Shown piece after piece: positions 1-64,000 of a stretch of DNA of 64,000 bases. Location: the NCBI RefSeq assembly GCF_028737255.1, contig NZ_JAQZAN010000022.1:1-64000 (forward strand), written 5' to 3'. The stretch's first letter is position 1. Every line of letters begins with the position of its first letter. The stretch comes from Actinomycetospora straminea (GTDB lineage: Bacteria > Actinomycetota > Actinomycetes > Mycobacteriales > Pseudonocardiaceae). A model generated the notes under the pieces. That model was not told the origin of the DNA and did not search any database. It saw nothing but the letters and a program-made list of their open reading frames with translations. Both the position numbers and the translations under genes were made by a program.

Positions 1-169
1 CTACCGCCAGCTCGAGCCGACCCCCGACAGACTTGACGAACCATAGGAGCGTCCCTCCTGGGTCCGACCCGCGTTCACCTGCCCGGGATGAGGCGGCGGG
101 ACGTCCCGCACGACGAGCATCGGGGCCGTCGGCGGCCGATCGGGCCGCCCCGGGAGCGAGGAGACGGCG

Positions 170-385
170 GTGTCGGGACGCTTCGAGATCCGGGTCAGCG
201 GGCGGCTGTCGGACCGGGCACGGGCCGCGTTCGCGGACATGGCCGTCGTCGAGGTGCCCGCGGAGACCGTCCTGTCGGGCTGGTCCGACGACGCCGACGA
301 GGTGCACGGGATCCTCGACCGGATCCAGGAGCTGGGGCTCGAGCTGGTGTCGTTGCGGCAGGTCCGGGAGCCGGGCGACGCGTGA
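170..385 (+). CDS. Small ACT-like conserved protein (71 aa)
   Basis: A short acidic protein opening MSGRFEIRVSGRL and ending in an LGLELVSLRQ segment. The alternating strand-helix-strand look (FEIRVSG, DEVHGILDRIQELG, LELVSL) suggests a single ACT-like or ferredoxin-like fold, of the kind found in short actinobacterial conserved proteins of unknown role. The GTG start at 170 is preceded by a purine-rich GAGCGAGGAG ribosome site. It points towards the DUF1269 gene on the other strand. Function is unknown; the fold is my inference from pattern only. Bases 1-169 hold no gene that I can support. Confidence 0.6.
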   Translation: MSGRFEIRVSGRLSDRARAAFADMAVVEVPAETVLSGWSDDADEVHGILDRIQELGLELVSLRQVREPGDA

Positions 386-418
386 CGCGCCGCCCGGCCC
401 CGGGGGCCACGCCGTCGT

Positions 419-931
419 TCAGGCCTTGAGCGGCTCCTGCTCGTCCACGTCGGTGAACACCTCGCGCAGCGCCGCCTCCTGGTCGCTGGAGAGGTTGGTG
501 TGCAGCAGCTCGGCGTGGCTGCCGCGGAACGCCTCGGACACCTTGTCCGTCACCGCGTTCGCGGTCAGCGCGAACAGCGCCGAGCTCCCCGGCGTCACCT
601 TCGAGCGCACCTCGTCGATGAACTCGTCGTCGATCCCGACGTCGGACATCGAGCCGGCCAGCGCACCGGTCGCCGCGCCGATCGCCATGCCGAGCAGCGG
701 GACGAAGAAGATCAACCCGAACAGCAGGCCCCAGAAGCTGCCGCCGAGGGCGCCGCCGCCCGCGAGGTTGTGCAGCTGGCGGGTCTTCGGCCGCTTGCGG
801 TCGGCGGGCCACGTGACCACGGCCGCGTCCAGGACCTGGATCAGCTCCTGCTTCTGGAGCTGCTCGAGCGTTGCGAGGGCCTGGTCCGCGCCCTCGGGGG
901 TCGGGAACTTCCATGCCGTCAGGGTCGCCAT
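419..931 (-). CDS. DUF1269 domain membrane-associated protein
   Basis: 170 residues. The N-terminus (MATLTAWKFPTPEGADQAL) is a soluble ferredoxin-like segment. It is followed at about 75-110 by a Gly/Ala-rich hydrophobic stretch (GGGALGGSFWGLLFGLIFF) and a Gly-rich helix, then a C-terminal soluble part. This matches the DUF1269 family, small proteins with one or two glycine-zipper-like membrane segments and no settled function. It starts 3 nt after the stop of the YihY-type gene upstream on the same strand, so the two are probably one transcript of envelope proteins. Confidence 0.85.
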   Translation of the reverse strand: MATLTAWKFPTPEGADQALATLEQLQKQELIQVLDAAVVTWPADRKRPKTRQLHNLAGGGALGGSFWGLLFGLIFFVPLLGMAIGAATGALAGSMSDVGIDDEFIDEVRSKVTPGSSALFALTANAVTDKVSEAFRGSHAELLHTNLSSDQEAALREVFTDVDEQEPLKA

Positions 932-934
932 CGG

Positions 935-1918
935 TCATCCTCCTCGGTGCCACGGACCGCCCTCCGGCACCGGGGCGATCGGCGCACCCGGCGCGGAGGG
1001 CTCGTCCCGACACTCGCCGAGGCCCTCGTCGGCGACCTCATCCGCGCGGGGTGACGCGGCCGGCGGAGGGGCCGGGCGGGCGGGTGGGCGGCTCATGGCG
1101 ACGAAGTGGCCCACGAGCGCGCCGCCCAGCATCACGACGCCGAAGGCCACGAACCACGACAGGAGCACGAAGACGATCCCCAGCGGCCCGTACTGCCGGT
1201 AGTGCGACGTGATCGCCGGCGACAGCACGACGGTCGCGGCGAGCCGGAGCCCCACGAGCCCGAGGCCGATGAACACCGCCCCCGGCAGCAGGCGCACCCA
1301 CGGCACACGTCCGGCCAGCAGGAGGTACTGCGTCCACCACGCCCACGCCACGGTGAGCGGCGTGCCCACGACGAGGAGCGTGACGAGCCACGCGCCTCCG
1401 TACAGGACGGGGTCCACGAGGGCGGCGGTGGCGATGATCGCCAGGAAGCCCAGCAGCCAGACCAGGGGGCGCCACAGCGCGCGGACACTCCCGCGGGGCA
1501 GGTCCCACACGAGCTCGTACCCCCGCTGGAGCGCCAACGGCCAGCGCACGGTGAGCACCACCGTCAGGACCAGCCCGATGCCGGTCGTGGCCCCGGAGAC
1601 GGTCGTCGTGGTGGGGAAGAGCTGCTGCAGGTCGTGGGCGGCCTGCGGGGTCAGCCCGAGCCGGCGGACGAACCCGGACACCGGGGAGTCCGGCCCACCG
1701 AGCGGCATCACCGCGGCGAGCGTGACCAGCGCCGGGACCACGAGCATGAGCGCGAGGGCGGCCAGGAGCAGCGCCTGCTTGGTGAGCTGCACGTCCACGA
1801 TCCGCCGCGTCAGCCGCCCGGCCGACGACGCCTCGTAGCGCGTGCGCGTGTCCCGCAGCCGGTCGCGCCACGGCGGCGGTACCCCGGACGCGGGGCCCGG
1901 CCCCGTCGGCGTGGTCAT
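935..1918 (-). CDS. YihY/virulence factor BrkB family membrane protein
   Basis: 327 residues with about six membrane segments (for example around 50-72, 115-130, 150-170 and 245-275) and the family's typical C-terminal hydrophobic run QYGPLGIVFVLLSWF. The N-terminus and the last 50 residues are hydrophilic and rich in Pro and Ala, so they are probably cytoplasmic and disordered. YihY/BrkB proteins are inner-membrane proteins; the old RNase BN label is wrong, and transport is only suspected. It is the first gene of a pair with the DUF1269 gene and diverges from the AI-2E-type gene at 2009. Confidence 0.85.
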   Translation of the reverse strand: MTTPTGPGPASGVPPPWRDRLRDTRTRYEASSAGRLTRRIVDVQLTKQALLLAALALMLVVPALVTLAAVMPLGGPDSPVSGFVRRLGLTPQAAHDLQQLFPTTTTVSGATTGIGLVLTVVLTVRWPLALQRGYELVWDLPRGSVRALWRPLVWLLGFLAIIATAALVDPVLYGGAWLVTLLVVGTPLTVAWAWWTQYLLLAGRVPWVRLLPGAVFIGLGLVGLRLAATVVLSPAITSHYRQYGPLGIVFVLLSWFVAFGVVMLGGALVGHFVAMSRPPARPAPPPAASPRADEVADEGLGECRDEPSAPGAPIAPVPEGGPWHRGG

Positions 1919-1953
1919 CGCCGTCCGACGCTAGGGAGCGGACGGTGGCCGGT

Positions 1954-1974
1954 GCTCACCCCGCGCGGGTGAGC
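1954..1974. repeat. Inverted repeat between divergent genes
   Basis: GCTCACCC and GGGTGAGC form a perfect 8-bp inverted repeat around a 5-nt centre (CGCGC). It lies between the divergent starts at 1918 and 2009. The core CTCACCC/GGGTGAG recurs in the 13-bp repeat at 9723-9757, so it may be a regulator site rather than a terminator, because both neighbouring genes point away from it. No T-run is present. Confidence 0.45.
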
Positions 1975-2008
1975 CACGGCGCCGCGCGGGTTCCTACCGT
2001 CCTCGGCC

Positions 2009-3229
2009 ATGTCGACCTCCATCGAGGCGCCCGACGCCGCGGCCCGCGCCGGGATGCCCCGCGCGCTGATGCTGCTGGTCGGGGCGGCCGCCATCGTGAT
2101 CGTCGTCGCCGGCCTGCAGGTCGGCGCCTGGTTGATCGCCCCGATCCTGCTGGCGCTGGTGGTGGTGATCGCGGTCAGCCCGATCCAGGGGTGGATGCGC
2201 CGGCGCGGGCTGCCCGGGTGGTCGACGGTGCTCGCCCTGTTCCTGGTGATCTTCGGGGTCATCCTCGGGCTGGTGTGGGTGCTGCTGGCCTCGGTCGGGC
2301 AGCTCATCGCCCTGGTGCCGCAGTACTCCGGCCGCATCAGCCAGATCACGTCCTCGCTGTCGGCGACGCTGACCCGGCTCGGCTTCGACCCGGCCCAGGC
2401 CCGGGCGACCGCGTCGTCGGCCGACACGAGCCAGATCCTGGGCGCCATCGGGGGCGTGCTCTCCGGGCTGAGCGGCGCCGTCACCAGCGTGGTGTTCATC
2501 CTGGCCCTGCTGCTGTTCCTCATCGCGGAGGCGAGCGGGGCCTCGCGTCGCCTGGACGCCATCGGCGCCGATCGTCCGCACATGGTCTCCGCGCTCCAGG
2601 GCTTCGCGGGGGGCACGCGCCGCTACCTCGTCGTCACCGCGATCTTCGGGCTGATCGTCGCGGTCCTCGACACGGTGGCGCTCGCGATCATGGGCATCCC
2701 GCTGGTGGTGCTCTGGGGGCTGCTGTCGTTCATCACGAACTTCATCCCCAACATCGGCTTCATCATCGGCGTCATCCCCCCGGCGTTCGTCGCGCTGCTC
2801 GTGGGCGGCTGGCAGCTCGCGCTCGCGGTGGTGGTCGTCTACATCATTCTCAACGCGGTCGTGCAGTCGCTGATCCAACCGCACTTCACCGGCGACGCCG
2901 TCGGGCTCTCCACGACCATCACGTTCGTGGCGCTGCTGTTCTGGGCCTGGATCCTCGGCCCGCTCGGGGCCCTGCTGGCCATCCCGGCCACGCTGCTGAT
3001 CAAGGCGATCCTCGTCGACTGCGACCCGAGCGCGCGCTGGGTCGAAGCGCTGATCGGCGCGAACAGCCCGCCCGGCAAGGAGGCCAAGGACAGCAAGCGG
3101 GGCAGGCACGCGGAGGATGCGGACGCCGACCGTGCCTCCACCGACGGCCCCGACACCCCCGATGCCCCCGACACGCCGGGCGACGTGCCGGCGGCCCCGA
3201 CGCCGCCCCGGGCCACGCCGGTGACCTGA
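2009..3229 (+). CDS. AI-2E transporter family (PerM-like) protein
   Basis: 406 residues. Paired N-terminal membrane helices (about 22-60) and a third at about 75-100 precede a soluble helical middle (residues 105-165). The conserved C-terminal membrane part includes FIPNIGFIIGVIPPAF and FWAWILGPLGALLAIPATLL. This is the layout of the PF01594 family, which includes TqsA and PerM; members export small molecules or ions, and AI-2 itself is rarely the substrate. The last 60 residues are acidic and Pro/Asp-rich (repeated D-x-P-D), probably a disordered cytoplasmic tail. Transcribed with the DUF5709 gene 28 nt downstream. Confidence 0.88.
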   Translation: MSTSIEAPDAAARAGMPRALMLLVGAAAIVIVVAGLQVGAWLIAPILLALVVVIAVSPIQGWMRRRGLPGWSTVLALFLVIFGVILGLVWVLLASVGQLIALVPQYSGRISQITSSLSATLTRLGFDPAQARATASSADTSQILGAIGGVLSGLSGAVTSVVFILALLLFLIAEASGASRRLDAIGADRPHMVSALQGFAGGTRRYLVVTAIFGLIVAVLDTVALAIMGIPLVVLWGLLSFITNFIPNIGFIIGVIPPAFVALLVGGWQLALAVVVVYIILNAVVQSLIQPHFTGDAVGLSTTITFVALLFWAWILGPLGALLAIPATLLIKAILVDCDPSARWVEALIGANSPPGKEAKDSKRGRHAEDADADRASTDGPDTPDAPDTPGDVPAAPTPPRATPVT

Positions 3230-3257
3230 GCCGGGTCCGGGAGGGCACACTGCTCTC

Positions 3258-3695
3258 GTGACCGATCCCGACCGGACCACCGGCGACGACCGCGACGCCG
3301 GCGACGACCTCGCGTTCGAGCAGCTCGACGAGGCCGAGTCCCTCGACGACCCCGACCTCGCCGACCCCCTCGACGAGGGCGTCTCCCCCAACGAGCAGCC
3401 GTGGGGCACCGACGCCTGGGGCACCACGCCCGAGGAGGAGCGCGACGGCGAGCCGCTGGCGGGGCGCCTGCGCCGCGAGGACCCCGAGCGCACCGACCGC
3501 GACCGGGGCGACGACATCGGCGACGCGAGCGACACCGACGGCGAGCCGTGGGACGACGAGGTCGGCGAGGACCGCTCCGGGCGGCTGCTCCTGCGCGAGG
3601 ACGGCGAGGACTTCTTCGCCGACGACGTCGGCGTCGACGGCGCCGGGGCGAGCGCCGAGGAGGCAGCCATCCACCTGGTCGACGACGACCGCTGA
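3258..3695 (+). CDS. DUF5709 domain protein
   Basis: 145 residues, extremely acidic (Asp and Glu dominate) and lacking hydrophobic segments, so soluble and probably largely disordered. The ending ASAEEAAIHLVDDD is the recognisable signature of DUF5709 proteins, which are confined to Actinobacteria and have no known function. The GTG start sits close behind GGCACACT, which resembles the -10 element of a short-leader or leaderless transcript. It lies between two membrane-protein genes on the same strand. Confidence 0.85.
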   Translation: MTDPDRTTGDDRDAGDDLAFEQLDEAESLDDPDLADPLDEGVSPNEQPWGTDAWGTTPEEERDGEPLAGRLRREDPERTDRDRGDDIGDASDTDGEPWDDEVGEDRSGRLLLREDGEDFFADDVGVDGAGASAEEAAIHLVDDDR

Positions 3696-3708
3696 CGCCG
3701 CGGCTCCG

Positions 3709-4257
3709 GTGACAGGTCCGGTGACAGGTCCGGCGACCGCCCCCGCGGCGTCCCCGTCCGCGCGCGAGGTCGCGCTCTCCGTCGCCCGGTCGGTGCTGGC
3801 CGTGGTGCTGCTGGTGCTCGTCTACCTCGCGCTGCCGCTGCAGACCGCCGACGGCGACGGCGCGTGGCTGCTGTTCGTCGTGGGGCTCCCGGCACTCGTC
3901 GCCGTGGTCGTCTGGCAGCTGCGCGCGATCGTCGAGGCGCGCCACCCCGCGCTGCGCGCCCTCGAGGCGTTCGCCGTGGCGATCCCCCTGTACCTCCTGC
4001 TGTTCGCCGCGGTCTACGTGCTGCTCTCGGCGGCGTCCCCCGCCACGTTCACCACACCCCTCACCCGCGTCGACGCGCTGTACTTCACGATGACGGTGTT
4101 CGCGACCGTCGGCTTCGGCGACATCACCCCGCTCAGCCAGACCGGCCGGGTGCTGGTGACGCTGCAGATGGTGGGCAACCTGCTCGTCCTGGGCCTGCTC
4201 GTGCGCTCGTTCCTCGAGGCGGTGCGGCGCGGGCAGCGCCGGCGTCAGGAGCCCTGA
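3709..4257 (+). CDS. Two-pore-type potassium channel (Ion_trans_2)
   Basis: 182 residues with four hydrophobic segments (about 18-40, 50-68, 88-110 and 148-170). A pore loop carries the K+ selectivity filter T133-V-G-F-G-D138 followed by ITP. The last two helices around the filter form the pore (Ion_trans_2); the first two are an extra pair seen in many actinobacterial members. The GTG start at 3709 lies 13 nt after the DUF5709 stop. There is no C-terminal RCK/TrkA-N domain, so nucleotide gating is not expected from this chain alone. Its 3' end overlaps the convergent deacetylase gene by 13 nt. Confidence 0.88.
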   Translation: MTGPVTGPATAPAASPSAREVALSVARSVLAVVLLVLVYLALPLQTADGDGAWLLFVVGLPALVAVVVWQLRAIVEARHPALRALEAFAVAIPLYLLLFAAVYVLLSAASPATFTTPLTRVDALYFTMTVFATVGFGDITPLSQTGRVLVTLQMVGNLLVLGLLVRSFLEAVRRGQRRRQEP

Positions 4258-4889
4258 GCCCCGGCGAGCTCGGAGAGCGCCACGGCGGCGAGCCCGCGGC
4301 GCGCGGTGCGCGCGAGCAGCCCGTCGACGGTGCCGGCGACGCCAGTGCGCTGCGGGCCCTCGTGCAGGACGACGACGACGCCGCGGCGCACGACCGGGTC
4401 GAGCCACCGCGCCGTGGTGGCCGTCCCGGCCCCGGCGCCGCTGACGGCCACCGCGGTGCCCAGGACGCAGCGCAGGCCCTCCTCCTCGGCGATCGCGAGG
4501 TGGCGGTGCGTCGGCCACCCGGAGCCGGGCCGGAACCACCGCACCGGGCCGTGGGCGGTGAGCACCCGCTGGGTGGCGCGCAGGTTCTCCCGGAACGACG
4601 CGGGCGCCAGCCGCCACGTCGGCTCGTCGCGCCAGGTGTGGTTGCCGATCTCGTGACCCTCGGCGGCGATGCGCGCCACGAGGTCGGGGTACGTCGTGGC
4701 GCGCTCGCCGAGCAGGAAGAACGTCGCGTGCGCCCCGTGCCGGGCCAGGACGTCGAGCAGTGCGGGCGTCGTCGCCGGGTGGGGGCCGTCGTCGAGGCTC
4801 AGCACGAACCGCGGCTCCCGGGTCGGGACGGTGAAGACCACCCGGCCCCGCAGGACGGGGGCGATCGCCGCGAGGAGGGGGGTCAGCAC
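4245..4889 (-). CDS. Polysaccharide deacetylase (NodB homology) family
   Basis: 214 residues from the GTG at 4889; the open frame runs further upstream but that part has no family similarity. NodB motif 1 is S-L-D33-D34-G-P-H-P. Motif 2 reads G-N-H84-T-W-R-D88, where family members usually have H-T-x-x-H. The later motif RWFRPGSGWPT and the C-terminal VVVLHEG are also present. The family removes N-acetyl groups from cell-wall or exopolysaccharide GlcNAc using a metal held by Asp and two His. Here the second His is replaced by Asp88, so metal affinity may differ. No signal peptide is obvious. Confidence 0.85.
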   Translation of the reverse strand: MLTPLLAAIAPVLRGRVVFTVPTREPRFVLSLDDGPHPATTPALLDVLARHGAHATFFLLGERATTYPDLVARIAAEGHEIGNHTWRDEPTWRLAPASFRENLRATQRVLTAHGPVRWFRPGSGWPTHRHLAIAEEEGLRCVLGTAVAVSGAGAGTATTARWLDPVVRRGVVVVLHEGPQRTGVAGTVDGLLARTARRGLAAVALSELAGAQGS

Positions 4890-4924
4890 CGACCTGAGTC
4901 TGCCCCGTCTGGCCCGTCTGCCGG

Positions 4925-5167
4925 TCAGGTGTCGTGACGCGCGCCGGCCCGCGTGCGTGCGGGGTCGACCTCGCGCTGCGGGTAGCGCCGCAGGTACTCC
5001 CCCTCGAGCTCGCGGGTGCGGCGGTCGTGGGCCGCGAGGGCGTCGTCGCTGCCGTGGCGGAAGGTGACGTGGCGGGTCTCGTGGAGGTGCTCCAGCTCGG
5101 TGAGCAGGGACTCCTCGTCGAGCTCCCGGGGGTCCCGCCCCGGCGCGCTGCCGTTGTCTGCGGTCAT
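4925..5167 (-). CDS. DUF6158 family small protein
   Basis: 80 residues, highly charged. The core ELDEESLLTELEHLHETRH, with a later run of EGEYLRRYP, matches DUF6158, a small helical family of actinomycetes with unknown function. The ATG at 5167 is the first start consistent with that conserved core; the frame remains open upstream but loses similarity. It is followed 35 nt later by the deacetylase gene on the same strand. Confidence 0.75.
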   Translation of the reverse strand: MTADNGSAPGRDPRELDEESLLTELEHLHETRHVTFRHGSDDALAAHDRRTRELEGEYLRRYPQREVDPARTRAGARHDT

Positions 5168-5239
5168 GGGCCCGGGCGTACCCGGCGGCACCGCCCCGCA
5201 CCCGTGCGAGCCCGCCCCTGAACGGGCACCCCGCCCGTC

Positions 5240-5680
5240 ATGGGTCACCCCGAGGCCGCCATCGACGTCCCCGTCGCCCCCGACTCCGTGTGGGCTGTCC
5301 TGGAGGACGGCTGGCTCTACCCGCTGTGGGTCGTCGGCGCCAGCCACATGCGCGACGTGGACGACGCGTGGCCCGCGGTCGGGTCGCGCCTGCACCACAG
5401 TGTGGGGCCGTGGCCGCTGCAGGTCAGCGACTCCACGGAGGTGCTCGACGTCGAGCCCGGCCGGATGCTGACGCTGCGGGCGCGGGCGTGGCCGTTCGGC
5501 ACGGCCAAGGTGGTCATCACGCTCGAGACGACACCGTCGGGATGTCGCGTCCGGCTGGCGGAGGAGGTCGAGCACGGCCTCGGCTGGTTCGTGCCGGAGC
5601 TGGTCCAGGCGCCGTTCGTCGAGGCCCGGAACTCCGAGGCCCTGAGCCGGCTGGCCGACATCGCGACCGAGCGGGGCTGA
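5240..5680 (+). CDS. SRPBCC (START/polyketide cyclase-like) family protein
   Basis: 146 residues starting MGHPEAAIDVPVAPDSVWAV, the first strand and helix of an SRPBCC helix-grip fold. The later strands LTLRARAWPFGTAKVVITLE and the closing long helix (VEARNSEALSRLADIA) complete the fold. The family binds hydrophobic ligands in a central cavity; the ligand cannot be read from the sequence. The MmcQ-like gene follows 26 nt later on the same strand. Confidence 0.85.
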   Translation: MGHPEAAIDVPVAPDSVWAVLEDGWLYPLWVVGASHMRDVDDAWPAVGSRLHHSVGPWPLQVSDSTEVLDVEPGRMLTLRARAWPFGTAKVVITLETTPSGCRVRLAEEVEHGLGWFVPELVQAPFVEARNSEALSRLADIATERG

Positions 5681-5706
5681 CGGGGGCGGCTGCTAGCTTC
5701 GCGGCC

Positions 5707-6051
5707 ATGGCCGACGTGCACGACGTCCGCCGGCTCGCGCTCGGTCTGGACGGCGTCGAGGAGCGCGACTGCGACGGCTTCGACTTCCGCGTGGGCGGCC
5801 GGGGCTTCGTCTGGTCCTACCCCGACCGCAGCGGCGGCCGCCGGGTCCTGCGCACCGACGTCGCCGTGCTCTTCGTCGGCGACGAGGCCGAGCGCCAGGC
5901 CCTGCTGCGCGGCGAGCCCGACCTGTTCTTCTCGACGCCGTCCTACGAGGGCCTCCCCCTCGTGCTGCTGCGCCTGGAGGCCGTCGACGTCGCGCGCCTG
6001 GACGAGCTGATCACCGACGCCTGGCGGATGCGCACGGAGCAGGACGCCTGA
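5707..6051 (+). CDS. MmcQ/YjbR family protein
   Basis: 114 residues, starting MADVHDVRRLALGLDGVEE, with the family's WSYPDR and DLFFSTPSYEG segments and a C-terminal helix LDELITDAWRMR. MmcQ/YjbR proteins have a double-wing or CyaY-like fold and are suspected DNA-binding or ligand-binding proteins without proven activity. TAGCTT lies seven bases before the ATG, a possible -10 for a leaderless message, but I see no good -35. It converges with the enoyl-CoA hydratase gene, whose stop is 4 nt away. Confidence 0.85.
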   Translation: MADVHDVRRLALGLDGVEERDCDGFDFRVGGRGFVWSYPDRSGGRRVLRTDVAVLFVGDEAERQALLRGEPDLFFSTPSYEGLPLVLLRLEAVDVARLDELITDAWRMRTEQDA

Positions 6052-6055
6052 GGCC

Positions 6056-6868
6056 TCATTCGCCGGTGAACGTGGCCTTCCCGTGGCCCTGCTCGACGAA
6101 CGACGCCATCGCTCCCTGGAGGTCGGCGGTGGCGAACAGGGCGCCCGCGGCCTGCGGCGTCACCTCGTGCGCGGCCTCGAGCCCGCCCTCGGCGAGGTGG
6201 CGCAGGATCTCCTTGGTGGCCGCGTGCGCCCGGGTCGGGCCGGCGGCGAGCTGCGCCGCGAGCTCGCGGGCCGCGGCGTCGAACCCGTCCTCGGGGATCA
6301 GCCGGTCGACGACGCCCCAGCGCTCGAGCTCGTCGGCGCCGAAGCGGCCCGCGGTCATGACGAGCAGCCGCGCCCGCCCCGCCCCGGCGCGCTCGGCGAG
6401 GCGCTGGGTGCCACCCATCGCCGGGGTCAGGCCGACCGTGGCCTCGATCAGCCCGAACGAGGCCCGCGGCGTGGCGACGATGAGGTCGCACGCGAGCGCC
6501 ACCTCGAACGCCCAGGTCAGCGTCAGCCCGTGCGCGGCGAAGACCGTCGGGAACGGCAGGTGGTGGATCCGCCGGCCGAGGTCGACGAGCTCGGCGAAGT
6601 ACGCGGTGCCGGCCGCGGCGTCGCCGGCCTGCGCCATGGGGTGGAAGACCTGCTTGACGTCGACGCCGCCGCTGACGACCTTGCCCTCCGCGCGCACCAG
6701 CGCCCCACGGGGCCGGGCGCCCTCCAGCTCGGCGACGGCCGCGCGCAGCGCCTCGTGCAGCGCCTCGTCGTAGAGGTTGAGCGGCGGGTGGTCGATGGTC
6801 ACCACGGCCAGGCCGGCGTCGTCCACGTCGACGGTCACGGGGGACGGTGTCACGGGAGTCGCGGTCAT
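6056..6868 (-). CDS. Enoyl-CoA hydratase/isomerase family (crotonase fold)
   Basis: 270 residues. The crotonase signature is visible: the oxyanion-hole segment RGALVRAEGKVVSGGVDV and the active-site loop FGLIEATVGLTPAMGGTQRL, which includes one acidic residue of the usual pair. The C-terminal helices EILRHLAEGG and MASFVEQGHGKATF also fit. The chain is full length for a monofunctional enzyme. It probably hydrates or isomerises an acyl-CoA thioester; the exact substrate is not predictable. It lies in a run of minus-strand genes and is followed by no fatty-acid partner, so it may act with enzymes elsewhere. Confidence 0.88.
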   Translation of the reverse strand: MTATPVTPSPVTVDVDDAGLAVVTIDHPPLNLYDEALHEALRAAVAELEGARPRGALVRAEGKVVSGGVDVKQVFHPMAQAGDAAAGTAYFAELVDLGRRIHHLPFPTVFAAHGLTLTWAFEVALACDLIVATPRASFGLIEATVGLTPAMGGTQRLAERAGAGRARLLVMTAGRFGADELERWGVVDRLIPEDGFDAAARELAAQLAAGPTRAHAATKEILRHLAEGGLEAAHEVTPQAAGALFATADLQGAMASFVEQGHGKATFTGE

Positions 6869-6883
6869 GACCGAGAACCTGCC

Positions 6884-7456
6884 CTACACCGGGCGCCCGA
6901 GCAGCGCGAGGAGCACGTCGCGGGGCTCCGCGCTGCGCGGCGTCACCGGCGGGGACCACAGCCCGGCCCCGGTGAGCATGATCGGGTCGCTCTGGACGTA
7001 GGCGAGCGCGCGGTCGACACCGACCGGGTCGAGCTCCTCGTCCTGCCCGGCGCCGCGCGCGAGGTCCCACTCGTGGACGGTGAGGTCGAGCAGCATCTGC
7101 TCGGCGTACTCCTCGACCGGGATCCACCCGAACGACGTGTGCACCAGGGCGGCGTGCGTGTCGGTCGCCGGCCACGCCGGCCGGGAGCGGGCGAGGGCGC
7201 GCTCCCAGGCGCCGCGCGGGTCGCCCTGGAGCAGGTCGCCCTCGTAGCGGTCGCCGACCACGTCCATCGTGGTGCCCACCAGGACGTGCGGCGCCCAGAG
7301 GTGCTCGAGGCAGAGGTGCGCGACGAGGTCGCCGACGCTCCACTCGGTGCACGGGGTCGGGGCGGCCCAGGTGGCGGCGTCCACGGCGCGGACCCGGGCG
7401 GTGACGCGGTCCACGGCGCCGGGGACCAGTGCGCGGGCGTCGGCGGTGTCGGTCAC
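6884..7456 (-). CDS. TIGR03086-type maleylpyruvate isomerase-like/DinB-fold protein
   Basis: 190 residues from the GTG at 7456. It has the actinobacterial DinB-like four-helix pattern: WAAPTPCTEWSVGDLVAHL near residues 29-47, then a His-containing helix and VHEWDLARG near 125. The C-P/T-EW-V-dL-hL motif and the later H-E/x-W-D motif normally hold a divalent metal, and the family includes mycothiol-dependent maleylpyruvate isomerase. The real substrate is unknown. It lies between the crotonase gene and the O-methyltransferase gene on the same strand. Confidence 0.8.
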   Translation of the reverse strand: MTDTADARALVPGAVDRVTARVRAVDAATWAAPTPCTEWSVGDLVAHLCLEHLWAPHVLVGTTMDVVGDRYEGDLLQGDPRGAWERALARSRPAWPATDTHAALVHTSFGWIPVEEYAEQMLLDLTVHEWDLARGAGQDEELDPVGVDRALAYVQSDPIMLTGAGLWSPPVTPRSAEPRDVLLALLGRPV

Positions 7457-7503
7457 GGACGCCGACCCTGCTCCACGCCGACGGCCACGTCGAGCCCGCG
7501 GCG

Positions 7504-8526
7504 TCAGCCCCGGGGGGACGCGACGACCACGCTGACGGGTGCCGCGGTCGCGATCGTCCGCTCGAGACGCAGCCCGGCCCGGTCGAGGAGGGTCGCGTAC
7601 TCCCGTTCCGTGCGCTCCCGGCCCCCGACCAGCGCGAGCATCATGATGTCCAGCAGCTTGCCGACGTGCGGTTCGTCCCCCTCGGGCAGCACCACCTCGA
7701 GGACGAGCAGCCGCCCGGCCGGGTCCATGGCCGCGCGCACGGTCCGCAGGATCGCGACGGCGTCGTCGTCCTCCCAGTCGTGCAGCACGCTGGAGAGGAC
7801 GTAGCAGTCGGCGCCGGCGGGGACCGCGGTGAAGAAGTCCCCACCGACCGCCTCCGCGCGGTGCCCGACGACGTCGGCGGCGCCCGCGACCACCTCCGGC
7901 CGGTCGAACACGACGGCCTCGACGGCCGGGTAGCGCTCCGCGACCGCCGCGACCAGGTGCCCCTGACCCCCGCCGACGTCGACCAGGCGCCGGACCCCGG
8001 CGAGGTCGTACACCGCCAGCACCGCGGCGCCGATCTGGCGGGCGCGGTCGCCCATGGCGCGGTCGAACGCCGCGGCGCGGCGCGGGTGGGCGGCGAGGTA
8101 CGACCACCAGTCGGTGCCGTGGTGGGTGGCGAACGACGGCTTCCCGGTGCGCAGGGTGCCGCCCAGCCCGGCCACGGTGTGCAGGTACTCCCCCGACCCC
8201 CAATTGCGGGCGTGGTCGCGCATCGAGCCCGGCACCTCGGAGCGCAGCGTCGCGGCCAGGTCGGTGAGCGCGAAGGTCCGCGGGGCCACCTCGCTGAACA
8301 CGCCGCCCGCGGCCAGCGCGCGCAGGACCCGGTAGAGCACGTCCGGGTCCGCGTCGCTCGCGGCAGCCAGCTCGGCGACGTGCCGCGGACCGTCGGCGCA
8401 CCCGTCGGCGATGCCGAACTCGGCGACGAGGGCGACGAGGCGACCGATCAGGGAGCCGTAGAGCAGGCTCATCATGCGCATCGAGGCCGGTTCGGTCGTC
8501 GCCTCCGCCACCGGTTCCGCCGTCAT
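7504..8526 (-). CDS. SAM-dependent O-methyltransferase (AcOMT/hydroxyneurosporene type)
   Basis: 340 residues. An N-terminal winged-helix dimerisation domain (about 15-110, with IADGCADGPRHVAELA and a second helix around YRVLRALAAGGVFSE) precedes a Rossmann methyltransferase domain. That domain has motif I LVDVGGGQGHLVAAV, acidic loop VVFDRPEVV and the catalytic region VLHDWEDDDAVAIL, where the His-Asp pair matches the general base of small-molecule O-methyltransferases. The ATG at 8526 is favoured; a later Met at residue 16 is possible. Such enzymes methylate phenolic or polyketide hydroxyls; the substrate is not evident. Confidence 0.87.
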   Translation of the reverse strand: MTAEPVAEATTEPASMRMMSLLYGSLIGRLVALVAEFGIADGCADGPRHVAELAAASDADPDVLYRVLRALAAGGVFSEVAPRTFALTDLAATLRSEVPGSMRDHARNWGSGEYLHTVAGLGGTLRTGKPSFATHHGTDWWSYLAAHPRRAAAFDRAMGDRARQIGAAVLAVYDLAGVRRLVDVGGGQGHLVAAVAERYPAVEAVVFDRPEVVAGAADVVGHRAEAVGGDFFTAVPAGADCYVLSSVLHDWEDDDAVAILRTVRAAMDPAGRLLVLEVVLPEGDEPHVGKLLDIMMLALVGGRERTEREYATLLDRAGLRLERTIATAAPVSVVVASPRG

Positions 8527-8585
8527 CACCGGATGGTGGCGCCACAGCGGTGGCGAGGACGAGCGCGGCGGGGGCCGCGAGAACG

Positions 8586-9656
8586 TCACGATTCGGCGAG
8601 CGACCTCGGCGGACGGCGCACGGGGTGCTGGGACGCGGGGACCAGCTCGTTCGTCGGCAGGTGCACGGTCAGGCGCACCGTGGTCCCGTCGCGGGGGTCG
8701 CTGTGGACCTGGACGAGGTCGCAGAGCTGGTGGGCGAGCCGCAGGCCGTAGCCGCGGCCCTCGGCGGGGCCGACGCGGTGGCGTCCCACCAGCGGGTCGG
8801 CGATCCAGCCGCTGTCCTGAACCTCGCAGACCACCGCGGCCGGCTCCGCCCCCTCCCAGCCGGGCGCGCCCGCGTGCCGGGTCCACAGCGCGAGGAGCCC
8901 GGGACGGCCGGTGTGCACGACGGTGTTCACCGCCACCTCGTAGGCCGCCAGCGCGAGGTCGGCCGCGCGGTCCTCGTCGAGGCCGGCCCGCAGGGCGTGC
9001 TCGGCGACGGCGGTCCGCACCGCCCACGGCCCGGTGGGCGCGCTGAACACTAGCGTCTCGCCGAGCTCGGTCGGCTCGGCCAGCGGCCCGGCGACGCCCT
9101 GGGCGAACTCGGTGGGGTCGACGTAGCGCCCGCTCGCGGCGGTGTGCCCGTGCTCGACGAGGACGGGGTGCGTCCGCTCCGCGTCGGCGATGACGGCCGG
9201 GGCGAGCGCGGTGGTGTCGTACGGGCAGAGCACCGTCACCGGGCGGTCCGCGAGCGCGACGTTGATGAGGGCCTCGTGCTGGACCGCGGCGGCGTACTCC
9301 TGCGGGGTGCGCCCGGCCCAGATCGGCTCGCCGATGATGCGCACGCGCCCCTGGGCGGCGTGCTCGTCGGCGAACGCCCGCAGGACCCCGGCGATGATGC
9401 GGCCGGGGTTGCGGCCGGCCTGCGTCATGTCGTGCAGGACGACCCGCGACGCGAGCGGTCCCAGCGCGTCGCGCACGAGGGCGAGGCGGCTCGGCGGCGC
9501 CGCCATCATCACCGGCTCGTCGCACTCGAGACCCTCGCGCAGGAACGGGACCGTGCCCGCGACGTAGGCCTCGTCGTCGGCGTAGAACAGCGCCGGGTGC
9601 ACGAGCGTGTCGCCGCCGCCGTCGTGCGACGGGGCGTGTGCGTGTCCGGCATCCAC
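8586..9656 (-). CDS. RsbA-like anti-sigma regulatory protein (MEDS + HATPase)
   Basis: 356 residues from the GTG at 9656, chosen because GGAG lies 8 nt upstream; an in-frame start at 9764 would only add low-complexity sequence. Residues about 10-185 form a MEDS (methanogen/methylotroph DcmR sensory) domain with HPALFYADDEAYV and GRVRIIGEPIW. Residues about 215-330 form a GHKL ATPase of the RsbW/anti-sigma type with N-box LAAYEVAVNTVVH and G-box GRGYGLRLAHQLCD. The protein probably senses a small ligand and binds or phosphorylates an anti-anti-sigma factor. No sigma factor or antagonist gene lies next to it. Confidence 0.85.
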   Translation of the reverse strand: MDAGHAHAPSHDGGGDTLVHPALFYADDEAYVAGTVPFLREGLECDEPVMMAAPPSRLALVRDALGPLASRVVLHDMTQAGRNPGRIIAGVLRAFADEHAAQGRVRIIGEPIWAGRTPQEYAAAVQHEALINVALADRPVTVLCPYDTTALAPAVIADAERTHPVLVEHGHTAASGRYVDPTEFAQGVAGPLAEPTELGETLVFSAPTGPWAVRTAVAEHALRAGLDEDRAADLALAAYEVAVNTVVHTGRPGLLALWTRHAGAPGWEGAEPAAVVCEVQDSGWIADPLVGRHRVGPAEGRGYGLRLAHQLCDLVQVHSDPRDGTTVRLTVHLPTNELVPASQHPVRRPPRSLAES

Positions 9657-9722
9657 TGCGGCGACTCCGTGTGTCGGCGTCCTGGCGGCGCCATCATGCC
9701 TGGTCCGGGGGCTGAGCACCGC

Positions 9723-9757
9723 CCTCACCCGCGGGTTCTCACCGCCCGCGGGTGAGG
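9723..9757. repeat. Perfect 13-bp inverted repeat
   Basis: CCTCACCCGCGGG (9723-9735) and CCCGCGGGTGAGG (9745-9757) pair perfectly across a 9-nt loop. It sits between the stop of the DUF4236-like gene (9808) and the start of the RsbA-like gene (9656), both on the minus strand. It may end the first transcript (without a T-run) or be an operator of the second. Its core is shared with the repeat at 1954-1974. Confidence 0.55.
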
Positions 9758-9807
9758 TGCGCAACGGGCTGGTGCGCTCGCCCGATGACCTTCCCCCGGC
9801 TGCCGCG

Positions 9808-10011
9808 TCAGCGGCGTCCCTTGCTCTGCCAGTAGCCCGGGCCGGGGGTGTCGATGGTGTGGCGCCGGCTCTTCGCGTTCCACGACCAGCGCCCGGCGCC
9901 CAGCCCCCAGCTCACGCCGTCCGGGCCGGCGTGCAGGCGCAGCGGCCCGAACCGGAACGTGCGACGCATGTGGTGTCGCGGATGGACGTGGGGCAGCAGA
10001 CGGAATCCCAT
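9808..10011 (-). CDS. DUF4236-like small protein
   Basis: 67 residues, basic and rich in aromatic residues. The pattern FRFGPLRLHAGPDGVSWGLG, then GRWSWN and TPGPGYWQSKG, resembles DUF4236, whose short beta-rich units read GPLRL-N-GVS-G-G...PGTGL-Y. The ATG at 10011 is supported by a strong ribosome site, AAGGAGG, 5 nt upstream; upstream in-frame codons have none. Function is unknown. It follows the NMT1-type lipoprotein gene on the same strand by 88 nt, a gap that contains a GC-rich hairpin (GCCCCG...CGGGGC around 10043-10073). Confidence 0.65.
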   Translation of the reverse strand: MGFRLLPHVHPRHHMRRTFRFGPLRLHAGPDGVSWGLGAGRWSWNAKSRRHTIDTPGPGYWQSKGRR

Positions 10012-10099
10012 GGGGAGCCTCCTTCGTCGTCTCGACAACGAATGCCCCGGGTGTCCGGGTTCCCGAACGGGGCCATCCGGACGAACCGGACGCACTCCC

Positions 10100-11110
10100 T
10101 CAGCGCGGGCCGAGCAGCGGCGCGACGTCGAACCGGCCCGGGACCAGCGCGAACTGCGTCATGAGGTCGGCGACCCGCTGGAGGCGCGTCGCGTCGAGCG
10201 ACTGCGGGTAGGAGCCGAGGTTGATCAGCGAGGCGGTGGCGCGGTCGATCCGTACGTAGGTCGGCAGCACCTGCTCGACGTTGCCCCGGTCGACCGCCGC
10301 CTGCTGGCCACGCGCCATCGCGCGCTGGAACGCCGCGACCGTCCGGGGGTTCCGGTCCGCGAACGCCTCCGTCGTGCCGTAGCCGCCCAGCGGGATGTCG
10401 GCGGTCGGCCCGGAGGCGGTGTCGAGGAGCGGCACCGCGCCCAGGTTGCGACCCGCCGCTGTGATGAACGGCTCGACCATCGCCGCCGCGTCGACCCGGC
10501 CGGTGGCGAGCGCCGTCGCCATGTCGGGGAACGGCACCTCGACGAACTGCACGGTGTTCGGATCCACCCCGTTCGTCTGCAGCGCCGAGCGCGCATTCAG
10601 TTCGACGATGTTGCGGAACGTGTTCACCGCGACCCGCCGTCCCGCGAGATCACGGGGAGAACGCACCGTGCCGTCGGGGCGGGTGACGAGCGCGAAGGTG
10701 TTCGGTCCGGCCTGGTAGCCGTCCGAGATCAGACGGAATCGGCCCGCCCCCTGCTGCTGCGCGAGGAAGAACGAGACGTAGTTCCCGAAGGTGACGTCGA
10801 GGCCGCCCCCGACGATCTCCGGGATCGACGCCGCCCCGCCCTGCGCGACCACCGGCTCGACGATCAGACCCTCGTCGCGGAAGAATCCCCGCTCCTGGGC
10901 CAGGTAGAACGACGCCGTGTCGACGATCGTCAACACCCCGACCCGCAACGTCGCCCGTTCCGGCGCCCCGGCAGACTCCTGATCACCCGGCCCCGCTCCC
11001 CCGCACGCGGACAGGGCGAGCACGCACAGAATCGTCAGCAATCGGACGGCGATCGGGCGGGCGCGGCCGCTCCGAGAATTGTTGCTCCGCATGCGCACAA
11101 TGACCCCCAT
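10100..11110 (-). CDS. NMT1/SsuA-type ABC substrate-binding lipoprotein, orphan
   Basis: 336 residues. A lipoprotein signal peptide ends in the lipobox L-S-A-C36. The mature part is a periplasmic-binding type 2 fold with TLRVGVLTIVDTASFYLAQE, AQGGAASIPEIVGGGLDV and FPDMATALATGRVDAAAMVEPF. That pattern is typical of NMT1/THI5-like and sulfonate/nitrate/taurine binding proteins. No ATPase or permease gene is adjacent, so either the transporter is elsewhere or the protein works as a sensor component. It diverges from a histidine kinase with a nitrate/nitrite-sensing-type domain, which makes a sensing role plausible. Confidence 0.88.
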   Translation of the reverse strand: MGVIVRMRSNNSRSGRARPIAVRLLTILCVLALSACGGAGPGDQESAGAPERATLRVGVLTIVDTASFYLAQERGFFRDEGLIVEPVVAQGGAASIPEIVGGGLDVTFGNYVSFFLAQQQGAGRFRLISDGYQAGPNTFALVTRPDGTVRSPRDLAGRRVAVNTFRNIVELNARSALQTNGVDPNTVQFVEVPFPDMATALATGRVDAAAMVEPFITAAGRNLGAVPLLDTASGPTADIPLGGYGTTEAFADRNPRTVAAFQRAMARGQQAAVDRGNVEQVLPTYVRIDRATASLINLGSYPQSLDATRLQRVADLMTQFALVPGRFDVAPLLGPR

Positions 11111-11190
11111 TCGGGCGGCAACGCACTCGGTCAGTTCGACGCGCGGTCATGCATCCGTGTGAGGAACCGTCGCGATCGGGTGTCATGCCG

Positions 11191-11212
11191 GCCACGGGGA
11201 AGCTACCGTGGC
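11191..11212. repeat. 7-bp inverted repeat in divergent promoter region
   Basis: GCCACGG (11191-11197) and CCGTGGC (11206-11212) pair around an 8-nt loop, within the 215-bp region between the lipoprotein start (11110) and the kinase start (11326). It is a candidate operator or leader structure for the kinase operon. I found no convincing -35/-10 pair in the rest of this gap. Confidence 0.35.
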
Positions 11213-11325
11213 GGGCGCCATCGTCACAGGTGGTCGTCGGACCGAATGCGATTCCGGCGAGCGCGGCGGCTCCGGAGAACTCGAGCGCGCGCCGTGGGGA
11301 TGTGCCTGGCGATGGGGGGTCGTCC

Positions 11326-13953
11326 GTGGCCGAGCGCAACGTGTCCGCGACGGGGACCCGCCGGTCCGCCCGGTGGGCTCCGGTGCGCTGGCGCGTCCGC
11401 ACGAAGGTCGTCGCCGTGGTGGCGGTGCCGATCGTGCTGGCCCTGGTCCTGGCCGGACTGACCATCCGGACCCAGCTCGCGCAGCGGAGTGCGCTGGAGC
11501 AGGTCGCGACGGGCACGCGGTTGAGCGCCACGGTCGCGGGTCTCGTCGATCGGCTCCAGGTCGAGCGGACCGCCACGGCCGCCTACGTCGCGGCCGGCCG
11601 CGGGCCGGACCGGTCACTCCTCGACACCGTCGCGGAGGACGTCGACCGCGCGGTGGCGGACCTGCGTGCCGAGGGCGACGCGGTGGCCGACCTCGACGCC
11701 GGCGTGCGGGACCGCTACGCCGGGGCGCTCACGCGTCTCGACGCCCTGCCTGCCCTGAGGACGACGGCGGTCGCGACCCGCTACCCCGCGACGAGCGTCG
11801 TCGTCGGCTACACGGGCATCGTCGAGCCGATGCTCGCCCTCTCCCGTGACATCGCCGGCGCGGTGGGCGAGCCCTCGGTCGTGCGCCCCGCCACCAGCCT
11901 GGCCGCGCTCGGCCGGGCCAAGGAGCAGGCCGAGGTCCAGCACGCGCTGCTGCTCGTCGGGGCGACGACCGGGGCCCTGCCCGTCGGCGCCGGTGACGCC
12001 CTGCGCGGGGCGATCGCCGAACAGGAGGCCGCGACCGCCGAGTTCGAGGCGGGCGCGACCCCGGCGCAGGTCCAGCTGTTCGACGACACCGTCGCCGGGC
12101 CGGAGATCGACCAGCGGGTCCGCATCCTGCAGACCGCGCTGATCCGCGACGCCGACCGACAGGCGCTCGCGGTCGACCCGGTCGCCTGGGACCGCGCGGC
12201 GGGGACCACCCGGGAGGCGCTGCGCACCCTGGAGAACGTGCTGTTCGGCGAGCTCCGGGCCACGGCCGACGAGCTCGTCTCGCAGGCCGGCACCACGGCC
12301 GCCGTGGTGATCGTCCTGGTGGTCCTCGCCGTGCTCGCCGCGGTCGCGCTGGCCGTGCTCGTCGCCCGATCACTGATCACCCCGCTGCAGCGCCTGCGCT
12401 CGTCCGCGCTCGACGTCGCCGACAGACGGCTCCCCGACGCGGTCCGTGTCCTCGACGACGAGGGGGTGCGCGAGGGGGGCACGCCGGAGGACACCGTCGA
12501 GCCGGTGCCGATCGACACCGAGGAGGAGGTCGGCGAGGTCGCCCGCGCGTTCGACCGCGTGCACCGCGAGGCCGTGCGGCTCGCCGGGGAGCAGGCTCGG
12601 CTGCGGACCAACCTCAACGCCCTGTTCGTCAACCTCTCCCGCCGCTCCCAGGGCCTCGTCGAGCGCCAGATCCTGCTCATCGACACGCTGGAGAACCGGG
12701 AGGAGGACCCCGACGTCCTCGCCGACCTCTTCGCGCTCGATCACCTCGCCACCCGCATGCGCCGCAACGGCGAGAACCTGCTCGTGCTCGGCGGCGCGAC
12801 GCCGTCACGGGGGACCGCCGAACCGCTGCTGCTGGTCGACGTGATCCGGGCCGCGGTCGGCGAGGTCGAGCAGTACCAGCGCATCGAGGTGGGCAAGGTG
12901 CCCGGCCTGCGCGTCCGGGGGGCTCCGGCCGACGACCTCGCGCACCTGCTCGCCGAGCTGCTCGACAACGCCACGGCCTTCTCCCCGCCCGACCGACCGG
13001 TCACCGTCAGCGCCTCCCGCGCGCCCGACGGTGGCGCGATCGTCGAGGTGGCCGATCAGGGCCTCGGCCTGGACAGCGAGGATCTCGCCGACGCGAACGC
13101 CCGCCTCGAGCAGCCCGTGCTCCTCGACGCCTCCGTGCCGCGGCAGATGGGCCTGTTCGTGGTCGGCGCGCTGGCCCGCCGCCACGGGATCACCGCCCGC
13201 CTGCTGCCCGGCGACGGCACCACCGCGAGCGTCCACGTCCCCGCGGCGCTGCTCGTCGCCCCCGAGCCGGCCGAGCAGACCGAGCCCCCCGAGCCCGCCG
13301 GCCCGGCGCTCGCCGGCCGTGCCCCCGCCCCCGACGCCCCCGACGCCCCCGACGCCCCCGACGCCCCGGACGCCCCGGACGCCCGGGACGACCCGGACAC
13401 CCCGGACGACCCGCTGACCGAGGACGTCCCCCTCCCGCCCGCCGCGAGCAGCGACGAGCCGATCTTCGAGGCGATGTGCTCGGCCTGGTTCGTCGACGCC
13501 CACGCAGGCAGCGCTCCGGACCACGACGGCACAGCCGGCGACACGGCCGGCGACCCGGCCGAGCTGTGGCGCTCGGCCGGCGACGAGGGCTGGAACGCCG
13601 TCGCCGCGCGCGCCGCGGAGCCCGCACCCACCGAGCACACCGAGGCCGGCCTGCCCCGGCGCCGCCGAGGTGCCGGGCTCGTGCCCGGGGCCGCCGCCGG
13701 GACGGCCGCTCCGACGGCATCGGAGGCCGGGCCGGACGACGTCCCCACGCCGCGACGCACCGTCGACGCCGACGTGCTGCGGGAGCGCATGAGCCGGCTC
13801 CAGCAGGGCACGAGCCGGGGCCGTGACGAGGTCGACACCGACGGGTCCGAGGTGCCGGAGGTGCCGGCGGCGCGCGCCGGGGGCAGCGACGACGGCTCCG
13901 TCGTCACCAGCTCGGCGGGCCCGACCGGCGGGGACGCGGAGGGATCGCCATGA
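11326..13953 (+). CDS. Conservon-type sensor histidine kinase with NIT-like extracellular domain
   Basis: 875 residues from the GTG at 11326, which has a G-rich ribosome site; the frame is open upstream to 11149 but that part is low in information. Membrane helix 1 is at about 28-49, an extracellular nitrate/nitrite-sensing-type helical domain (RLQVERTATAAYVAAGRG) at 50-320, and helix 2 at 324-348. A HAMP-like linker, a dimerisation/phosphoacceptor segment (LDHLATRMRRNGENLLVLGG) near 465-490 and a GHKL ATPase with N-box LAELLDNATAF at about 540-640 follow. Residues 640-875 are disordered, with Asp-Ala-Pro repeats. They hold the tail motifs EPIFEAMCSAWF, AGLPRRRRGAGLVPGA and LRERMSRLQQG. This is the CvnA component; its stop overlaps the roadblock gene by ATGA. 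Confidence 0.9.
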   Translation: MAERNVSATGTRRSARWAPVRWRVRTKVVAVVAVPIVLALVLAGLTIRTQLAQRSALEQVATGTRLSATVAGLVDRLQVERTATAAYVAAGRGPDRSLLDTVAEDVDRAVADLRAEGDAVADLDAGVRDRYAGALTRLDALPALRTTAVATRYPATSVVVGYTGIVEPMLALSRDIAGAVGEPSVVRPATSLAALGRAKEQAEVQHALLLVGATTGALPVGAGDALRGAIAEQEAATAEFEAGATPAQVQLFDDTVAGPEIDQRVRILQTALIRDADRQALAVDPVAWDRAAGTTREALRTLENVLFGELRATADELVSQAGTTAAVVIVLVVLAVLAAVALAVLVARSLITPLQRLRSSALDVADRRLPDAVRVLDDEGVREGGTPEDTVEPVPIDTEEEVGEVARAFDRVHREAVRLAGEQARLRTNLNALFVNLSRRSQGLVERQILLIDTLENREEDPDVLADLFALDHLATRMRRNGENLLVLGGATPSRGTAEPLLLVDVIRAAVGEVEQYQRIEVGKVPGLRVRGAPADDLAHLLAELLDNATAFSPPDRPVTVSASRAPDGGAIVEVADQGLGLDSEDLADANARLEQPVLLDASVPRQMGLFVVGALARRHGITARLLPGDGTTASVHVPAALLVAPEPAEQTEPPEPAGPALAGRAPAPDAPDAPDAPDAPDAPDARDDPDTPDDPLTEDVPLPPAASSDEPIFEAMCSAWFVDAHAGSAPDHDGTAGDTAGDPAELWRSAGDEGWNAVAARAAEPAPTEHTEAGLPRRRRGAGLVPGAAAGTAAPTASEAGPDDVPTPRRTVDADVLRERMSRLQQGTSRGRDEVDTDGSEVPEVPAARAGGSDDGSVVTSSAGPTGGDAEGSP

Positions 13954-14369
13954 GCGCCACGGAGACGTTCGACAGGTTCGGCTGGCTGATCGACGACTTC
14001 GTCGCCCGGGTGCCCGGCGTCGCGCACGCCGTCGTCATCTCGGCCGACGGTCTCCTGCTGACGCACTCGAGCCACCTGCCCGACGAGCGGGCCGACCAGT
14101 TGGCCGCCGTCGCCGCCGGGCTCGTGAGCCTGGCGGACGGCGCATCCCGGTGCTTCGACGCCGGGGGCGTCGTCCAGACGGTCGTGGAGATGGAGCAGGG
14201 CCTGGTCCTGACCATGGCGATCCGTGACGGGTCGTGCCTCGTCGTCCTGGCCACGGCGGGCTGCGACCGCGGGCTCGTGGGCTACGAGATGACCCTCATG
14301 GCCGCGCGCGTCGGGAAGGCCCTCACCCCCGAGGTGCGCCAGGAGCTGCGCACCGCGCGGGCGACATGA
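13950..14369 (+). CDS. Roadblock/LC7 (MglB/CvnB-like) protein
   Basis: 139 residues. It has the roadblock fold pattern: FGWLIDDFVARVPGVAHAVVISADGLLL, then LAAVAAGLVSLADGA, VVQTVVEMEQGLVL and CLVVLATAGCDRGLVGYEM. In conservons and in MglAB, this dimeric protein acts as a partner and GTPase-activating factor for a small Ras-like GTPase. The start overlaps the kinase stop (ATGA) and the stop overlaps the DUF742 start (ATGA), so translation is coupled. No Ras-like GTPase gene is found in this cluster. Confidence 0.93.
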   Translation: MSATETFDRFGWLIDDFVARVPGVAHAVVISADGLLLTHSSHLPDERADQLAAVAAGLVSLADGASRCFDAGGVVQTVVEMEQGLVLTMAIRDGSCLVVLATAGCDRGLVGYEMTLMAARVGKALTPEVRQELRTARAT

Positions 14370-14722
14370 CCGCCGGCGCCGGGTCGGGGCGCCGCGCTCC
14401 CCGGGTCCGCCCGTACACGATCACCCGTGGCCGCACGCGGACCCACGCGGAGCTGGCCCTGGAGACGCTGGTGCACACCGCGACCGGGCTCGACGTCCAC
14501 GCGGCGGAGCTCACCCGGGAGCAGCGCGCGATCTGCCGGCTGTGCGTCGACCCCGTCTCGGTCGCGGAGGTCTCGGCGCGGGCCGACCTCCCGCTCGGCG
14601 TCGCGCGGGTCGTGCTCGACGACATGGCCCGGGACGGCCTCGTCGTGCTCCACGAGGCGTCGACCGACAGGCCGAGCCTCGCGCTGATGGAGAGGGTGCT
14701 CCATGGGCTCCAGCGGCTCTGA
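14366..14722 (+). CDS. DUF742 (CvnC-like) winged-helix protein
   Basis: 118 residues with the DUF742 order: VRPYTITRGRTRTHAELALETLV, then LTREQRAICRLCVDPVSVAEVSARADLPLGVARVVLDDMARDGLV as a winged-helix unit, ending LMERVLHGLQRL. The final helix (normally LLERVLxGLxxL) is the family hallmark. CvnC proteins bind the other conservon components and may bind DNA. In standard conservons the GTPase gene (cvnD) starts by overlapping this end; here the ATG at 14703 overlaps, but the frame after it does not encode a GTPase. Confidence 0.92.
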   Translation: MTAGAGSGRRAPRVRPYTITRGRTRTHAELALETLVHTATGLDVHAAELTREQRAICRLCVDPVSVAEVSARADLPLGVARVVLDDMARDGLVVLHEASTDRPSLALMERVLHGLQRL

Positions 14723-14814
14723 GACCACGGGGCGACGGCGTCATCCCGCCCGCGCCCCGGCCGGTCGCGCGCCCGACACCGGTCCCCACCCGCCGACCAC
14801 CGACGGAGACCGTC

Positions 14815-15765
14815 GTGCACGTCGAACGCGCCGAGCTCGAGCTCGAGACCCTGATCGCCCGCCTGGACCGCCGGGAGCTCGATCCCCCCGCCGACCCGCC
14901 CTCCGGCGGCTGGGACCGGGCCCGACAGCAACGCTTCGTCGACACGGTCCTGCGCCAGTGGTGTGTACCGGAGATCCACGTCGCCGACGGGGGCGACCGG
15001 GACGTCGTGCTCGACGGTGGCCAGCGGCTGCTCGCCCTGGCGCTGTTCTTCCACGACGAGCTCCCCTGCGCGGGCGAGCAGGCGCCACGCCGGGACGAGG
15101 TCGCGCGCCTGGACGGGCTCTGCTTCAGTGACCTGCCCGGCGACGTCCGCCGGCGCGTGCGCCGCTTCCGCATCCCGGTGGTGCTGCTCTCGGACTACGA
15201 GCCCGCGGAGCTCCGGGAGCTGCTCGACCGCCTGCACCCGACGGACGAGCCGGCCGTCCCGGTGCCGTCGCCGCGGGCACCCGAGCCCCCGCCGGACACC
15301 CGGCCGTCCGGCAGCCACCGCGCGCCCGCCTCCCCCGAGCCGATCTACGACCAGGTGTCGGCCTGGTTCGCCGACCTCTCCGAGTACCGGGACGTGTCCT
15401 CCTGGCGGGCTGACGGCGCGCCGGGGTGGACCTCGCCGGCCGACGAGGGCCGGGCCGCCGCCGAGGTCGTCGCGCAGGTCGCCGACGGCCCCGATCCCGA
15501 CGTCCTCGCGGGCACCACGCCGGCGGGGCTCCCCCGACGCGAGCCGCGAGCCCTGCTCGTGCCGGGCGCGGTGCCGCCGCCCCCGGCCGCGCCGTCCACG
15601 TTCGGGGAGAGCCGGGGTACGGCCGCGGCGGTGGGCGAACGCCTCGCGAGCTACCGGGACGGCGTCGCGGAGGGCGGCGACGGTGCGCGCCCGACCGGGG
15701 CCGATGACCCACACCCGTTGTTCGACGACGGCGCCGGGTCCGCGGTCCCCTCCTCGAGGCCCTGA
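14815..15765 (+). CDS. DUF262-like (ParB/GmrS superfamily) protein with kinase-like C-terminal tail
   Basis: 316 residues from the GTG at 14815 (GGAG 6 nt upstream). Residues about 5-130 follow the DUF262 N-domain plan. ETLIARLDRRELDPP is the entry helix, WDRARQQRFVDTVLRQWCVPEIHV matches the usual W-x-R-Q-x-x-L-I-x-S-I/V-L-x-x-x-x-I-P-x-I segment, D67-G-G-Q-R71 fits the nucleotide-handling DGxQR motif, and CFSDLPGDVRRRVRRFRIPVVLL fits the usual F-x-D-L-P...I-x-V-x-I/L segment. After about residue 145 a Pro-rich linker leads to EPIYDQVSAWFADL (from 175), AGLPRREPRALLVPGA (from about 236) and VGERLASYRDG, the same three motifs in the same order as the kinase tail. It occupies the position of the conservon GTPase. 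The last 115 nt overlap the convergent MFS gene. The DUF262 assignment is by motif reading and should be tested. Confidence 0.72.
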   Translation: MHVERAELELETLIARLDRRELDPPADPPSGGWDRARQQRFVDTVLRQWCVPEIHVADGGDRDVVLDGGQRLLALALFFHDELPCAGEQAPRRDEVARLDGLCFSDLPGDVRRRVRRFRIPVVLLSDYEPAELRELLDRLHPTDEPAVPVPSPRAPEPPPDTRPSGSHRAPASPEPIYDQVSAWFADLSEYRDVSSWRADGAPGWTSPADEGRAAAEVVAQVADGPDPDVLAGTTPAGLPRREPRALLVPGAVPPPPAAPSTFGESRGTAAAVGERLASYRDGVAEGGDGARPTGADDPHPLFDDGAGSAVPSSRP

Positions 15766-16919
15766 CGCGCGGCCCGGTGGCGCAGCAGCATCCGCCGCCC
15801 GACCAGCACCCCGAGACCGGCCACGAGCATCGCGACCGCCGCGACCACCCAGGCCGTCGCGAACGACGCCCCCGTCGCGAGCAGGCCGAACCCGACCGGC
15901 CCGAGACACCCGCCCGCGTACACCCCGACCTGCACGATCGCGGTCGCGGCGGCGGGCGCGGCCGGGTTGAGGCGCACCACGGCGAACTGCAGCAGCCCGG
16001 GCCACGACCAGCCGAGCCCGAACCCCAGCACCGTGCCGACGACCAGCGCGAGCGAGCCCGGCAGCGCGAGCAGCAGGACGCCCGCCGCCCCGAGGACCAG
16101 GCACCCGGCGACCACCGCGACGTGCCCGCCCCGGCGGCGGTCGGCGAGCCAGCCGTGCAGCATGCGCATGACCACCGCGACGACGCTGCCCAGCGTCAGC
16201 ACCAGGCCGGCGAGCCCCGGTGCGACGCCGCCGTCGACGGCCGAGGCGACGAGGAAGATGCCGAGGCCCGTGCAGCTCGCCGCACCGAGGCCGGCCGCGA
16301 TCCCGATGACCGCGAGCGCGCCGGTGGCCCGGTCGGCGGTCCGGTCGGCGGAGCGCTCCTCGGGCCCCGACCCGTGCGGCGCCACGGCCAGGGCCGCGAG
16401 CGCCAGGCCCGCCCCGATCACGTACGCCCAGCGCCAGCCGACCGTCAGCCCGAGCGCCGGCACCGCGAGGCCGGCGAGCAGGGTCGCCAGCGGGACGGAG
16501 GCCTGCTTGACCCCGAACGACAGCCCGAGGCGCGCCGTGGGCATCGCGCGGGCGAGGGTGAGGTTGGTGCTGAGCTGGCCCATGACGTTGGTCCAGGCCC
16601 CGAGCAGCACGAGCGCGACGACGGCCGCGAAGCTGCGGGCGAACCCGGCCGTGGCCAGCATCGCGACCGCGGCGCCGACCAGTCCGATCCGGCTGGTCCG
16701 CCGCGACCCGAGGCGCTCGACGAGCTTGCCGACCGGCAGCGACACCAGCGCCGACACCCCGAAGTAGGCGGACACGACGAGGCCCAGCGCGGCCGGGTCG
16801 AAGCCCAGCTCCGCGCCGATCTGCACCGACAGCGCGCCCAGCAGGAACACCGGCAGCACCGTGGCGGTGGTGATCGCGACGGCCCCGGTCCCGGTCCGCA
16901 GCGCCGACTGCTCGCTCAT
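15651..16919 (-). CDS. MFS transporter (CynX/NarK-like, 12 TM)
   Basis: 422 residues with about twelve hydrophobic helices and the MFS inter-helix 2-3 motif GKLVERLGSRRTSRIGL (about residues 62-78). A weaker repeat GWLADRRRGG in the second half fits too. The chain opens MSEQSALRTGTGAVAITTATVLP. Its substrate cannot be read. The hydrophilic C-terminal tail (Ser, Pro, Asn-rich, last 35 residues) is encoded opposite the end of the DUF262-like gene, an unusually long antisense overlap. The family part ends near RRMLLRHRAAR, so the tail may simply be unselected read-through to the first stop. Confidence 0.87.
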   Translation of the reverse strand: MSEQSALRTGTGAVAITTATVLPVFLLGALSVQIGAELGFDPAALGLVVSAYFGVSALVSLPVGKLVERLGSRRTSRIGLVGAAVAMLATAGFARSFAAVVALVLLGAWTNVMGQLSTNLTLARAMPTARLGLSFGVKQASVPLATLLAGLAVPALGLTVGWRWAYVIGAGLALAALAVAPHGSGPEERSADRTADRATGALAVIGIAAGLGAASCTGLGIFLVASAVDGGVAPGLAGLVLTLGSVVAVVMRMLHGWLADRRRGGHVAVVAGCLVLGAAGVLLLALPGSLALVVGTVLGFGLGWSWPGLLQFAVVRLNPAAPAAATAIVQVGVYAGGCLGPVGFGLLATGASFATAWVVAAVAMLVAGLGVLVGRRMLLRHRAARQGLEEGTADPAPSSNNGCGSSAPVGRAPSPPSATPSR

Positions 16920-16945
16920 CGTGAGCAATGCTAACCGACATCCGG

Positions 16946-18162
<1,217 letters not shown>

Positions 18163-18166
<4 letters not shown>

Positions 18167-18543
18167 GGGGTGTCCGGCTCCCCCAGCCCGTAGCCGGCCG
18201 TGAAGATCACCGGGCGGACCTCGACGGGGAGCCGGTCGGTGCCGGGGATCATCGCCGCGAGCTCGTGCGCGCGCTCGGGGCCGTCGCAGTCGACGACGTA
18301 GAAGCCGCCCATGTACTCCTTGGCCTCGAGGAACGGGCCGTCGGTCACCGTCACCGCCCCGGGACGGCCCCGCACCACCGCGCTCTGGGACGGGTCGGCG
18401 AGCGCGTGGGTGCCGACCATCTCCCCCGACGCGGTGATCGTGTCCATGAACCCCTGCTGGCCGGACGCGATCTCGTTCCGCTCGTCGTCGGACAGCGACT
18501 CCCACACCTCGGGGTTCATCTGGATGATCAGCAGGTACTTCAC
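18163..18543 (-). CDS. YCII/DGPF family protein, ECF42 partner
   Basis: 126 residues opening MKYLLIIQMNPEVWE, with the D68-G-P-F71 motif in VTVTDGPFLEAKEYMGGF and the ferredoxin-like ending of the YCII fold. DGPF proteins are the constant gene neighbours and targets of ECF42 sigma factors; their biochemical role is unknown. The GTG start at 18543 is fixed by a strong GAGGAGG ribosome site. Its stop overlaps the sigma gene start by 4 nt, so both are made from one message, probably from the ECF-type promoter at 18593-18620. Confidence 0.92.
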
Positions 18544-18592
18544 GGGTCCTCCTCGGTCGCCGGCCCCGCGTCCCGGGGCCGTCCGGCAGCAC

Positions 18593-18620
18593 GTCGGAGC
18601 CGGGCGCGCGCCTCTCGACA
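18593..18620 (-). promoter_or_regulatory. Predicted ECF42 promoter of the DGPF-sigma operon
   Basis: On the minus strand, TGTCGA (18620-18615) is followed after 18 nt by CGAC (18596-18593). From memory, the reported ECF42 consensus in Streptomyces is TGTCGA at -35 and CGA/TC at -10. The site lies about 50 nt upstream of the DGPF start and would make the sigma factor autoregulatory. Function is inferred. Confidence 0.6.
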
Positions 18621-18654
18621 TCCTCGCGGTGTGACGACGGTCACGGGACGACGA

Positions 18655-18682
18655 CGTCGAGCCGGGCGGCGCGGCTCCGACC
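18655..18682 (+). promoter_or_regulatory. Predicted ECF42-like promoter of the DHA2 exporter
   Basis: On the plus strand, CGTCGA (18655-18660) is followed after 17 nt by CGACC (18678-18682), one base from the -35 consensus and a full match at -10. The ATG of the exporter begins 7 nt later, so a transcript from here would be leaderless. It is divergent from the similar site at 18593-18620. Confidence 0.45.
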
Positions 18683-18689
18683 GGTGGAC

Positions 18690-20198
18690 ATGACCTCCAC
18701 GGAGACCGTCCGACGCCCGGCCCGACACCCTGCGCGGCGCTCGCCCTGGTGGGGCCTCGCCGTGCTCGCCCTGCCCACGCTGCTCGCCGCGGTGGACATC
18801 AACGTCCTCTTCCTCGCCCTGCCCCACCTCACGCGCGACCTGGGCGCCTCCGCGGTGGCACAGCTCTGGATCACCGACGTCTACGGCTTCCTCGTCGCCG
18901 GCCTCGTCATCACGATGGGCACGCTCGGCGACCGGATCGGGCACCGGCGCCTGCTGTTCGCCGGCGCCGCGGTGTTCGCGCTGACCTCGATCGCCGCCGC
19001 GTACGCGCCCAGCGCCGAGGCCCTCGTCGGCCTGCGGGCCGTGCTCGGCGTGGCCGGCGCGACGCTCATGCCCGCCACGCTCGCGCTGATCACCGCCCTG
19101 TTCCCCGACGAGCGACGCCGGGGCGTGGCCATCGCGATCTGGGCGACCTGCCAGTTCGCGGGCGCCGCCCTCGGCCCGGTCGTCGGCGGCCTGCTCCTGG
19201 GCCACTCCTGGTGGGGCAGCGTGTTCCTGCTGGCGGTGCCCGTGATGGTCCTGCTGCTGCTCGCCGGGCCGTTCGTGCTCCCCGGCGGGACCGGCGACGG
19301 CACGGGCCGTCTCGACCTCGCGAGCGTCGCGCTCTCCCTGCTCGCGGTGCTCCCCGCCGTGTGGGGCGTCAAGGTCGCGGCGACCGGGTCCGCGCCCCTC
19401 GGGGCCGGCCTCGCGGCGACCGCGGCCGGCGTCGCGGTCGGCGTGGTGTTCGTCCGCCGCCAGCTCCGTCTCGAGCGCCCGCTGCTCGACCTGGCGCTGT
19501 TCCGCCGGCCGCGGGTGACGGTCGTGCTGGGCGCGCTCGTCGGCGCGGGGATCGCGATGGCGGGTACCGGGATGCTCGTCACCCAGTACCTGCAGGTGGT
19601 GCTCGGCCTCTCCCCCGTCGCCGCCGCGCTGTGGTTCGCGCCGATGGGGCTGGGCGTGGCCGCCGGGACGCTGGTGACGCCGGTGCTCGTGCGGCGGGTG
19701 CGCCCGCACGTCGCGGTGTCGGGCGGGCTCGCGCTCGCGGCCCTCGGCGCCCTGCTCCTCGTCGTCACCCCGGCCGCGGGCGGCGTGCCCGTCGCCGTGC
19801 CGGCGGTGACCGTCCTCGCGCTCGGCACCGGACCGCTGTTCGCGCAGGGCATCGGCAGCATCGTCGGCGCCGTGCCCGCCGCCCGGGCCGGCGCGGCCGC
19901 CTCGCTCGCGGAGACGGGGAACTACCTCGGGGGCGCGCTCGGGCTCGCGCTGCTCGGCACCCTGGCCGCGGCGTCGTACCGCGGGGCGATGGACGGGGTG
20001 ATCGGCGCGGGCGGTGCCGCTCGCGAGACGGTCAGCGGCGCGGCGGCCGAGGCCGCGGGCCTGCCCACGGCGGCCGCCGACGAGCTGCTGCGCGCCGCGC
20101 ACGAGGCCTTCACCGGCAGCCTGCACCTCGTCGGCGTCGTCGCCGCGGCGCTCTTCGTCGTCCTGGCCGTGGCGACCTCCCGGGTCCGGCTCTCGTGA
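18690..20198 (+). CDS. DHA2-family MFS drug exporter (14 TM)
   Basis: 502 residues with about fourteen hydrophobic segments. The first helix carries LLAAVDINVLFLALPHL (motif D1-like) and the loop after helix 2 reads GTLGDRIGHRRLL (motif A). Helix 5 has the antiporter motif C in GAALGPVVGGLLLG, and the start of helix 4 has LVGLRAVLGVAGATLMPATLAL. This is the QacA/EmrB/SmvA type that exchanges cationic or hydrophobic drugs for protons. The ATG at 18690 is preferred over an in-frame GTG six bases upstream. The divergent ECF42 operon and the matching promoter site suggest stress-linked control. Confidence 0.92.
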   Translation: MTSTETVRRPARHPARRSPWWGLAVLALPTLLAAVDINVLFLALPHLTRDLGASAVAQLWITDVYGFLVAGLVITMGTLGDRIGHRRLLFAGAAVFALTSIAAAYAPSAEALVGLRAVLGVAGATLMPATLALITALFPDERRRGVAIAIWATCQFAGAALGPVVGGLLLGHSWWGSVFLLAVPVMVLLLLAGPFVLPGGTGDGTGRLDLASVALSLLAVLPAVWGVKVAATGSAPLGAGLAATAAGVAVGVVFVRRQLRLERPLLDLALFRRPRVTVVLGALVGAGIAMAGTGMLVTQYLQVVLGLSPVAAALWFAPMGLGVAAGTLVTPVLVRRVRPHVAVSGGLALAALGALLLVVTPAAGGVPVAVPAVTVLALGTGPLFAQGIGSIVGAVPAARAGAAASLAETGNYLGGALGLALLGTLAAASYRGAMDGVIGAGGAARETVSGAAAEAAGLPTAAADELLRAAHEAFTGSLHLVGVVAAALFVVLAVATSRVRLS

Positions 20199-20238
20199 GG
20201 TCGGCTCCCGCGGGGTCCCCGGACGGGCGCGGTCGGCG

Positions 20239-20829
20239 TCAGACCGCCGCGGTCCCGATCAGCCCCTTGCGGGTCACGAGCGCGGCGAGCTCCTGTTCGG
20301 TGAGGTCGTCGGTGCCCTCGGGGCGGCGCGGCAGCACCAGGTAGCGCGACTCGGCGCTCGCGTCCCACACCGTGATCCGCGTCGACGCCGGCAGCTCCAG
20401 GCCGAGCTCGCGCAGCACGCCGCGCGGGTCACGCACCACCCGCGAGCGGTACGCCTCGCTCTTGTACCAGCTCGGCGAGGGGCCGAGGAGCGCGATCGGG
20501 TAGCAGGAGCACAGCGTGCACACGACGACGTGGTGCTCGTCGGCGTCGTTGGCGACGACGATCAGCTTCTGCTCCTGCAGCGCCCCGCCCATCGAGAACC
20601 CGAGCTCGCCGATCGCCGCGTTGCCGTCGGCGAGGAGCCGGGCGCGGAAGTACGGGTCGACCCAGGCCCGCGCGACGACCGCCGCGCCGTTCGCCGGCGA
20701 GCCGCCGGCGGCGAAGGCGTCGAGGCGCTCGTCGATCTCGCCCGGCGCCAGCCAGCCGCGCTCCTCCAGCAGGGCCTCGAGGTGCCTTACCTGCGCCGCG
20801 AGCGGCGCGTCGTCGTGGGTGGTGCTCAC
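20239..20829 (-). CDS. Nitrile hydratase alpha subunit, cobalt type
   Basis: 196 residues. The metal-claw motif V-C104-T-L-C107-S108-C109-Y is present; Thr at the second position marks the non-corrin cobalt type, while iron enzymes have Ser. NGAAVVARAWVDPYFRARLLADG and SWYKSEAYRSRVVRDPRGVL are also standard alpha-subunit segments. The enzyme hydrates nitriles to amides; in the related thiocyanate hydrolase the same subunit (gamma) acts on thiocyanate. The two cysteine side chains are normally oxidised to sulfinate and sulfenate. Its start overlaps the stop of the beta-C gene by 4 nt. No separate P47K or P14K activator gene is next to it. Confidence 0.93.
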   Translation of the reverse strand: MSTTHDDAPLAAQVRHLEALLEERGWLAPGEIDERLDAFAAGGSPANGAAVVARAWVDPYFRARLLADGNAAIGELGFSMGGALQEQKLIVVANDADEHHVVVCTLCSCYPIALLGPSPSWYKSEAYRSRVVRDPRGVLRELGLELPASTRITVWDASAESRYLVLPRRPEGTDDLTEQELAALVTRKGLIGTAAV

Positions 20830-21146
20830 CGGCTGTTCCTCTCCTCGGTGGGTTCGGGGTGGCCCGCGGGGTCGGGTTCGAGGTAGTCCTCCCAGAGCTC
20901 CACGACCACCGCGTGGTCGCCCTCGCCGAACAGGTCGCGGGCGGCGAAGCGCACGTGGTGGACCGCCCGCGGGTCCGAGGGCAGACCACGGGCGCGCTCG
21001 TCGGCGAGCGGGTGGTGCCCGGCCGTCGAGACGATGACCCCGCGCGCCCCGCGGGCGTAGCGGGGCAGGCGGGTGTGGCCCGGCGGGTCGGGGATCCGGG
21101 TGCGCACGCGGTCGCCCGGGGCGAACCGGTCGGGGCGGTCAGGCAC
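20826..21146 (-). CDS. Nitrile hydratase beta subunit, C-terminal half as separate gene
   Basis: 106 residues from the GTG at 21146. RFAPGDRVRTRIPDPPGHTRLPRYARGARGVIV is the SH3-like barrel of nitrile hydratase beta, with the later DLFGEGDHAVVVELWEDYLEP that contacts the alpha subunit. Standard beta subunits (about 220 aa) contain this and the N-terminal helical part in one chain; here they are two genes overlapping by 8 nt. The same split is known in thiocyanate hydrolase and in the three-subunit toyocamycin nitrile hydratase, so this looks like a true heterotrimeric unit and not a frameshift. Confidence 0.9.
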   Translation of the reverse strand: MPDRPDRFAPGDRVRTRIPDPPGHTRLPRYARGARGVIVSTAGHHPLADERARGLPSDPRAVHHVRFAARDLFGEGDHAVVVELWEDYLEPDPAGHPEPTEERNSR

Positions 21147-21423
21147 CGGCCAGCTCCCCCGGGGTCGCGACGCCCTTCTCCCCGAGGAGCGTGGTGATCG
21201 CCCGCAGCCACTTCTCGTAGTACGAGGCGGCGAGGTACTGGTCGGGCGGGATGCGCTCGATCGCGTCGCGGAACTCGTCGAGGTTGTAGACACCCCGGCG
21301 GATCATCGCGGCGTTGAGCGCGACGACGTGCGCCTCCCAGTCGGCGTGGAACGCGGGCTCGTCCGGCTCCTCGACGATCGGCGGGAACCCGACCATCCCG
21401 CCCACGTCGTTGATGCGGCTCAC
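21139..21423 (-). CDS. Nitrile hydratase beta subunit, N-terminal half as separate gene
   Basis: 94 residues from the GTG at 21423, opening SRINDVGGMVGFPPI, the classic IHDVGGM-G-GP start of nitrile hydratase beta, and running through FRDAIERIPPDQYLAASYYEKWL to LLGEKGVATPGELAGA, where the beta chain would continue into its barrel half. The stop lies inside the next gene. It is the first gene of the operon, with AGGAA 7 nt before the start. A 46-nt hairpin lies upstream at 21506-21551. Confidence 0.9.
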   Translation of the reverse strand: MSRINDVGGMVGFPPIVEEPDEPAFHADWEAHVVALNAAMIRRGVYNLDEFRDAIERIPPDQYLAASYYEKWLRAITTLLGEKGVATPGELAGA

Positions 21424-21505
21424 GGGAGCGTTCCTACCGCCCCGACACGGGACGCGGCCAGAGCACGGACCGGCCCGGTCGTCGCCGACCCGGCCTTGAT
21501 CACCG

Positions 21506-21551
21506 TCTCGGTGACGGAGCCCCGCACATCTGCGGTGGTTCGTCACCGAGA
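21506..21551. repeat. 46-nt imperfect palindrome/hairpin in divergent promoter region
   Basis: Thirteen outer pairs (21506-21518 with 539-551, one of them G-T), then two and five inner pairs separated by single unpaired bases at 519 and 536, close on a CATC loop (527-530): about 20 base pairs. The outer arms are TCTCGGTGACGGA and TTCGTCACCGAGA. It lies between the nitrile hydratase operon (start 21423) and the acyl-CoA ligase (start 21634), so it cannot be a terminator for either. An operator with two half sites or a 5' leader structure are the likely roles. Confidence 0.6.
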
Positions 21552-21633
21552 TCGCGATCACCGAGCCGCCGGGCCTTGACGAGGCCTCCCGCCGGGACCT
21601 ACCTCTGGACCGACCACGGGGCGAGGAGCGCGC

Positions 21634-23217
21634 ATGACCAGCGTGACGGCGGCGGGGGAGATCACCGGCCGGGGCATGACCCTCAGCGACATCCTGGCCC
21701 GCTGGGCCCGGGTCACGCCCGACGCGGAGGTCCTCGTCGACGCCGGCACCGGGGTGCGGCGCACCTACGCGCAGTCCGACGACCGGATCACGCGCCTGGC
21801 GAACACCCTGGTCGGCGAGGGCGTCGAGCCGGGCGACCGGGTCGCGGTCCTGGGCCTCAACAGCGCCGACCTGCTCGAGTCCTACCTCGCGGTGCTGCGC
21901 GCCGGGGCGATCTGCGTGCCGGTGAACTTCCGGCTCGTCGCCGGCGAGGTCGCCTACGCGCTGCGCGACTCGGGCGCCGTGGTCGCGATCGCCGACGTCG
22001 CCACCGCGGGCCTGACTCGCGAGGCCCGCGCCGACGCCCCCGACGTCCGCCGGACGATCACCATCGGCGAGGACCTCGACGACGTCCTTGCCGCCGCCGA
22101 CCCCACCTACCGCGAGCTCGCCGTCCCCGACGAGGCGACCGCCTTCATCATGTACACCTCGGGGACCACCGGCGCCCCGAAGGGCGCGATGCTCACCCAC
22201 CGCAACCTCTACCTGCACGCCTTCTCGACCACCATGCACCTCGGCGGACCCGGCGGCCCGGGCGTCTGGCTCTCGGGCACCCCGCTGTTCCACATCGCGG
22301 GCGTCGCGGGCTTCCTGCCGACGCTGTTCGCGGGCGGCACCACCGTCATCCCGCCCTCCACCGGCTTCGACCCCGACGCCGTGCTCGACGTCCTCGAGCG
22401 CGAGCGGGTCACGGCGTGCTTCTTCGTCCCGGCGCAGTGGGCAGCGCTGTGCGAGCGGGTCGCCGCGCAGGACCGCGACCTCTCGGCGCTGCGCAAGGCG
22501 TCGTGGGGCGCGGCGCCGGCCTCGACCGCCCTGCTCCGGACCATGATCGCGACCTTCCCCGACGCCGACATCGTCACCTCGTTCGGCCAGACCGAGTGCA
22601 GCCCGGTCACCACGACGCTGCGCGGCGAGGACGCCGTGCGGAAGATCGGCTCGGTCGGCACCCCGATGATCAACGTCGAGTGCCGGGTCGTGGACGACGA
22701 GATGCGCGACGTCGCGCCGGGCGAGGTCGGCGAGATCGTCTACCGGGGACCGCTGGTGATGTCGGGCTACTGGAACAAGCCCGAGCAGACCGCCGAGGCG
22801 TTCCGCGGCGGCTGGTTCCACTCGGGCGACCTGGTCCGCCAGGACCCCGACGGCTACTACTACGTGGTCGACCGCAAGAAGGACATGATCATCTCGGGCG
22901 GCGAGAACATCTACTGCGCCGAGGTCGAGAACGTCCTCGCCGGCCACCCGCAGATCGCCGACGTCGCCCTCATCGGCGTCGCCGACGAGAAGTGGGGCGA
23001 GACCCCGCTCGCGGTGATCGTGCCGACGAAGCCCGACGACCCGCCCACCCCGGAGTCGATCGACGAGCACTGCCGCACCCAGCTCGCGCGCTACAAGCGG
23101 CCCCGGCGCGTCGCGGTGGTCGACGCCCTGCCGCGCAACGCCACCGGCAAGGTCCAGAAGACGGTGCTGCGCGAGCAGGAGCTGGCGGGCGCGCTGGCGT
23201 CGGAGACCGTGCCCTAG
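21634..23217 (+). CDS. Acyl-CoA synthetase (AMP-binding, ANL superfamily)
   Basis: 527 residues. Core motifs appear in order: the P-loop-like FIMYTSGTTGAPKGAMLTH (about 170-188), FGQTECSPVTT (about 316), the GWFHSGDL hinge segment (about 393), the DRKKDMIISGGENIYCAEVE region (about 413-430) and the catalytic Lys in LPRNATGKVQKTVLRE near the C-terminus. It activates a carboxylic acid to acyl-AMP and then acyl-CoA. Length and motifs fit medium or long-chain acyl-CoA ligases; the acid is unknown. GAGGAG lies just before the ATG. It diverges from the nitrile hydratase operon, whose amide product could feed an acid to this enzyme if an amidase acts in between. Confidence 0.9.
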   Translation: MTSVTAAGEITGRGMTLSDILARWARVTPDAEVLVDAGTGVRRTYAQSDDRITRLANTLVGEGVEPGDRVAVLGLNSADLLESYLAVLRAGAICVPVNFRLVAGEVAYALRDSGAVVAIADVATAGLTREARADAPDVRRTITIGEDLDDVLAAADPTYRELAVPDEATAFIMYTSGTTGAPKGAMLTHRNLYLHAFSTTMHLGGPGGPGVWLSGTPLFHIAGVAGFLPTLFAGGTTVIPPSTGFDPDAVLDVLERERVTACFFVPAQWAALCERVAAQDRDLSALRKASWGAAPASTALLRTMIATFPDADIVTSFGQTECSPVTTTLRGEDAVRKIGSVGTPMINVECRVVDDEMRDVAPGEVGEIVYRGPLVMSGYWNKPEQTAEAFRGGWFHSGDLVRQDPDGYYYVVDRKKDMIISGGENIYCAEVENVLAGHPQIADVALIGVADEKWGETPLAVIVPTKPDDPPTPESIDEHCRTQLARYKRPRRVAVVDALPRNATGKVQKTVLREQELAGALASETVP

Positions 23218-23232
23218 CCGGTCAGTGGCTGG

Positions 23233-23940
23233 TCAGTCGGCCTTCGGCGTCGACTCGCCGACCAGCCAGCGGGCGACGTCGACGAGCTTGATGTTCGTGT
23301 CCTGCGAGCTGCGCACGAGGCGCTGGAACGCCTCGTCGTCGCGCAGGCCGAAGCGCTCCATGAGGATGCCCTTGGCGGTGCCGATGACGTCGCGCGAGCT
23401 CACGGCCCGGTCGAGCTGCGCGGCGCGCTGGGCACCGCGCAGCGCGAGGCCGGCCTGGTTCGCGAACAGGGCGCCGAGGATGCGGTCGTCCTCGTCGAAG
23501 GCGTGGGTGCGGCGGCTGAAGAGGTTCAGCGACGCCGCGCGCTTGTTCTCGCTGTAGAGCTGGAACGACAGGGAGCTGTGGACGCCGAGGTCGAGGGCGC
23601 GGCGCACGAAGTTCGGCCAGCGGTCGGTCTCCTCGGCGAAGTCCTGGACGAGGACGATCTCCTCGTCGTAGATCGACTCCACGCACGGGCCCTCGCCGGT
23701 GTCGGCCTGCACCTGGTCGAGCTCGTTGACCACCTCGTCGGTGGTGGCCGGCGAGACGATCTTCCCGCGGCCCTCGAGCAGCAGGACGCCGGCGAGGTCG
23801 GTGGCCGGCGAGGTGTCCACGGCGGCGGCGAGGATCATGGCCAGGGTGTCCTCGACCGTCGTCGCGGAGCCGAACTGCCGCCCGGAGGTCAGGAGGTCAC
23901 GCAGGCGCGCGTCGTCCTCGGCGAACACCGTCGGGGTCAC
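23233..23940 (-). CDS. GAF-ANTAR transcription antitermination regulator
   Basis: 235 residues from the GTG at 23940. A GAF domain (about 20-165) carries CVESIYDEEIVLVQDF and SSLSFQLYSENKRAASLNLF. The ANTAR domain follows (about 175-230) with SRDVIGTAKGILMERFGLRDDEAFQRLV and a final VDVARWLV. ANTAR domains bind dual-hexaloop RNA structures and prevent termination, and GAF provides ligand input. It is a single gene, 15 nt after the convergent acyl-CoA ligase stop. The RNA target is not identified here. Confidence 0.92.
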   Translation of the reverse strand: MTPTVFAEDDARLRDLLTSGRQFGSATTVEDTLAMILAAAVDTSPATDLAGVLLLEGRGKIVSPATTDEVVNELDQVQADTGEGPCVESIYDEEIVLVQDFAEETDRWPNFVRRALDLGVHSSLSFQLYSENKRAASLNLFSRRTHAFDEDDRILGALFANQAGLALRGAQRAAQLDRAVSSRDVIGTAKGILMERFGLRDDEAFQRLVRSSQDTNIKLVDVARWLVGESTPKAD

Positions 23941-24014
23941 CCGCCCTCTCGTCGGCCTCGGCAGAGGCCTCGGGTGGGACCTCCACGGATCGGCCGACCT
24001 TAACGTCCCACGGG

Positions 24015-24038
24015 GCCGGGCGCCGACGGCGGCCCGGC
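24015..24038 (-). terminator. Hairpin directly after hutH
   Basis: GCCGGGC (24015-24021) and GCCCGGC (24032-24038) pair, and the inner GCCGACGGC extends the stem with a GAC loop and one bulged base. It abuts the stop codon of hutH, the last gene of the hut operon. It is a GC-rich terminator without a clear T-run, as is common in high-GC actinobacteria. Confidence 0.5.
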
Positions 24039-25583
24039 TCAGACCGGCGCCCAGGTGGGGTCGCGCAGGAGCCCGACCGCGACGTCGACGTCCGCGGTGA
24101 GCGGGCGGTCCTCGGTGCGCGGGTCGAGGACCTCCTCGGCCCGGGCCAGCGCCTCCTCCACGGGGACGGGCCCGCCGGTCGCCGCGCTCGCCGTCGGCAG
24201 CCCCGCGCGGCGCCGCAGGCGCAGGGCCCGCACCGCCGCGACGAGCTCGCAGGCCAGCACACGGGTGTAGGCCGTCGCCACGTCGGCGGTGGCGCGCGCC
24301 GCCTGGGTCGAGAAGCTCGCGTGGTCCTCCAGCCCCCGGGACACCACGGCGCTCCCCAGCGTCACCGGCAGCGCCGCCTGCCGGAGCGCCGCGAGGGCGT
24401 CGTGGCTCGTGTACTCGAGGATCATCACCCCGGAGCTGCCGGGCGGGCCGTCGGCGAGGAACGCCCGCAGGCCCGTCTGCTCGGGCTCGACGAGGTCGCC
24501 GAGGCGGGCCGCGGACAGCTCGGCGACGCCGTGGACGCACGCCCGCACCTGGTCGAGCGCGCCCGCCACGTAGGCGGTGTGGAAGTGCGCGTGGTGGTAG
24601 GCGTCGTCCTCGGCGACGGCGATCATGGGGTTCTCCGCCCCGGCGTTGACCTCGACGTCGAGCACGCGGTGCAGCGTGTCCAGCGCGTCGATGGCCGGCC
24701 CGTTGACCTGCGGGAACGCGCGCAGACCGAACGGGTCCTGGATGCGGCGGCCGCGCGGCGGGGTGCGCTCCATGCCGAGCAGGTGGCGCATCCGCTGGGC
24801 GCAGCGCACCTGGCCGGGGTGCGGGCGCGCCCGGTGCACCGGGTCGGCGTAGGCCTCGGGGCTGCCGTCCAGGGCGAGATAGGACAGCGCCGCGACGGCG
24901 TGGCTCGACGCGATCACGACGTCGAGCGTGCCCGCCGCGAGCGAGGCCTCGGCGAGGGTGACCGCGTTGCTCGACACGAAGGCCAGGGCGTCGCCGGCGT
25001 CGACCGCCACCGGGCGGTGCTGCGGCGGGGCCGTCTCCCACGCGCCCTCCCCCGCCAGCGCCAGCGCGATCTCGGCCAGCGGGGCGAGGTCGCCGGTCCC
25101 GATGGCGCCGAGGCGGTGCACGACGGGCCGCGCGTCGGCCGCCACCGCGTCGCCCAGCGCGCGCACGAGTGCCGACGACACCCCGGAGCGGCCCGCGAGG
25201 AGCTGGTTGAGCCGGACGATCAGCGCCGCCCGCACGAGCTCGGCGTCGAGCCGGTCGCCCGCCCCGCCGGAGTGGCTGCGCAACAGGCGCAGGCCGTGCC
25301 CGGCGGACTGCTCCGCGTCGTCGGCGACGGCGATCTCGTCGCGGTTGGCGCCCACGCCGGTGGTGCGCCCGTAGACGGCCCGGCGGGTGCTGAGGTCCGC
25401 CCCGAGCCGAGCGGCGCGCTCCACGCGGACGAGCGCGCCCCGGTCGAGGTGCAGGTCGACCGGCCCCGGGGTCCGCGCGACCGCCGCCACCGTGCGGGCG
25501 GTCAGCGACGCGCCCCCGAGCCACAGCGGCGGGCGCCCCTCGAGGGGGAGGACGCCGGGGAGGGCGGGGCTGTCGGTGCTCAC
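24039..25583 (-). CDS. hutH: Histidine ammonia-lyase family protein with altered MIO triad
   Basis: 514 residues, full length for the HAL/PAL family. Family segments are kept: Y71-G-R-T-T-G-V-G, [43 protein letters not shown] and [10 protein letters not shown]. The segment that makes the electrophilic MIO group is normally G-x-V/I-G-A-S-G-D-L-A-P-L. Here it reads [11 protein letters not shown], so Ala-Ser-Gly becomes Gly162-Thr163-Gly164. Canonical HAL deaminates L-histidine to urocanate. Whether Thr can build an MIO-like group is uncertain, so activity is not assured. It is the last gene of the hut operon, overlapping hutI by 4 nt. Confidence 0.82.
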
Positions 25584-26758
25584 GGGCGGACCTCCTCGAG
25601 CAAGGGGGCACTGGTGGGGACGCGGCGCCCGGCGCGCCACACCGCCGCGGTCAGCGGAACGCCGGGGCGCTGGGCGAGGTGCACGGCGGTCGGCGCGTCG
25701 AGCACGTGCAGGTCGGCGCGGGCGCCCACCCGCAGGTGGCCGACGTCGTCGCGGCGGAGGGCCCGGGCGCCGCCGAGGGTCGCCGCGCGGACGGCCTCGG
25801 GCACCGACAGCCCACCCTGCAGCACGGCGAGGGCCACGCAGAGCGCCATGGACGTGGTGTAGCAGCTGCCGGGGTTGGCATTGCTGGCGAGCGCGACGGT
25901 CGCGCCGGCGTCGACGAGGCGGCGGGCCGGTGCCGGGGGCTGGCCGGTCGCGAGGTCGCAGGCGGGCAGGAGGGTCGCCACGGTGCCGGAGCCGGCGAGG
26001 GCGTCGACGTCCTCGTCGGTCAGGTGCGTGGCGTGGTCGACCGACGCCGCGCCGGCCGCCACCGCGACGGCGACCCCCGGGCCGGGGCCGAGCTGGTTGC
26101 CGTGCACGCGCCCGCCGAGCCCGCGCGCCGCACCCGCGGCGAGGACCCGCGCGGCGGCGTCGCCGTCGAACGCGCCGTCCTCGCAGAAGACGTCGATCCA
26201 CCGGACGTGGGCGGCGACGGCGTCGAGCATCGGGCCGCAGACGAGGTCGAGGTAGGCGCCGGTCGTCGTCCCGGTGGGCGTGAGGTGGGCGCCGAGGAAG
26301 GTGACCTCGTCGACGACCTCGGCCGCGATCCGGGCGGCGCGCGCCTCGTCGGCGACCGTGAGCCCGTACCCGGTCTTGGTCTCCAGGCAGGTGGTGCCCT
26401 GGCGGGCGGCCTCGGCGACGTGGCGGCGCAGGCGTTCGGCGAGGTCGGCGTCGGACGCGGCGCGGGTCGCGTCGACGGTCACCTGGATCCCCGACGCGGT
26501 GTAGGGCTCGCCGGCGACCCGCCGCGCGAACTCCTCGCCCCGGTCGCCGGCGAAGACGAGGTGGGTGTGGCTGTCCACCCAGCCGGGCAGCACCGCGCGC
26601 CCGCCGACGTCGACGGCGGTGTCGCCGCTCGGGGCGTCGCGCGCCCGTCCCGTCCAGGCGACCCGGTCGCCGTCGAGCACCACGGCGAAGGGGCCGTCGA
26701 CGGGTTCCTCGTCGTCGTGGGTGGAGAGCTCGCCGATGCCGGTGATCACGACGCTCAC
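25580..26758 (-). CDS. hutI: Imidazolonepropionase
   Basis: 392 residues from the GTG at 26758. The amidohydrolase metal motif is in [34 protein letters not shown], the later metal-site His in [25 protein letters not shown] and the [13 protein letters not shown] segment all match HutI. The enzyme opens 4-imidazolone-5-propanoate to N-formimino-L-glutamate, the third step of histidine degradation. It overlaps both neighbours by 4 nt (GTGA), showing tight translational coupling in the hut operon. Confidence 0.94.
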
Positions 26759-28041
26759 GCGGGCACCGCCGCGATCGCGGCCGCCAGGTCGGCGGCGGGG
26801 CGTTCGACGAGCTGGTGGACGCCGTCGCGGACGATCGGCCGGCCGCCGACGCGGACCTCGCGGACGTCGGCGGCCGACGCCGCGAGGAGCACGCCGTCGG
26901 GCCGGGCGCCCGCGGTGCGGATCGTCCCCGTGTCCACGGTGACGAGGTCGGCCGGCGCGCCGACCGCGATCGCTCCCCCGTCCGCCCCGGCGCGCAGGAG
27001 GGCGTCGGGGGTGAAGCGCTCCCGGACGCCGTGGGCCAGGCGCTCGTGCATCTCCAGGGCGCGCATCTCCTCGAGGGGGTCGATCACCGCGTGGCTGTCG
27101 CTGCCCAGGCACAGCGGCACGCCGGCGGCGGCGAGCGCGCCCGCGGGCCCGATGCCGTCGCCCAGGTCGCGCTCGGTGGTCGGGCAGAGGCAGGCGCGGG
27201 TGCCGGTGCGGGCGAGGCGGGCGACGTCGTCGCCGGTCAGGTGGGTGGCGTGCACGGCGGTGGTCGCCGGCCCGAGGACGCCGGCGTCGTCGAGCAGGGC
27301 GGTCGGCGTGCGACCGTGGGCGGCGAGGCACGCGGCGTTCTCGGCGGGCTGCTCGGAGAGGTGGACGTGCAGGGGCCGCTCCCCCGCCCACGCCGCGACG
27401 GTCGGGAGGGCCTCCCGCGGCACGGCCCGCACCGAGTGCACCGCCGCGCCGACGCGCACGCGATCACCGTCGTCGAGCGTCGCGACCAGCGACGCGCGTT
27501 CCGCCCACGCGTCGACGTCGGCGTCGGCGAAGCGCCGCTGCACCCCCTCGGGCGGGCGGTCGAACCCTGCGGCGAGGTAGCAGGTGTCGAGCAGGGTGAT
27601 CCGCAGCCCGGCGGCCTGCGCGGCCTCGACGAGGGCGCGGTCCACGGCGACCGGGTCGGCGTAGGGGTGCCCGCCCGGGGCGTGGTGCAGGTAGTGGAAC
27701 TCGGTCACCGCGGTGTGGCCCGCGAGCGCCATCTCGGCGTAGACGGCGGTCGCGAGCCGGCGGTAGCCGTCGGGGTCGAGCGCCGCGGCCACGCGGTACA
27801 TGCCCTCGCGCCAGCTCCAGAACGAGTCCGCGGCGCGTGCGGGACGTCCCCGCAGGGCGCGGTGGAAGGCGTGCGAGTGCCGGTTGACCAGGCCGGGGAG
27901 GGTGAGGCCCGGGACCGGCGTCCCGGTCCGCGGCGCCCCGGGCACGACGCCGACGATCCGGCCGTCGTCGATCTCCAGCGCCACCGCGTCCACGGGGCCG
28001 CCCGGCAGCCAGGCCCGCTCGCACCACAGGATCAGCGGCAC
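26755..28041 (-). CDS. hutF: Formimidoylglutamate deiminase
   Basis: 428 residues. Amidohydrolase motifs: [18 protein letters not shown] for the metal His pair, [15 protein letters not shown] for substrate binding, [14 protein letters not shown] and [15 protein letters not shown]. This pattern separates HutF from other deaminases. It deiminates N-formimino-L-glutamate to N-formyl-L-glutamate and ammonia, so this organism uses the five-step branch of histidine degradation. The start at 28041 is backed by GGAGGAG. It overlaps the preceding M20 gene by 10 nt. Confidence 0.93.
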
Positions 28042-29212
28042 AGCTCCTCCAGGACGTCGGCCAACGCCCGCACGCCCGCGGCGGCGTCGGCGTCGTCGGC
28101 GTGCTCGTCGGGCGCGTGGCTGACGCCGGTGGGGTTGCGGACGTGGAGCATCCCGGCGGGGACGTGCGCGGCGAGGACCCCGGCGTCGTGGCCGGCGGCG
28201 GTGGCGAGACGTCCCGCACCGGTGACCGCGGCGAGCGTGTCGGCGAGCCCCTCGTCGAGCGTCACCGCGTCCGACACCGACTCCGCGCGGAGCTCGACGG
28301 TGCACCCCTCGTCCGCCGCGGCGGCGTACGCGGCGGCGGCGACGTCGTCCACGAGCGTCTGCGGCAGGGGGCCGCGGGCGTCGAGCCAGAGGTCGACCCG
28401 CGAGGCGACGACGTTGGTGCCGCCGGGCACGGCGTGCAGGCGCCCGACCGTCGCGCGGGCCTCGTCGCCGTGGTGCGCCATGGCGGCGCGGGCGGCGAGG
28501 ACCGTGGCGGCGGCCGGGAGCATCGGGTCGCGGCGGTCGTCGAGGCGGGTGGTGCCGGCGTGGTCGGCGCGCCCGAGGAACGACAGCCGCCAGCGGCCGT
28601 GGGCGACGATCGTCGAGCCCACGGCCAGTGCCTCGCCGCGCGGGGCGAGCGCGCGGCCCTGCTCGACGTGCAGCTCGACGAAGCGGCCGATCCGCGCGAG
28701 GCGCGCCGGCTCGGGGCCGAGGCGCGCCGGGTCGTGGCCCTGGTGCGCGAGGGCCTCGGCGAGGGTCACGCCGTCGGGGTCGCGGAGCTCGCGGGCCTGG
28801 TCGGGGTCGAGCGCGCCGGTGAGCAGCCGCGATCCCAGGCACGGGACGCCGAAGCGCCCGCCCTCCTCCTCGGCGAACACGACGACCGCCAGCGGCCGGG
28901 CCGGGACGACCCCGCGGGCCCGGAGCTCGTCCACGGCCGCCAGCGCCGCGACCACGCCGAGCGGTCCGTCGACGGCGCCGCCGCCGGGGACCGAGTCGAG
29001 GTGGCTGCCGGTCACGACGGCGTCCCCGGCCGCGGGGTCGCCCCACCACGCCCAGAGGTTGAGGTTCGCGTCGGTCTCGACCGCGAGGCCCCGTCGCCCG
29101 GCCTGCTCGGTGAACCACGCCCGCAGCGCCGCCTCCGCGTCGTCGCCGAGGTGGCGGGACCAGCCGCCGCGTCGCGGGTCGCGACCGACGTCGGCGATGT
29201 CGTCGAGGAGCA

Positions 29213-29213
<1 letters not shown>
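28032..29213 (-). CDS. M20-family amidohydrolase (AllC/carbamoylase-like) in the hut operon
   Basis: 393 residues. Peptidase M20/M40 motifs: VTGSHLDSVPGGGAVDGPLGV for the first metal site, AVVVFAEEEGGRFGVPCLGSRLL for the bridging and catalytic acid pair, FVELHVEQGRAL, and a C-terminal His in GHDAGVLAAHVPAGMLHVRN. It is named allantoate amidohydrolase or N-carbamoyl-amino-acid hydrolase by similarity. Its place between hutU and hutF, as in Streptomyces, and the absence of a standard HutG suggest that it hydrolyses N-formyl-L-glutamate to glutamate and formate. That role is inference. Its ATG shares one base with the hutU stop (TGATG). Confidence 0.9.
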
Positions 29214-30865
<1,652 letters not shown>

Positions 30866-30920
30866 GGGTGACAGTGCAGCGCTCCCGCCCGGTCCCGCAC
30901 AGACCCTCTGGCGACCTGCT

Positions 30921-30936
30921 GTCTCGGATACGAGAC
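30921..30936. promoter_or_regulatory. IclR-type palindromic operator between hutU and its regulator
   Basis: GTCTCG-GATA-CGAGAC is a perfect 6+6 inverted repeat with a 4-nt centre, resembling the G-TTCG-TATA-CGAA-C class of sites bound by actinobacterial IclR proteins. It lies 56 nt upstream of hutU and just ahead of the preferred IclR start, so it could serve both genes. Binding is inferred. Confidence 0.55.
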
Positions 30937-30944
30937 TCGGGGCC

Positions 30945-31757
30945 GTGGCCGGTGTCCCGGGGTTGCGCCGCGGGCTCGCGATCCTGCGCCTGCTCGCGGC
31001 CGGCGAGCCACTGACCGCAGCGACGCTGTCCGCGCGCCTCGGTCTACCCCGCTCGACGACCTACCACCTGCTCACCGAGCTCGAGGCCGCCGGCGTCGTC
31101 GCGCACCTGCCCGACACCGCGCGCTGGGCCGTCGGGATCGGCGCGTTCGAGATCGGGACGGCGTACCTGCGCCACCACCCGCTCGACGAGGTGGCCGGCC
31201 CGGCACTGCGGCGGCTCGCCCACCGGATCGGCCACGACGTGCACCTCGGGGTGCTCGACGGCCGCGAGCTGCTCTACCTGCTCCGGGAACGCCCGCCGCA
31301 CCCGCAGACCCTCGTCACCGCCGTCGGCGTCCGACTCCCGGCGCACCTCACCGCGTCCGGGCGGGCCGTCCTCGCCGGGCTCGCGCCCGCGCAGCGCCGG
31401 GCCCTGCTCGCGGGCGCCGGGCCCCTCGCGCGGCGCACCGACCGCGGCCCGACCTCGCTGCGCGCGCTGTCCGCGGTGCTCGCCGCGGAGGCCCGGCGGG
31501 GCTGGTCGGTCGAGGACGGCGAGGTCAGCCGCGGCTACGCCTCGGTCGCCCGGGCGATCCACGGCGCCGACGGGGAGGCGGTCGCGGCGATCAGCGTGAC
31601 GTTCCCGCACCTCTGCGACCCGGTGTGCGGCGCCGACTTCGGCGACCTCGCGGCGGTCGTCGGGCGGACCGCCGTCGAGGTCACCCGCCGGCTGGGTGGC
31701 GTGCCGGGGGCGGGCGTCAGGCCGCCTGCACCACCTGGGGGCGGTAGCTCTCGATGA
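30945..31757 (+). CDS. IclR-family regulator of histidine utilisation
   Basis: 270 residues from the GTG at 30945, which places the palindrome at 30921 outside the gene; an ATG at 30864 is also in frame. The N-terminal winged helix (about 5-65) has [34 protein letters not shown]. The IclR effector domain (about 80-250) has [39 protein letters not shown] and [25 protein letters not shown]. Divergence from hutU and the operator make it the probable hut repressor or activator; urocanate is a likely inducer by analogy. Its 3' end overlaps the convergent globin gene by 41 nt. Confidence 0.9.
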
Positions 31758-32103
31758 TGTCCATGAACTCGCGGTGCTCGGCGTCCGGGACGCCGAGGAA
31801 GCTCAGGGTCGCCGCGATCTCCATCGACACCGCGTCGAAGCCCTTCTGGTCGATGCGCAGCTCGTCGTGGGCCCTGACCATGTCCTCGCCGAAGTAGCAC
31901 TGGGGCCCGCCCGCGGCCTCGATCGACCAGGCCGTCACGAGGAACTTGTAGCCCGGCGCGTTGGCGGGGTTCCCGTGGTGGGCGTGGACCGCCTCGTTGG
32001 CGTTGACCGCGGCGTTGGCGAAGAGCCGGTCGACGAGGACGTCGACCGCGCCGGCGATGCCGTAGACGCCGCCGAGGCGCTCGTACAGGGACTGCTCGGC
32101 CAT
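31717..32103 (-). CDS. Group I truncated haemoglobin
   Basis: 128 residues. SLYERLGGVYGIAGAVDVLV opens the shortened globin fold, PGYKFLVTAW and the GGPQCYFGEDM segment lie ahead of the proximal His79 in RAHDELRI, and a C-terminal helix follows. These are group I (N) marks. Such proteins bind oxygen, NO or related ligands at haem, often for NO detoxification. The ATG at 32103 is the first consistent start. There is no partner reductase gene nearby. Confidence 0.9.
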   Translation of the reverse strand: MAEQSLYERLGGVYGIAGAVDVLVDRLFANAAVNANEAVHAHHGNPANAPGYKFLVTAWSIEAAGGPQCYFGEDMVRAHDELRIDQKGFDAVSMEIAATLSFLGVPDAEHREFMDIIESYRPQVVQAA

Positions 32104-32208
32104 GAGGACTCCCTCGCGTCGTCGCCGCCGGTGACGTGGTGGGTGGGCGGCGTGATCGCGTTCACTCTGCTGGGCTCCACGCGTCCCGGTCAATGGCGCA
32201 CAACCGAA

Positions 32209-32976
32209 TCAGCCGGGCGCGACCCAGCCCTTGACGAACGCGAAGTGCTCGTCGAAACGCAGGACCGGCTCGTCGCGGTAGGCGTGCCGGAACTGGGCGA
32301 TGCCCTCGCGGAGCTCGTCCTCCGAGAACTCCCCCAGCACCGAGAGGTACCGCGCCTCGAGCAGCCGGACGTAGCGCTGGCGGTCGATGGTGGTGTGGAA
32401 GGTCCGGTAGCTGACGCTGGTGCGCAGCCCCGAGGCGCGGAGCGTCTCGACGATCTCCGACGTCTCGGGCTGGAGCTGCGCGAAGCGCTCGTGGGCCTCG
32501 CGGAACAGCGGGTGGTCGATCGTCCGCGGCAGCATGACGACGAGCATCCGACCGTGCCGTGACAGCAGCCCGGCGAGCCCGTCGAGGGTCGTGCGCCGGT
32601 CGCCGACGTGGTGGATCGACTCCTTCATGACGACGGCGTCGAGGCGGTCACCGTCGGGCAGCGGGACCACCCCGGTCGCCAGGTCCTCGGCCCCCGCGAC
32701 GAGGGGCTGCAGGTCGGACTGCCTCGGGAGGCGCTCGAGCATGGCCGGCACGGGGTCGACGCACAGGATCGGCCGGGTCGGCCGGACGGTCTCCGCGATG
32801 CGGCGCGTGTAGAGGCCGGTGCCGCAGCCGACGTCGGCGATGGCGTCCGAGGACGTCAGCCGCAAGGAGTCGGTGATCGCGTCGGCGAAGCGCCGCACGT
32901 AGTCGGGGTCGTAGGACCAGTGCTCGTCGTAGTCGGCGGCGACGCGCTCGTAGTGCTCGGCGGTCCGGTCGGTCAT
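32209..32976 (-). CDS. Class I SAM-dependent methyltransferase
   Basis: 255 residues with the UbiE-like opening MTDRTAEHYERVAADYDEHW. SAM motif I is AIADVGCGTGLYTRRIAE (about 46-63), the acidic residue is in ILCVDPVPAML, and the motif near LDAVVMKESIHHV is followed by GRMLVVMLPRTI. The C-terminal half (YRTFHTTIDRQRYVRLLEARY) is specific to a subset of uncharacterised methyltransferases. The substrate is unknown. A 213-nt divergent gap separates it from the secreted-protein-like gene at 33190. Confidence 0.87.
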   Translation of the reverse strand: MTDRTAEHYERVAADYDEHWSYDPDYVRRFADAITDSLRLTSSDAIADVGCGTGLYTRRIAETVRPTRPILCVDPVPAMLERLPRQSDLQPLVAGAEDLATGVVPLPDGDRLDAVVMKESIHHVGDRRTTLDGLAGLLSRHGRMLVVMLPRTIDHPLFREAHERFAQLQPETSEIVETLRASGLRTSVSYRTFHTTIDRQRYVRLLEARYLSVLGEFSEDELREGIAQFRHAYRDEPVLRFDEHFAFVKGWVAPG

Positions 32977-33189
32977 GGCGGCCTCCCCGCGTGCGCTGTG
33001 ACGGCGGTCTCGTCGTCGCGTCAGGGTGGCACGCCTGCGCCGGACGGAGCAGGGGTGGTCGAGATCGGATTCGTGGGCCCGGACCCGTGTGTCGACCACC
33101 CGATCGAGTGGCGTGGAGATCTACCTTCGACGCGGCGCGACCGCAGGGCGCCGACGACCGCGGTCGCCGTGCCGCGCTGGGGGGCGTCC

Positions 33190-33846
33190 GTGACACAGCC
33201 GCGTGATGACAGAGGGCGGTACACCTACAAGGTCGGCGTCGGTTCGGTCCTCGCCGCCGGCGTCATCGGGATCGCCGCGGCGGTCAGCGTCGGGGCCGAG
33301 GGGGCGGGCGCCGGCTCGACCGCCAGCACCGTTCTCCGAGGGAACGCCCCGAGCGTGTCCGCTCCCGCCCGGGCCGCCCGCGGCCAGCAGCGCTCGGCCC
33401 GCATCCAGCGCCAGCTCATCCGGAGCGGGCTGCGGCCGTCGCTCCAGGCCGAGGCCGACTCGGGATCGTGTGCCGCGGACGCGCGTGGGCAGGTGCGCGA
33501 GTTCCTCGCGACCCACCCGTGCGAGGCGGTCTACCGCGGGCTCGTCGAGGTGCACCGAGGCCCCGTGGCGGCCGTGGTCGCCGTCGCCTGGATCGAGATG
33601 GTCGAGCTCGACGACGCGACGGAGCTCAAGGCGCTGGTGGACCGGCCCGGCACGGGGAACGTCGATCAGCTCTCGCCTTCGGAGGGCACGCAGGTCATCG
33701 AGCTCGCGGAGCCTGCGTACGCCTCGCGCCAGGACGGCCGCCTGGTCACGACGGTCGAGGTCCAGCCGGCGACGGCCCCCGTCCCCCGGCGGGTCCTCGA
33801 GGAGATCGCCGAGGAGGCCGCGGACGGGGCGATCCGGCCCGATTGA
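33190..33846 (+). CDS. Hypothetical membrane-anchored or exported protein
   Basis: 218 residues from the GTG at 33190. One hydrophobic segment (about 15-34, VGVGSVLAAGVIGIAAAVSV) after basic residues could be a signal anchor. A low-complexity linker follows, then a globular part with REFLATHPCEAVYRGLVEV, VAAVVAVAWIEMVELDDATEL and LVDRPGTGNVDQL. The two Cys in GSCAA and HPCEA may pair outside the cell. I have seen this globular pattern only in uncharacterised actinobacterial proteins, and I assign no function. Confidence 0.75.
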   Translation: MTQPRDDRGRYTYKVGVGSVLAAGVIGIAAAVSVGAEGAGAGSTASTVLRGNAPSVSAPARAARGQQRSARIQRQLIRSGLRPSLQAEADSGSCAADARGQVREFLATHPCEAVYRGLVEVHRGPVAAVVAVAWIEMVELDDATELKALVDRPGTGNVDQLSPSEGTQVIELAEPAYASRQDGRLVTTVEVQPATAPVPRRVLEEIAEEAADGAIRPD

Positions 33847-34013
33847 CCGACGCCCGCGTCGCCGTCACCGGCTCTCCGCGATCTCCGATGCGGTGCCGCC
33901 GTCGGTGGGGTGACGCGTCGCGGAGCGGCCGAGCGGGTGGTGTCGGCACGATCTCTCCCCGCCGAGGGCTCCTCGTCTGGTGCCGGGGCGCCGGACGTGC
34001 CAGCGTTCCGGTC

Positions 34014-34202
34014 ATGGACATCGGCCCCGTCCGCCGCCGCCTCACCGCCGAACCCATCAGCTCGCCCGTGCCGGGCGACGCCGTCGAGGTCGACGGGTCC
34101 GACGCCGGCGTCAGCACCACCGCCGTCAGCACCACCGCCGTCGGCACCACCGCCGTCAGCACCCCCGTCCCCGACGACGCCGCGCCCCAGCCCGCCCGGT
34201 GA
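34014..34202 (+). CDS. Small hypothetical protein with TTAVS repeats (62 aa)
   Basis: 62 residues from the ATG at 34014. The N-terminus MDIGPVRRRLTAEPISSP is followed by four tandem five-residue units (V-S/G-T-T-A and a variant), then an acidic Pro-rich end. The repeat is exact at the DNA level (15-nt unit). No known domain. The next gene starts inside its stop (GTGA), which supports translation of both. It may act mainly to couple translation. Confidence 0.45.
   Translation: MDIGPVRRRLTAEPISSPVPGDAVEVDGSDAGVSTTAVSTTAVGTTAVSTPVPDDAAPQPAR
34110..34169 (+). repeat. Four tandem 15-nt repeats
   Basis: Units GTCAGCACCACCGCC at 34110 and 34125 are identical; the one at 34140 differs by one base and the one at 34155 by two. 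They encode V-S-T-T-A-like units in the small protein at 34014-34202. Copy number is likely to vary between strains through slippage. Confidence 0.85.
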
Positions 34203-34840
34203 CGACACCGGTCGACCCCCGCCGCCCCGGGCCCGCCGAGGTCCTGGGCGTCCCGGACCTGCCCGCACCGATCCTCGGGTGGCGGACCTGGCGCGTGGGT
34301 CGCCGGGCACAGCGTCGCGCCGACCTCATCGCACCCCTGGCCGGCGTCGTGTGGCCCGCGCGCCGGCCGATGATCGCGCACTGCGGATCGGCGGGGCACT
34401 CGCCGCCCGGGGACCGCTGCCGCTGCGGTCTCTACGCCGTGGCGGACCCCGGCACGCTGGAGTGGGGGCCGTCCGACGTCGAGGTGCTCGGGGTCGTGGC
34501 GCTGTGGGGGCAGGTGGTCGAGGGGACGCGCGGCTGGCGGGCGTCGCACGGCTACCCGCGCGTGATCGTCGCCGGCCCCGGCGTGCCCACCGAGCAGCGG
34601 GCCGCGCTGGCCCGTCGCTACGGGGTGCCGGTGCACGGCGCGGACCTGCCGGCCAAGGCCCTCGCCACGCAGCTCTCCGGCGACCGGGAGGTCGCGGACC
34701 GCCTCCGCCACCGCCCGGTGGAGGAGACCGAGGCCCTGCTCGCCGAGCGCATGCCCGAGTGGACGCGGCGCTGGCAGGCCCGGCAGGCCTGCACCGCGCC
34801 GCGTCCCGGGGCCTTCGGCCGGCTCTGGCGACGGCGCTGA
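34199..34840 (+). CDS. Conserved hypothetical protein with GWRTWRV and CRCGLYA motifs
   Basis: 213 residues from the GTG at 34199. The N-terminal part has PAPILGWRTWRVG and VVWPARRPMIAHC, then H-SPPGDRCRCGLYAVAD, where one Cys, a His and a C-x-C could hold a metal. The middle has VVALWGQVVEGTRGWRASHGYPR, and the C-terminus is helical and basic. Similar short proteins occur in actinomycetes and their phages with no known role. It overlaps the 62-residue gene by 4 nt. No function is assigned. Confidence 0.75.
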   Translation: MTTPVDPRRPGPAEVLGVPDLPAPILGWRTWRVGRRAQRRADLIAPLAGVVWPARRPMIAHCGSAGHSPPGDRCRCGLYAVADPGTLEWGPSDVEVLGVVALWGQVVEGTRGWRASHGYPRVIVAGPGVPTEQRAALARRYGVPVHGADLPAKALATQLSGDREVADRLRHRPVEETEALLAERMPEWTRRWQARQACTAPRPGAFGRLWRRR

Positions 34841-35004
34841 CGAGCTACGAGGGCTGCAGGGTCCGCGGCGCGGGCGGTGCCTCGACGGGCTCGTCCGGGG
34901 TCTCGAGCACGGTCCACATCGTGAGCTGTTCGTGACCTTCGGCAGGCCCCCGTCGAGCCTCGATCCGGCCGCCACTGTCGGGGGTCACCTCTAGCGTCGT
35001 CCCC

Positions 35005-37272
35005 GTGAGCATCGACCACGACCTCCGGCCCGGCCTCGCCGCCGAGCTGGACGCGCTCGCCCCGGGCGCGGAGCTGGTCGCTGCTCTCGAGCGCCTCTCG
35101 CCGGCCGCGCTGACGGGCGAGGACCTCGCGGCCTACCTGCGCGCCTGCCAGCGCGCGACCAGCCGCGGCGCCGCCCGCCTGCTCGACGCGATGCACCACC
35201 TGGGCCGCGCGCAGGCCGACCGCGTCGACCGCCGCTCGGGGCTCGACGAGTTCTCCGGCGACGAGGTCGCGGCGGTGCTCGGCTGGGGCCGCACCATGAC
35301 CAGCCGGAAGCTCGACCTCGCCGACGACCTGCAGGATCGCCTGCCCGACCTCGGTGACGCGCTGTGGCACGGGATCATCGACGAGCACAAGGCCACCCGC
35401 TTCAGCGAGGGCACGCGCGACCTCGCCGACGACCACGCTCGCCACGTCTGCCAGGTGCTCCTGCCCGAGGCCGCCGAGCTCCCGCCCGCCGAGCTCGTCC
35501 GGCGCATCGATCAGGTCGCGACGGCGCTGGACCCCGAGTGGGCCGCCCGGCGCGCCGCACGGGCGGAGAAGAACGCCCGGGTGATCCTGACCCCGAACCC
35601 CACCGGCACCGCGACGTTCTCGGTTTGCGATGTCGCCGCCCCCAGCGGGCTCGCCATGCGCGACCGGTGCGACGCCCTGGCCGCCGCGGTGCGCCACCTC
35701 GGGGTGCTGACGCCCATCGACGCCCTGCGAGCGCAGGTCGCCGAGCGGCTCCTCGACGGTTCGGTGGCGGGCCTCGACGACCGCGAGGTCGCCCTGCTCC
35801 TCGCCGCCGAGTACCACGACCGCAGCCGCCCCGACCCCGCGCCGACCAGCGACGACGCCGCCTCGAGCCACGGCGCCGACCAGGGCTCCGAGGGCTCCGA
35901 GGGCCCCGACGGCCCCAACGGCCCCGGCAACGGGCCGGACGACGGGCCGGACGACGGGCCGGACGACGGGCCGGACGACGGGCTGGACGACGACCCGGAC
36001 GACCCGGACGACCCGGACGACCCGGACGACCCGGACGACGGCCCGGACGACGGCCCGGACGACGGCCCGGACGACCCGGACGACGAGGGGCGGGGCCGGG
36101 GCGACCGGGGTCCCGACGACGGGCCCGACGCCCCCGACGACGAGCCGGGCGGTCCGGCCGCCGAGGACGCCGGGCACGGGTCGGACAGCGACGCGCACGA
36201 GTCGGGCGGCGCACCTTCACCCACGGACCACGCGACCGAGCAGGGCGTCCTCGCCCCACCCGAGCTGCCCGAGCCGTCCTCCCCGCCGACGATCGAGGGG
36301 GCGGACCCGGGTGCCGGACGTCCGCGGTGCGGCACGTCCGAGCTCCGGCTGCGGCTCACCACCGCGCTGAGCCTCGACGATCTCCCCGCCACCGTCCCCG
36401 GCTACGGCAACCTCCTCGCCCACCACGCCCGGACCATGCTCACCGCCTACCGAGGCGGCGAGTGGCGCATCGTCCTCACCGACGACGAGGGCCGCCTCCA
36501 GCACGTCCTCCTCGCCCGACGACGACCAGGGCGACCACCACCATCACCACGACCGACCGAGCCCCCGGAGCCACCGGACCGGGGGCGGGTCGAGCCGTGC
36601 ACCGCGATCGTCGAGCTCCAGGTCCCGACGACGCTGGTGGCCGCGCTCGATCCGCGCGCCCACCCCGCCTGGTCGGGCCTGATCGCCGAGGTCCAGCGGC
36701 GCCTCGACGAGCTCGGGGCGCACCCCGAGGCGCGCTCGCCCGCGCGCCCCCACGAGACCCTCGCCGACCACCGGCGCCGGCGCCCCCGCGTCGAGATCGA
36801 CCGGTGGGTACGGATCCGCGACCGGCACTGCGTGGCGCCCTGCTGCCGCCGCACCGCCCGCGGGGCCGACCTCGACCACACCCGCGACTGGGCCCTCCAC
36901 GGCATCACGTCGCACACGAACCTCGGGGTCCTCGACCGGCACCACCACCGCGCCAAGCACCTCGCCGGCTGGCAGGTCGCCCAACCGTCGCCCGGGCTGT
37001 TCACCTTCCGCACCCGCGCCGGCGTCCGCCACACCACGCGCCCGAAGAAGATCATCGAGCCGCTCCCCCGGCCGCGCCCGGCGGCTCGGCCCCGGCCGCT
37101 CCCCCACGACGGCCCGGTCGTCGACCCCGACCTCGAGGGCGACGCCACCGGCATCGCCGACAACGAGGACGACGCCTGGCGCCGGCGCTTCCTTCGCCGT
37201 ACCGGGATGGCGGCCAACGCCGCCGCAGCCCCGCCCTCCCGGCGGCCGGACGATGACCCGCCGCCTTTCTGA
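35005..37272 (+). CDS. DUF222 and HNH nuclease domain protein (13E12 repeat type)
   Basis: 755 residues from the GTG at 35005, long for the family (usually 350-550). The DUF222 part (about 20-270) has ARLLDAMHHLGRAQADR and a helical ASP-rich core. Residues about 290-440 are acidic low complexity, with tandem D-D-G-P and D-P-D units. The HNH domain (about 605-655) has WVRIRDRHCVAPCC, ADLDHTRDWALHG and LDRHHHRAKH, with the metal Cys pair and active-site His. The family is multi-copy in actinomycetes and is thought to be linked to mobile elements or DNA processing; activity is rarely proven. TAGCGT lies 7 nt ahead of the start. Confidence 0.88.
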   Translation: MSIDHDLRPGLAAELDALAPGAELVAALERLSPAALTGEDLAAYLRACQRATSRGAARLLDAMHHLGRAQADRVDRRSGLDEFSGDEVAAVLGWGRTMTSRKLDLADDLQDRLPDLGDALWHGIIDEHKATRFSEGTRDLADDHARHVCQVLLPEAAELPPAELVRRIDQVATALDPEWAARRAARAEKNARVILTPNPTGTATFSVCDVAAPSGLAMRDRCDALAAAVRHLGVLTPIDALRAQVAERLLDGSVAGLDDREVALLLAAEYHDRSRPDPAPTSDDAASSHGADQGSEGSEGPDGPNGPGNGPDDGPDDGPDDGPDDGLDDDPDDPDDPDDPDDPDDGPDDGPDDGPDDPDDEGRGRGDRGPDDGPDAPDDEPGGPAAEDAGHGSDSDAHESGGAPSPTDHATEQGVLAPPELPEPSSPPTIEGADPGAGRPRCGTSELRLRLTTALSLDDLPATVPGYGNLLAHHARTMLTAYRGGEWRIVLTDDEGRLQHVLLARRRPGRPPPSPRPTEPPEPPDRGRVEPCTAIVELQVPTTLVAALDPRAHPAWSGLIAEVQRRLDELGAHPEARSPARPHETLADHRRRRPRVEIDRWVRIRDRHCVAPCCRRTARGADLDHTRDWALHGITSHTNLGVLDRHHHRAKHLAGWQVAQPSPGLFTFRTRAGVRHTTRPKKIIEPLPRPRPAARPRPLPHDGPVVDPDLEGDATGIADNEDDAWRRRFLRRTGMAANAAAAPPSRRPDDDPPPF
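35932..36084 (+). repeat. GC-rich tandem repeat coding acidic Asp-Gly-Pro units
   Basis: Repeated GGGCCGGACGAC (12 nt) units pass into CCGGACGAC (9 nt) units and back to GGCCCGGACGAC. They encode the D-D-G-P and D-P-D runs at residues about 310-360 of the DUF222-HNH protein. Likely slippage-prone and an assembly risk. Confidence 0.85.
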
Positions 37273-37414
37273 GCAGACCCGGGTCCGAAGATCCCTTCAC
37301 AGCCTGCAACGTCTCGATGTCGCTCAGCGATCTTCTCCTCACCTGGATCTCGATGCCAGGCGGTGCTGCTGCTCGCGCAGCGGTGTCGGGTGTCCGCACG
37401 AAGGAGACGACTGG

Positions 37415-38998
37415 GTGTCGAAGGCTTTCCGGGCTCCACCGAACTGGCCGACGCCTCCGGCAGGTTGGACGCCACCGCCCGGCTGGCAACCCGACCCCTC
37501 GTGGGGGCCCGCCCCACACGGTTGGATGTTCTGGGTCGATGAGCCCTCCCCGGACACCGCGGATCGAGGGCGCGACGAGGCAGCCCGGGTAGGACCCGGT
37601 GAGCCACGATCGACGAGATCCACCTCGACCCCACCCGGCGGGCCGGCCCTCGAGGCAAGCCGGTCGCCGCGCGGCGACAGCCCTGCGGCGGTGCCGGTCT
37701 TCGGCGCCAGGAAGCACGCTCGCGAGCTGGCGTCGACGCTGGCGGACGTCCAGCAGGAGAACGATCTCCTGCGCGACCAGCTCAGCAGGATGGGCGCTCT
37801 CGACGTCGTCGAGCTCCGCAAGGAGGCAGCCCGCGCGGAGCAGGAGATGGCACTGCGTCGACGCGAGATCGACGGGGAGCTCGCCGCCCTCCGGAGATCT
37901 CTTGCCTCCGTTGCCGAGGAGTTGGAGCGAGCACGGCAGGGCGTCGTGGAGACCCGGGAGTCAGCCCTGCTCCAGGAGGTCGGGGTCTACCAGTATCAGC
38001 ACCCGCTCGACAGCGCGGTCGCGTACAAGGCCGAGATTGGACGCATCAAGGATTCGATCAAGGCGATGAACCTCAAGGACGGGGGCGCCGTCTCCGGAGC
38101 CACGAACTGGACCGTGAACGGATCGCTGAGCCAGGGGCGCGCCATGGTCCGCGAGACCTCGAAGCTCATGCTGCGCGCCTACAACGCCGAGGCGGACAAC
38201 CTGGTTCGGTCGATGAAGCCGTACAAGTTGGACTCGTCGCGGGAACGCCTGAACAAGGTCGTCGCCACGGTCGAGAAACTCGGCAAGACCATGAACATCA
38301 GCATCACGGCGAGCTATCACCGTCTGCGCCTCATGGAGTTGGAGCTGACGGCCGACCACCTCGAGAAGGTGGCGCAGGAGAAGGAGCGGGAGCGCGAAGA
38401 GAAGGCGCGGCTCCGGGAGGAGCGCAAGGCGCAGGAAGAGATCGAGCGGGAGCGGACGAGGCTCGAGAAGGAGCGCCAGCACTACGAGAACGCGCTGGCG
38501 AAGGTGGAGGCGAGCGGCGACGACGAGGCCGTGGCACGGCTGCGCCTCGAGCTCGCCGAGATCGAGACCGCCATCGAGCAGGTGGACTACCGGGCAGCGA
38601 ACATCCGCGCAGGCTACGTCTACGTCATCAGCAACATCGGCTCCTTCGGGCCGGACGTGGTGAAGATCGGGATGACCCGGCGCCTCGAACCGATGGACCG
38701 GGTCCGAGAGTTGGGCGACGCTTCGGTCCCCTTCCGGTTCGACGTGCACGTCCTCCAGTTCTCGAAGGACGCTGTCGGGATCGAGAATCGCCTGCACACG
38801 CACTTCGCCGCGCAGCGCGTGAACCAGGTGAACCAACGACGCGAGTTCTTCTACGCCACCCCGGCGGAGGTTCGCGACCAGCTCCTCCGGCTCGCCGGTG
38901 ACCTCATCACCTTCGAGGAGACGCCAGAGGCCCTTGAGTACCGCCAGAGCTCCCACCTCACGGGGCGCGTCACCACACCGAGCGCCGTCTCGGCCTGA
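37415..38998 (+). CDS. DUF4041 and T5orf172 (GIY-YIG superfamily) coiled-coil protein
   Basis: 527 residues from the GTG at 37415 (AAGGAG 9 nt upstream). Residues 5-40 are a Trp/Pro-rich unit with NWPTPPAGWTPPPGWQPDP. Coiled coil spans about 95-185. DUF4041 follows (about 190-300, VGVYQYQHPLDSAVAYK), then a strongly charged E/R/K coiled coil (about 310-395). The T5orf172/MUG113 GIY-YIG-like domain (about 399-490) has Y401-V-Y-V-I-S-N, DVVKIGMTRR, IENRLHTHF and REFFYAT. Such proteins are scattered in phages and mobile islands, and nuclease or DNA-end roles are suspected. Base use is visibly less GC-biased than its neighbours, as is the 140-nt leader, suggesting transfer. Confidence 0.88.
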   Translation: MSKAFRAPPNWPTPPAGWTPPPGWQPDPSWGPAPHGWMFWVDEPSPDTADRGRDEAARVGPGEPRSTRSTSTPPGGPALEASRSPRGDSPAAVPVFGARKHARELASTLADVQQENDLLRDQLSRMGALDVVELRKEAARAEQEMALRRREIDGELAALRRSLASVAEELERARQGVVETRESALLQEVGVYQYQHPLDSAVAYKAEIGRIKDSIKAMNLKDGGAVSGATNWTVNGSLSQGRAMVRETSKLMLRAYNAEADNLVRSMKPYKLDSSRERLNKVVATVEKLGKTMNISITASYHRLRLMELELTADHLEKVAQEKEREREEKARLREERKAQEEIERERTRLEKERQHYENALAKVEASGDDEAVARLRLELAEIETAIEQVDYRAANIRAGYVYVISNIGSFGPDVVKIGMTRRLEPMDRVRELGDASVPFRFDVHVLQFSKDAVGIENRLHTHFAAQRVNQVNQRREFFYATPAEVRDQLLRLAGDLITFEETPEALEYRQSSHLTGRVTTPSAVSA

Positions 38999-39010
38999 CC
39001 ACGAGGCCGG

Positions 39011-39763
39011 TCAGGAGGTTCCCTCCCCCAGCCGCGCCCGCAGGTGCAGGAACAACGGCACCCGCTGCCAGCGGCGGTCGGCGTCGTCCCGCACCGCTTC
39101 GTCGGGCACCGCCGGCTCGCGCAGGGCCTCGACCAGCAGGCCGTTGCGCTCGAACGCCCGGGTGTAGTCCTGCAGCGGGTGGTGGAGCGAGTGGAAGGTC
39201 ATCCCCAGCCCGGCGCGCTCGATCGAGTCCGCGTAGCGCCGCCCGCCCAGGTACGACCCCTCGACCACGTACTCGCTCCCGGCCGCCCGCGACCGGAAGG
39301 TCCCCGCCGAGTTCAGCGGGTGCACCACCGCCACGCACAGCACCCCGCCCGGCACCAGCACCCGGGCGACCTCGTCCACCGCCCCGTCGAGGTCGTCGAC
39401 GTCGTGCAGCGACATGAACGCCACCACCAGGTCGGCGACCCCGTCGCCCAGCGGCAGCGCCGCCGCGTCGGCGTTCAGCACCGGCCCCGAGGGGTCGGCC
39501 CCGTGCGCCGCCGCCACCAGCCGCGGGGACCCGTCGACGCCCACCACCCGGTGCCCGGCCGACCGCAGGTACCGCGTCAGCCGCCCCTCGCCGCAGCCCA
39601 GGTCGACGGTCAGCCGACCCGGCCCCGGCAGGATCGGCAGGAACGCGTCGCGGTGCCACCGCTCGTAGGTGTCGTGGCCCGGCCGCCGGGCCCAGGCGAT
39701 CCACCGGTCGGCCTGCTCGTCCCACGCGCGGCGGAGGTCGTCCACGCCCGGAGTCTCAGCCAT
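39011..39763 (-). CDS. Class I SAM-dependent methyltransferase
   Basis: 250 residues. Motif I is LTVDLGCGEGRLTRYL (about 52-67), the acidic loop GVDGSPRLV follows, motif II is around VADLVVAFMSLHDVDD, then LVPGGVLCVAVVHPLNSAG. The C-terminus (FERNGLLVEALREP, then RVPLFLHLRARLG) is typical of the Methyltransf_11 group annotated only generally. Translationally coupled to the upstream cysteine-synthase-like gene by an 8-nt overlap; why the two go together is unknown. Confidence 0.88.
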   Translation of the reverse strand: MAETPGVDDLRRAWDEQADRWIAWARRPGHDTYERWHRDAFLPILPGPGRLTVDLGCGEGRLTRYLRSAGHRVVGVDGSPRLVAAAHGADPSGPVLNADAAALPLGDGVADLVVAFMSLHDVDDLDGAVDEVARVLVPGGVLCVAVVHPLNSAGTFRSRAAGSEYVVEGSYLGGRRYADSIERAGLGMTFHSLHHPLQDYTRAFERNGLLVEALREPAVPDEAVRDDADRRWQRVPLFLHLRARLGEGTS

Positions 39764-40706
39764 CGAAGAGGTCGCCCGCGAGGTACTTGAGCCCCGTGTC
39801 CACGGCGACCGTCACCACCGTGCCCCCCGGCCCGACCTCCCCCGCCAGCTCCAGCGCGCCCGCGATGTTCAGCGCCGACGACGTCCCGACGAACAGCCCC
39901 TCCTCCCGGGCCAGCCGCCGGGCCAGCTCCCGCGCCCCGTCCTCGTCCAGGGCCCGCGCGTCGTCGAACGCCGACGGCACCAGCAGCGGCGGCACGATCC
40001 CGGTCGCCGTGCCCTCCACCCGGTGCGCCCCGCCCCTCCCGGCCGTCAAGGTGGGCGAGCTCGCCGGCTCCAACGCCACCACCCGCGTCGGCCCCGCCCC
40101 GTGCAGCACCCCCGCCACCCCGGCGAGCATCCCGCCCGTGCCGACGGCCGCGCAGAAGACGTCCACCGCCGGCGCCTGCGCGAGGATCTCCCGACCCAGC
40201 TCCGCGTAGCCGACGAGGGCGTCGGCGTTGTGGAACTGATCGGTCCAGAAGGCGTCGTGCTCGGCGACGATCCGGTCGACCTCGGCCCGCATCCGCACGA
40301 ACAGGTCGGGCGTGATCCGCCCCTCGCGGCTCGGCACCACCGTCAGGTCGGCGCCGAAGGCCCGCATCGTGCGCAGCTTCTCGGGGGAGAACGCGTCGGA
40401 GGAGACGACCGACAGCGGGTGCCCCAGGACCGCGCACACGAAGGCCAGCGACGACCCCGTGCTCCCGCCCGTGAACTCCACGACCCGCCGCCCCGGCCGC
40501 AGCTCCCCCCGCGCCCGCGCGCCCGCCACGATCGCCGTCGCCATCCGGTCCTTGTAACTGCCCGTCGGGTTCGCGCCCTCGAGCTTGACCAGCACGTCCG
40601 CGGCTCCCGCGGGCACCACCCGGTGCAGCCGGACCATCGGGGTGTCGCCGACCGCGTCCAGCACCGACGGCGCCACCCCCGCGTGTCCGGTCACGCCCGA
40701 CAGCAT
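39756..40706 (-). CDS. PLP-dependent cysteine synthase family enzyme
   Basis: 316 residues from the ATG at 40706 (a GTG at 40694 is also possible). The fold-type II PLP signature is clear: KLEGANPTGSYKDRMATAIV, with the Schiff-base Lys, then VEFTGGSTGSSLAFV for substrate carboxylate and TGGMLAGVAG for the phosphate. The usual cysteine synthase motif has T-S-G-N-T-G; here G-S-T-G-S-S-L is a departure. Cysteine synthase, cystathionine beta-synthase-like or a diaminopropionate-type reaction are all possible. The gene precedes the methyltransferase on the same strand. Confidence 0.87.
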   Translation of the reverse strand: MLSGVTGHAGVAPSVLDAVGDTPMVRLHRVVPAGAADVLVKLEGANPTGSYKDRMATAIVAGARARGELRPGRRVVEFTGGSTGSSLAFVCAVLGHPLSVVSSDAFSPEKLRTMRAFGADLTVVPSREGRITPDLFVRMRAEVDRIVAEHDAFWTDQFHNADALVGYAELGREILAQAPAVDVFCAAVGTGGMLAGVAGVLHGAGPTRVVALEPASSPTLTAGRGGAHRVEGTATGIVPPLLVPSAFDDARALDEDGARELARRLAREEGLFVGTSSALNIAGALELAGEVGPGGTVVTVAVDTGLKYLAGDLFDG

Positions 40707-40741
40707 GCTCCGGGACCGGGCGATCCTGCGACGATGAGCCC

Positions 40742-42106
40742 ATGGGCACCGACCGGCTCGCCGCGCTCCCACCCGTGCGCGAGGTCCCGGCCGAGCGGGT
40801 GCGGGAGGCGCTGGTCGGCACCCCGACCGTCGTGGTGCTCGACGACGACCCCACCGGCACCCAGACCGTCCGCGACCTCCCCGTCCTCACCCGCTGGACC
40901 GCCGACGACGTCGCCTGGGCCCTCGACCGGGACACCCCGGCCTTCTTCGTCCTCACCAACACCCGCAGCCTCGGCCCCGCCGACGCCGCCGCGCGCACCC
41001 GCGAGGTCGTCCGCACCTGCCTCGCGGTCGCCGGCCGCCGCGGCACCGACGTCGTCTTCGCCAGCCGCAGCGACTCCACGCTGCGCGGGCACTTCCCGCT
41101 CGAGACCGACGTCATCGCCCGGGAGGCCGGCGCGCCGGACGCTGTGATCCTCGCGCCCGCCTTCCCCGACGCCGGGCGCGTCACCCTCGACGGCATCCAC
41201 TGGCTGCGCGACGGCGACGGGCTCACCCCGGTCGCCGACAGCGAGTTCGCCGGCGACGCCACCTTCGGCTACCGCTCCTCGCGCCTCGCCGCCTGGGTCG
41301 CGGAGAAGAGCGGCGGCGCCATCCCGGCCGCCGACGTCGCCGAGGTCGGCATCGAGGAGCTCCGCAGCGGCACGATCACCCTGCCGCGGGCGCGGGTGAT
41401 CGTCCTCGACGCCGTCGTCGACGACGACCTGCGCGCCGCCGTCCTCGCCCTCCTCGCCGCCGAGCGCGCCGGCGCCCGCCACGTCTACCGCGTCGGGCCG
41501 TCGTTCGTCCGCGCCCGCGCCGGCCAGGACGCGCAGCCGCCGCTCGACGACGCCGAGCTCGCGCAGGCGGTCGGCCGCGGCACGTCCCCCCACGGCCTGC
41601 TCGTCGCCGGCTCCCACGTCGGGCGGACGAGCCGCCAGCTCGAGCGCCTCGCCGCCCGCCGCGACCTCGCGCACGTCGAGCTCGACGTCGCGGCCGTGCT
41701 CGACGGCGTGCCCCTCGAGGGCGTGGTCACGGAGGTCCTCGACGGACTGCGGCAGCGCACCACCCTCCTGAGCACCTCCCGCACCCTGGTCACCGGCCGC
41801 GACGAGGCCGAGAGCCTGGACATCGCCCGCCGGGTCAGCGCCGCGCTGACCACGGTGGCCGGCCGGGTCGTCGGCGAGAGCGCGCCCGCCTACGTCCTCG
41901 CCAAGGGCGGCATCACCTCGTCGGACGTCGCCACCGAGTCCCTGCGCGCCGACCGCGCCTGGGTGCGCGGCTCGATGCTCCCGGGGATCGTGTCGCTCTG
42001 GGCGCCGACGAGCGGGCCGCCCCTGGTCGTGTTCCCCGGCAACGTCGGTGACGACGAGGCCCTCGCCGACGTCGTCGACCGCCTCGAGGAGGCCGCATGC
42101 GCGTGA
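40742..42106 (+). CDS. Four-carbon acid sugar kinase (OtnK/DUF1537 family)
   Basis: 454 residues. The DUF1537 kinase signature is present: VVLDDDPTGTQTVRDLPVL near the N-terminus, VFASRSDSTLRGHFPLETDV for the sugar site, APAFPDAGRVTLDGIHWL, then the C-terminal nucleotide region with VAGSHVGRTSRQLE, TSRTLVTG and a GGIT-SD segment. OtnK-type kinases phosphorylate D-erythronate, L-threonate or related acids at C4. It overlaps the denD-like gene by 10 nt. Partner isomerase/decarboxylase genes are not in this window, so the pathway is incomplete here. Confidence 0.88.
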   Translation: MGTDRLAALPPVREVPAERVREALVGTPTVVVLDDDPTGTQTVRDLPVLTRWTADDVAWALDRDTPAFFVLTNTRSLGPADAAARTREVVRTCLAVAGRRGTDVVFASRSDSTLRGHFPLETDVIAREAGAPDAVILAPAFPDAGRVTLDGIHWLRDGDGLTPVADSEFAGDATFGYRSSRLAAWVAEKSGGAIPAADVAEVGIEELRSGTITLPRARVIVLDAVVDDDLRAAVLALLAAERAGARHVYRVGPSFVRARAGQDAQPPLDDAELAQAVGRGTSPHGLLVAGSHVGRTSRQLERLAARRDLAHVELDVAAVLDGVPLEGVVTEVLDGLRQRTTLLSTSRTLVTGRDEAESLDIARRVSAALTTVAGRVVGESAPAYVLAKGGITSSDVATESLRADRAWVRGSMLPGIVSLWAPTSGPPLVVFPGNVGDDEALADVVDRLEEAACA

Positions 42107-43056
42107 TCGTCACCGGTGGGTCGGGGTTCCTCGGGACGCTGCTGTGCCGCCGGCTGCTCGCCGGCCCGGTCGGGATCGGCGGCGCGGCGCCCGCCGATGT
42201 CGAGCGGCTGGTCGTCGTCGACCTCGTCCCGCCCGCCGACGACGTCGCCGCCGACCCGCGCGTCGAGCACGTGCAGGGCGAGCTCAGCCGCACCCTCGGC
42301 GAGGAGGCCGACGCCGTCTTCCACCTCGCGGGCGTGGTCAGCGGCGCCGCCGAGGCCGACTTCGACGCCGGCATGCACACCAACCTCGACGGCACCCGCG
42401 CCGTTCTCGAGTACGCCCGCGGCCACGCGACGCCGCCGGTGCTGGTGTTCACCAGCTCGCTCGCGGTGTTCGGCAGCGACCCGGCGATCGGGCCGGTCGG
42501 CACCGTCGACGACGACACGCTCCCGCGCCCGCAGTCGAGCTACGGGATCCAGAAGTTCATCGGCGAGCAGCTCGTCGCCGACTACACCCGCAAGGGCTTC
42601 GTGCGGGGCCGCTCGGTGCGGCTGATGACCGTCTCGGTGCGCCCCGGCCGTCCCAACGCCGCGGCGTCGAGCTTCCTGTCGGGCATCGTCCGGGAGCCGC
42701 TCGCGGGCGAGCGCGCCGTCTGCCCCGCGCCCCCCGACATGGCCGTCGCGCTGTCGTCACCGCCGCGCACCCTCGACGGCATCCTGCGCGCCGCCGAGGT
42801 CGACGACGCCACCTGGGGCAGCCGCACCGCGATGAACCTCCCCGCGCTGACGACCACCCCGCGGGAGATGCTCGCCGCCCTCGACCGCGTCGCCGGGCCC
42901 GGCACCAGCGACCTCGTCGACTGGGTCGAGGACCCGGCGGTCGTCGCGGTCGTCGGCAGCTGGCCCGACCGCTTCGAGACCCCCCGCGCCCGCGCCCTCG
43001 GGCTCACCGCCGACGCCTCCTACGACGACGTCGTCCGCGCCTACCTCCAGGGCTGA
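42097..43056 (+). CDS. denD: D-erythronate dehydrogenase (DenD-like SDR)
   Basis: 319 residues. An extended SDR with NAD motif VTGGSGFLGTLL, active-site Y149-x-x-x-K153 in SSYGIQKFIGEQL and VFTSSLAVFGSDP. RPGRPNAAASSFLSGIVREPLAGERAVCP is typical of DenD, and the final part is a small substrate cap. DenD oxidises D-erythronate at C2, the partner step to the neighbouring four-carbon acid sugar kinase. Its start overlaps the kinase stop by 10 nt. The gene symbol rests on motif similarity and this neighbour. Confidence 0.85.
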   Translation: MRVIVTGGSGFLGTLLCRRLLAGPVGIGGAAPADVERLVVVDLVPPADDVAADPRVEHVQGELSRTLGEEADAVFHLAGVVSGAAEADFDAGMHTNLDGTRAVLEYARGHATPPVLVFTSSLAVFGSDPAIGPVGTVDDDTLPRPQSSYGIQKFIGEQLVADYTRKGFVRGRSVRLMTVSVRPGRPNAAASSFLSGIVREPLAGERAVCPAPPDMAVALSSPPRTLDGILRAAEVDDATWGSRTAMNLPALTTTPREMLAALDRVAGPGTSDLVDWVEDPAVVAVVGSWPDRFETPRARALGLTADASYDDVVRAYLQG

Positions 43057-43088
43057 CCTGCGGGATCAGCACGGACGACGTCGCCGGG

Positions 43089-43103
43089 GACGGGGAGCCC
43101 GTC
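43089..43103. terminator. Convergent hairpin between denD and fmdA
   Basis: GACGGG-GAG-CCCGTC (43089-43103) abuts the fmdA stop and lies 32 nt beyond the denD stop. It can serve both converging transcripts. The stem is 6 bp and there is no T-run. Confidence 0.4.
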
Positions 43104-44357
43104 TCAGGCGCGCGCGATCGGCACGCCCTGGCCCGGATCGATCGTCGTGGGCCCGTCCTTGCCGGGCTTGACGTCGAAGTCGAAGATCCCGGTCGGGAGG
43201 TAGACCGTCGAGCAGGAGTTCGGGATGTCGACGACACCCGACAGTCGGCCCTCGATCGGGGCCGCGCCCAGGATCATGTAGGCCTGGATCGGCGAGTAGC
43301 CGAAGGTCGTCAGGTAGTCGATCGCGTGCAGGCAGGCCCGCTGGTACGACAGGTGCGAGTCGAGGTAGCGCTGCTCGCCGTCGAGGGTCACCGACGTCCC
43401 GGAGAAGGCGATCCACTCGCTGTACTGCGGGTCGGTGTTGCCCGGGACGAAGATCGCGTTCTCGGAGACCCCGTAGGTCTGCATCCCGCCCTTGATCAGG
43501 TCGACGTGCAGGTCGATGAACCCGCCCATCTCGATGGCGCCGCAGAACGTGATCTCGCCGTCGCCCTGGGAGAAGTGCAGGTCGCCCATCGACAGGTTCG
43601 CGCCGTCGACGAACACCGGGTAGAAGACGCGGCTGCCCTTGGTGAAGTTCTTGATGTCCTGGTTGCCGCCGTTCTCGCGCGGCGGCGCGGTGCGGGCGGC
43701 CTCGTGGCGGGCCCGCTCGAAGTCGTCGCCCGTCAGCGACCCGAGGATCGCCGCTTCGGGCTGGGGCGGCAGGGCCAGCGGCGGCACCCGCTGCGGGTCC
43801 GTGTCGATGAGGGCCTGCTCGCGGGCGTTCCACTTGCCCAGCAGGTCGTGCGACGGCGCCGTCCCCATGAGGCCCGGGTGGACGATGCCGGTGAACTCGA
43901 CGTGCGGGACGTGGCGCGAGGTGGCCTTGCCGCCGCGGAAGTCCCAGATGACCTTGTAGGCGTCCGGGAAGTGGTCGGTGAGGAAGCCGCCGCCGTTGGT
44001 CTTGGCGAAGACGCCGGTGTAGCCCCAGCCCTGGCCGGCCAGCGGGCCGGAGTCCTCCTGCGGGATCGGGCCGACGTCGAGGATGTCGACGATCAGCAGG
44101 TCGCCGGGCTGCGCGCCCTCGACCGCGATCGGGCCGGAGAGCACGTGCACGTTGTTGAGCGGGGCGTGGAGGATGTCGTCGGCCGAGTCGTCGTTGACGA
44201 TCGCGCCGTCGAACCACTCCCGGCAGTCGACCCGGAACACGTCGCCGGGCTTGACGTGCACCTGCGCGGGCACGTCCGGATGCCACCGGTTGTGGCCGAC
44301 GATCTGCTGCTCGGTGAACTTCTTGCTGCTGTCGAGCGGGAAGACCTTCTTCGGCAT
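43104..44357 (-). CDS. fmdA: Formamidase (acetamidase/formamidase family)
   Basis: 417 residues. The FmdA/AmdA fold is recognised from MPKKVFPLDSSKKFTEQQ, HNRWHPDVPAQVHVKPGD, DVLDVGPIP-type segments and the VHPGLMGTAPSHDLL region. FSQGDGEITFCGAIEMGG carries the conserved C and metal-like residues, and LHAIDYLTTFGYSPIQAYMIL also fits. It hydrolyses formamide or acetamide to acid and ammonia; formamidase is favoured because of the FmdB-like and AmiS genes beside it. It follows the AmiS gene by 25 nt in an operon read from 45417. Confidence 0.93.
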   Translation of the reverse strand: MPKKVFPLDSSKKFTEQQIVGHNRWHPDVPAQVHVKPGDVFRVDCREWFDGAIVNDDSADDILHAPLNNVHVLSGPIAVEGAQPGDLLIVDILDVGPIPQEDSGPLAGQGWGYTGVFAKTNGGGFLTDHFPDAYKVIWDFRGGKATSRHVPHVEFTGIVHPGLMGTAPSHDLLGKWNAREQALIDTDPQRVPPLALPPQPEAAILGSLTGDDFERARHEAARTAPPRENGGNQDIKNFTKGSRVFYPVFVDGANLSMGDLHFSQGDGEITFCGAIEMGGFIDLHVDLIKGGMQTYGVSENAIFVPGNTDPQYSEWIAFSGTSVTLDGEQRYLDSHLSYQRACLHAIDYLTTFGYSPIQAYMILGAAPIEGRLSGVVDIPNSCSTVYLPTGIFDFDVKPGKDGPTTIDPGQGVPIARA

Positions 44358-44382
44358 CGCTCTCTCCTCGGGACGCGGGGGT

Positions 44383-45021
44383 TCAGGCGGGGACGTGCTC
44401 GCCGGCGGGGGCGGGCGTGGGCGGTGCGGACCGCTGCCGGCGCGCCCACGGGACGAGGGCGGCGTAGACGACGACCCCGAAGATCGCGAGGCCGATGGCC
44501 AGCGGGACGCCGATCTCGGCGTAGACGCCGGTCAGGAGCAGGAGCGCGGGGATCCAGGCGGTCACCCACCCCTGGATGGCGCAGACCGCGCCGGTGTAGC
44601 GCCCGATCCCGTCGCGCCGGCGGCCCAGCAGCACGAAGAAGAGCGACCACAGGAACGCCCAGTGCAGCCAGATGACGCCGAAGGCCGGGTCGGCGAAGCG
44701 GGTGAAGTTCAGGACGGAGAAGACGAGCGCGGTGATCGCGACGAACAGGCAGAAGTAGCCGAGCCCGGTGCCGTCGAGGTCCCAGGTGAGGTTCACCGCG
44801 ACGTAGAGGTAGGTGAACGAGAACAGGAACAGGCCGGACGCCGCCAGGACGACGTCGGCGTCACCGTCCGCCGTGAAGATCAGGTACAGCGGCGTGATGA
44901 TCTGCAGCCCGCCGACGAAGAAGTTCATCGGTGCGGCCGAACGGGCGTCGATCCACCCCAGCAGCATGACGCCGTTGATGAACAGCACGGCGCCGACGAA
45001 GAGCAGGCCGACGCTAGCCAC
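44383..45021 (-). CDS. AmiS/UreI family amide or urea channel
   Basis: 212 residues with six membrane segments, opening MASVGLLFVGAVLFINGVMLLGWIDARSAAP. The AmiS/UreI pattern of three repeated helix pairs is kept, including FAVGGLQII and WLHWAFLWSLFFVLLG. These channels pass short aliphatic amides or urea along gradients. The GTG at 45021 is used; the ribosome site is weak. Placed between the FmdB-like gene and fmdA, it most likely delivers formamide or acetamide to the amidase. Confidence 0.9.
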   Translation of the reverse strand: MASVGLLFVGAVLFINGVMLLGWIDARSAAPMNFFVGGLQIITPLYLIFTADGDADVVLAASGLFLFSFTYLYVAVNLTWDLDGTGLGYFCLFVAITALVFSVLNFTRFADPAFGVIWLHWAFLWSLFFVLLGRRRDGIGRYTGAVCAIQGWVTAWIPALLLLTGVYAEIGVPLAIGLAIFGVVVYAALVPWARRQRSAPPTPAPAGEHVPA

Positions 45022-45135
45022 GGGAGGGCGCCGGTGGAGGTCGCAGCACGGGGACGTCCTTCCTGTCGTGGATCCGCCCGGGTGCGGGCAGGTGGCGTCG
45101 ACGGCCCCGGGACGACCAGGGCGGGCGAGGTGCGG

Positions 45136-45417
45136 TCAGGGGCGCGGCAGCGCCGCGGTGCGGGGGTCGAGGGGGCGGGACGGCCCGACGGGCCGGGGCG
45201 GCGGCGCGCTGACGACGGCGGGCTCGGTGCGCGAGGCCTCGGCGCGGTCGATCGCCGCGACCTTCCCGCGGTCGGCGAGCGCGAGCCGCGGCGCCGTGAT
45301 CATCTTGGCGGCGTCGGCGCCGCAGGTCGGGCACGGGACGACCGCGGGCGCGGCGCCCATCGGCCGCATCACGTCCACCGGACCGTCCGCACCGCAGCGG
45401 TAGGCGTAGAGCGGCAT
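45136..45417 (-). CDS. FmdB-type zinc ribbon protein
   Basis: 93 residues. MPLYAYRCGADGPVDVMRPMG and C-P-T-C-G carry the two Cys pairs (C8 alone replaces the usual first C-x-x-C) of the FmdB/putative regulatory zinc ribbon, followed by a Pro-rich tail. The name comes from the formamidase operon of Methylophilus, where FmdB is a suspected regulator. Here it heads the fmd operon behind a well-defined promoter. The missing second Cys of the first pair is notable: zinc binding may be altered. Confidence 0.85.
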   Translation of the reverse strand: MPLYAYRCGADGPVDVMRPMGAAPAVVPCPTCGADAAKMITAPRLALADRGKVAAIDRAEASRTEPAVVSAPPPRPVGPSRPLDPRTAALPRP

Positions 45418-45475
45418 CGCCGCACCCCCCTTCGTCGAGGCCTCGGCGGTGAGGCGATGTCCTTCGCAGGAATTT

Positions 45476-45514
45476 GTTTCCTAGGAAACTAGCGACGCCC
45501 CGGTCGGGCGTCAA
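45476..45514 (-). promoter_or_regulatory. Fmd operon promoter overlapped by palindromic operator
   Basis: On the minus strand TTGACG (45514-45509), 17 nt, TAGTTT (45491-45486): close to the vegetative consensus. The perfect 14-bp palindrome GTTTCCTAGGAAAC (45476-45489) covers the -10 and start point, as expected for a MarR-type repressor. It begins only a few bases after the stop of the AmiC-like gene and drives the FmdB-AmiS-fmdA genes with a leader of about 60 nt. Confidence 0.75.
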
Positions 45515-45517
45515 CAC

Positions 45518-46594
45518 TCAGAGCTGCTGCACGACGTCCCAGGTCAGGCCGTCGGCGACGGCGAGGAAGACCCGCTGGCGCAGGTGCCGGTCGCGGAGCT
45601 CGACCGTGCCGCGCGGGCTCTCGTACGCCAGGCCGTCGGCCACCGACATCATGGCCGGCACCTGCGTCGACCCGGCCCGGCGCATCAGCTCGGTGAGCAG
45701 CCGGACGCCCTCGTAGCAGGACTCGCCGAGGCTGTTGAGCACCGGCGCGTCGTCGCCGAACTCGCGGAAGTAGGTGGCGGCGAACTCCAGCCCGGAGCTC
45801 GTCGCGAGGTCCTCGAAGTAGCCCGCCGAGGTCATGAGCCCGCGGGTGCTCTCCGACCCGGAGGCGAGCAGGACGTTCTCCTCGATGAGTGAGCTGAACC
45901 GCAGGATGTCCCGGTCGAGGCCCGCCGCGGCGAAGGCCCGGTTGAAGGCGACGGCGTCGTCGCCGATGAGGAGCATCAGCACCGCGTCGCAGCCGCTGGC
46001 CTCGACGCGGCCGAGCACCCCCGAGAAGTCGGAGGTGCCGAGCGGCACGAACATCTCGTCGCAGACGGTGCCGCCGATCCGGCGCAGGTAGCGCGCCGCG
46101 GTCGTCGCCGAGCGCCGTGGCCAGACGTAGTCGTCGCCGACGATCGTCCAGCGCTGGACGCCGGCCGTCCCCGCGAACCAGTCGAGCGTCGGCCCGAGCT
46201 GGAGATCCGGGGTCTCGCCGGTGAGGAACAGGCCCGGCCGGTCCTCGCCGCCCTCGTAGAGCGCGGTGTAGGCGTACGGGACGCGGCCGTGGATGCGCGG
46301 GGCGACCGCCTCGCGGACCGCCGAGATGTGCCAGCCCGTGACGGCCTGGACCGCGCCGGCGCTGACCAGCGCGTCGACCTCGATCGCCACCTCCTCCGGG
46401 CTGCGGCCCCCGTCGACCGGCACGAGGTTCAGCTCCCGGCCGAGCACCCCGCCGTCGGCGTTGATCTCCTGTACGGCGAGCGCGGCACAGCTCTCGCACG
46501 ACGGCCCGAAGATCCCGGCGGGGCCCTGCAACGGGATCACGAGGGCCATGTCCAGCACGTCGCGTCCGCGCGCGCGGGACAGCGACTCGGCCAT
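45518..46594 (-). CDS. AmiC/UrtA-like amide-binding protein without signal peptide
   Basis: 358 residues of periplasmic-binding type 1 fold, with DMALVIPLQGPAGIFGPSC, ALAVQEINADGGVLGREL, AVTGWHISAVREAVAPRI, VGDDYVWPRRSATTAARYL and a C-terminal ESPRGTVELRDRHLRQ. These are the marks of the AmiC/UrtA/FmdD group that binds short amides or urea. The chain begins MAESLSRARGRDVL with no signal peptide or lipobox, so it is cytosolic, like AmiC of Pseudomonas. AmiC works through the ANTAR protein AmiR, but no AmiR gene is adjacent. It lies just upstream of the fmd promoter. Confidence 0.88.
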   Translation of the reverse strand: MAESLSRARGRDVLDMALVIPLQGPAGIFGPSCESCAALAVQEINADGGVLGRELNLVPVDGGRSPEEVAIEVDALVSAGAVQAVTGWHISAVREAVAPRIHGRVPYAYTALYEGGEDRPGLFLTGETPDLQLGPTLDWFAGTAGVQRWTIVGDDYVWPRRSATTAARYLRRIGGTVCDEMFVPLGTSDFSGVLGRVEASGCDAVLMLLIGDDAVAFNRAFAAAGLDRDILRFSSLIEENVLLASGSESTRGLMTSAGYFEDLATSSGLEFAATYFREFGDDAPVLNSLGESCYEGVRLLTELMRRAGSTQVPAMMSVADGLAYESPRGTVELRDRHLRQRVFLAVADGLTWDVVQQL

Positions 46595-46694
46595 GAGGAG
46601 ACGCTAGCGACCGAGACCGCGGGCGGAGCTGCTCCGATCGGACGAGCCGCGCACGCCTCCCCGGCGGGACCGGTTCCGCGGCTACGATCGCACC

Positions 46695-47174
46695 GTGTCG
46701 ACCAGCGCGGGACGGGCCACCGACGAGGGCGACGACGCCCTCCGGTTGCTCTCGCTCGTCGAGCGCACCCTCACCGGGCGGCTCGAGGAGGCGCTGCGCG
46801 GCTGCGGCTCGAGCCTCGACCAGTGGCGGATCCTCAGCCTGCTCGCCGAGCGGGGCGGCTGCCCCATGAACGTGGTCGCCGACCACGTGCTCCTGCTGGC
46901 ACCCAAGCTCAGCAAGCTGGTCGACCGCATGGTGTCGGCGAACCTCGTCCTGCGCCGCCGCGACCACGAGGATCGCCGGCGCGTGCTCATCGTCGTCTCC
47001 CCCCGCGGCCGGCAGGCCCTGGCGGAGTGGGACGCGGCGACCGCCGACGTCCGGGGCCAGTTCCGGGAGGTCCTGGGCGCGGACGCCGAGCACTTCGACG
47101 CGCTGCTGCGGCGCCTGCAGCAGGGCCTGACCCCGGCCCGCGTCGGCGAGCTCGAGGCGCCCGTCCAGGCCTGA
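46695..47174 (+). CDS. MarR-family transcriptional regulator
   Basis: 159 residues. The winged-helix core is SLDQWRILSLLAERGGCPMNVVADHVLLLAPKLSKLVDRMV, with the wing RDHEDRRRVLIVVSPRG. The helical ends dimerise. It diverges from the AmiC-like gene and is the best local candidate to bind the palindrome at 45476-45489. TACGAT lies six bases ahead of the GTG, suggesting a leaderless message, though no clear -35 is seen. The ligand is unknown; an amide or a complex with the AmiC-like protein is possible. Confidence 0.9.
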   Translation: MSTSAGRATDEGDDALRLLSLVERTLTGRLEEALRGCGSSLDQWRILSLLAERGGCPMNVVADHVLLLAPKLSKLVDRMVSANLVLRRRDHEDRRRVLIVVSPRGRQALAEWDAATADVRGQFREVLGADAEHFDALLRRLQQGLTPARVGELEAPVQA

Positions 47175-47177
47175 CGG

Positions 47178-47558
47178 TCAGCAGCTCGCGGCGTACCGGT
47201 CGCCGTCGGGGACGGCCGTGGCGATGACGGCGTCCAGCCCCTCCCGGGCGGCGGCGAGCTCGTCGATCATGGCGGTGATCCGGTCGCGCTCGCGGTGCAG
47301 GTCGTCGAGCAGCTCCGGGCAGCTCGCCACGAGCCGCGGGCCGTCGGCGCCCATGCAGGGCAGGAGCTCGGCGATGGTGGCCGTCGAGAGTCCGGCGGCG
47401 AGCAGGGTGCGCACGTGGTGGACGACGTCGACGTCCGCCTCGGCGTACTCCCGGTAGCCCGACGCCGCCCGCCGCGGGCGCAGGAGGCCCTGCTCCTCGT
47501 AGTAGCGCAGGAGCCGGGGTGCCACCCCGACCCGGCGCGCCAGCTCCCCGATCCGCAC
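47178..47558 (-). CDS. MerR-family transcriptional regulator
   Basis: 126 residues. MRIGELARRVGVAPRLLRYYEEQGLLRP is the MerR winged helix, followed by GYREYAEADVDVVHHVRTLLAAGLST. The dimerisation helix runs from about 85. Cys residues in LLPCMGAD and VASCPEL and the terminal C126 could bind metal or sense redox state, but not in a known metal-box pattern. It diverges from the imine-reductase-like gene across a MerR-type promoter. Confidence 0.92.
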   Translation of the reverse strand: MRIGELARRVGVAPRLLRYYEEQGLLRPRRAASGYREYAEADVDVVHHVRTLLAAGLSTATIAELLPCMGADGPRLVASCPELLDDLHRERDRITAMIDELAAAREGLDAVIATAVPDGDRYAASC

Positions 47559-47575
47559 GCCGCCGACCTCCGGGC

Positions 47576-47607
47576 TTGACCTTCACACCGGTGTCAGACT
47601 TTAGCGT
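47576..47607 (+). promoter_or_regulatory. MerR-type promoter of the imine-reductase-like gene
   Basis: TTGACC (47576-47581) and TAGCGT (47602-47607) are 20 nt apart, the long spacer typical of MerR-activated promoters. The perfect palindrome ACACCGGTGT (47585-47594) lies inside the spacer. The ATG at 47616 begins 8 nt after the -10, so the message may be leaderless. Confidence 0.6.
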
Positions 47608-47615
47608 CCCGGGTC

Positions 47616-48521
47616 ATGGAGCACGACGTCGTCACCGTCCTGGGCCTCGGCGCGATGGGCACCGCCCTCGCCCGCGCCCTCCTCGTCGCCGGACACCCCG
47701 TCACCGTCTGGAACCGCACGCCCGCCCGCGCCGACGCGCTGGTCGGCGAGGGCGCCCGCCCGGCGCCCGACCCCGCGAGCGCCGTCGCCGCGAGCCCGCT
47801 CACCATCGTCTGCCTGCTCGACCACGCCGCCGTGCGCACCGTCCTCGACGGGGTCGACCTCGCCGGCACCACGCTGGTCAACCTCACCTCGGGGACGCCC
47901 GAGCACGCCCGCGCCACCGCCGCGTGGCTCGCCGAGCGGGGCGCCGAGGTGCTGGCCGGGACGATCATGGTGCCGACCCCGCTCGTCGGCCCCGAGGAGG
48001 GCCTGGTCCTCTACAGCGGGTCGGCCGCGGTGCACGAGCGGCACCGCACGACGCTCGAGGCGCTCGGGCGCACCGAGCTCCTCGGCGACGACCCCGGGCG
48101 CGCCGCCCTGTTCGACCTCGGGATGCTCGACGTCTTCTTCGCCGGCCTCGCGTCGTTCCTGCACGCCGCGGCCGTGGTGGGCCGCGACGGCGTCCCGGCC
48201 GGCGAGTTCGTGCGCTACGCCGAGGAGGTCGTCGCGATCCTGCCCGCCACCTTCCGCGGGCTGGCGAAGGACGTCGACGCCGGGACCCACCCCGGCGACG
48301 AGGACAACCTCGTCATGGACGCCGCCGCCCTCGCCCACATCGTCGCGACGAGCCGGGCGCGGGGCGTCGACCCGGCGCTGCCGGAGCTGGTCCACGGGCT
48401 GGCGCGCCGCGCGATCGACCGCGGCCACGGCGGCGACGGGTTCTCGCGGGTGGTCGACGAGCTCAGGTCGCCGCGTCGTCCGGGTGCCGCGGCCGGCCCC
48501 GCAGGCGCCGCCGCACGTTGA
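47616..48521 (+). CDS. NAD(P)-dependent imine reductase/beta-hydroxyacid dehydrogenase-like enzyme
   Basis: 301 residues. The N-terminal Rossmann domain has VLGLGAMGTALARALLVAGH and VWNRTPARADAL, where the Arg after the second strand favours NADPH. VNLTSGTPEHARATAAWL follows, and the C-terminal domain is all-helical with ALFDLGMLDVFFAGLASFLHAA. The lack of the beta-hydroxyacid catalytic Lys pattern and the imine-reductase-like DLGMLD segment favour an imine reductase. Regulated probably by the divergent MerR gene. Its 3' end overlaps the convergent phosphatidyltransferase gene by 59 nt. Confidence 0.83.
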   Translation: MEHDVVTVLGLGAMGTALARALLVAGHPVTVWNRTPARADALVGEGARPAPDPASAVAASPLTIVCLLDHAAVRTVLDGVDLAGTTLVNLTSGTPEHARATAAWLAERGAEVLAGTIMVPTPLVGPEEGLVLYSGSAAVHERHRTTLEALGRTELLGDDPGRAALFDLGMLDVFFAGLASFLHAAAVVGRDGVPAGEFVRYAEEVVAILPATFRGLAKDVDAGTHPGDEDNLVMDAAALAHIVATSRARGVDPALPELVHGLARRAIDRGHGGDGFSRVVDELRSPRRPGAAAGPAGAAAR

Positions 48522-49155
48522 CCACCAGCTGCGTCGTCGCGAGCAGGGCCAGCAGCGCCCACAGCGACGCGGCGACGGTCACCACGAGCCCGGCGACCGA
48601 CGGCACGATGCCCGCGACCGCGAGCGCGACGCCGCCGAGGACCAGCCGGCTGGGCCGCTCGGCGACGGTCACGACGCCGATCTCAGCCATGCCCGCCGCG
48701 CTCGCGCTCGACCGGATCGACTCGTCGAGCACGGTGAGGACCGCGGCCGCGGCGCACACCGGTCCGGGCGCGCCGAGCAGCCACAGGGCGGTGACCATGC
48801 CGACGTCGCCGACGCGGTCGACGATCTGGTCGAGCACCCGGCCCCACGCCGTGGCGGCGCCGGTGAGCTCGGCGACCGCCCCGTCCACGCCGTCGAGCAG
48901 CGCCACGACCACGACGAGCCCGGCCGCGAGCAGCGCCCACCGCCCGCCGAGGGCGGCGACGCCGGCGATCGCGACCGCCCCGATCCCGCCCACGCCCGTC
49001 ACCCACGACGGGGGCACCCCGCGGCGGGCGAGCGGCGCGGCGAGGACGTGGGACACCCGCAGCCACAGGCGTGCCGGCCGGGAGCCGGCCACGTCGTAGT
49101 CCCCGTGCGCCCGCGACCAGCGCGCGACGTAGTCCTCGTGGTCGTCCACGTCCAC
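48463..49155 (-). CDS. CDP-alcohol phosphatidyltransferase family membrane protein
   Basis: 230 residues with about six membrane helices. The family signature D-x2-D-G-x2-A-R-x8-G-x3-D-x3-D is present as D88-D91-G92-A95-E96-G105-D109-D113, with Glu in place of the conserved Arg. Members transfer a phosphatidyl or related group from a CDP-alcohol to an acceptor alcohol. Replacement of Arg may mean a different substrate or a loss of activity. The N-terminus DDHEDYVARWSRAHGDYD is soluble. It is flanked by convergent and same-strand methyltransferase genes without clear linkage. Confidence 0.85.
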   Translation of the reverse strand: MDVDDHEDYVARWSRAHGDYDVAGSRPARLWLRVSHVLAAPLARRGVPPSWVTGVGGIGAVAIAGVAALGGRWALLAAGLVVVVALLDGVDGAVAELTGAATAWGRVLDQIVDRVGDVGMVTALWLLGAPGPVCAAAAVLTVLDESIRSSASAAGMAEIGVVTVAERPSRLVLGGVALAVAGIVPSVAGLVVTVAASLWALLALLATTQLVVNVRRRLRGRPRHPDDAAT

Positions 49156-49203
49156 CCGAACCCCCCGGCCGACGGTCGACAGGTCCGAACAGCCTACTGG
49201 CGA

Positions 49204-49983
49204 TCAGCCCTCGGACCGGGCGGTCGCCACGAAGCAGTAGCGGTTGACGCTGAAGAGGTAGTCGGTCCCCCGCGAGCGCAGGTCGTCCGTCCAGCGCGCC
49301 GCGTCCTCCGCGGTGAGGCCGTGGCGCCCGGTCACGTACTCGGCGATGGTGACCATCGTGTGCGCGCTGTAGGTGTCCTCGGCGAGGACCGGGTTGAACA
49401 GCGGCACGAGCACCCGCTCGGCGACGTCGAACCCCGCGCGCTCGAGCAGGCCGGGCAGGACCCGGGGCAGGTACGGGTCGACGAGGTGGTCGTCCCACGC
49501 CGTCATGACGCGTCGGTGCAGGTCACGGTCGGCGGCGTGCCAGACGACGGAGTCCCAGTCGGTGTCGAGGACGACGACGCGCCCGCCCGGTCGCAGCACC
49601 CGGTGCACCTCGCGCAGCGCGCCCGCGACGTCGGCCACGTACTCGTAGACCTGCGTCGACACGACCGCGTCGAAGGACCCGTCGGCGTAGGGCAGGGCCT
49701 CGGCGCCGCCCTCGTCGATGCCGACCCAGGGCAGGTCCGCGCCGTGCTCCGCGGCGACGGCGTTCATCGCCGTGCTGGGGTCGACACCGCGTACCGAGCC
49801 CTCGGCGCCGACGGCCTCGGCGATCGACCGGACCAGGTAGCCCGGCCCCGACCCGACGTCGAGGACGTCCTCGCCGGGCAGCGGACGGAGCAGCGCCAGC
49901 ACCCGCTCGCGCTGCCGGACGACGTCGGGCGTCGCGTAGACGGCCTGGATGCGGCGGGCGGCTTCCTCGCCGAAGGGCAGCAT
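49204..49983 (-). CDS. SAM-dependent methyltransferase (UbiE/ArsM-like fold)
   Basis: 259 residues from the ATG at 49983. The opening MLPFGEEAARRIQAVYATPDVVRQRERVL is followed by motif I VLDVGSGPGYLVRSIAE, the acidic GVDPSTAMN loop, a SFDAVVSTQVYEYVADV segment and LRPGGRVVVLDTDWDS. The C-terminal half (AGFDVAERVLVPLFN, SVNRYCFVATA) is typical of uncharacterised UbiE-like enzymes. No Cys triad of arsenite methyltransferase is seen, so arsenic is not supported as substrate. Confidence 0.87.
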   Translation of the reverse strand: MLPFGEEAARRIQAVYATPDVVRQRERVLALLRPLPGEDVLDVGSGPGYLVRSIAEAVGAEGSVRGVDPSTAMNAVAAEHGADLPWVGIDEGGAEALPYADGSFDAVVSTQVYEYVADVAGALREVHRVLRPGGRVVVLDTDWDSVVWHAADRDLHRRVMTAWDDHLVDPYLPRVLPGLLERAGFDVAERVLVPLFNPVLAEDTYSAHTMVTIAEYVTGRHGLTAEDAARWTDDLRSRGTDYLFSVNRYCFVATARSEG

Positions 49984-50069
49984 GGCGATCAGGGTCCCGC
50001 GACGCGGGGCCCAGGACAACGACGTCGCTGCGCGGCCGCGCTGTCGGGGGTCGGTGCCACCATCGGCGC

Positions 50070-50525
50070 ATGGCGAGGTGGCGCGAGGTCGAGGCAGCGG
50101 TACCGGAGTTCGCGGCGCGGGTGCGGGCGTTGTTCGACGCCCACCGGCACAAGACCCTCGCGACGCTGCGCGCCGACGGGTCGCCGCGGATCTCGGGCAT
50201 CGAGACCGTGTTCGACGACGGGGAGCTGGCGTTCGGCTCCATGCCCGGCGCACGCAAGGGCGCGGACCTGCGCCGCGACCCCCGCTTCGCCCTGCACAGC
50301 GCCACCGTCGACCCCGTCGAGGGCGAGGAGGCGCGGTGGCCGGGCGAGGCCAAGATCGCGGGGCGGGCGGTCGCGGCGGGCGCGGTCACCGGGGAGGCCG
50401 AGGGCGACCTCTTCCACGCCGACGTCACCGAGGTCGTCCACACCCACCTCGACCCCGCGGCGACGCTGCTCGTCGTCGAGTGGTGGACCCCGGCGGCCGG
50501 GCTGCGCCGCGCGGAGCGGGCGTGA
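50070..50525 (+). CDS. Pyridoxamine 5'-phosphate oxidase-like, FMN/F420-binding family protein
   Basis: 151 residues of split beta-barrel fold: KTLATLRADGSPRISGIETVF, ELAFGSMPGARKGADLRRDPRFALH and the later WPGEAKIAGRAV. The G-x-x-K-x-x-D-L-x-x-x-P segment holds the phosphate of FMN or F420 in related proteins. The function is probably a flavin- or F420-dependent reductase. It is convergent with the F420-reductase-like gene (4 nt apart), a suggestive but unproven link. Confidence 0.85.
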   Translation: MARWREVEAAVPEFAARVRALFDAHRHKTLATLRADGSPRISGIETVFDDGELAFGSMPGARKGADLRRDPRFALHSATVDPVEGEEARWPGEAKIAGRAVAAGAVTGEAEGDLFHADVTEVVHTHLDPAATLLVVEWWTPAAGLRRAERA

Positions 50526-50529
50526 CCCG

Positions 50530-51192
50530 TCAGGCCGCCCGGAAGTCCGAAGGCCGCTCCGGCGACGCCGCGGCCAGCGCCCGGCGCACGCCGTCGGCGT
50601 CGAGGTCCGCGCCGTAGACCGGCGTGCCCGGCTGCTGGCGCCAGGACTCCTCGAGCGGTCCGGCGTCCACCGGGTCGAAGCCGAGCTCGTCCACCAGCGC
50701 CATCACGGTGTCCTTGGCCGGGCCGTTCGCGCCGGCGACCGGCAGCGCGATGCGTCCGGCGGCGCCGCGCGGCGCGCCGCGCTCCAGCAGGTGCTTCCAG
50801 TGGATGCCGTTGAAGGCCTTGTACACCGGTGTCCCGAGCTGCTCGGCGACCCAGACGCTCTCCGGGGTCCCGTCCTCCAGGGCGTCGATCCGCCCGTCGC
50901 GCTGCCGCGGGTAGTAGTTGTTCGTCTCGATGACCGGGGCGCCCTCCTTCGCCCCCGCGACGACGCCCGGCCCCAGGTCGGGGGTGCTCTTCTGCAGGAC
51001 GCTGACGACCACGACGTCCGCGTCCGCCGCCGCGTCGCGGGCCCACACCGGCGTCGCGCCGGTCTCCGCCGCCAGCTCCGCGAGCGTCTCCGGGGCGCGG
51101 GAGTTGGCCACGCGGACCTCGTGCCCCAGCGCCGTGAGCCGCCGCGTCAGCGTGGCGCCGATCAAGCCCGTCCCGATGATCCCGATCCTCAT
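50530..51192 (-). CDS. NADPH-dependent F420 reductase-like protein (NAD-binding domain)
   Basis: 220 residues. The N-terminal motif MRIGIIGTGLIGATLTRRLTALGHEV, then VANSR for NADPH, VISVLQKSTPDLGPGV, ETNNYYPRQRDG and a short C-terminal part AFNGIHWKHLL match the F420-NADPH oxidoreductase/6-phosphogluconate-like NAD-binding group. It may reduce F420 with NADPH, or act on a small carbonyl. Start at 51192 has only GGAG-like bases upstream. The next gene on the other side (SNF2) is divergent. Confidence 0.87.
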   Translation of the reverse strand: MRIGIIGTGLIGATLTRRLTALGHEVRVANSRAPETLAELAAETGATPVWARDAAADADVVVVSVLQKSTPDLGPGVVAGAKEGAPVIETNNYYPRQRDGRIDALEDGTPESVWVAEQLGTPVYKAFNGIHWKHLLERGAPRGAAGRIALPVAGANGPAKDTVMALVDELGFDPVDAGPLEESWRQQPGTPVYGADLDADGVRRALAAASPERPSDFRAA

Positions 51193-51467
51193 GAGCGGAG
51201 CAACCCCGGGGTGGTCGGCGGTGTTCCGGCGTGCCGCACCGCCTCCCGCCCGGACGGCGGTACACTGGAGGAGAACCGCGGCACGCCGCGCGGGAACCCT
51301 TCCTGCTGCGGCCGCTCGACGTGGACCGATCGGTGTCCGCGACGGCGTTCTGCCGGTCCCGCCGCGGTTCGCACTCGCTCGTGCGCGGGGCCCGTCCGCC
51401 CCGCCGGCGACACCGACAGACGCTGCACGCAGCCCGGCACCACCGCCGGGCGTCCCGGAGGAGGTCC
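51193..51467 (+). other. 275-nt gap upstream of SNF2 gene; possible promoter and structured leader
   Basis: This is the longest gap in the window. TACACT at 51261-51266 is a good -10 but has no clear -35. From there a leader of about 195 nt runs to the ATG at 51468, rich in GC stems. I see no tRNA-like, riboswitch-like or small protein signal that I can support. Confidence 0.4.
51432..51451 (+). promoter_or_regulatory. Hairpin next to ribosome binding site of SNF2 gene
   Basis: GCCCGGC (51432-51438) and GCCGGGC (51445-51451) pair around ACCACC, 6 nt before the GGAGGAGG ribosome site (51458-51465). The hairpin could affect translation initiation, or could end a short leader transcript. Confidence 0.4.
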
Positions 51468-53597
51468 ATGGCTCGTCGAGGCCAGCCGCAGAACAGTGCT
51501 CGCCGTGGTGGCGCCCCCGGGCCCCGCCGGCGGGGCGGGCGGCGGCGCGAGGACGTCACGGCGGTGCTCACGCGCGCCGTGCAGGAGGTCCGCTCCGCGC
51601 TGGGCAACGGCCGGGTGACGTCGTCGACCCGGACGAAGTTCCAGGCCGTCGCCCTGGCGCTGCGCGACGAGCGCGCCCGGGTGCGGGCGGACGAGGAGCT
51701 CACCGACGCCCGCCGCAACGACCGCCTCAAGCGCCTCGACGACATCGCGACCGATCTCGCGAAGACCGCCGTCCGGCACCCGGCGCTCCTGGCGCTGCTC
51801 AGCGAGGACGCGGTCGTCTCCGACGACGCCCGCTCGCTGGAGCGCGACATGCTGCGCCGCGCGGGCGTCGAGCCCCCCGCGGAGCCGGAGCCCGAGGTGG
51901 AGGAGCCCGAGGCCGAGCCCGCCAAGCCGGGCGTCGTGCCGCAGTCGGTGGTCTCGCGTCGGCTCGCGAACCCGTTCCTCGAGCCCGACTTCTCCGCCGC
52001 CCGCCCGGCCGCGGCGCGCCCCACCCCGCTGAGCGGCTGGGAGCTGCTCGACCCGCTGCTGCGCTCCTTCGAGCGCGCGAGCGACGGGGCCTCGACGAGC
52101 ATGGCGCTGCCCGGACCCGGGAACGTGCGGGTGCCCGGCGGCCGTGAGCTCATGCCGCACCAGGCGAAGCTGGTCGCCGCCGCCTCCGACGGCCACCGGA
52201 CCTTCCTGCTCGCCGACGAGCCCGGTCTCGGCAAGACCGCCCAGGCGCTGCTGGCCGCCGAGGCGGCGAAGGCCTATCCCCTGCTCGTCGTCGTGCCCAA
52301 CGTCGTCAAGACCAACTGGGTCCGCGAGGCCGGGCTCTGGTCGACGCGGCGCACCGCCACCGCGGTCCAGGGCAACGGCGAGTCGGTCGACGGCTTCGCG
52401 GACATCGTGGTCGTCAACTACGAGGTCCTCGACCGGCACATGGGCTGGCTGCGCGACTTCGGGTTCCGCGGGATGGTCGTCGACGAGGCCCACTTCATCA
52501 AGAACAAGACCTCGCAGCGCTCCCAGCACGTCCTGGCGCTCGCCGAGCGCATCCGGGCCTTCACCGCCCGCCCGTTGCTCATGGCGCTGACCGGCACCCC
52601 GCTGATCAACGACATCGAGGACTTCCTCGCCATCTGGGAGTTCCTCGGCTGGATCGACGAGAAGAAGCCGCTCGCCGAGCTCATGGACGCGCTGACGGCG
52701 ACCGGGCTGACCCCGGCCGACCCGGGCTTCTCCTCCGCGGCCCGCCAGGCCGTCGTGGACCGCGGGATCGTCCGGCGCCGCAAGGTCGACGTGGCCGCCG
52801 ACATCCCGGCGCGCCGCATCGCCGACCTGCCCGTCGAGCTCGACGGCCCGACCGGCCGGTCCATCCGGGCCGCGGAGCGCGACCTCGCCCGACGCATGGT
52901 GGCGCGGTACCGCGACGCCCTCGCCGCGCGGGGGTCCGACCCCGCCGAGGGGATCGACCACGAGCTCGTCGCGCGCGTCGCCACCTGGGAGCAGAAGGAC
53001 GCCGCCAACTCCCCCAACGGCGACAACGTGTTCTCGATGATGCGGCGCATCGGCCGGGCCAAGGCCACGCTCGCCGCCGACTACGCCGTCCAGCTCGCGC
53101 GCAGCGCCGGCAAGGTCGTCTTCTTCGCCAAGCACATCGACGTCATGGACGCCGCCGAGGAGACGTTCGCGCAGGCCGGCGTGCGGTTCTCGTCGATCCG
53201 CGGCGACCAGACGCCCGGCGTGCGGCAGCGCAACATCGACGCGTTCGTCGAGGACCCGGGCGTGTCCGTCGCGGTGTGCTCGCTGACCGCGGCCGGGGTC
53301 GGCATCAACCTGCAGGTCGCGTCGAACATCGTGCTCGCGGAGCTGCCGTGGACCGCGGCGGAGCAGACGCAGGCCATCGACCGCAGCCACCGCATCGGCC
53401 AGACGGAGCCGGTCACGGCGTGGCGGATCCTCGCCGCGCAGACGATCGACGCGCGGATCGCGGACCTCATCGACGACAAGGCGGGCCTCGCCGCCGCGGC
53501 GCTCGACGGGTCCGACGAGGAGGTCGGCTCGTCCACCGACGCGCAGCACGCGACCCTGGTCGCGCTGCTGACGGAGGCGCTCCAGGCCGGCGATTAG
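51468..53597 (+). CDS. SNF2-family DEAD/DEAH helicase (SMARCAL1-like)
   Basis: 709 residues from the ATG at 51468 with GGAGGAGG 5-7 nt upstream. A basic disordered N-terminus (1-25) and helical region (25-150) precede the motor. Walker A LLADEPGLGKTAQAL (about 249-263), motif II VVDEAHFIKN (about 337-346), motif III LTGTPLIND (about 373), then the helicase-C half with VVFFAKHIDVMDAAEETF, SLTAAGVGINLQVAS and motif VI QAIDRSHRIGQTEPV (about 635-650). The compact ATPase is of the annealing-helicase/SMARCAL1 type, and the following RNase H fits a role at R-loops or forks. Ten nt separate it from the RNase H gene. Confidence 0.92.
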   Translation: MARRGQPQNSARRGGAPGPRRRGGRRREDVTAVLTRAVQEVRSALGNGRVTSSTRTKFQAVALALRDERARVRADEELTDARRNDRLKRLDDIATDLAKTAVRHPALLALLSEDAVVSDDARSLERDMLRRAGVEPPAEPEPEVEEPEAEPAKPGVVPQSVVSRRLANPFLEPDFSAARPAAARPTPLSGWELLDPLLRSFERASDGASTSMALPGPGNVRVPGGRELMPHQAKLVAAASDGHRTFLLADEPGLGKTAQALLAAEAAKAYPLLVVVPNVVKTNWVREAGLWSTRRTATAVQGNGESVDGFADIVVVNYEVLDRHMGWLRDFGFRGMVVDEAHFIKNKTSQRSQHVLALAERIRAFTARPLLMALTGTPLINDIEDFLAIWEFLGWIDEKKPLAELMDALTATGLTPADPGFSSAARQAVVDRGIVRRRKVDVAADIPARRIADLPVELDGPTGRSIRAAERDLARRMVARYRDALAARGSDPAEGIDHELVARVATWEQKDAANSPNGDNVFSMMRRIGRAKATLAADYAVQLARSAGKVVFFAKHIDVMDAAEETFAQAGVRFSSIRGDQTPGVRQRNIDAFVEDPGVSVAVCSLTAAGVGINLQVASNIVLAELPWTAAEQTQAIDRSHRIGQTEPVTAWRILAAQTIDARIADLIDDKAGLAAAALDGSDEEVGSSTDAQHATLVALLTEALQAGD

Positions 53598-53607
53598 GGT
53601 GGCCGCC

Positions 53608-54261
53608 GTGCCGATGACCGCCAAGTACGCGACCACCTGCGGGGTCTGCGCCGCGCCCGTCACGCCCGGCGAGGAGATCGCGCGGTCCGGGGAGCGGTGG
53701 GCGCACGCGGGGTGCGCGTCGACGGCGGGGAACGGCTCCTCCGCGACGGCCGGCGCCACGTCCGCCGCCAAGCCTGCCGCGAAGGCCACCGCCAAGACCA
53801 CGAAGCCCGCGCGCCCCGACATGCCCGCCGCCGAGGGGGCCCTCGAGGTGTGGACCGACGGCGCGTGCTCCGGCAACCCGGGCCCGGGCGGCTGGGCCTG
53901 GGCCACCCGCGACGGCCGCCAGGCCAGCGGCGGCGAGCCCGGCACCACCAACCAGCGCATGGAGATCCGCGCCGCCCTGGAGGCGGTGCGCGCGCTGGAC
54001 GGCCCGCTGGTCGTGGTGAGCGACTCCACCTACGTCGTGAACTGCTTCCGCGACGGCTGGTGGAAGGGCTGGCTCGCCCGCGGCTGGGTGACCAGCGCGA
54101 AGAAGCCCGTGGTCAGCCGCGACCTCTGGGAGCCCTTGATCACGCTCGTCAACGAGCGCGGCGACGTCTCCTTCCGCTGGACCAAGGGCCACTCCGGCGA
54201 CGAGATGAACGACCTCGTCGACCGCCTCGCGGTGGAGCAGTCCAAGGCCGTCGCGAGCTGA
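53608..54261 (+). CDS. rnhA: Ribonuclease HI with N-terminal zinc-binding-like domain
   Basis: 217 residues from the GTG at 53608, which best fits AGGGTGG upstream; GTG 53599 and ATG 53614 are also in frame. Residues about 5-38 hold C-G-V-C and W-A-H-A-G-C, a treble-clef-like zinc unit. An Ala/Lys linker (about 45-75) leads to RNase HI with EVWTDGACSGNPGPGGW (first Asp), NQRMEIRAAL (Glu), VVVSDSTYVVNC (Asp) and WTKGHSGDEMNDLVDRLA (His and last Asp). All catalytic acids are present. It removes the RNA strand of RNA-DNA hybrids. Operon partner of the SNF2 helicase. Confidence 0.92.
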   Translation: MPMTAKYATTCGVCAAPVTPGEEIARSGERWAHAGCASTAGNGSSATAGATSAAKPAAKATAKTTKPARPDMPAAEGALEVWTDGACSGNPGPGGWAWATRDGRQASGGEPGTTNQRMEIRAALEAVRALDGPLVVVSDSTYVVNCFRDGWWKGWLARGWVTSAKKPVVSRDLWEPLITLVNERGDVSFRWTKGHSGDEMNDLVDRLAVEQSKAVAS

Positions 54262-54401
54262 CGCGGCGGGCCCCGCACGGCACCGGGTGGGGGTCGCGGC
54301 GCCCGAGGTAGGGGTGTCCACCCGATGCCGGGTCGATCGCGGCGTCCCTACCGTCGGGGGGCCCACCGACCTGCCCGACCCGCCTGACCACGGAGCCCGC
54401 G

Positions 54402-54782
54402 ATGACGACGACCACGACCGAGCCCGGCGGCGTCCGGCCCTGCGCGACCGTCCTCGGGGAGGACGACGTCCGCGCCGCCGCGGAGCAGGCCCGCCGGCGC
54501 TACCCCGGGCCGGTCGGCGAGCTCCTCCACCGCGAGCTCATCGCCTACGCGCGCCTCGGGCACCGCTTCACCAGCGACGGCGACGCGCTCCTCCCGCACC
54601 TCACGACGCACCTCCTGGCCCCGCCCGGCCGGACGCCCGCGTCGTGCGGGTGCCCGGGCCGGGGACCGGGACCGGTGCCCGGGCTCTGGCCGGCCGTGTC
54701 GCGCCGGTCGACCTCCGTGCCCCCACCACCGGGACGTCTGCTTTCGGGTGAACATGGCCCACGGGCGGCGGCCGGGGCGTGA
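54402..54782 (+). CDS. Hypothetical protein (126 aa)
   Basis: The ATG at 54402 has GGAG 6 nt upstream. Residues 1-75 look like a real helical unit (LGEDDVRAAAEQARRRYPG, VGELLHRELIAYARLGHRFTSDGDALLPHL). Residues beyond are Pro/Gly-rich with little information, and the true end may be shorter in relatives. No known domain; I assign no function. The lipoprotein gene begins 11 nt after the stop. Confidence 0.55.
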   Translation: MTTTTTEPGGVRPCATVLGEDDVRAAAEQARRRYPGPVGELLHRELIAYARLGHRFTSDGDALLPHLTTHLLAPPGRTPASCGCPGRGPGPVPGLWPAVSRRSTSVPPPPGRLLSGEHGPRAAAGA

Positions 54783-54792
54783 CGATGCGCCG

Positions 54793-55281
54793 ATGACTCC
54801 CTCAGCACCGGCGACCCGACGGCTCGCGGCGGTCGGTGCCGTCCTGGCGTCGGTCCTGGTCCTCGCCGGTTGCGGCGGCAGCAGCGGGCCGCAGTCGTAC
54901 CCCGACCTCAGCGCGGTGATCCAGGGCGGCGGCCTCGTCGTGTGCTCCTCGCGGCCCGTCCCGAACCCGCCGGGGACGCAGGCGCAGGAGACCCAGGCCC
55001 TCACGGTCGGATCGACCGACGCGGGCGAGCTCTCCGCCGAGGGCCAGAACGGCAGCGGCGACCTCACCTGCGCCCCGAGCGCCGTCACCGTCGCGACCGC
55101 CTCCCGCTACGACGACCAGGACGCCCGCGACCAGGCGGCCCAGTCGCTGCAGGGCACGGTGCCGCCCGCGAGCGGCACGACCGTGCACAGCACCGGCGCC
55201 TTCGTGGTCGTCGTCGCGGACCCGAACAACGACGGGCCCACCGACCGCCTCGACGAGGTGCTGACCAAGGCGGCGTCGTGA
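54793..55281 (+). CDS. Exported lipoprotein, unknown function
   Basis: 162 residues. A signal peptide ends with the lipobox VLVLAGC, Cys about residue 27. The mature part is 135 residues with LVVCSSRPVPNPPG and GDLTCAPSAVTVATASRY, a Cys pair likely forming a disulfide, and ends AFVVVVADPNNDGPTDRLDEVLTKAAS. The sequence suggests a small beta-rich domain. I do not recognise the family. GATGCGCCG lies ahead of the ATG; no strong ribosome site. Confidence 0.75.
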   Translation: MTPSAPATRRLAAVGAVLASVLVLAGCGGSSGPQSYPDLSAVIQGGGLVVCSSRPVPNPPGTQAQETQALTVGSTDAGELSAEGQNGSGDLTCAPSAVTVATASRYDDQDARDQAAQSLQGTVPPASGTTVHSTGAFVVVVADPNNDGPTDRLDEVLTKAAS

Positions 55282-55335
55282 GCGGCGACACGTAGGCTCC
55301 GGGCGGCCCGGTCGACCAGCCCCGTGGAGGAGCCC

Positions 55336-55650
55336 GTGTACCTCGCCATCGCCACCGACGGTGTCGAGCTCCAGCAGCCCGAGAGGACGAACGAGCTCTA
55401 CGCCTCCTACTGGGAGCGGCTCGGACCCGACGAGATCACCAAGCTGCTGGCCGAGCACGACGCCGGCGAGCTCCTGCCCGACTTCAACCACGTCATGGTG
55501 CCGGTGGCCACGCTGCGACGCCTCGCCGCCGGCCGCGTGCCCGAGGGCTGGGACGACGACTTCGCCGCGATGCTGGCCCACGCCCGCGAGAAGGGCTGGC
55601 TCAGCGAGGACGGCGAGGCCGTCCGCGCCCACCTCGAGCGCGAGCGCTGA
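55336..55650 (+). CDS. Conserved small protein, unknown function
   Basis: 104 residues from the GTG at 55336, with GGAGG 5 nt upstream (an in-frame GTG at 55324 is less well placed). It opens YLAIATDGVELQQPERTNELYASYWERL, continues ITKLLAEHDAGELLPDFNHVMVPV and ends in charged helices with REKGWLSEDGEAVRAHLE. No domain known to me. Soluble, acidic. It is set between a lipoprotein and an SDR gene on the same strand. Confidence 0.65.
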   Translation: MYLAIATDGVELQQPERTNELYASYWERLGPDEITKLLAEHDAGELLPDFNHVMVPVATLRRLAAGRVPEGWDDDFAAMLAHAREKGWLSEDGEAVRAHLERER

Positions 55651-55715
55651 CGGTCAGCCCCCGCTTGGCCATGCCGCTGTTCAGGCCTCGCGGAGCACGG
55701 CGGAAGGGGACCCAG

Positions 55716-56561
55716 ATGGATCGGCCGACGATCGCGGTCACGGGGGCGACGGGGCGTCTCGGCGGGCGGGTCGCGCGCCTGCTCGCCGAGCGCGGCGTCG
55801 CCCAGCGCCTGGCCGTCCGCAGCCCCGACCGCGCGCCGGCGCTGCCCGACGCCGTGGCCGTGCGCTGCGCCTACGACCGGCCCGACCAGGTCGCGACCGC
55901 GCTCGACGGTGTCGAGACCGTCCTCATGGTCTCCGGCTCCGAGACCCCCGACCGCGTCGAGCAGCACCGGACGTTCATCGACGCCGCCGCGGCCGCCGGG
56001 GTGCACCGGCTCGTCTACGTCTCGTTCTACGGCGCCGCGCCCGACGCCACGTTCACCCTCGCGCGCGACCACCACGCCACCGAGGAGCACCTGCGCGCGA
56101 GCGGCCTCGTGACCGTCGTCCTGCGCGACAACTTCTACCTCGACTTCCTGCCCGAGCTCGTCGAGGCCGACGGCGTCATCCGCGGACCCGCCGGCACCGG
56201 GCGCGTCGCCGCGGTGGCGCAGGACGACATCGCCGAGGTCGCCGCCGCGGTCCTCACCGCCCCGGGCTCCCACGACGGCGCGACCTACAGCCTCACCGGC
56301 CCGGAGTCGCTCACCCTCGCCGAGGCCGCCGAGGTCATCGGCCGGCGCACCGGCCGGTCGGTGCGCTTCGAGGACCAGACCCTCGACGAGGCCTACGCGA
56401 CCCGGGCCGGGCAGGCCCCGGACTGGCAGCTCGACGCGTGGGTCAGCACCTACACCGCCATCGCCGCCGGCGAGCTCGCCGGCGTCACCGACGACGTCCC
56501 CCGCCTCACCGGCCACCCGGCTCGTTCACTGGACGACCTGCTCGCCGCACCGGGGACCTGA
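55716..56561 (+). CDS. NmrA/atypical SDR NAD(P)-binding protein
   Basis: 281 residues. IAVTGATGRLGGRVARLLAERG is the nucleotide motif, AVRSPDRAPALP follows, then RLVYVSFYGAAPDATFTLARDH in place of the Tyr-Lys site, VVLRDNFYLDFL and TYSLTGPESLTLAEAAEVI. This matches the SDR_a5/NmrA-like group (for example quinone reductase-like QorB or azoreductase-like proteins). It probably reduces quinones or senses NADP(H). AAGGGGA lies ahead of the ATG. No close partner. Confidence 0.88.
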   Translation: MDRPTIAVTGATGRLGGRVARLLAERGVAQRLAVRSPDRAPALPDAVAVRCAYDRPDQVATALDGVETVLMVSGSETPDRVEQHRTFIDAAAAAGVHRLVYVSFYGAAPDATFTLARDHHATEEHLRASGLVTVVLRDNFYLDFLPELVEADGVIRGPAGTGRVAAVAQDDIAEVAAAVLTAPGSHDGATYSLTGPESLTLAEAAEVIGRRTGRSVRFEDQTLDEAYATRAGQAPDWQLDAWVSTYTAIAAGELAGVTDDVPRLTGHPARSLDDLLAAPGT

Positions 56562-56658
56562 CGGTCGCGGGCGTCGGTCCGGCGCGTCGGGACGGCTCGA
56601 GTCGGGCATCCCGCGCCGTCCCTCCCGACCTCGGGACCGACGAGAGCAGGAGTGAGTG

Positions 56659-57099
56659 ATGAGCAACAGCGTCCCCGATCGGGCGGCGCCGCCCGGGCCG
56701 CCGTCCGAGGCGTCCGTGGGCGAGCTGATGACCCGACTGTCCGAGCAGACCTCCCGGCTGGTCCGCGACGAGCTGGCGCTCGCCCAGATCGAGCTCAAGG
56801 ACACGGCCAAGCAGGCCGGCAAGGGTGCCGGGCTGCTGAGCGGCGCCGGTGTGCTCGCCCTCTACGGCCTGGGCGCCGCGGTCGCGACCGCGATCATCGC
56901 GCTGGCCCTGGTGCTGCCGCTGTGGGCGTCGGCGCTGATCGTGACCGCGGTCCTGTTCCTCGCCGCCGGCGTGGCGGGGCTCGTGGGCAAGAAGGAGGTC
57001 GAGCACGTGTCGCCGACCCCGCAGCGCACCGTCGACAACGTCAGCCGCGACGTCGCAGAGCTCCAGGAGGCGCGTCACCGTGACCACACCCGGCCCTGA
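56659..57099 (+). CDS. Phage-holin-superfamily-like (Actinobacterial holin-X) membrane protein
   Basis: 146 residues from the ATG at 56659 (AGGAG upstream). The N-terminal helix SVGELMTRLSEQTSRLVRDELALAQIELKD is amphipathic. Two membrane segments follow (about 62-85 and 90-110, ATAIIALALVLPLWASALIV). The C-terminus is charged. It is the PF07332-type family called putative actinobacterial holin, but it is chromosomal and occurs in this fixed trio with DUF3618 and DUF4235, so a membrane stress or adaptation role is more likely than lysis. Confidence 0.9.
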   Translation: MSNSVPDRAAPPGPPSEASVGELMTRLSEQTSRLVRDELALAQIELKDTAKQAGKGAGLLSGAGVLALYGLGAAVATAIIALALVLPLWASALIVTAVLFLAAGVAGLVGKKEVEHVSPTPQRTVDNVSRDVAELQEARHRDHTRP

Positions 57100-57421
57100 G
57101 ACCCCCACCGGCGCGCGGACCCCGCGCCCCGGCCCCGGGGCGACGCAGGAAGAGCTGATCGCCGACATCGAGGCCACCCGCGCCGAGCTCGGCGACACCG
57201 TCGACGCCCTGAGCCAGAAGCTGGACGTCAAGGCCCAGGCCCGCGAGTCCCTCGAGGACGCCAGGCAGCGCGCCACCGTCCAGTTCCACCAGGTCAGGGA
57301 CGCCGCGACCGACGAGCACGGCAACCTCACCCCGCAGGCGCGCGCGATCGCGATCAAGGTCGCCGCGGCCGTCGCGGGGCTGGTCGTCGTGCGGGCGCTG
57401 TGGAAGAAGGTGCGAGGATGA
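57080..57421 (+). CDS. DUF3618 domain protein
   Basis: 113 residues from the GTG at 57080, overlapping the holin-like gene by 20 nt. The core TQEELIADIEATRAELGDTVDALSQKLDVKAQAR is the DUF3618 signature, and one C-terminal membrane helix (about 88-105, AIKVAAAVAGLVVVRALW) anchors it. Function unknown. Its stop overlaps the DUF4235 start (ATGA). Confidence 0.92.
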   Translation: MTTPGPETPTGARTPRPGPGATQEELIADIEATRAELGDTVDALSQKLDVKAQARESLEDARQRATVQFHQVRDAATDEHGNLTPQARAIAIKVAAAVAGLVVVRALWKKVRG

Positions 57422-57729
57422 CCCAGCAGCAGCAGCAGGCGGAGCCGACCAGCACCAGCGCGAAGATCCTGTACCGCCCGGTCGGGATCGCCAGCTCGAT
57501 CGTCGGCGGCCTCCTCGCCAACCTGATCTTCAAGAAGGTGTGGCAGCGCACGGCCCCGCGCGACGTCCCGGACGACCCGCCGAACGCCCTGGACTCGGGG
57601 TCCGACCTCAAGACCATCGTGCTCGCCGCGGGCCTGCAGGGCGCGATCTTCGCGGTCGTCAAGGTCCTCGTCGACCGCGGCGGCGCCCGCGCGTTCCAGC
57701 GGTGGAGCGGGGAGTGGCCCGGGAACTGA
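57418..57729 (+). CDS. DUF4235 domain membrane protein
   Basis: 103 residues. ILYRPVGIASSIVGGLLANLIFKKVW and a second hydrophobic segment LKTIVLAAGLQGAIFAVVKVLVDRGGARAF are typical of DUF4235, a small two-helix membrane family. It is the third gene of the trio and overlaps DUF3618 by ATGA, so all three are translated together. Confidence 0.92.
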   Translation: MTQQQQQAEPTSTSAKILYRPVGIASSIVGGLLANLIFKKVWQRTAPRDVPDDPPNALDSGSDLKTIVLAAGLQGAIFAVVKVLVDRGGARAFQRWSGEWPGN

Positions 57730-57751
57730 CCCGGTCACCCCGTCCACGGAA

Positions 57752-57782
57752 GGCCCGCTCCCGATCCGGGGGGGGGCGGGCT
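57752..57782. terminator. GC-rich hairpin terminator with G9 run
   Basis: GCCCGC (57753-57758) pairs with GCGGGC (57776-57781), and inner CCC with GGG extends the stem. It lies between the DUF4235 stop and the convergent glycosyltransferase stop, so it can serve both. A run of nine G residues (57768-57776) is inside. Confidence 0.5.
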
Positions 57783-57791
57783 CCGGGACAC

Positions 57792-58925
57792 CTACGCGGG
57801 GCTGGCGGAGGACGCCTGAACCGCCGGCGACGCCAGCGCCGCGACCACCTCGTCGGCGTCCGGCATGGCCGCGATCTCGGCCCGCACCGCCGACGCGCGC
57901 GTGGCGGCGGACGGGTCGGCGAGCAGGCGACCGGCCGCCTCCCCGATCGCCGTGGGGGTGAGGGCGTCCGGACCCAGCGCGGCGGCCACCCCGGCCGCGA
58001 CGCAGACCTCGGCGTTGACGAACTGGTCCGCCCCCTGGGGCAGCACCACCTGCGGCAGCCCGTGGGCGAGGGCCCCGAGCACGATGCCCGCGCCACCCTG
58101 CGACACGACCAGCGAGCACCGCGGCAGCAGGAGGGTGTGCGGCAGGTAGGGCGCGATGAGCACGTGCGGCGGCTGGGGGCCGTAGGACGCCGGGTCGGTC
58201 CCCGGTCCGCTCGTGACGACGAGGTTGACCGGGAGGTAGCGCAGCCCGGCGATCGCGGTCTCGAGCAGCCCCGGCGTCCGGTGGAACATCGTGCCGAGCG
58301 TCAGGTGGACGGTGCGCTCGTGCGGGAGTGCGTTCACCGCCGCGGGCAGGCGCTCGCCCGGGGCCGGCTCGCCCGCGACCGGCCGTACCGGTCGCGACCG
58401 GGGCCAGAGCCGCTCGCCGGCCGGACGGAGCGAGGGCGGCCAGGCCTCGAGGTAGGTGGCCCGACGCGTCGTCGCCGCATCCAGACCGGTGCGGTGGCTG
58501 CGGTGGAGCTCGTCGAGCGCCGGGTCGATCTGCAGCATCGCCCAGAGCGGGACCGGGATCATGACCCCGAGCCCGTGCACGACGTGCCGGACCCCGACCA
58601 CGGCCGCGGCCACCGCGCCGGCGAGCTCGAACTCGTCGGAGACCACGAGGTCGGGCTGCCAGGCGACCGCCCGGGGCACCAGGTCGGCCGCGCGGGCCGC
58701 GGCGGTGGCGGCGAACCACGGCCGGCCGTCGGCGACGGCGTCGGCGTGGGTGGGGCCGACCGTCCAGGTCGTGAGGCCCCGCCGTTCGACGGGCGCCGTC
58801 ATGTCGGCGCCGGTCGCGAACGCGACCTCGTGGCCCGCCCGCGCCGCCGCGACGGCCAGGGGCAGCATCGGGTTGACGTGCCCGAACAGCGGATAGCTGG
58901 TGAAGAGGATGCGCACGGGACTCAC
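57792..58925 (-). CDS. GT1-family glycosyltransferase (MGT/UGT-like)
   Basis: 377 residues from the GTG at 58925 (GTGA overlap with the SDR stop). The N-terminal half is VRILFTSYPLFGHVNPMLPLA, with the catalytic His in GHVNPM, and HEVAFATGADM follows. The donor half has LTLGTMFHRTPGLLETA, then HVLIAPYLPHTLLLPRCSLVVSQGGAGIVLGAL and LPQGADQFVNAE. This is the GT-B UGT type for natural products or lipids, using an NDP-sugar. The acceptor is unknown. Coupled to the SDR and regulator genes upstream. Confidence 0.9.
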   Translation of the reverse strand: MSPVRILFTSYPLFGHVNPMLPLAVAAARAGHEVAFATGADMTAPVERRGLTTWTVGPTHADAVADGRPWFAATAAARAADLVPRAVAWQPDLVVSDEFELAGAVAAAVVGVRHVVHGLGVMIPVPLWAMLQIDPALDELHRSHRTGLDAATTRRATYLEAWPPSLRPAGERLWPRSRPVRPVAGEPAPGERLPAAVNALPHERTVHLTLGTMFHRTPGLLETAIAGLRYLPVNLVVTSGPGTDPASYGPQPPHVLIAPYLPHTLLLPRCSLVVSQGGAGIVLGALAHGLPQVVLPQGADQFVNAEVCVAAGVAAALGPDALTPTAIGEAAGRLLADPSAATRASAVRAEIAAMPDADEVVAALASPAVQASSASPA

Positions 58926-59845
58926 CGGCCGGCCGTGGTCGCGAGCGCGTCGTCGCCGGTACGGAACGCCGCGACGTGGTCGGCCAGGAAGTCGGCGAGG
59001 GAGCGTGGCTCCCGGCCGGTGACGACGCGGACGACGTCGGACGCCTCGCTCTGGGCACCCCGGCGCAGCTCGCCGAAGACGGCCACGGTGCCGCGCGCGG
59101 ACCACGCGGGCACGCCGGCGGCGAGCAGCCCGGCGGTGGCGACCTCGTCGGTGACGGGCACGTAGTCGACCCGGCGCCCGAGCAGGGCGGTCAGCTCGCG
59201 GGCCACGTCGTCGCCCGTGACCGCGGCGGGGCCGGTGAGCTCGTAGGTCCGCCCGTCGTGGTCGGCGCCGGCGAGCACGGCGACGGCCACCTCGGCGACG
59301 TCGCGCGGATCGATCACCGCGATGCGGGCCGCGCCGGCGGGGAGGGGGAGGATCCCCTGCCGCACGGCGTCGGCGGCACCGAGGAGGTTGGTCAGGTAGA
59401 AGCCCGGACGCAGCACCACGTGCGCGATCCCCCGGCCGCGCAGGTGCTCCTCCACGCGACCGTGGGCGTCGCCGAAGGCGACCGGGGATGCCGTCCGGGC
59501 GCCGCGTGCCGAGAGCTTGACGACGCGTCGGACCCCGGCGTCGACGGCCGCGTCGATCGCCGCGGTCTCCCACGCCACCTGGCGGGGGTCGTTCACGCAG
59601 GCCAGGAAGACCTGCCGTGTGCCGGACACCGCCGCGTCGAGGGAGGCCCGGTCACCGAGGTCGCCGACGGCGAGGTCGACGTCGGTCCCGAGCACCGCGA
59701 CCGCTCTCCTGCGGTCGCGGACGAACGCGCGGACGGGCACGCCCCGCCGGCGGAGCAGGTCGACGACGTGGCGGCCGACCGTGCCGGTCGCGCCGGTGAC
59801 GAGGACGGGAGCGGTCGGGCGGTGGTCAGGCGGGGTCGTGGTCAT
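58922..59845 (-). CDS. NmrA/atypical SDR NAD(P)-binding oxidoreductase
   Basis: 307 residues. PVLVTGATGTVGRHVVDLLRRRG is the nucleotide motif, with AFVRDRRRAVAVLG, VRRVVKLSARGA, HVVLRPGFYLTNLLGAA and TYELTGPAAVTGDDVARELTALLGRRVDYVPV. It belongs to the NmrA/SDR_a5 group, close in plan to the gene at 55716. It may act on a quinone-like or sugar-linked substrate made or used with the glycosyltransferase. Overlaps the regulator by 20 nt and the glycosyltransferase by 4 nt. Confidence 0.9.
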   Translation of the reverse strand: MTTTPPDHRPTAPVLVTGATGTVGRHVVDLLRRRGVPVRAFVRDRRRAVAVLGTDVDLAVGDLGDRASLDAAVSGTRQVFLACVNDPRQVAWETAAIDAAVDAGVRRVVKLSARGARTASPVAFGDAHGRVEEHLRGRGIAHVVLRPGFYLTNLLGAADAVRQGILPLPAGAARIAVIDPRDVAEVAVAVLAGADHDGRTYELTGPAAVTGDDVARELTALLGRRVDYVPVTDEVATAGLLAAGVPAWSARGTVAVFGELRRGAQSEASDVVRVVTGREPRSLADFLADHVAAFRTGDDALATTAGR

Positions 59846-62800
59846 GGCGGCGAGGGTCGTCGGCCGGGCGTTCCGCGGCCGTTCCCCGGCGCGCGGCCTC
59901 GAGGAACGTCGCCCGCACCCGGCGAGCCTCCGGCGCCCAGACGCACGCCGCACCGCCGAGCGCGAGCAGGCGCTCGGCGGCGGCCACCGCTGCCCCGGGG
60001 TCGGCCCCGTCCGCGTGGGCGGCGAGCTCGACCCGCCCGAGGTAGGCCTGCAGTCCCGCCACCGGCTCGGCGCCCCGCGCGGCGGCGAGGGCGTCGTCGA
60101 TCGCTGCGAGCCCGGACTCGCGGCGCCCGGCGCGCACGTCGACGAGCCCCTGCAGCGCGGTGGTCGTCAGGCGGAGCTGCGGGGCCACGACGTCGGCGTC
60201 GGCCAGCGCCGCGACGTGGCGGACCAGAGCGGGCCCGTCGCCGGCGTCGATCGCGAGCATCGCCGCCCACACCCGCGCCGAGGTGCGGTTCTGCGGATGG
60301 GCGACGGTCTCGGCCCAGGCCAGGGCCTCGTCCACGGCCGCCCGCGCCCGCTCTGCGTGCCCGAGGAACAGCAGGGTGATGCCCAGCAGGGCCAGCGAGA
60401 GGACCTTCGGGTCCTGGCCCGTGCGCACCACGTGGGCCCGGTGGTCCTCGGGGCGGTAGCGCGCGACCGCCCGCTCGAAGTGGGCGCGGGCCGCCGCGAA
60501 GTCGGCCCGCCAGAAGGACGCCGCGCCCAGCACCCAGGCCGCCTCGACGACGGCGACGTCGTCGCCGGCCCGCTCGGCCGCGGTCGCCAGTCGCTCGGCG
60601 AACCGGGTGGCCTCGGCGAACGCGCCCCGGGCCATCGCGCTCATCACCAGCGACCGCAGCAGCGGTGGGGGCTCCGCCGCCCCCAGGGAGTGCGCGAGGG
60701 CGAGGGAGCGCTGCTGGGTGCGGGCCACCGCCGCGGACGTGTAGCCGTCCACCGAGGCGAGCGGGGCGAGCAACGCCGTGCGCAGGGTCAGCTCCCCGGC
60801 GTCCCGCTGCGGGGTCGCCGGTCGGGTGGCGAGCAGCTCGAGCGCCCGGTCAAGGGCCTGGACGCCGTCCGCGTACGCGTGCAGCAGCAGGGCGTCGGTG
60901 GCGGCGCGCCGGTACCAGGAGACGGCCTCCTCGACGGCGTCCCCGCGGTCGAGGTGCGCGGCCACCCGTCCCGGGTCGACCGGCGCGTGCGCCGCGAGCG
61001 CCCGGCCCACACGCCGGTGCGTCCTGCGCCGGGCGAGGGGACCGAGGCGTCGGTGCGCGACCTCGCGGATCTTGTCGTGGCTGAACTCGTACTCGTCACC
61101 CGGCCGTTCGCGCAGGATGCCGCGGCGCCACAGCTCGTCGAGCCCACCGACGAGACCGTCCTCGTCGACGTCGACGACCGCTGCGAGCACCGCGAGCGGC
61201 ACGACCCTCCCGATCACCGCGGCCGGCCCGACCAGCGCGGCGGCCGCGTCCCCGAGCGCGGCCAGCCGCGTCTCGATCACCGCCTGGACGCGGGGAGCGA
61301 GGGCGCTCCCGCCGGTCAGTCCCGCGCGGAGGGCCTCGACGACGAAGAGGGGGTTGCCCTCGGTGTCCTCGTGGAGACGGCGCACCGTCGGCTCCGGCAG
61401 CGGCGCACCGGCGAGCTGCTCGGCCAGCGCCGCCGTGTCGGCCACGCCCAGCCGGTCGAGCGGGACCTCGTCCAGCAGGTCGTCGGCGGCCAGCGCGTCG
61501 AGCAGGTCGCTCGCCGGCCCGTCCGGGTCGAGCTCCTCACGGCGGGCGGTGGCCACCACGAGCAGCTGCGCGCCGGCGTCGGACCGCAGCAGGTAGTGGA
61601 CGAGCCGGCACGTCTCGCGGTCGACGTGCTGGAGGTCGTCGAGGACGAGCAGGACCGGTCCGGTGCGGCGGCGGACGGCGGCGGCCACGGCGTCGAAGAG
61701 CCGGCGGCGCAGGTCCGCCTCGGGCAGCGGTGCCGGCGGCTCGAGGTCGGGCACGTCGGCGAGCAGCTCCGGCAGCAGCCGGGCGAGGTCGGTGAGGTGC
61801 GGACCGCCGAGGGCGCCGAGCCGCGCCGCGAGCGCCTCCGACCGGAGCCACGACACCACCGGGCCGTAGGCGAGCGCGCCCTCGCTCCGGTGGCCCCGGG
61901 CCTCGGCGGTGACCGCACCCCGGCGCGCGCACCACGCGCGGAACTCGTCGACGAGCCGCGATTTCCCCACGCCCGCCTCGCCGCTCACCAGCACGAACCG
62001 CGCGCGGCCCTCTGCCGACCGCCAGGCGGCCCCGAGCCGCGCCCGCTCCGGTCCGCGCCCGATCAGCGGCGGCCCGACCGCGCGGGACCCGACGGCCGCG
62101 TCCGCGTCGGCCAGCAGCGCGTCGTAGGTGGCCCGGGTCGCGGCGGACACCTCGACGCCGAGCTCCCGTTCCAGGGCCGCGCTGCACGCGTGGAAGGCGC
62201 GCAGGGCGTGGGCCCGCTCGCCACGAGCGACGCACAGCCGCATCAGCCGGCGGGTGGCCTCCTCGGCGAGGGGGTCGGCGCGCACCAGCCGCTCCGCGAT
62301 CGAGGCCGCCTCGGCCAGGTCGCCGGCGGCCTCGGCGAGGTCGGCGAGCTCGGCGAGGGCGTCGCGGTGGCGGCCCCGCAGGCGGTCTCGCTTCTCGCGC
62401 AGCCCGAGGTCGTCGCCGGCGTCCTCCAGGTCGCCCGCGTACAGCTCGACGGCCTCGCGCACCGCCGCCCGGCGATCCCCGGTCCCGCCGCGGTCCAGCA
62501 ACGTCTCGAAGGCGAGGGCGTCGACCCAGCACGGCACCTCGTGGCGCCACCGCAGCGTGTGCGGCGTGACCTCCAGATGGGGAGCGATCTCGGGCAGGCG
62601 GCGGCGCACGGTGTGCAGCACCTTGCGCAGGTTGGTGCGGGCCTGCCCGTCGGTGGAGTCGGGCCAGAGCAGCGCGGCGAGGCGCCGCCGCGGCTGCGCC
62701 GCTCCCCCGGCCAGCACCAGGTGTGCCAGCAGCGACTCCGCGCGCACCGACTCGAGCGGCGCCAGCACCCGGTCGCCGAGCCGCAGCTCGAACCGTCCGA

Positions 62801-62858
62801 GGAGCCGGACCCGCAGCACGGGCCCGCCCCGGTCGTCGGTCGTGGCGGCTGCGGTCAT
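59826..62858 (-). CDS. BTAD/AAA/TPR transcriptional activator (AfsR/SARP-like, large)
   Basis: 1010 residues from the ATG at 62858 (an in-frame ATG 15 nt upstream is also possible). The N-terminal winged helix (about 13-100) has VRLLGRFELRLGDRVL and LLWPDSTDGQARTNLRKVL, followed by the BTAD helical domain (about 105-250). The AAA/NACHT-like ATPase has Walker A VLVSGEAGVGKSRLVDEF at about 285-302 and Walker B VLLVLDDLQHVD. The C-terminal 550 residues are TPR-like. No LuxR-type C-terminal helix-turn-helix is found. Such proteins activate operons for secondary or sugar metabolism. It overlaps the SDR by 20 nt, so it probably regulates its own SDR-glycosyltransferase operon. Confidence 0.9.
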   Translation of the reverse strand: MTAAATTDDRGGPVLRVRLLGRFELRLGDRVLAPLESVRAESLLAHLVLAGGAAQPRRRLAALLWPDSTDGQARTNLRKVLHTVRRRLPEIAPHLEVTPHTLRWRHEVPCWVDALAFETLLDRGGTGDRRAAVREAVELYAGDLEDAGDDLGLREKRDRLRGRHRDALAELADLAEAAGDLAEAASIAERLVRADPLAEEATRRLMRLCVARGERAHALRAFHACSAALERELGVEVSAATRATYDALLADADAAVGSRAVGPPLIGRGPERARLGAAWRSAEGRARFVLVSGEAGVGKSRLVDEFRAWCARRGAVTAEARGHRSEGALAYGPVVSWLRSEALAARLGALGGPHLTDLARLLPELLADVPDLEPPAPLPEADLRRRLFDAVAAAVRRRTGPVLLVLDDLQHVDRETCRLVHYLLRSDAGAQLLVVATARREELDPDGPASDLLDALAADDLLDEVPLDRLGVADTAALAEQLAGAPLPEPTVRRLHEDTEGNPLFVVEALRAGLTGGSALAPRVQAVIETRLAALGDAAAALVGPAAVIGRVVPLAVLAAVVDVDEDGLVGGLDELWRRGILRERPGDEYEFSHDKIREVAHRRLGPLARRRTHRRVGRALAAHAPVDPGRVAAHLDRGDAVEEAVSWYRRAATDALLLHAYADGVQALDRALELLATRPATPQRDAGELTLRTALLAPLASVDGYTSAAVARTQQRSLALAHSLGAAEPPPLLRSLVMSAMARGAFAEATRFAERLATAAERAGDDVAVVEAAWVLGAASFWRADFAAARAHFERAVARYRPEDHRAHVVRTGQDPKVLSLALLGITLLFLGHAERARAAVDEALAWAETVAHPQNRTSARVWAAMLAIDAGDGPALVRHVAALADADVVAPQLRLTTTALQGLVDVRAGRRESGLAAIDDALAAARGAEPVAGLQAYLGRVELAAHADGADPGAAVAAAERLLALGGAACVWAPEARRVRATFLEAARRGTAAERPADDPRRHDHDPA

Positions 62859-62958
62859 CCACCACCTCGGCACGGTCGGCTCGGAGGACGCCGGTCCCGA
62901 CGGTAGCGACGTCGGCCCCCGCGCCCCAGCCTCGTCGGCTCGGTGGCGAGCGGACGCG

Positions 62959-63429
62959 TCAGCCCACCGGGACCGGCCCGAGCAGGTCGATCCCGTGCTC
63001 CTCGGCGATCGCCAGCACCGCGTCCATGCTCGGCTCGCCCGCCGCGGCGAGGGCGGCCGCGGCCCGCGAGAACCCCTCCATCGGTGCGCCGGGGGCGTGG
63101 ACGACGAACGCCACGGCGTCGACCGCGGACTCGTTGCGGATCGTGTGGGGGGTCCCGCCGGCGAGCGGCACGACCTGTCCGGGGCCGGCGGTGAAGCGAC
63201 GGACCCGGTCGCCGTCGTCGACGTAGAAGACGAACTCGCCCTCGAGGACGTGGTAGACCTCGCCGGGAGCGTGACGGTGCATCACCGGGGCGCCGCCACC
63301 CGGCCGCATCCGCACCGTGGCGGCGAACAGCGCGCCGTCGGTCTGCGCGCACGACGCGAGCACGACGAGCTCGTCCCCGCCCAGCTCGAGCCGCTCGGCC
63401 GTGGCAATATCGACAGGTATCTTGTCCAT
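62959..63429 (-). CDS. Cupin domain protein under MarR control
   Basis: 156 residues. Cupin motif 1 is APVMHRHAPGEVYHVLEGEF with two His and Glu, and motif 2 is GQVVPLAGGTPHTIRNES with the third His. The C-terminal 45 residues are helical (GEPSMDAVLAIAEEHGIDLLGP). Many single-cupin proteins of this size are metal-dependent dioxygenases or sugar-binding sensors. The ATG at 63429 begins 6 nt after the -10, implying a leaderless message. Divergent from a MarR gene whose operator fills the promoter. Confidence 0.9.
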   Translation of the reverse strand: MDKIPVDIATAERLELGGDELVVLASCAQTDGALFAATVRMRPGGGAPVMHRHAPGEVYHVLEGEFVFYVDDGDRVRRFTAGPGQVVPLAGGTPHTIRNESAVDAVAFVVHAPGAPMEGFSRAAAALAAAGEPSMDAVLAIAEEHGIDLLGPVPVG

Positions 63430-63435
63430 TCTGCG

Positions 63436-63464
63436 AAGGTAGACAGGAGGCCTGTCGATGTCAA
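63436..63464 (-). promoter_or_regulatory. Cupin promoter with MarR-type palindrome in the spacer
   Basis: On the minus strand TTGACA (63464-63459), 17 nt, TACCTT (63441-63436), then six bases to ATG. The palindrome GACAGG-AGG-CCTGTC (63442-63456) lies exactly within the spacer. A related GACAGG-TATCTT-GTC sequence at 63412-63426 may be a second site. The MarR start at 63458 lies within this element. Confidence 0.75.
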
Positions 63465-63922
63465 ACCGCATCCCGGCACTCGGGGGTCGCGAGCGCCCGG
63501 CCAACCTCGCCGTGCTGATGCGGGAGTCGTTCGTGGCGCTCAACGACGTCGTCCTCGCACGGTTGGCCGAAGGGGGACACGACGCGGTCCGGCCCGCGCA
63601 CGCCGCGGTGTTCCAGTACCTCGACGACACCGGGACGACCGTCAGCCTGCTCGCCGAACGGGCGCAGATGACCAAGCAGGCGATGGCCGAGCTCGTCCGG
63701 CACCTCGAGGACCACGGGTACGTGGTCCGCGTGCCCGACCCCGACGACCGGCGGGCGAAGCTCGTCGTCCCCACCGAGCGCGGCCACGACGTCGTGGCCC
63801 TGGCCCAGGGGCTGGTCCCGCAGATCGAGCACCGCGTCGTCGAGATCCTCGGCGCGGACCGGGTCGAGGCCCTCCGGTCCGACCTCCAGGCGATCCGCGC
63901 CGCCTTCACGGCGGGCAGGTAG
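63458..63922 (+). CDS. MarR-family transcriptional regulator
   Basis: 154 residues. The winged helix is HAAVFQYLDDTGTTVSLLAERAQMTKQAMAELVRHLEDHGYVVR, with wing DPDDRRAKLVVPTERG. The start at 63458 has AGGAGG 7 nt upstream, part of which is also the operator. It is divergent from the cupin gene, and the overlapping palindrome suggests autorepression and repression of the cupin. The ligand is unknown. Bases 63923-64000 hold nothing I can identify. Confidence 0.92.
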   Translation: MSNRIPALGGRERPANLAVLMRESFVALNDVVLARLAEGGHDAVRPAHAAVFQYLDDTGTTVSLLAERAQMTKQAMAELVRHLEDHGYVVRVPDPDDRRAKLVVPTERGHDVVALAQGLVPQIEHRVVEILGADRVEALRSDLQAIRAAFTAGR

Positions 63923-64000
63923 GAGCCGAGGGCCCGTCCTCCTCGCGCGGCGGGCGGCGTGGGACGTCACGCCGAGCGCCCACCCCCACCGGACCGCGGG

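Follow-up and report, generated by a model that had tools for sequence, protein, structure and literature searches.

A DUF262-Like Protein with a Sensor-Kinase-Type Tail at a Conservon of Actinomycetospora straminea

The last gene of a conservon in Actinomycetospora straminea encodes a protein in which a reduced domain of the DUF262 family is joined to the C-terminal tail of conservon sensor kinases (CvnA). The reading favored here, at a probability somewhat below one half (roughly 45%), is that this protein is a conservon accessory protein of a new class, which would be tethered by its kinase-type tail to the roadblock/GTPase switch. The gene lies in a stretch of 64,000 nucleotides (contig NZ_JAQZAN010000022.1, positions 1 to 64,000), called the window below, and its product belongs to one of two paralogous types: type A at conservons, to which it belongs, and type B elsewhere in the genome.

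Some extra conservon proteins have already been named: CvnE (a P450), CvnF (a GAF protein) and MfpA. CvnE and CvnF are the products of additional conservon genes; CvnF8 stimulates its own kinase, to which it binds (PMC13343842). In the same source, the CvnB homologue MfpD acts as a GAP and MfpC is likely a GEF for the GTPase, and the way in which CvnA kinases pass the signal to the roadblock/GTPase switch is treated as an open question. The literature searched contained no report of a conservon protein combining DUF262 with the tail, and nothing there connected Actinomycetospora with conservons or conservons with IS110; DUF262 and roadblock proteins met in a single review, on restriction systems.

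The Conservon Locus and Its Lost GTPase Gene

Pfam matches place the kinase (NIT, HAMP and HATPase domains), roadblock and DUF742 genes of the window in conservon order, followed by the DUF262-tail gene as the last one (Table 1). The start of the DUF742 gene overlaps the roadblock stop codon. The gene after the DUF262-tail gene runs in the opposite direction; it is a convergent MFS gene whose frame shares 115 bases (15651-15765) with the end of the DUF262 gene. The corresponding two genes of A. succinea (L044) do not overlap.

Table 1. Coordinates of the features of the conservon locus in the window
Feature	Position	Strand	Basis
CvnA-type sensor kinase	11326..13953	+	Pfam NIT E 2.8e-43, HATPase_c 7e-11, HAMP 1.7e-4 (HAMP under the Pfam cut-off)
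Conserved CvnA tail module of the kinase (WF box, GLPRR/LPxR box, LVPG, last box)	13459..13824	+	Profile E 3.1e-28, the window kinase row being part of that profile's training set
Roadblock/LC7 protein (CvnB, MglB type)	13950..14369	+	Pfam PF03259 E 5.6e-25
DUF742 protein (CvnC)	14366..14722	+	Pfam PF05331 E 1.2e-29 on frame 14234-14722
5' remnant of the conservon GTPase gene cvnD	14703..14729	+	blastn flank match to two relatives stops at 14729
60 unaligned bases replacing 764 bp of two relatives	14730..14789	no strand	blastn coordinates
3' remnant of the relatives' small ORF	14790..14814	+	blastn flank match restarts at 14790; ORF read in L044, L045, L046
DUF262-tail protein (type A), 316 aa	14815..15765	+	ORF, Pfam; start matches that of relatives
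Reduced DUF262 domain, ParB/Srx fold	14815..15246	+	Pfam, hhalign, model pLDDT 90.6, Foldseek
DGGQR motif, residues 67-71, at the DGQQR site of DUF262	15013..15027	+	
Proline-rich linker; length varies between relatives	15247..15336	+	
CvnA-type tail module of the DUF262 protein	15337..15693	+	Tail profile
LPxR motif of the tail (LPRR, residues 239-242)	15529..15540	+	L, P, R invariant in 10/10

The Ras-like GTPase gene (cvnD) is missing at the window locus, which the earlier sequence-only reading of this DNA had overlooked. It is present in A. succinea (G010), A. lutea (G011) and strain NBRC 106375 (G012), where the genes run in the order kinase, roadblock, DUF742, GTPase, small ORF and DUF262-tail. 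In blastn comparisons with the first two of these genomes, the matching flanks end at 14729 and resume at 14790, and 764 bp in both relatives are reduced to 60 bp. The window has thus lost its conservon GTPase gene and the small ORF by deletion. Conservons that have lost the GTPase were described earlier (PMC4316618). The window genome contains two further conservons, each with a GTPase.

In all three other intact type A loci, the DUF262-tail gene follows cvnD with one small ORF between them. This ORF (L044 8928-9170, L045, L046 9326-9574) encodes, as judged by eye, one hydrophobic segment and has a proline-rich end; it overlaps both neighbors in L044 and at least the start of the DUF262 gene in L046.

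Type A thus resembles CvnF and CvnE in the three relatives: it is an additional gene behind cvnD and has no transmembrane kinase part. It differs from them in that DUF262 takes the place of a GAF or P450 domain, neither of which was found in the Pfam scan, and in carrying the CvnA tail. A further difference lies in the kinase: CvnE and CvnF occur overwhelmingly with kinases that lack a NIT domain (PMC13343842), whereas the window kinase has one. The position behind cvnD is also that of MfpA, the fifth gene of the mycobacterial mfp conservon; unlike the DUF262-tail protein, MfpA is a pentapeptide-repeat DNA mimic and is confined to Mycobacteriaceae (PMC13015309).

The N-Terminal DUF262 Domain

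The N-terminal domain has the ParB/Srx fold and belongs to the DUF262 family, in agreement with the DUF262/GmrS-type plan proposed from the letters. The Pfam family PF03235 (GmrSD_N) matched residues 33-81 of the window protein with an E-value of 4.4e-5 and 24.1 bits, which is under the cut-off of 33.2; the relatives scored 32.8 (L045), 22.8 (L046) and 24.9 bits (L052). Alignment by hhalign of ten family members with 27 ordinary DUF262 domains gave a probability of 99.9 and an E-value of 2.3e-34 over 139 columns. A phmmer search of the window protein against PDB sequences gave no match; profiles A8 and A4 reached the DUF262 entries 7p9k, 9jfl and 20yv.

The structure model of the domain had a mean pLDDT of 90.6 and a pTM of 0.83 with a 44-row alignment, 34 rows of which were ordinary DUF262 relatives; the model from the ten family rows alone was poor (pLDDT 65). 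The Foldseek comparison returned ParB/Srx-fold proteins with probabilities up to 1.00, none of them at E 0.001. ParB with CTP or CDP was at the top (E 4.3e-3), closely followed by PadC, Noc and KorB; BrxU, a GmrSD enzyme, ranked 15th, and Srx and SspE were also among the matches. For ParB and PadC, which are CTP-binding ParB-fold proteins and the best structural matches of the model, the likeness appears to be one of fold only.

The published motifs of GmrS are QR, I/VDGQQR and FxxxN (PMC4619093). The fusion protein shares with the DUF262/GmrSD_N proteins (GmrS, BrxU, SspE, NsnA) a homologous domain of ParB/Srx fold and the D-G-x-[QE]-R pattern, but QR and FxxxN are lost, DGQQR is altered, the C-terminal half is absent and an HNH nuclease was not found. 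The QR pair occurs in none of the ten members vs. 31 of 34 relatives, FxxxN in 0/10, and exact DGQQR in 0/10 vs. 19/34. At the last site, the form DG-x-[QE]-R is realized as DGRER in six members (all six of type B), DGGQR in two, DGAQR in one and DGHER in one, with D, G and R kept in 10/10. The DUF262 part stops near residue 144, and ordinary relatives continue with more DUF262 sequence; the fusion family lacks this C-terminal half together with two of the three motifs. Of the segments singled out earlier, D67-G-G-Q-R71 and C-F-S-D-L-P are both found in the 316-residue frame, and the upstream W-x-R-x-Q-x-R-F-V segment is present in the form WDRARQQRFV, one residue longer than claimed. Loss of the QR pair, with DGGQR or DGGRR, was also seen in another DUF262 group, which is encoded by frames of 412-436 aa (L064, L065 and L066) and comes from three further genera of the family.

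The domain had been described as NTP-using, for which these motifs provide no support. In SspE, the arginine of the DGQQR motif is required for GTP hydrolysis (PMC13251355). Because the motifs are eroded and that arginine is needed for hydrolysis in SspE, binding of a nucleotide by the domain is possible, and NTP hydrolysis is doubtful.

Among PADLOC profiles, the best match was NsnA (E 4.1e-12, residues 2-133), as might be expected of a defense protein of the NsnA, GmrSD or SspE kind placed under conservon control, with the G-protein system as its trigger. Such a role is very improbable: the match covers only positions 45-175 of the 385 in the profile, so that the C-terminal half of NsnA is absent; no GmrD/HNH nuclease part was found, the Pfam scan of the window protein giving GmrSD_N only; and DGQQR is not intact.

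The CvnA Tail Module

The claim that the DUF262 protein and the kinase share a C-terminal tail holds. EPIYDQVSAWF, AGLPRREPRALLVPGA and VGERLASYRDG are all found in the former, and EPIFEAMCSAWF, AGLPRRRRGAGLVPGA and LRERMSRLQQG stand in the same order in the latter. Twenty-eight stretches of other genera, located with a seed profile (A5) containing DUF262 tails, served to build a tail profile. It gave the window DUF262 protein 60.6 bits (E 1e-17 in a small test set, residues 176-287), vs. 7.2 bits for the best of 1000 shuffles of the same protein. The window kinase reached 85.9 bits with this profile and all ten DUF262 fusion proteins 54.8-67.1 bits.

The tail is not peculiar to this pair of proteins but is the general tail of CvnA, a point that the sequence-only reading had missed. 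It was matched in 165 of 298 sampled genomes of the order. A kinase catalytic domain lies upstream of it in 19 of the 28 stretches, none being seen within the fetched part of the other nine, and a roadblock gene on the same strand follows 62-1310 bp downstream in 25/28. In 17 of the 28 stretches, the module occurs twice (L105-L132; also seen in L018), which is expected of a docking element. No Pfam or NCBIfam family matched the tail as a named domain. A C-terminal extension with an LPxR motif was described for conservon kinases (PMC4316618); it is the same module, found there on kinases and here on non-kinase proteins. According to PMC13015309, actinobacterial CvnA homologues show no notable conservation in their longer C-terminal part.

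Distribution and Origin of the Fusion

The fusion was found in 6 of 18 Actinomycetospora genomes, three of the 18 being less than 85% complete, and both paralogues were found in this genus only. Type A stands at a conservon in four genomes (the window genome, G000, with G010, G011 and G012), so that the expected recurrence beside conservon genes is borne out in three further genomes. It does not extend to type B, which accounts for six of the ten members and lies behind an enoyl-CoA hydratase gene in the same four genomes as well as in A. cinnamomea (G005) and A. lemnae (G008). No conservon gene was present within the 20 kb fetched around each type B gene (6/6). The nearest conservon roadblock gene is approximately 32-37 kb away in all six genomes (L052 9271-10371; G000:C44 177727). 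The type B site of G002, G017 and G004 contains no such gene.

Searching with the DUF262 N-terminal domain gave matches in 73 of 390 genomes of the family. The tail was sought on these more distant relatives in 34 loci, of which 24 came from the 67 matching genomes outside the genus and 10 from another search; neither the tail nor a roadblock gene was seen within the fetched stretches (0/34), and the idea that DUF262 relatives elsewhere carry the tail was dropped.

The domains of types A and B form one clade (support 98), and so do their tails (support 91); the two groupings together indicate that the fusion arose once and was then duplicated. Copying of the tail from the neighboring kinase was rejected, since a midpoint-rooted tree of a short alignment places the DUF262 tails of types A and B together and away from those of kinases (support 91). 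The species tree from type B-locus proteins is poorly resolved, and no order of gain and loss is claimed.

Decay of the Type A Locus and Constraint on the Protein

G002 contains a fifth type A conservon, in which the frames of the kinase, the roadblock and the DUF742 protein are open. Its GTPase frame is shifted near the P-loop (L193 7337-8360), where a sequencing error is possible, and its type A DUF262 gene is broken, with the start and the tail left in different frames. The type A system is therefore decayed in two of five genomes (the window and G002), which counts against an important role of the type A locus. The DUF262 frame of the window is still open despite the loss of cvnD.

Pairwise dN/dS ratios (Nei-Gojobori, not branch-specific) between the window and A. 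succinea were 0.29 for the DUF262 domain, 0.41 for the tail and 0.36 for the neighboring kinase. Across the 11 pairs computed, the domain gave 0.23-0.57; the linker (66 sites in these comparisons) exceeded 1 in three pairs. Thirty of the 154 columns of the domain are invariant across both paralogues. These columns, together with the ratios, point to constraint on the DUF262 domain itself.

The fusion might be a neutral passenger with no conservon role, sitting in a type A locus that is decaying. The position of type B outside conservons, the GTPase lost from the window and the two broken frames of G002 are what such a passenger would leave. It is quite improbable nonetheless, given a tail that does not derive from the neighboring kinase and the conservation of both tail and domain in the two paralogues of six genomes at dN/dS below 1. 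Alternatively, the DUF262 domain could be an inert carrier, and the free tail would only titrate the partner of the kinase as a decoy. The eroded motifs (neither QR nor FxxxN in any member, DGRER throughout type B) and the broken gene of G002 are consistent with this; the constraint on the domain argues against it and makes a decoy improbable.

IS110-Like Proteins with the Same Tail

Ten shorter tail-bearing frames were fetched as a sample. Seven of them encode another protein, unrelated to the above, with the tail; the other three were read as kinase parts, one of which was checked in Pfam. Of seven members of this second family scanned, one passed the Pfam cut-off for DEDD_Tnp_IS110 (L241, 33.0 vs. 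29 bits), L238 gave an E-value of 0.11 and five gave no match; a PDB search with the family profile returned nothing. The N-terminal domain of these IS110-like proteins was matched in 293 of 300 genomes of its family, a different one from that of the DUF262 fusion. Members are found at L134 (3614-5580), L135, L141, L142, L202-L228 and L232-L243. They resemble the DUF262-tail proteins in combining a DNA-enzyme-type domain with the CvnA tail, and differ in the N-terminal domain.

In the 30 best-scoring IS110-like loci, 21 of which come from one genus, the tail was present in 30/30 and a roadblock gene directly downstream in 27/30. Two of the three misses (G762 and G745) were confirmed by longer stretches, and the third is L231. 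Twelve larger loci, two of them re-read from the 30, had the tail in 12/12, a roadblock gene directly downstream in 4/12 and some roadblock gene in the stretch in 11/12; conservon genes were nearby in nine, and L233 had neither a conservon nor a roadblock gene. Over the 40 distinct loci, a roadblock gene lies directly downstream in 31. Eight of the nine without it belong to the 12-locus set, and seven of these eight adjoin a convergent conservon, L233 being the exception. The same arrangement was seen in L136-L138, all three of which adjoin a convergent conservon and have no roadblock gene of their own directly downstream.

Eight loci with their own roadblock gene were read with 5.5-10 kb of context. 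Other conservon genes occur in five of them; in L134, L239 and L241, no other conservon gene was seen in that context. In a tree with 18 conservon roadblocks, the eight roadblock proteins included from directly behind IS110-like genes all fall into one separate clade (support 100). Actinobacteria are reported to have a small clade of orphan MglB proteins whose genes lack conservon neighbors (PMC4316618). The two may be the same clade, which fits part of the neighborhoods only.

All ten DUF262 tails, and likewise the IS110-like members in two alignments (of 6 and 8), keep the LPxR motif unchanged. This would suit a tail that is catalytic for the GTPase, in which case CvnD would receive the LPxR arginine in trans as a finger and the DUF262 protein would be an alternative soluble GAP subunit. 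PMC4316618 remarks, cautiously, on this arginine, since Group 2 MglA and MglB have no conserved arginine finger. A catalytic tail is nevertheless rather unlikely: the window has lost its own cvnD and kept the DUF262 gene open, and three of the eight IS110-like/roadblock loci read with context have no GTPase gene in the stretch.

Proposed Role of the DUF262-Tail Protein

That both tails of the window locus dock on a shared partner, as suggested earlier with the roadblock or DUF742 protein in mind, is a reasonable inference. The comparative data lean to the roadblock protein (CvnB) over the DUF742 protein because 31 of the 40 IS110-like loci have a roadblock gene of their own immediately behind the tail gene, in some cases with no other conservon gene seen in the stretch. 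Contact of the tail with the roadblock is likewise suggested by the roadblock being the commonest neighbor common to the kinase, type A and IS110-like tail genes. Other conservon genes lie within a few kb in 5/8 own-roadblock loci, so that the DUF742 protein or the GTPase may also be the partner. The order of tail and roadblock could, moreover, be inherited from a duplicated cvnA end together with cvnB.

In the favored reading of a conservon accessory protein, the CvnA tail, to which the proline-rich linker joins the DUF262 domain, would dock on CvnB, the GAP of the system. There, the protein would share or compete for the site of the kinase and thereby alter the CvnB/CvnD switch, to which it would provide a second, soluble input. 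The DUF262 core would serve as a scaffold or a sensor and might bind a nucleic acid or a nucleotide, with hydrolysis at best inefficient. Where this cvnD is gone, as in the window genome, the protein would have to work through CvnA/CvnB or on the GTPases that the two further conservons encode. Counted against the accessory-protein reading are type B lying away from conservons, the IS110-like loci without a direct roadblock gene, the decay of type A and the NIT-bearing kinase.

A broader proposal, tentative and on balance doubtful, is that actinobacterial G-protein systems use the CvnA tail as a portable input plug. Besides kinases, it would wire domesticated DNA-enzyme domains (DUF262 in Actinomycetospora and IS110-transposase-like in another family) to roadblock proteins, including the separate clade behind the IS110-like gene, and would so provide these systems with kinase-independent signals.

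Significance

The presence of the CvnA tail on two unrelated non-kinase families marks it as a module that could be produced and assayed by itself. Being shared with sensor kinases, the tail suggests a portable plug that would link unrelated proteins to the conservon G-protein system, and the proteins that bear it are candidate partners of the roadblocks in the separate clade. Domains of defense or transposase type have here been recruited beside signaling genes.
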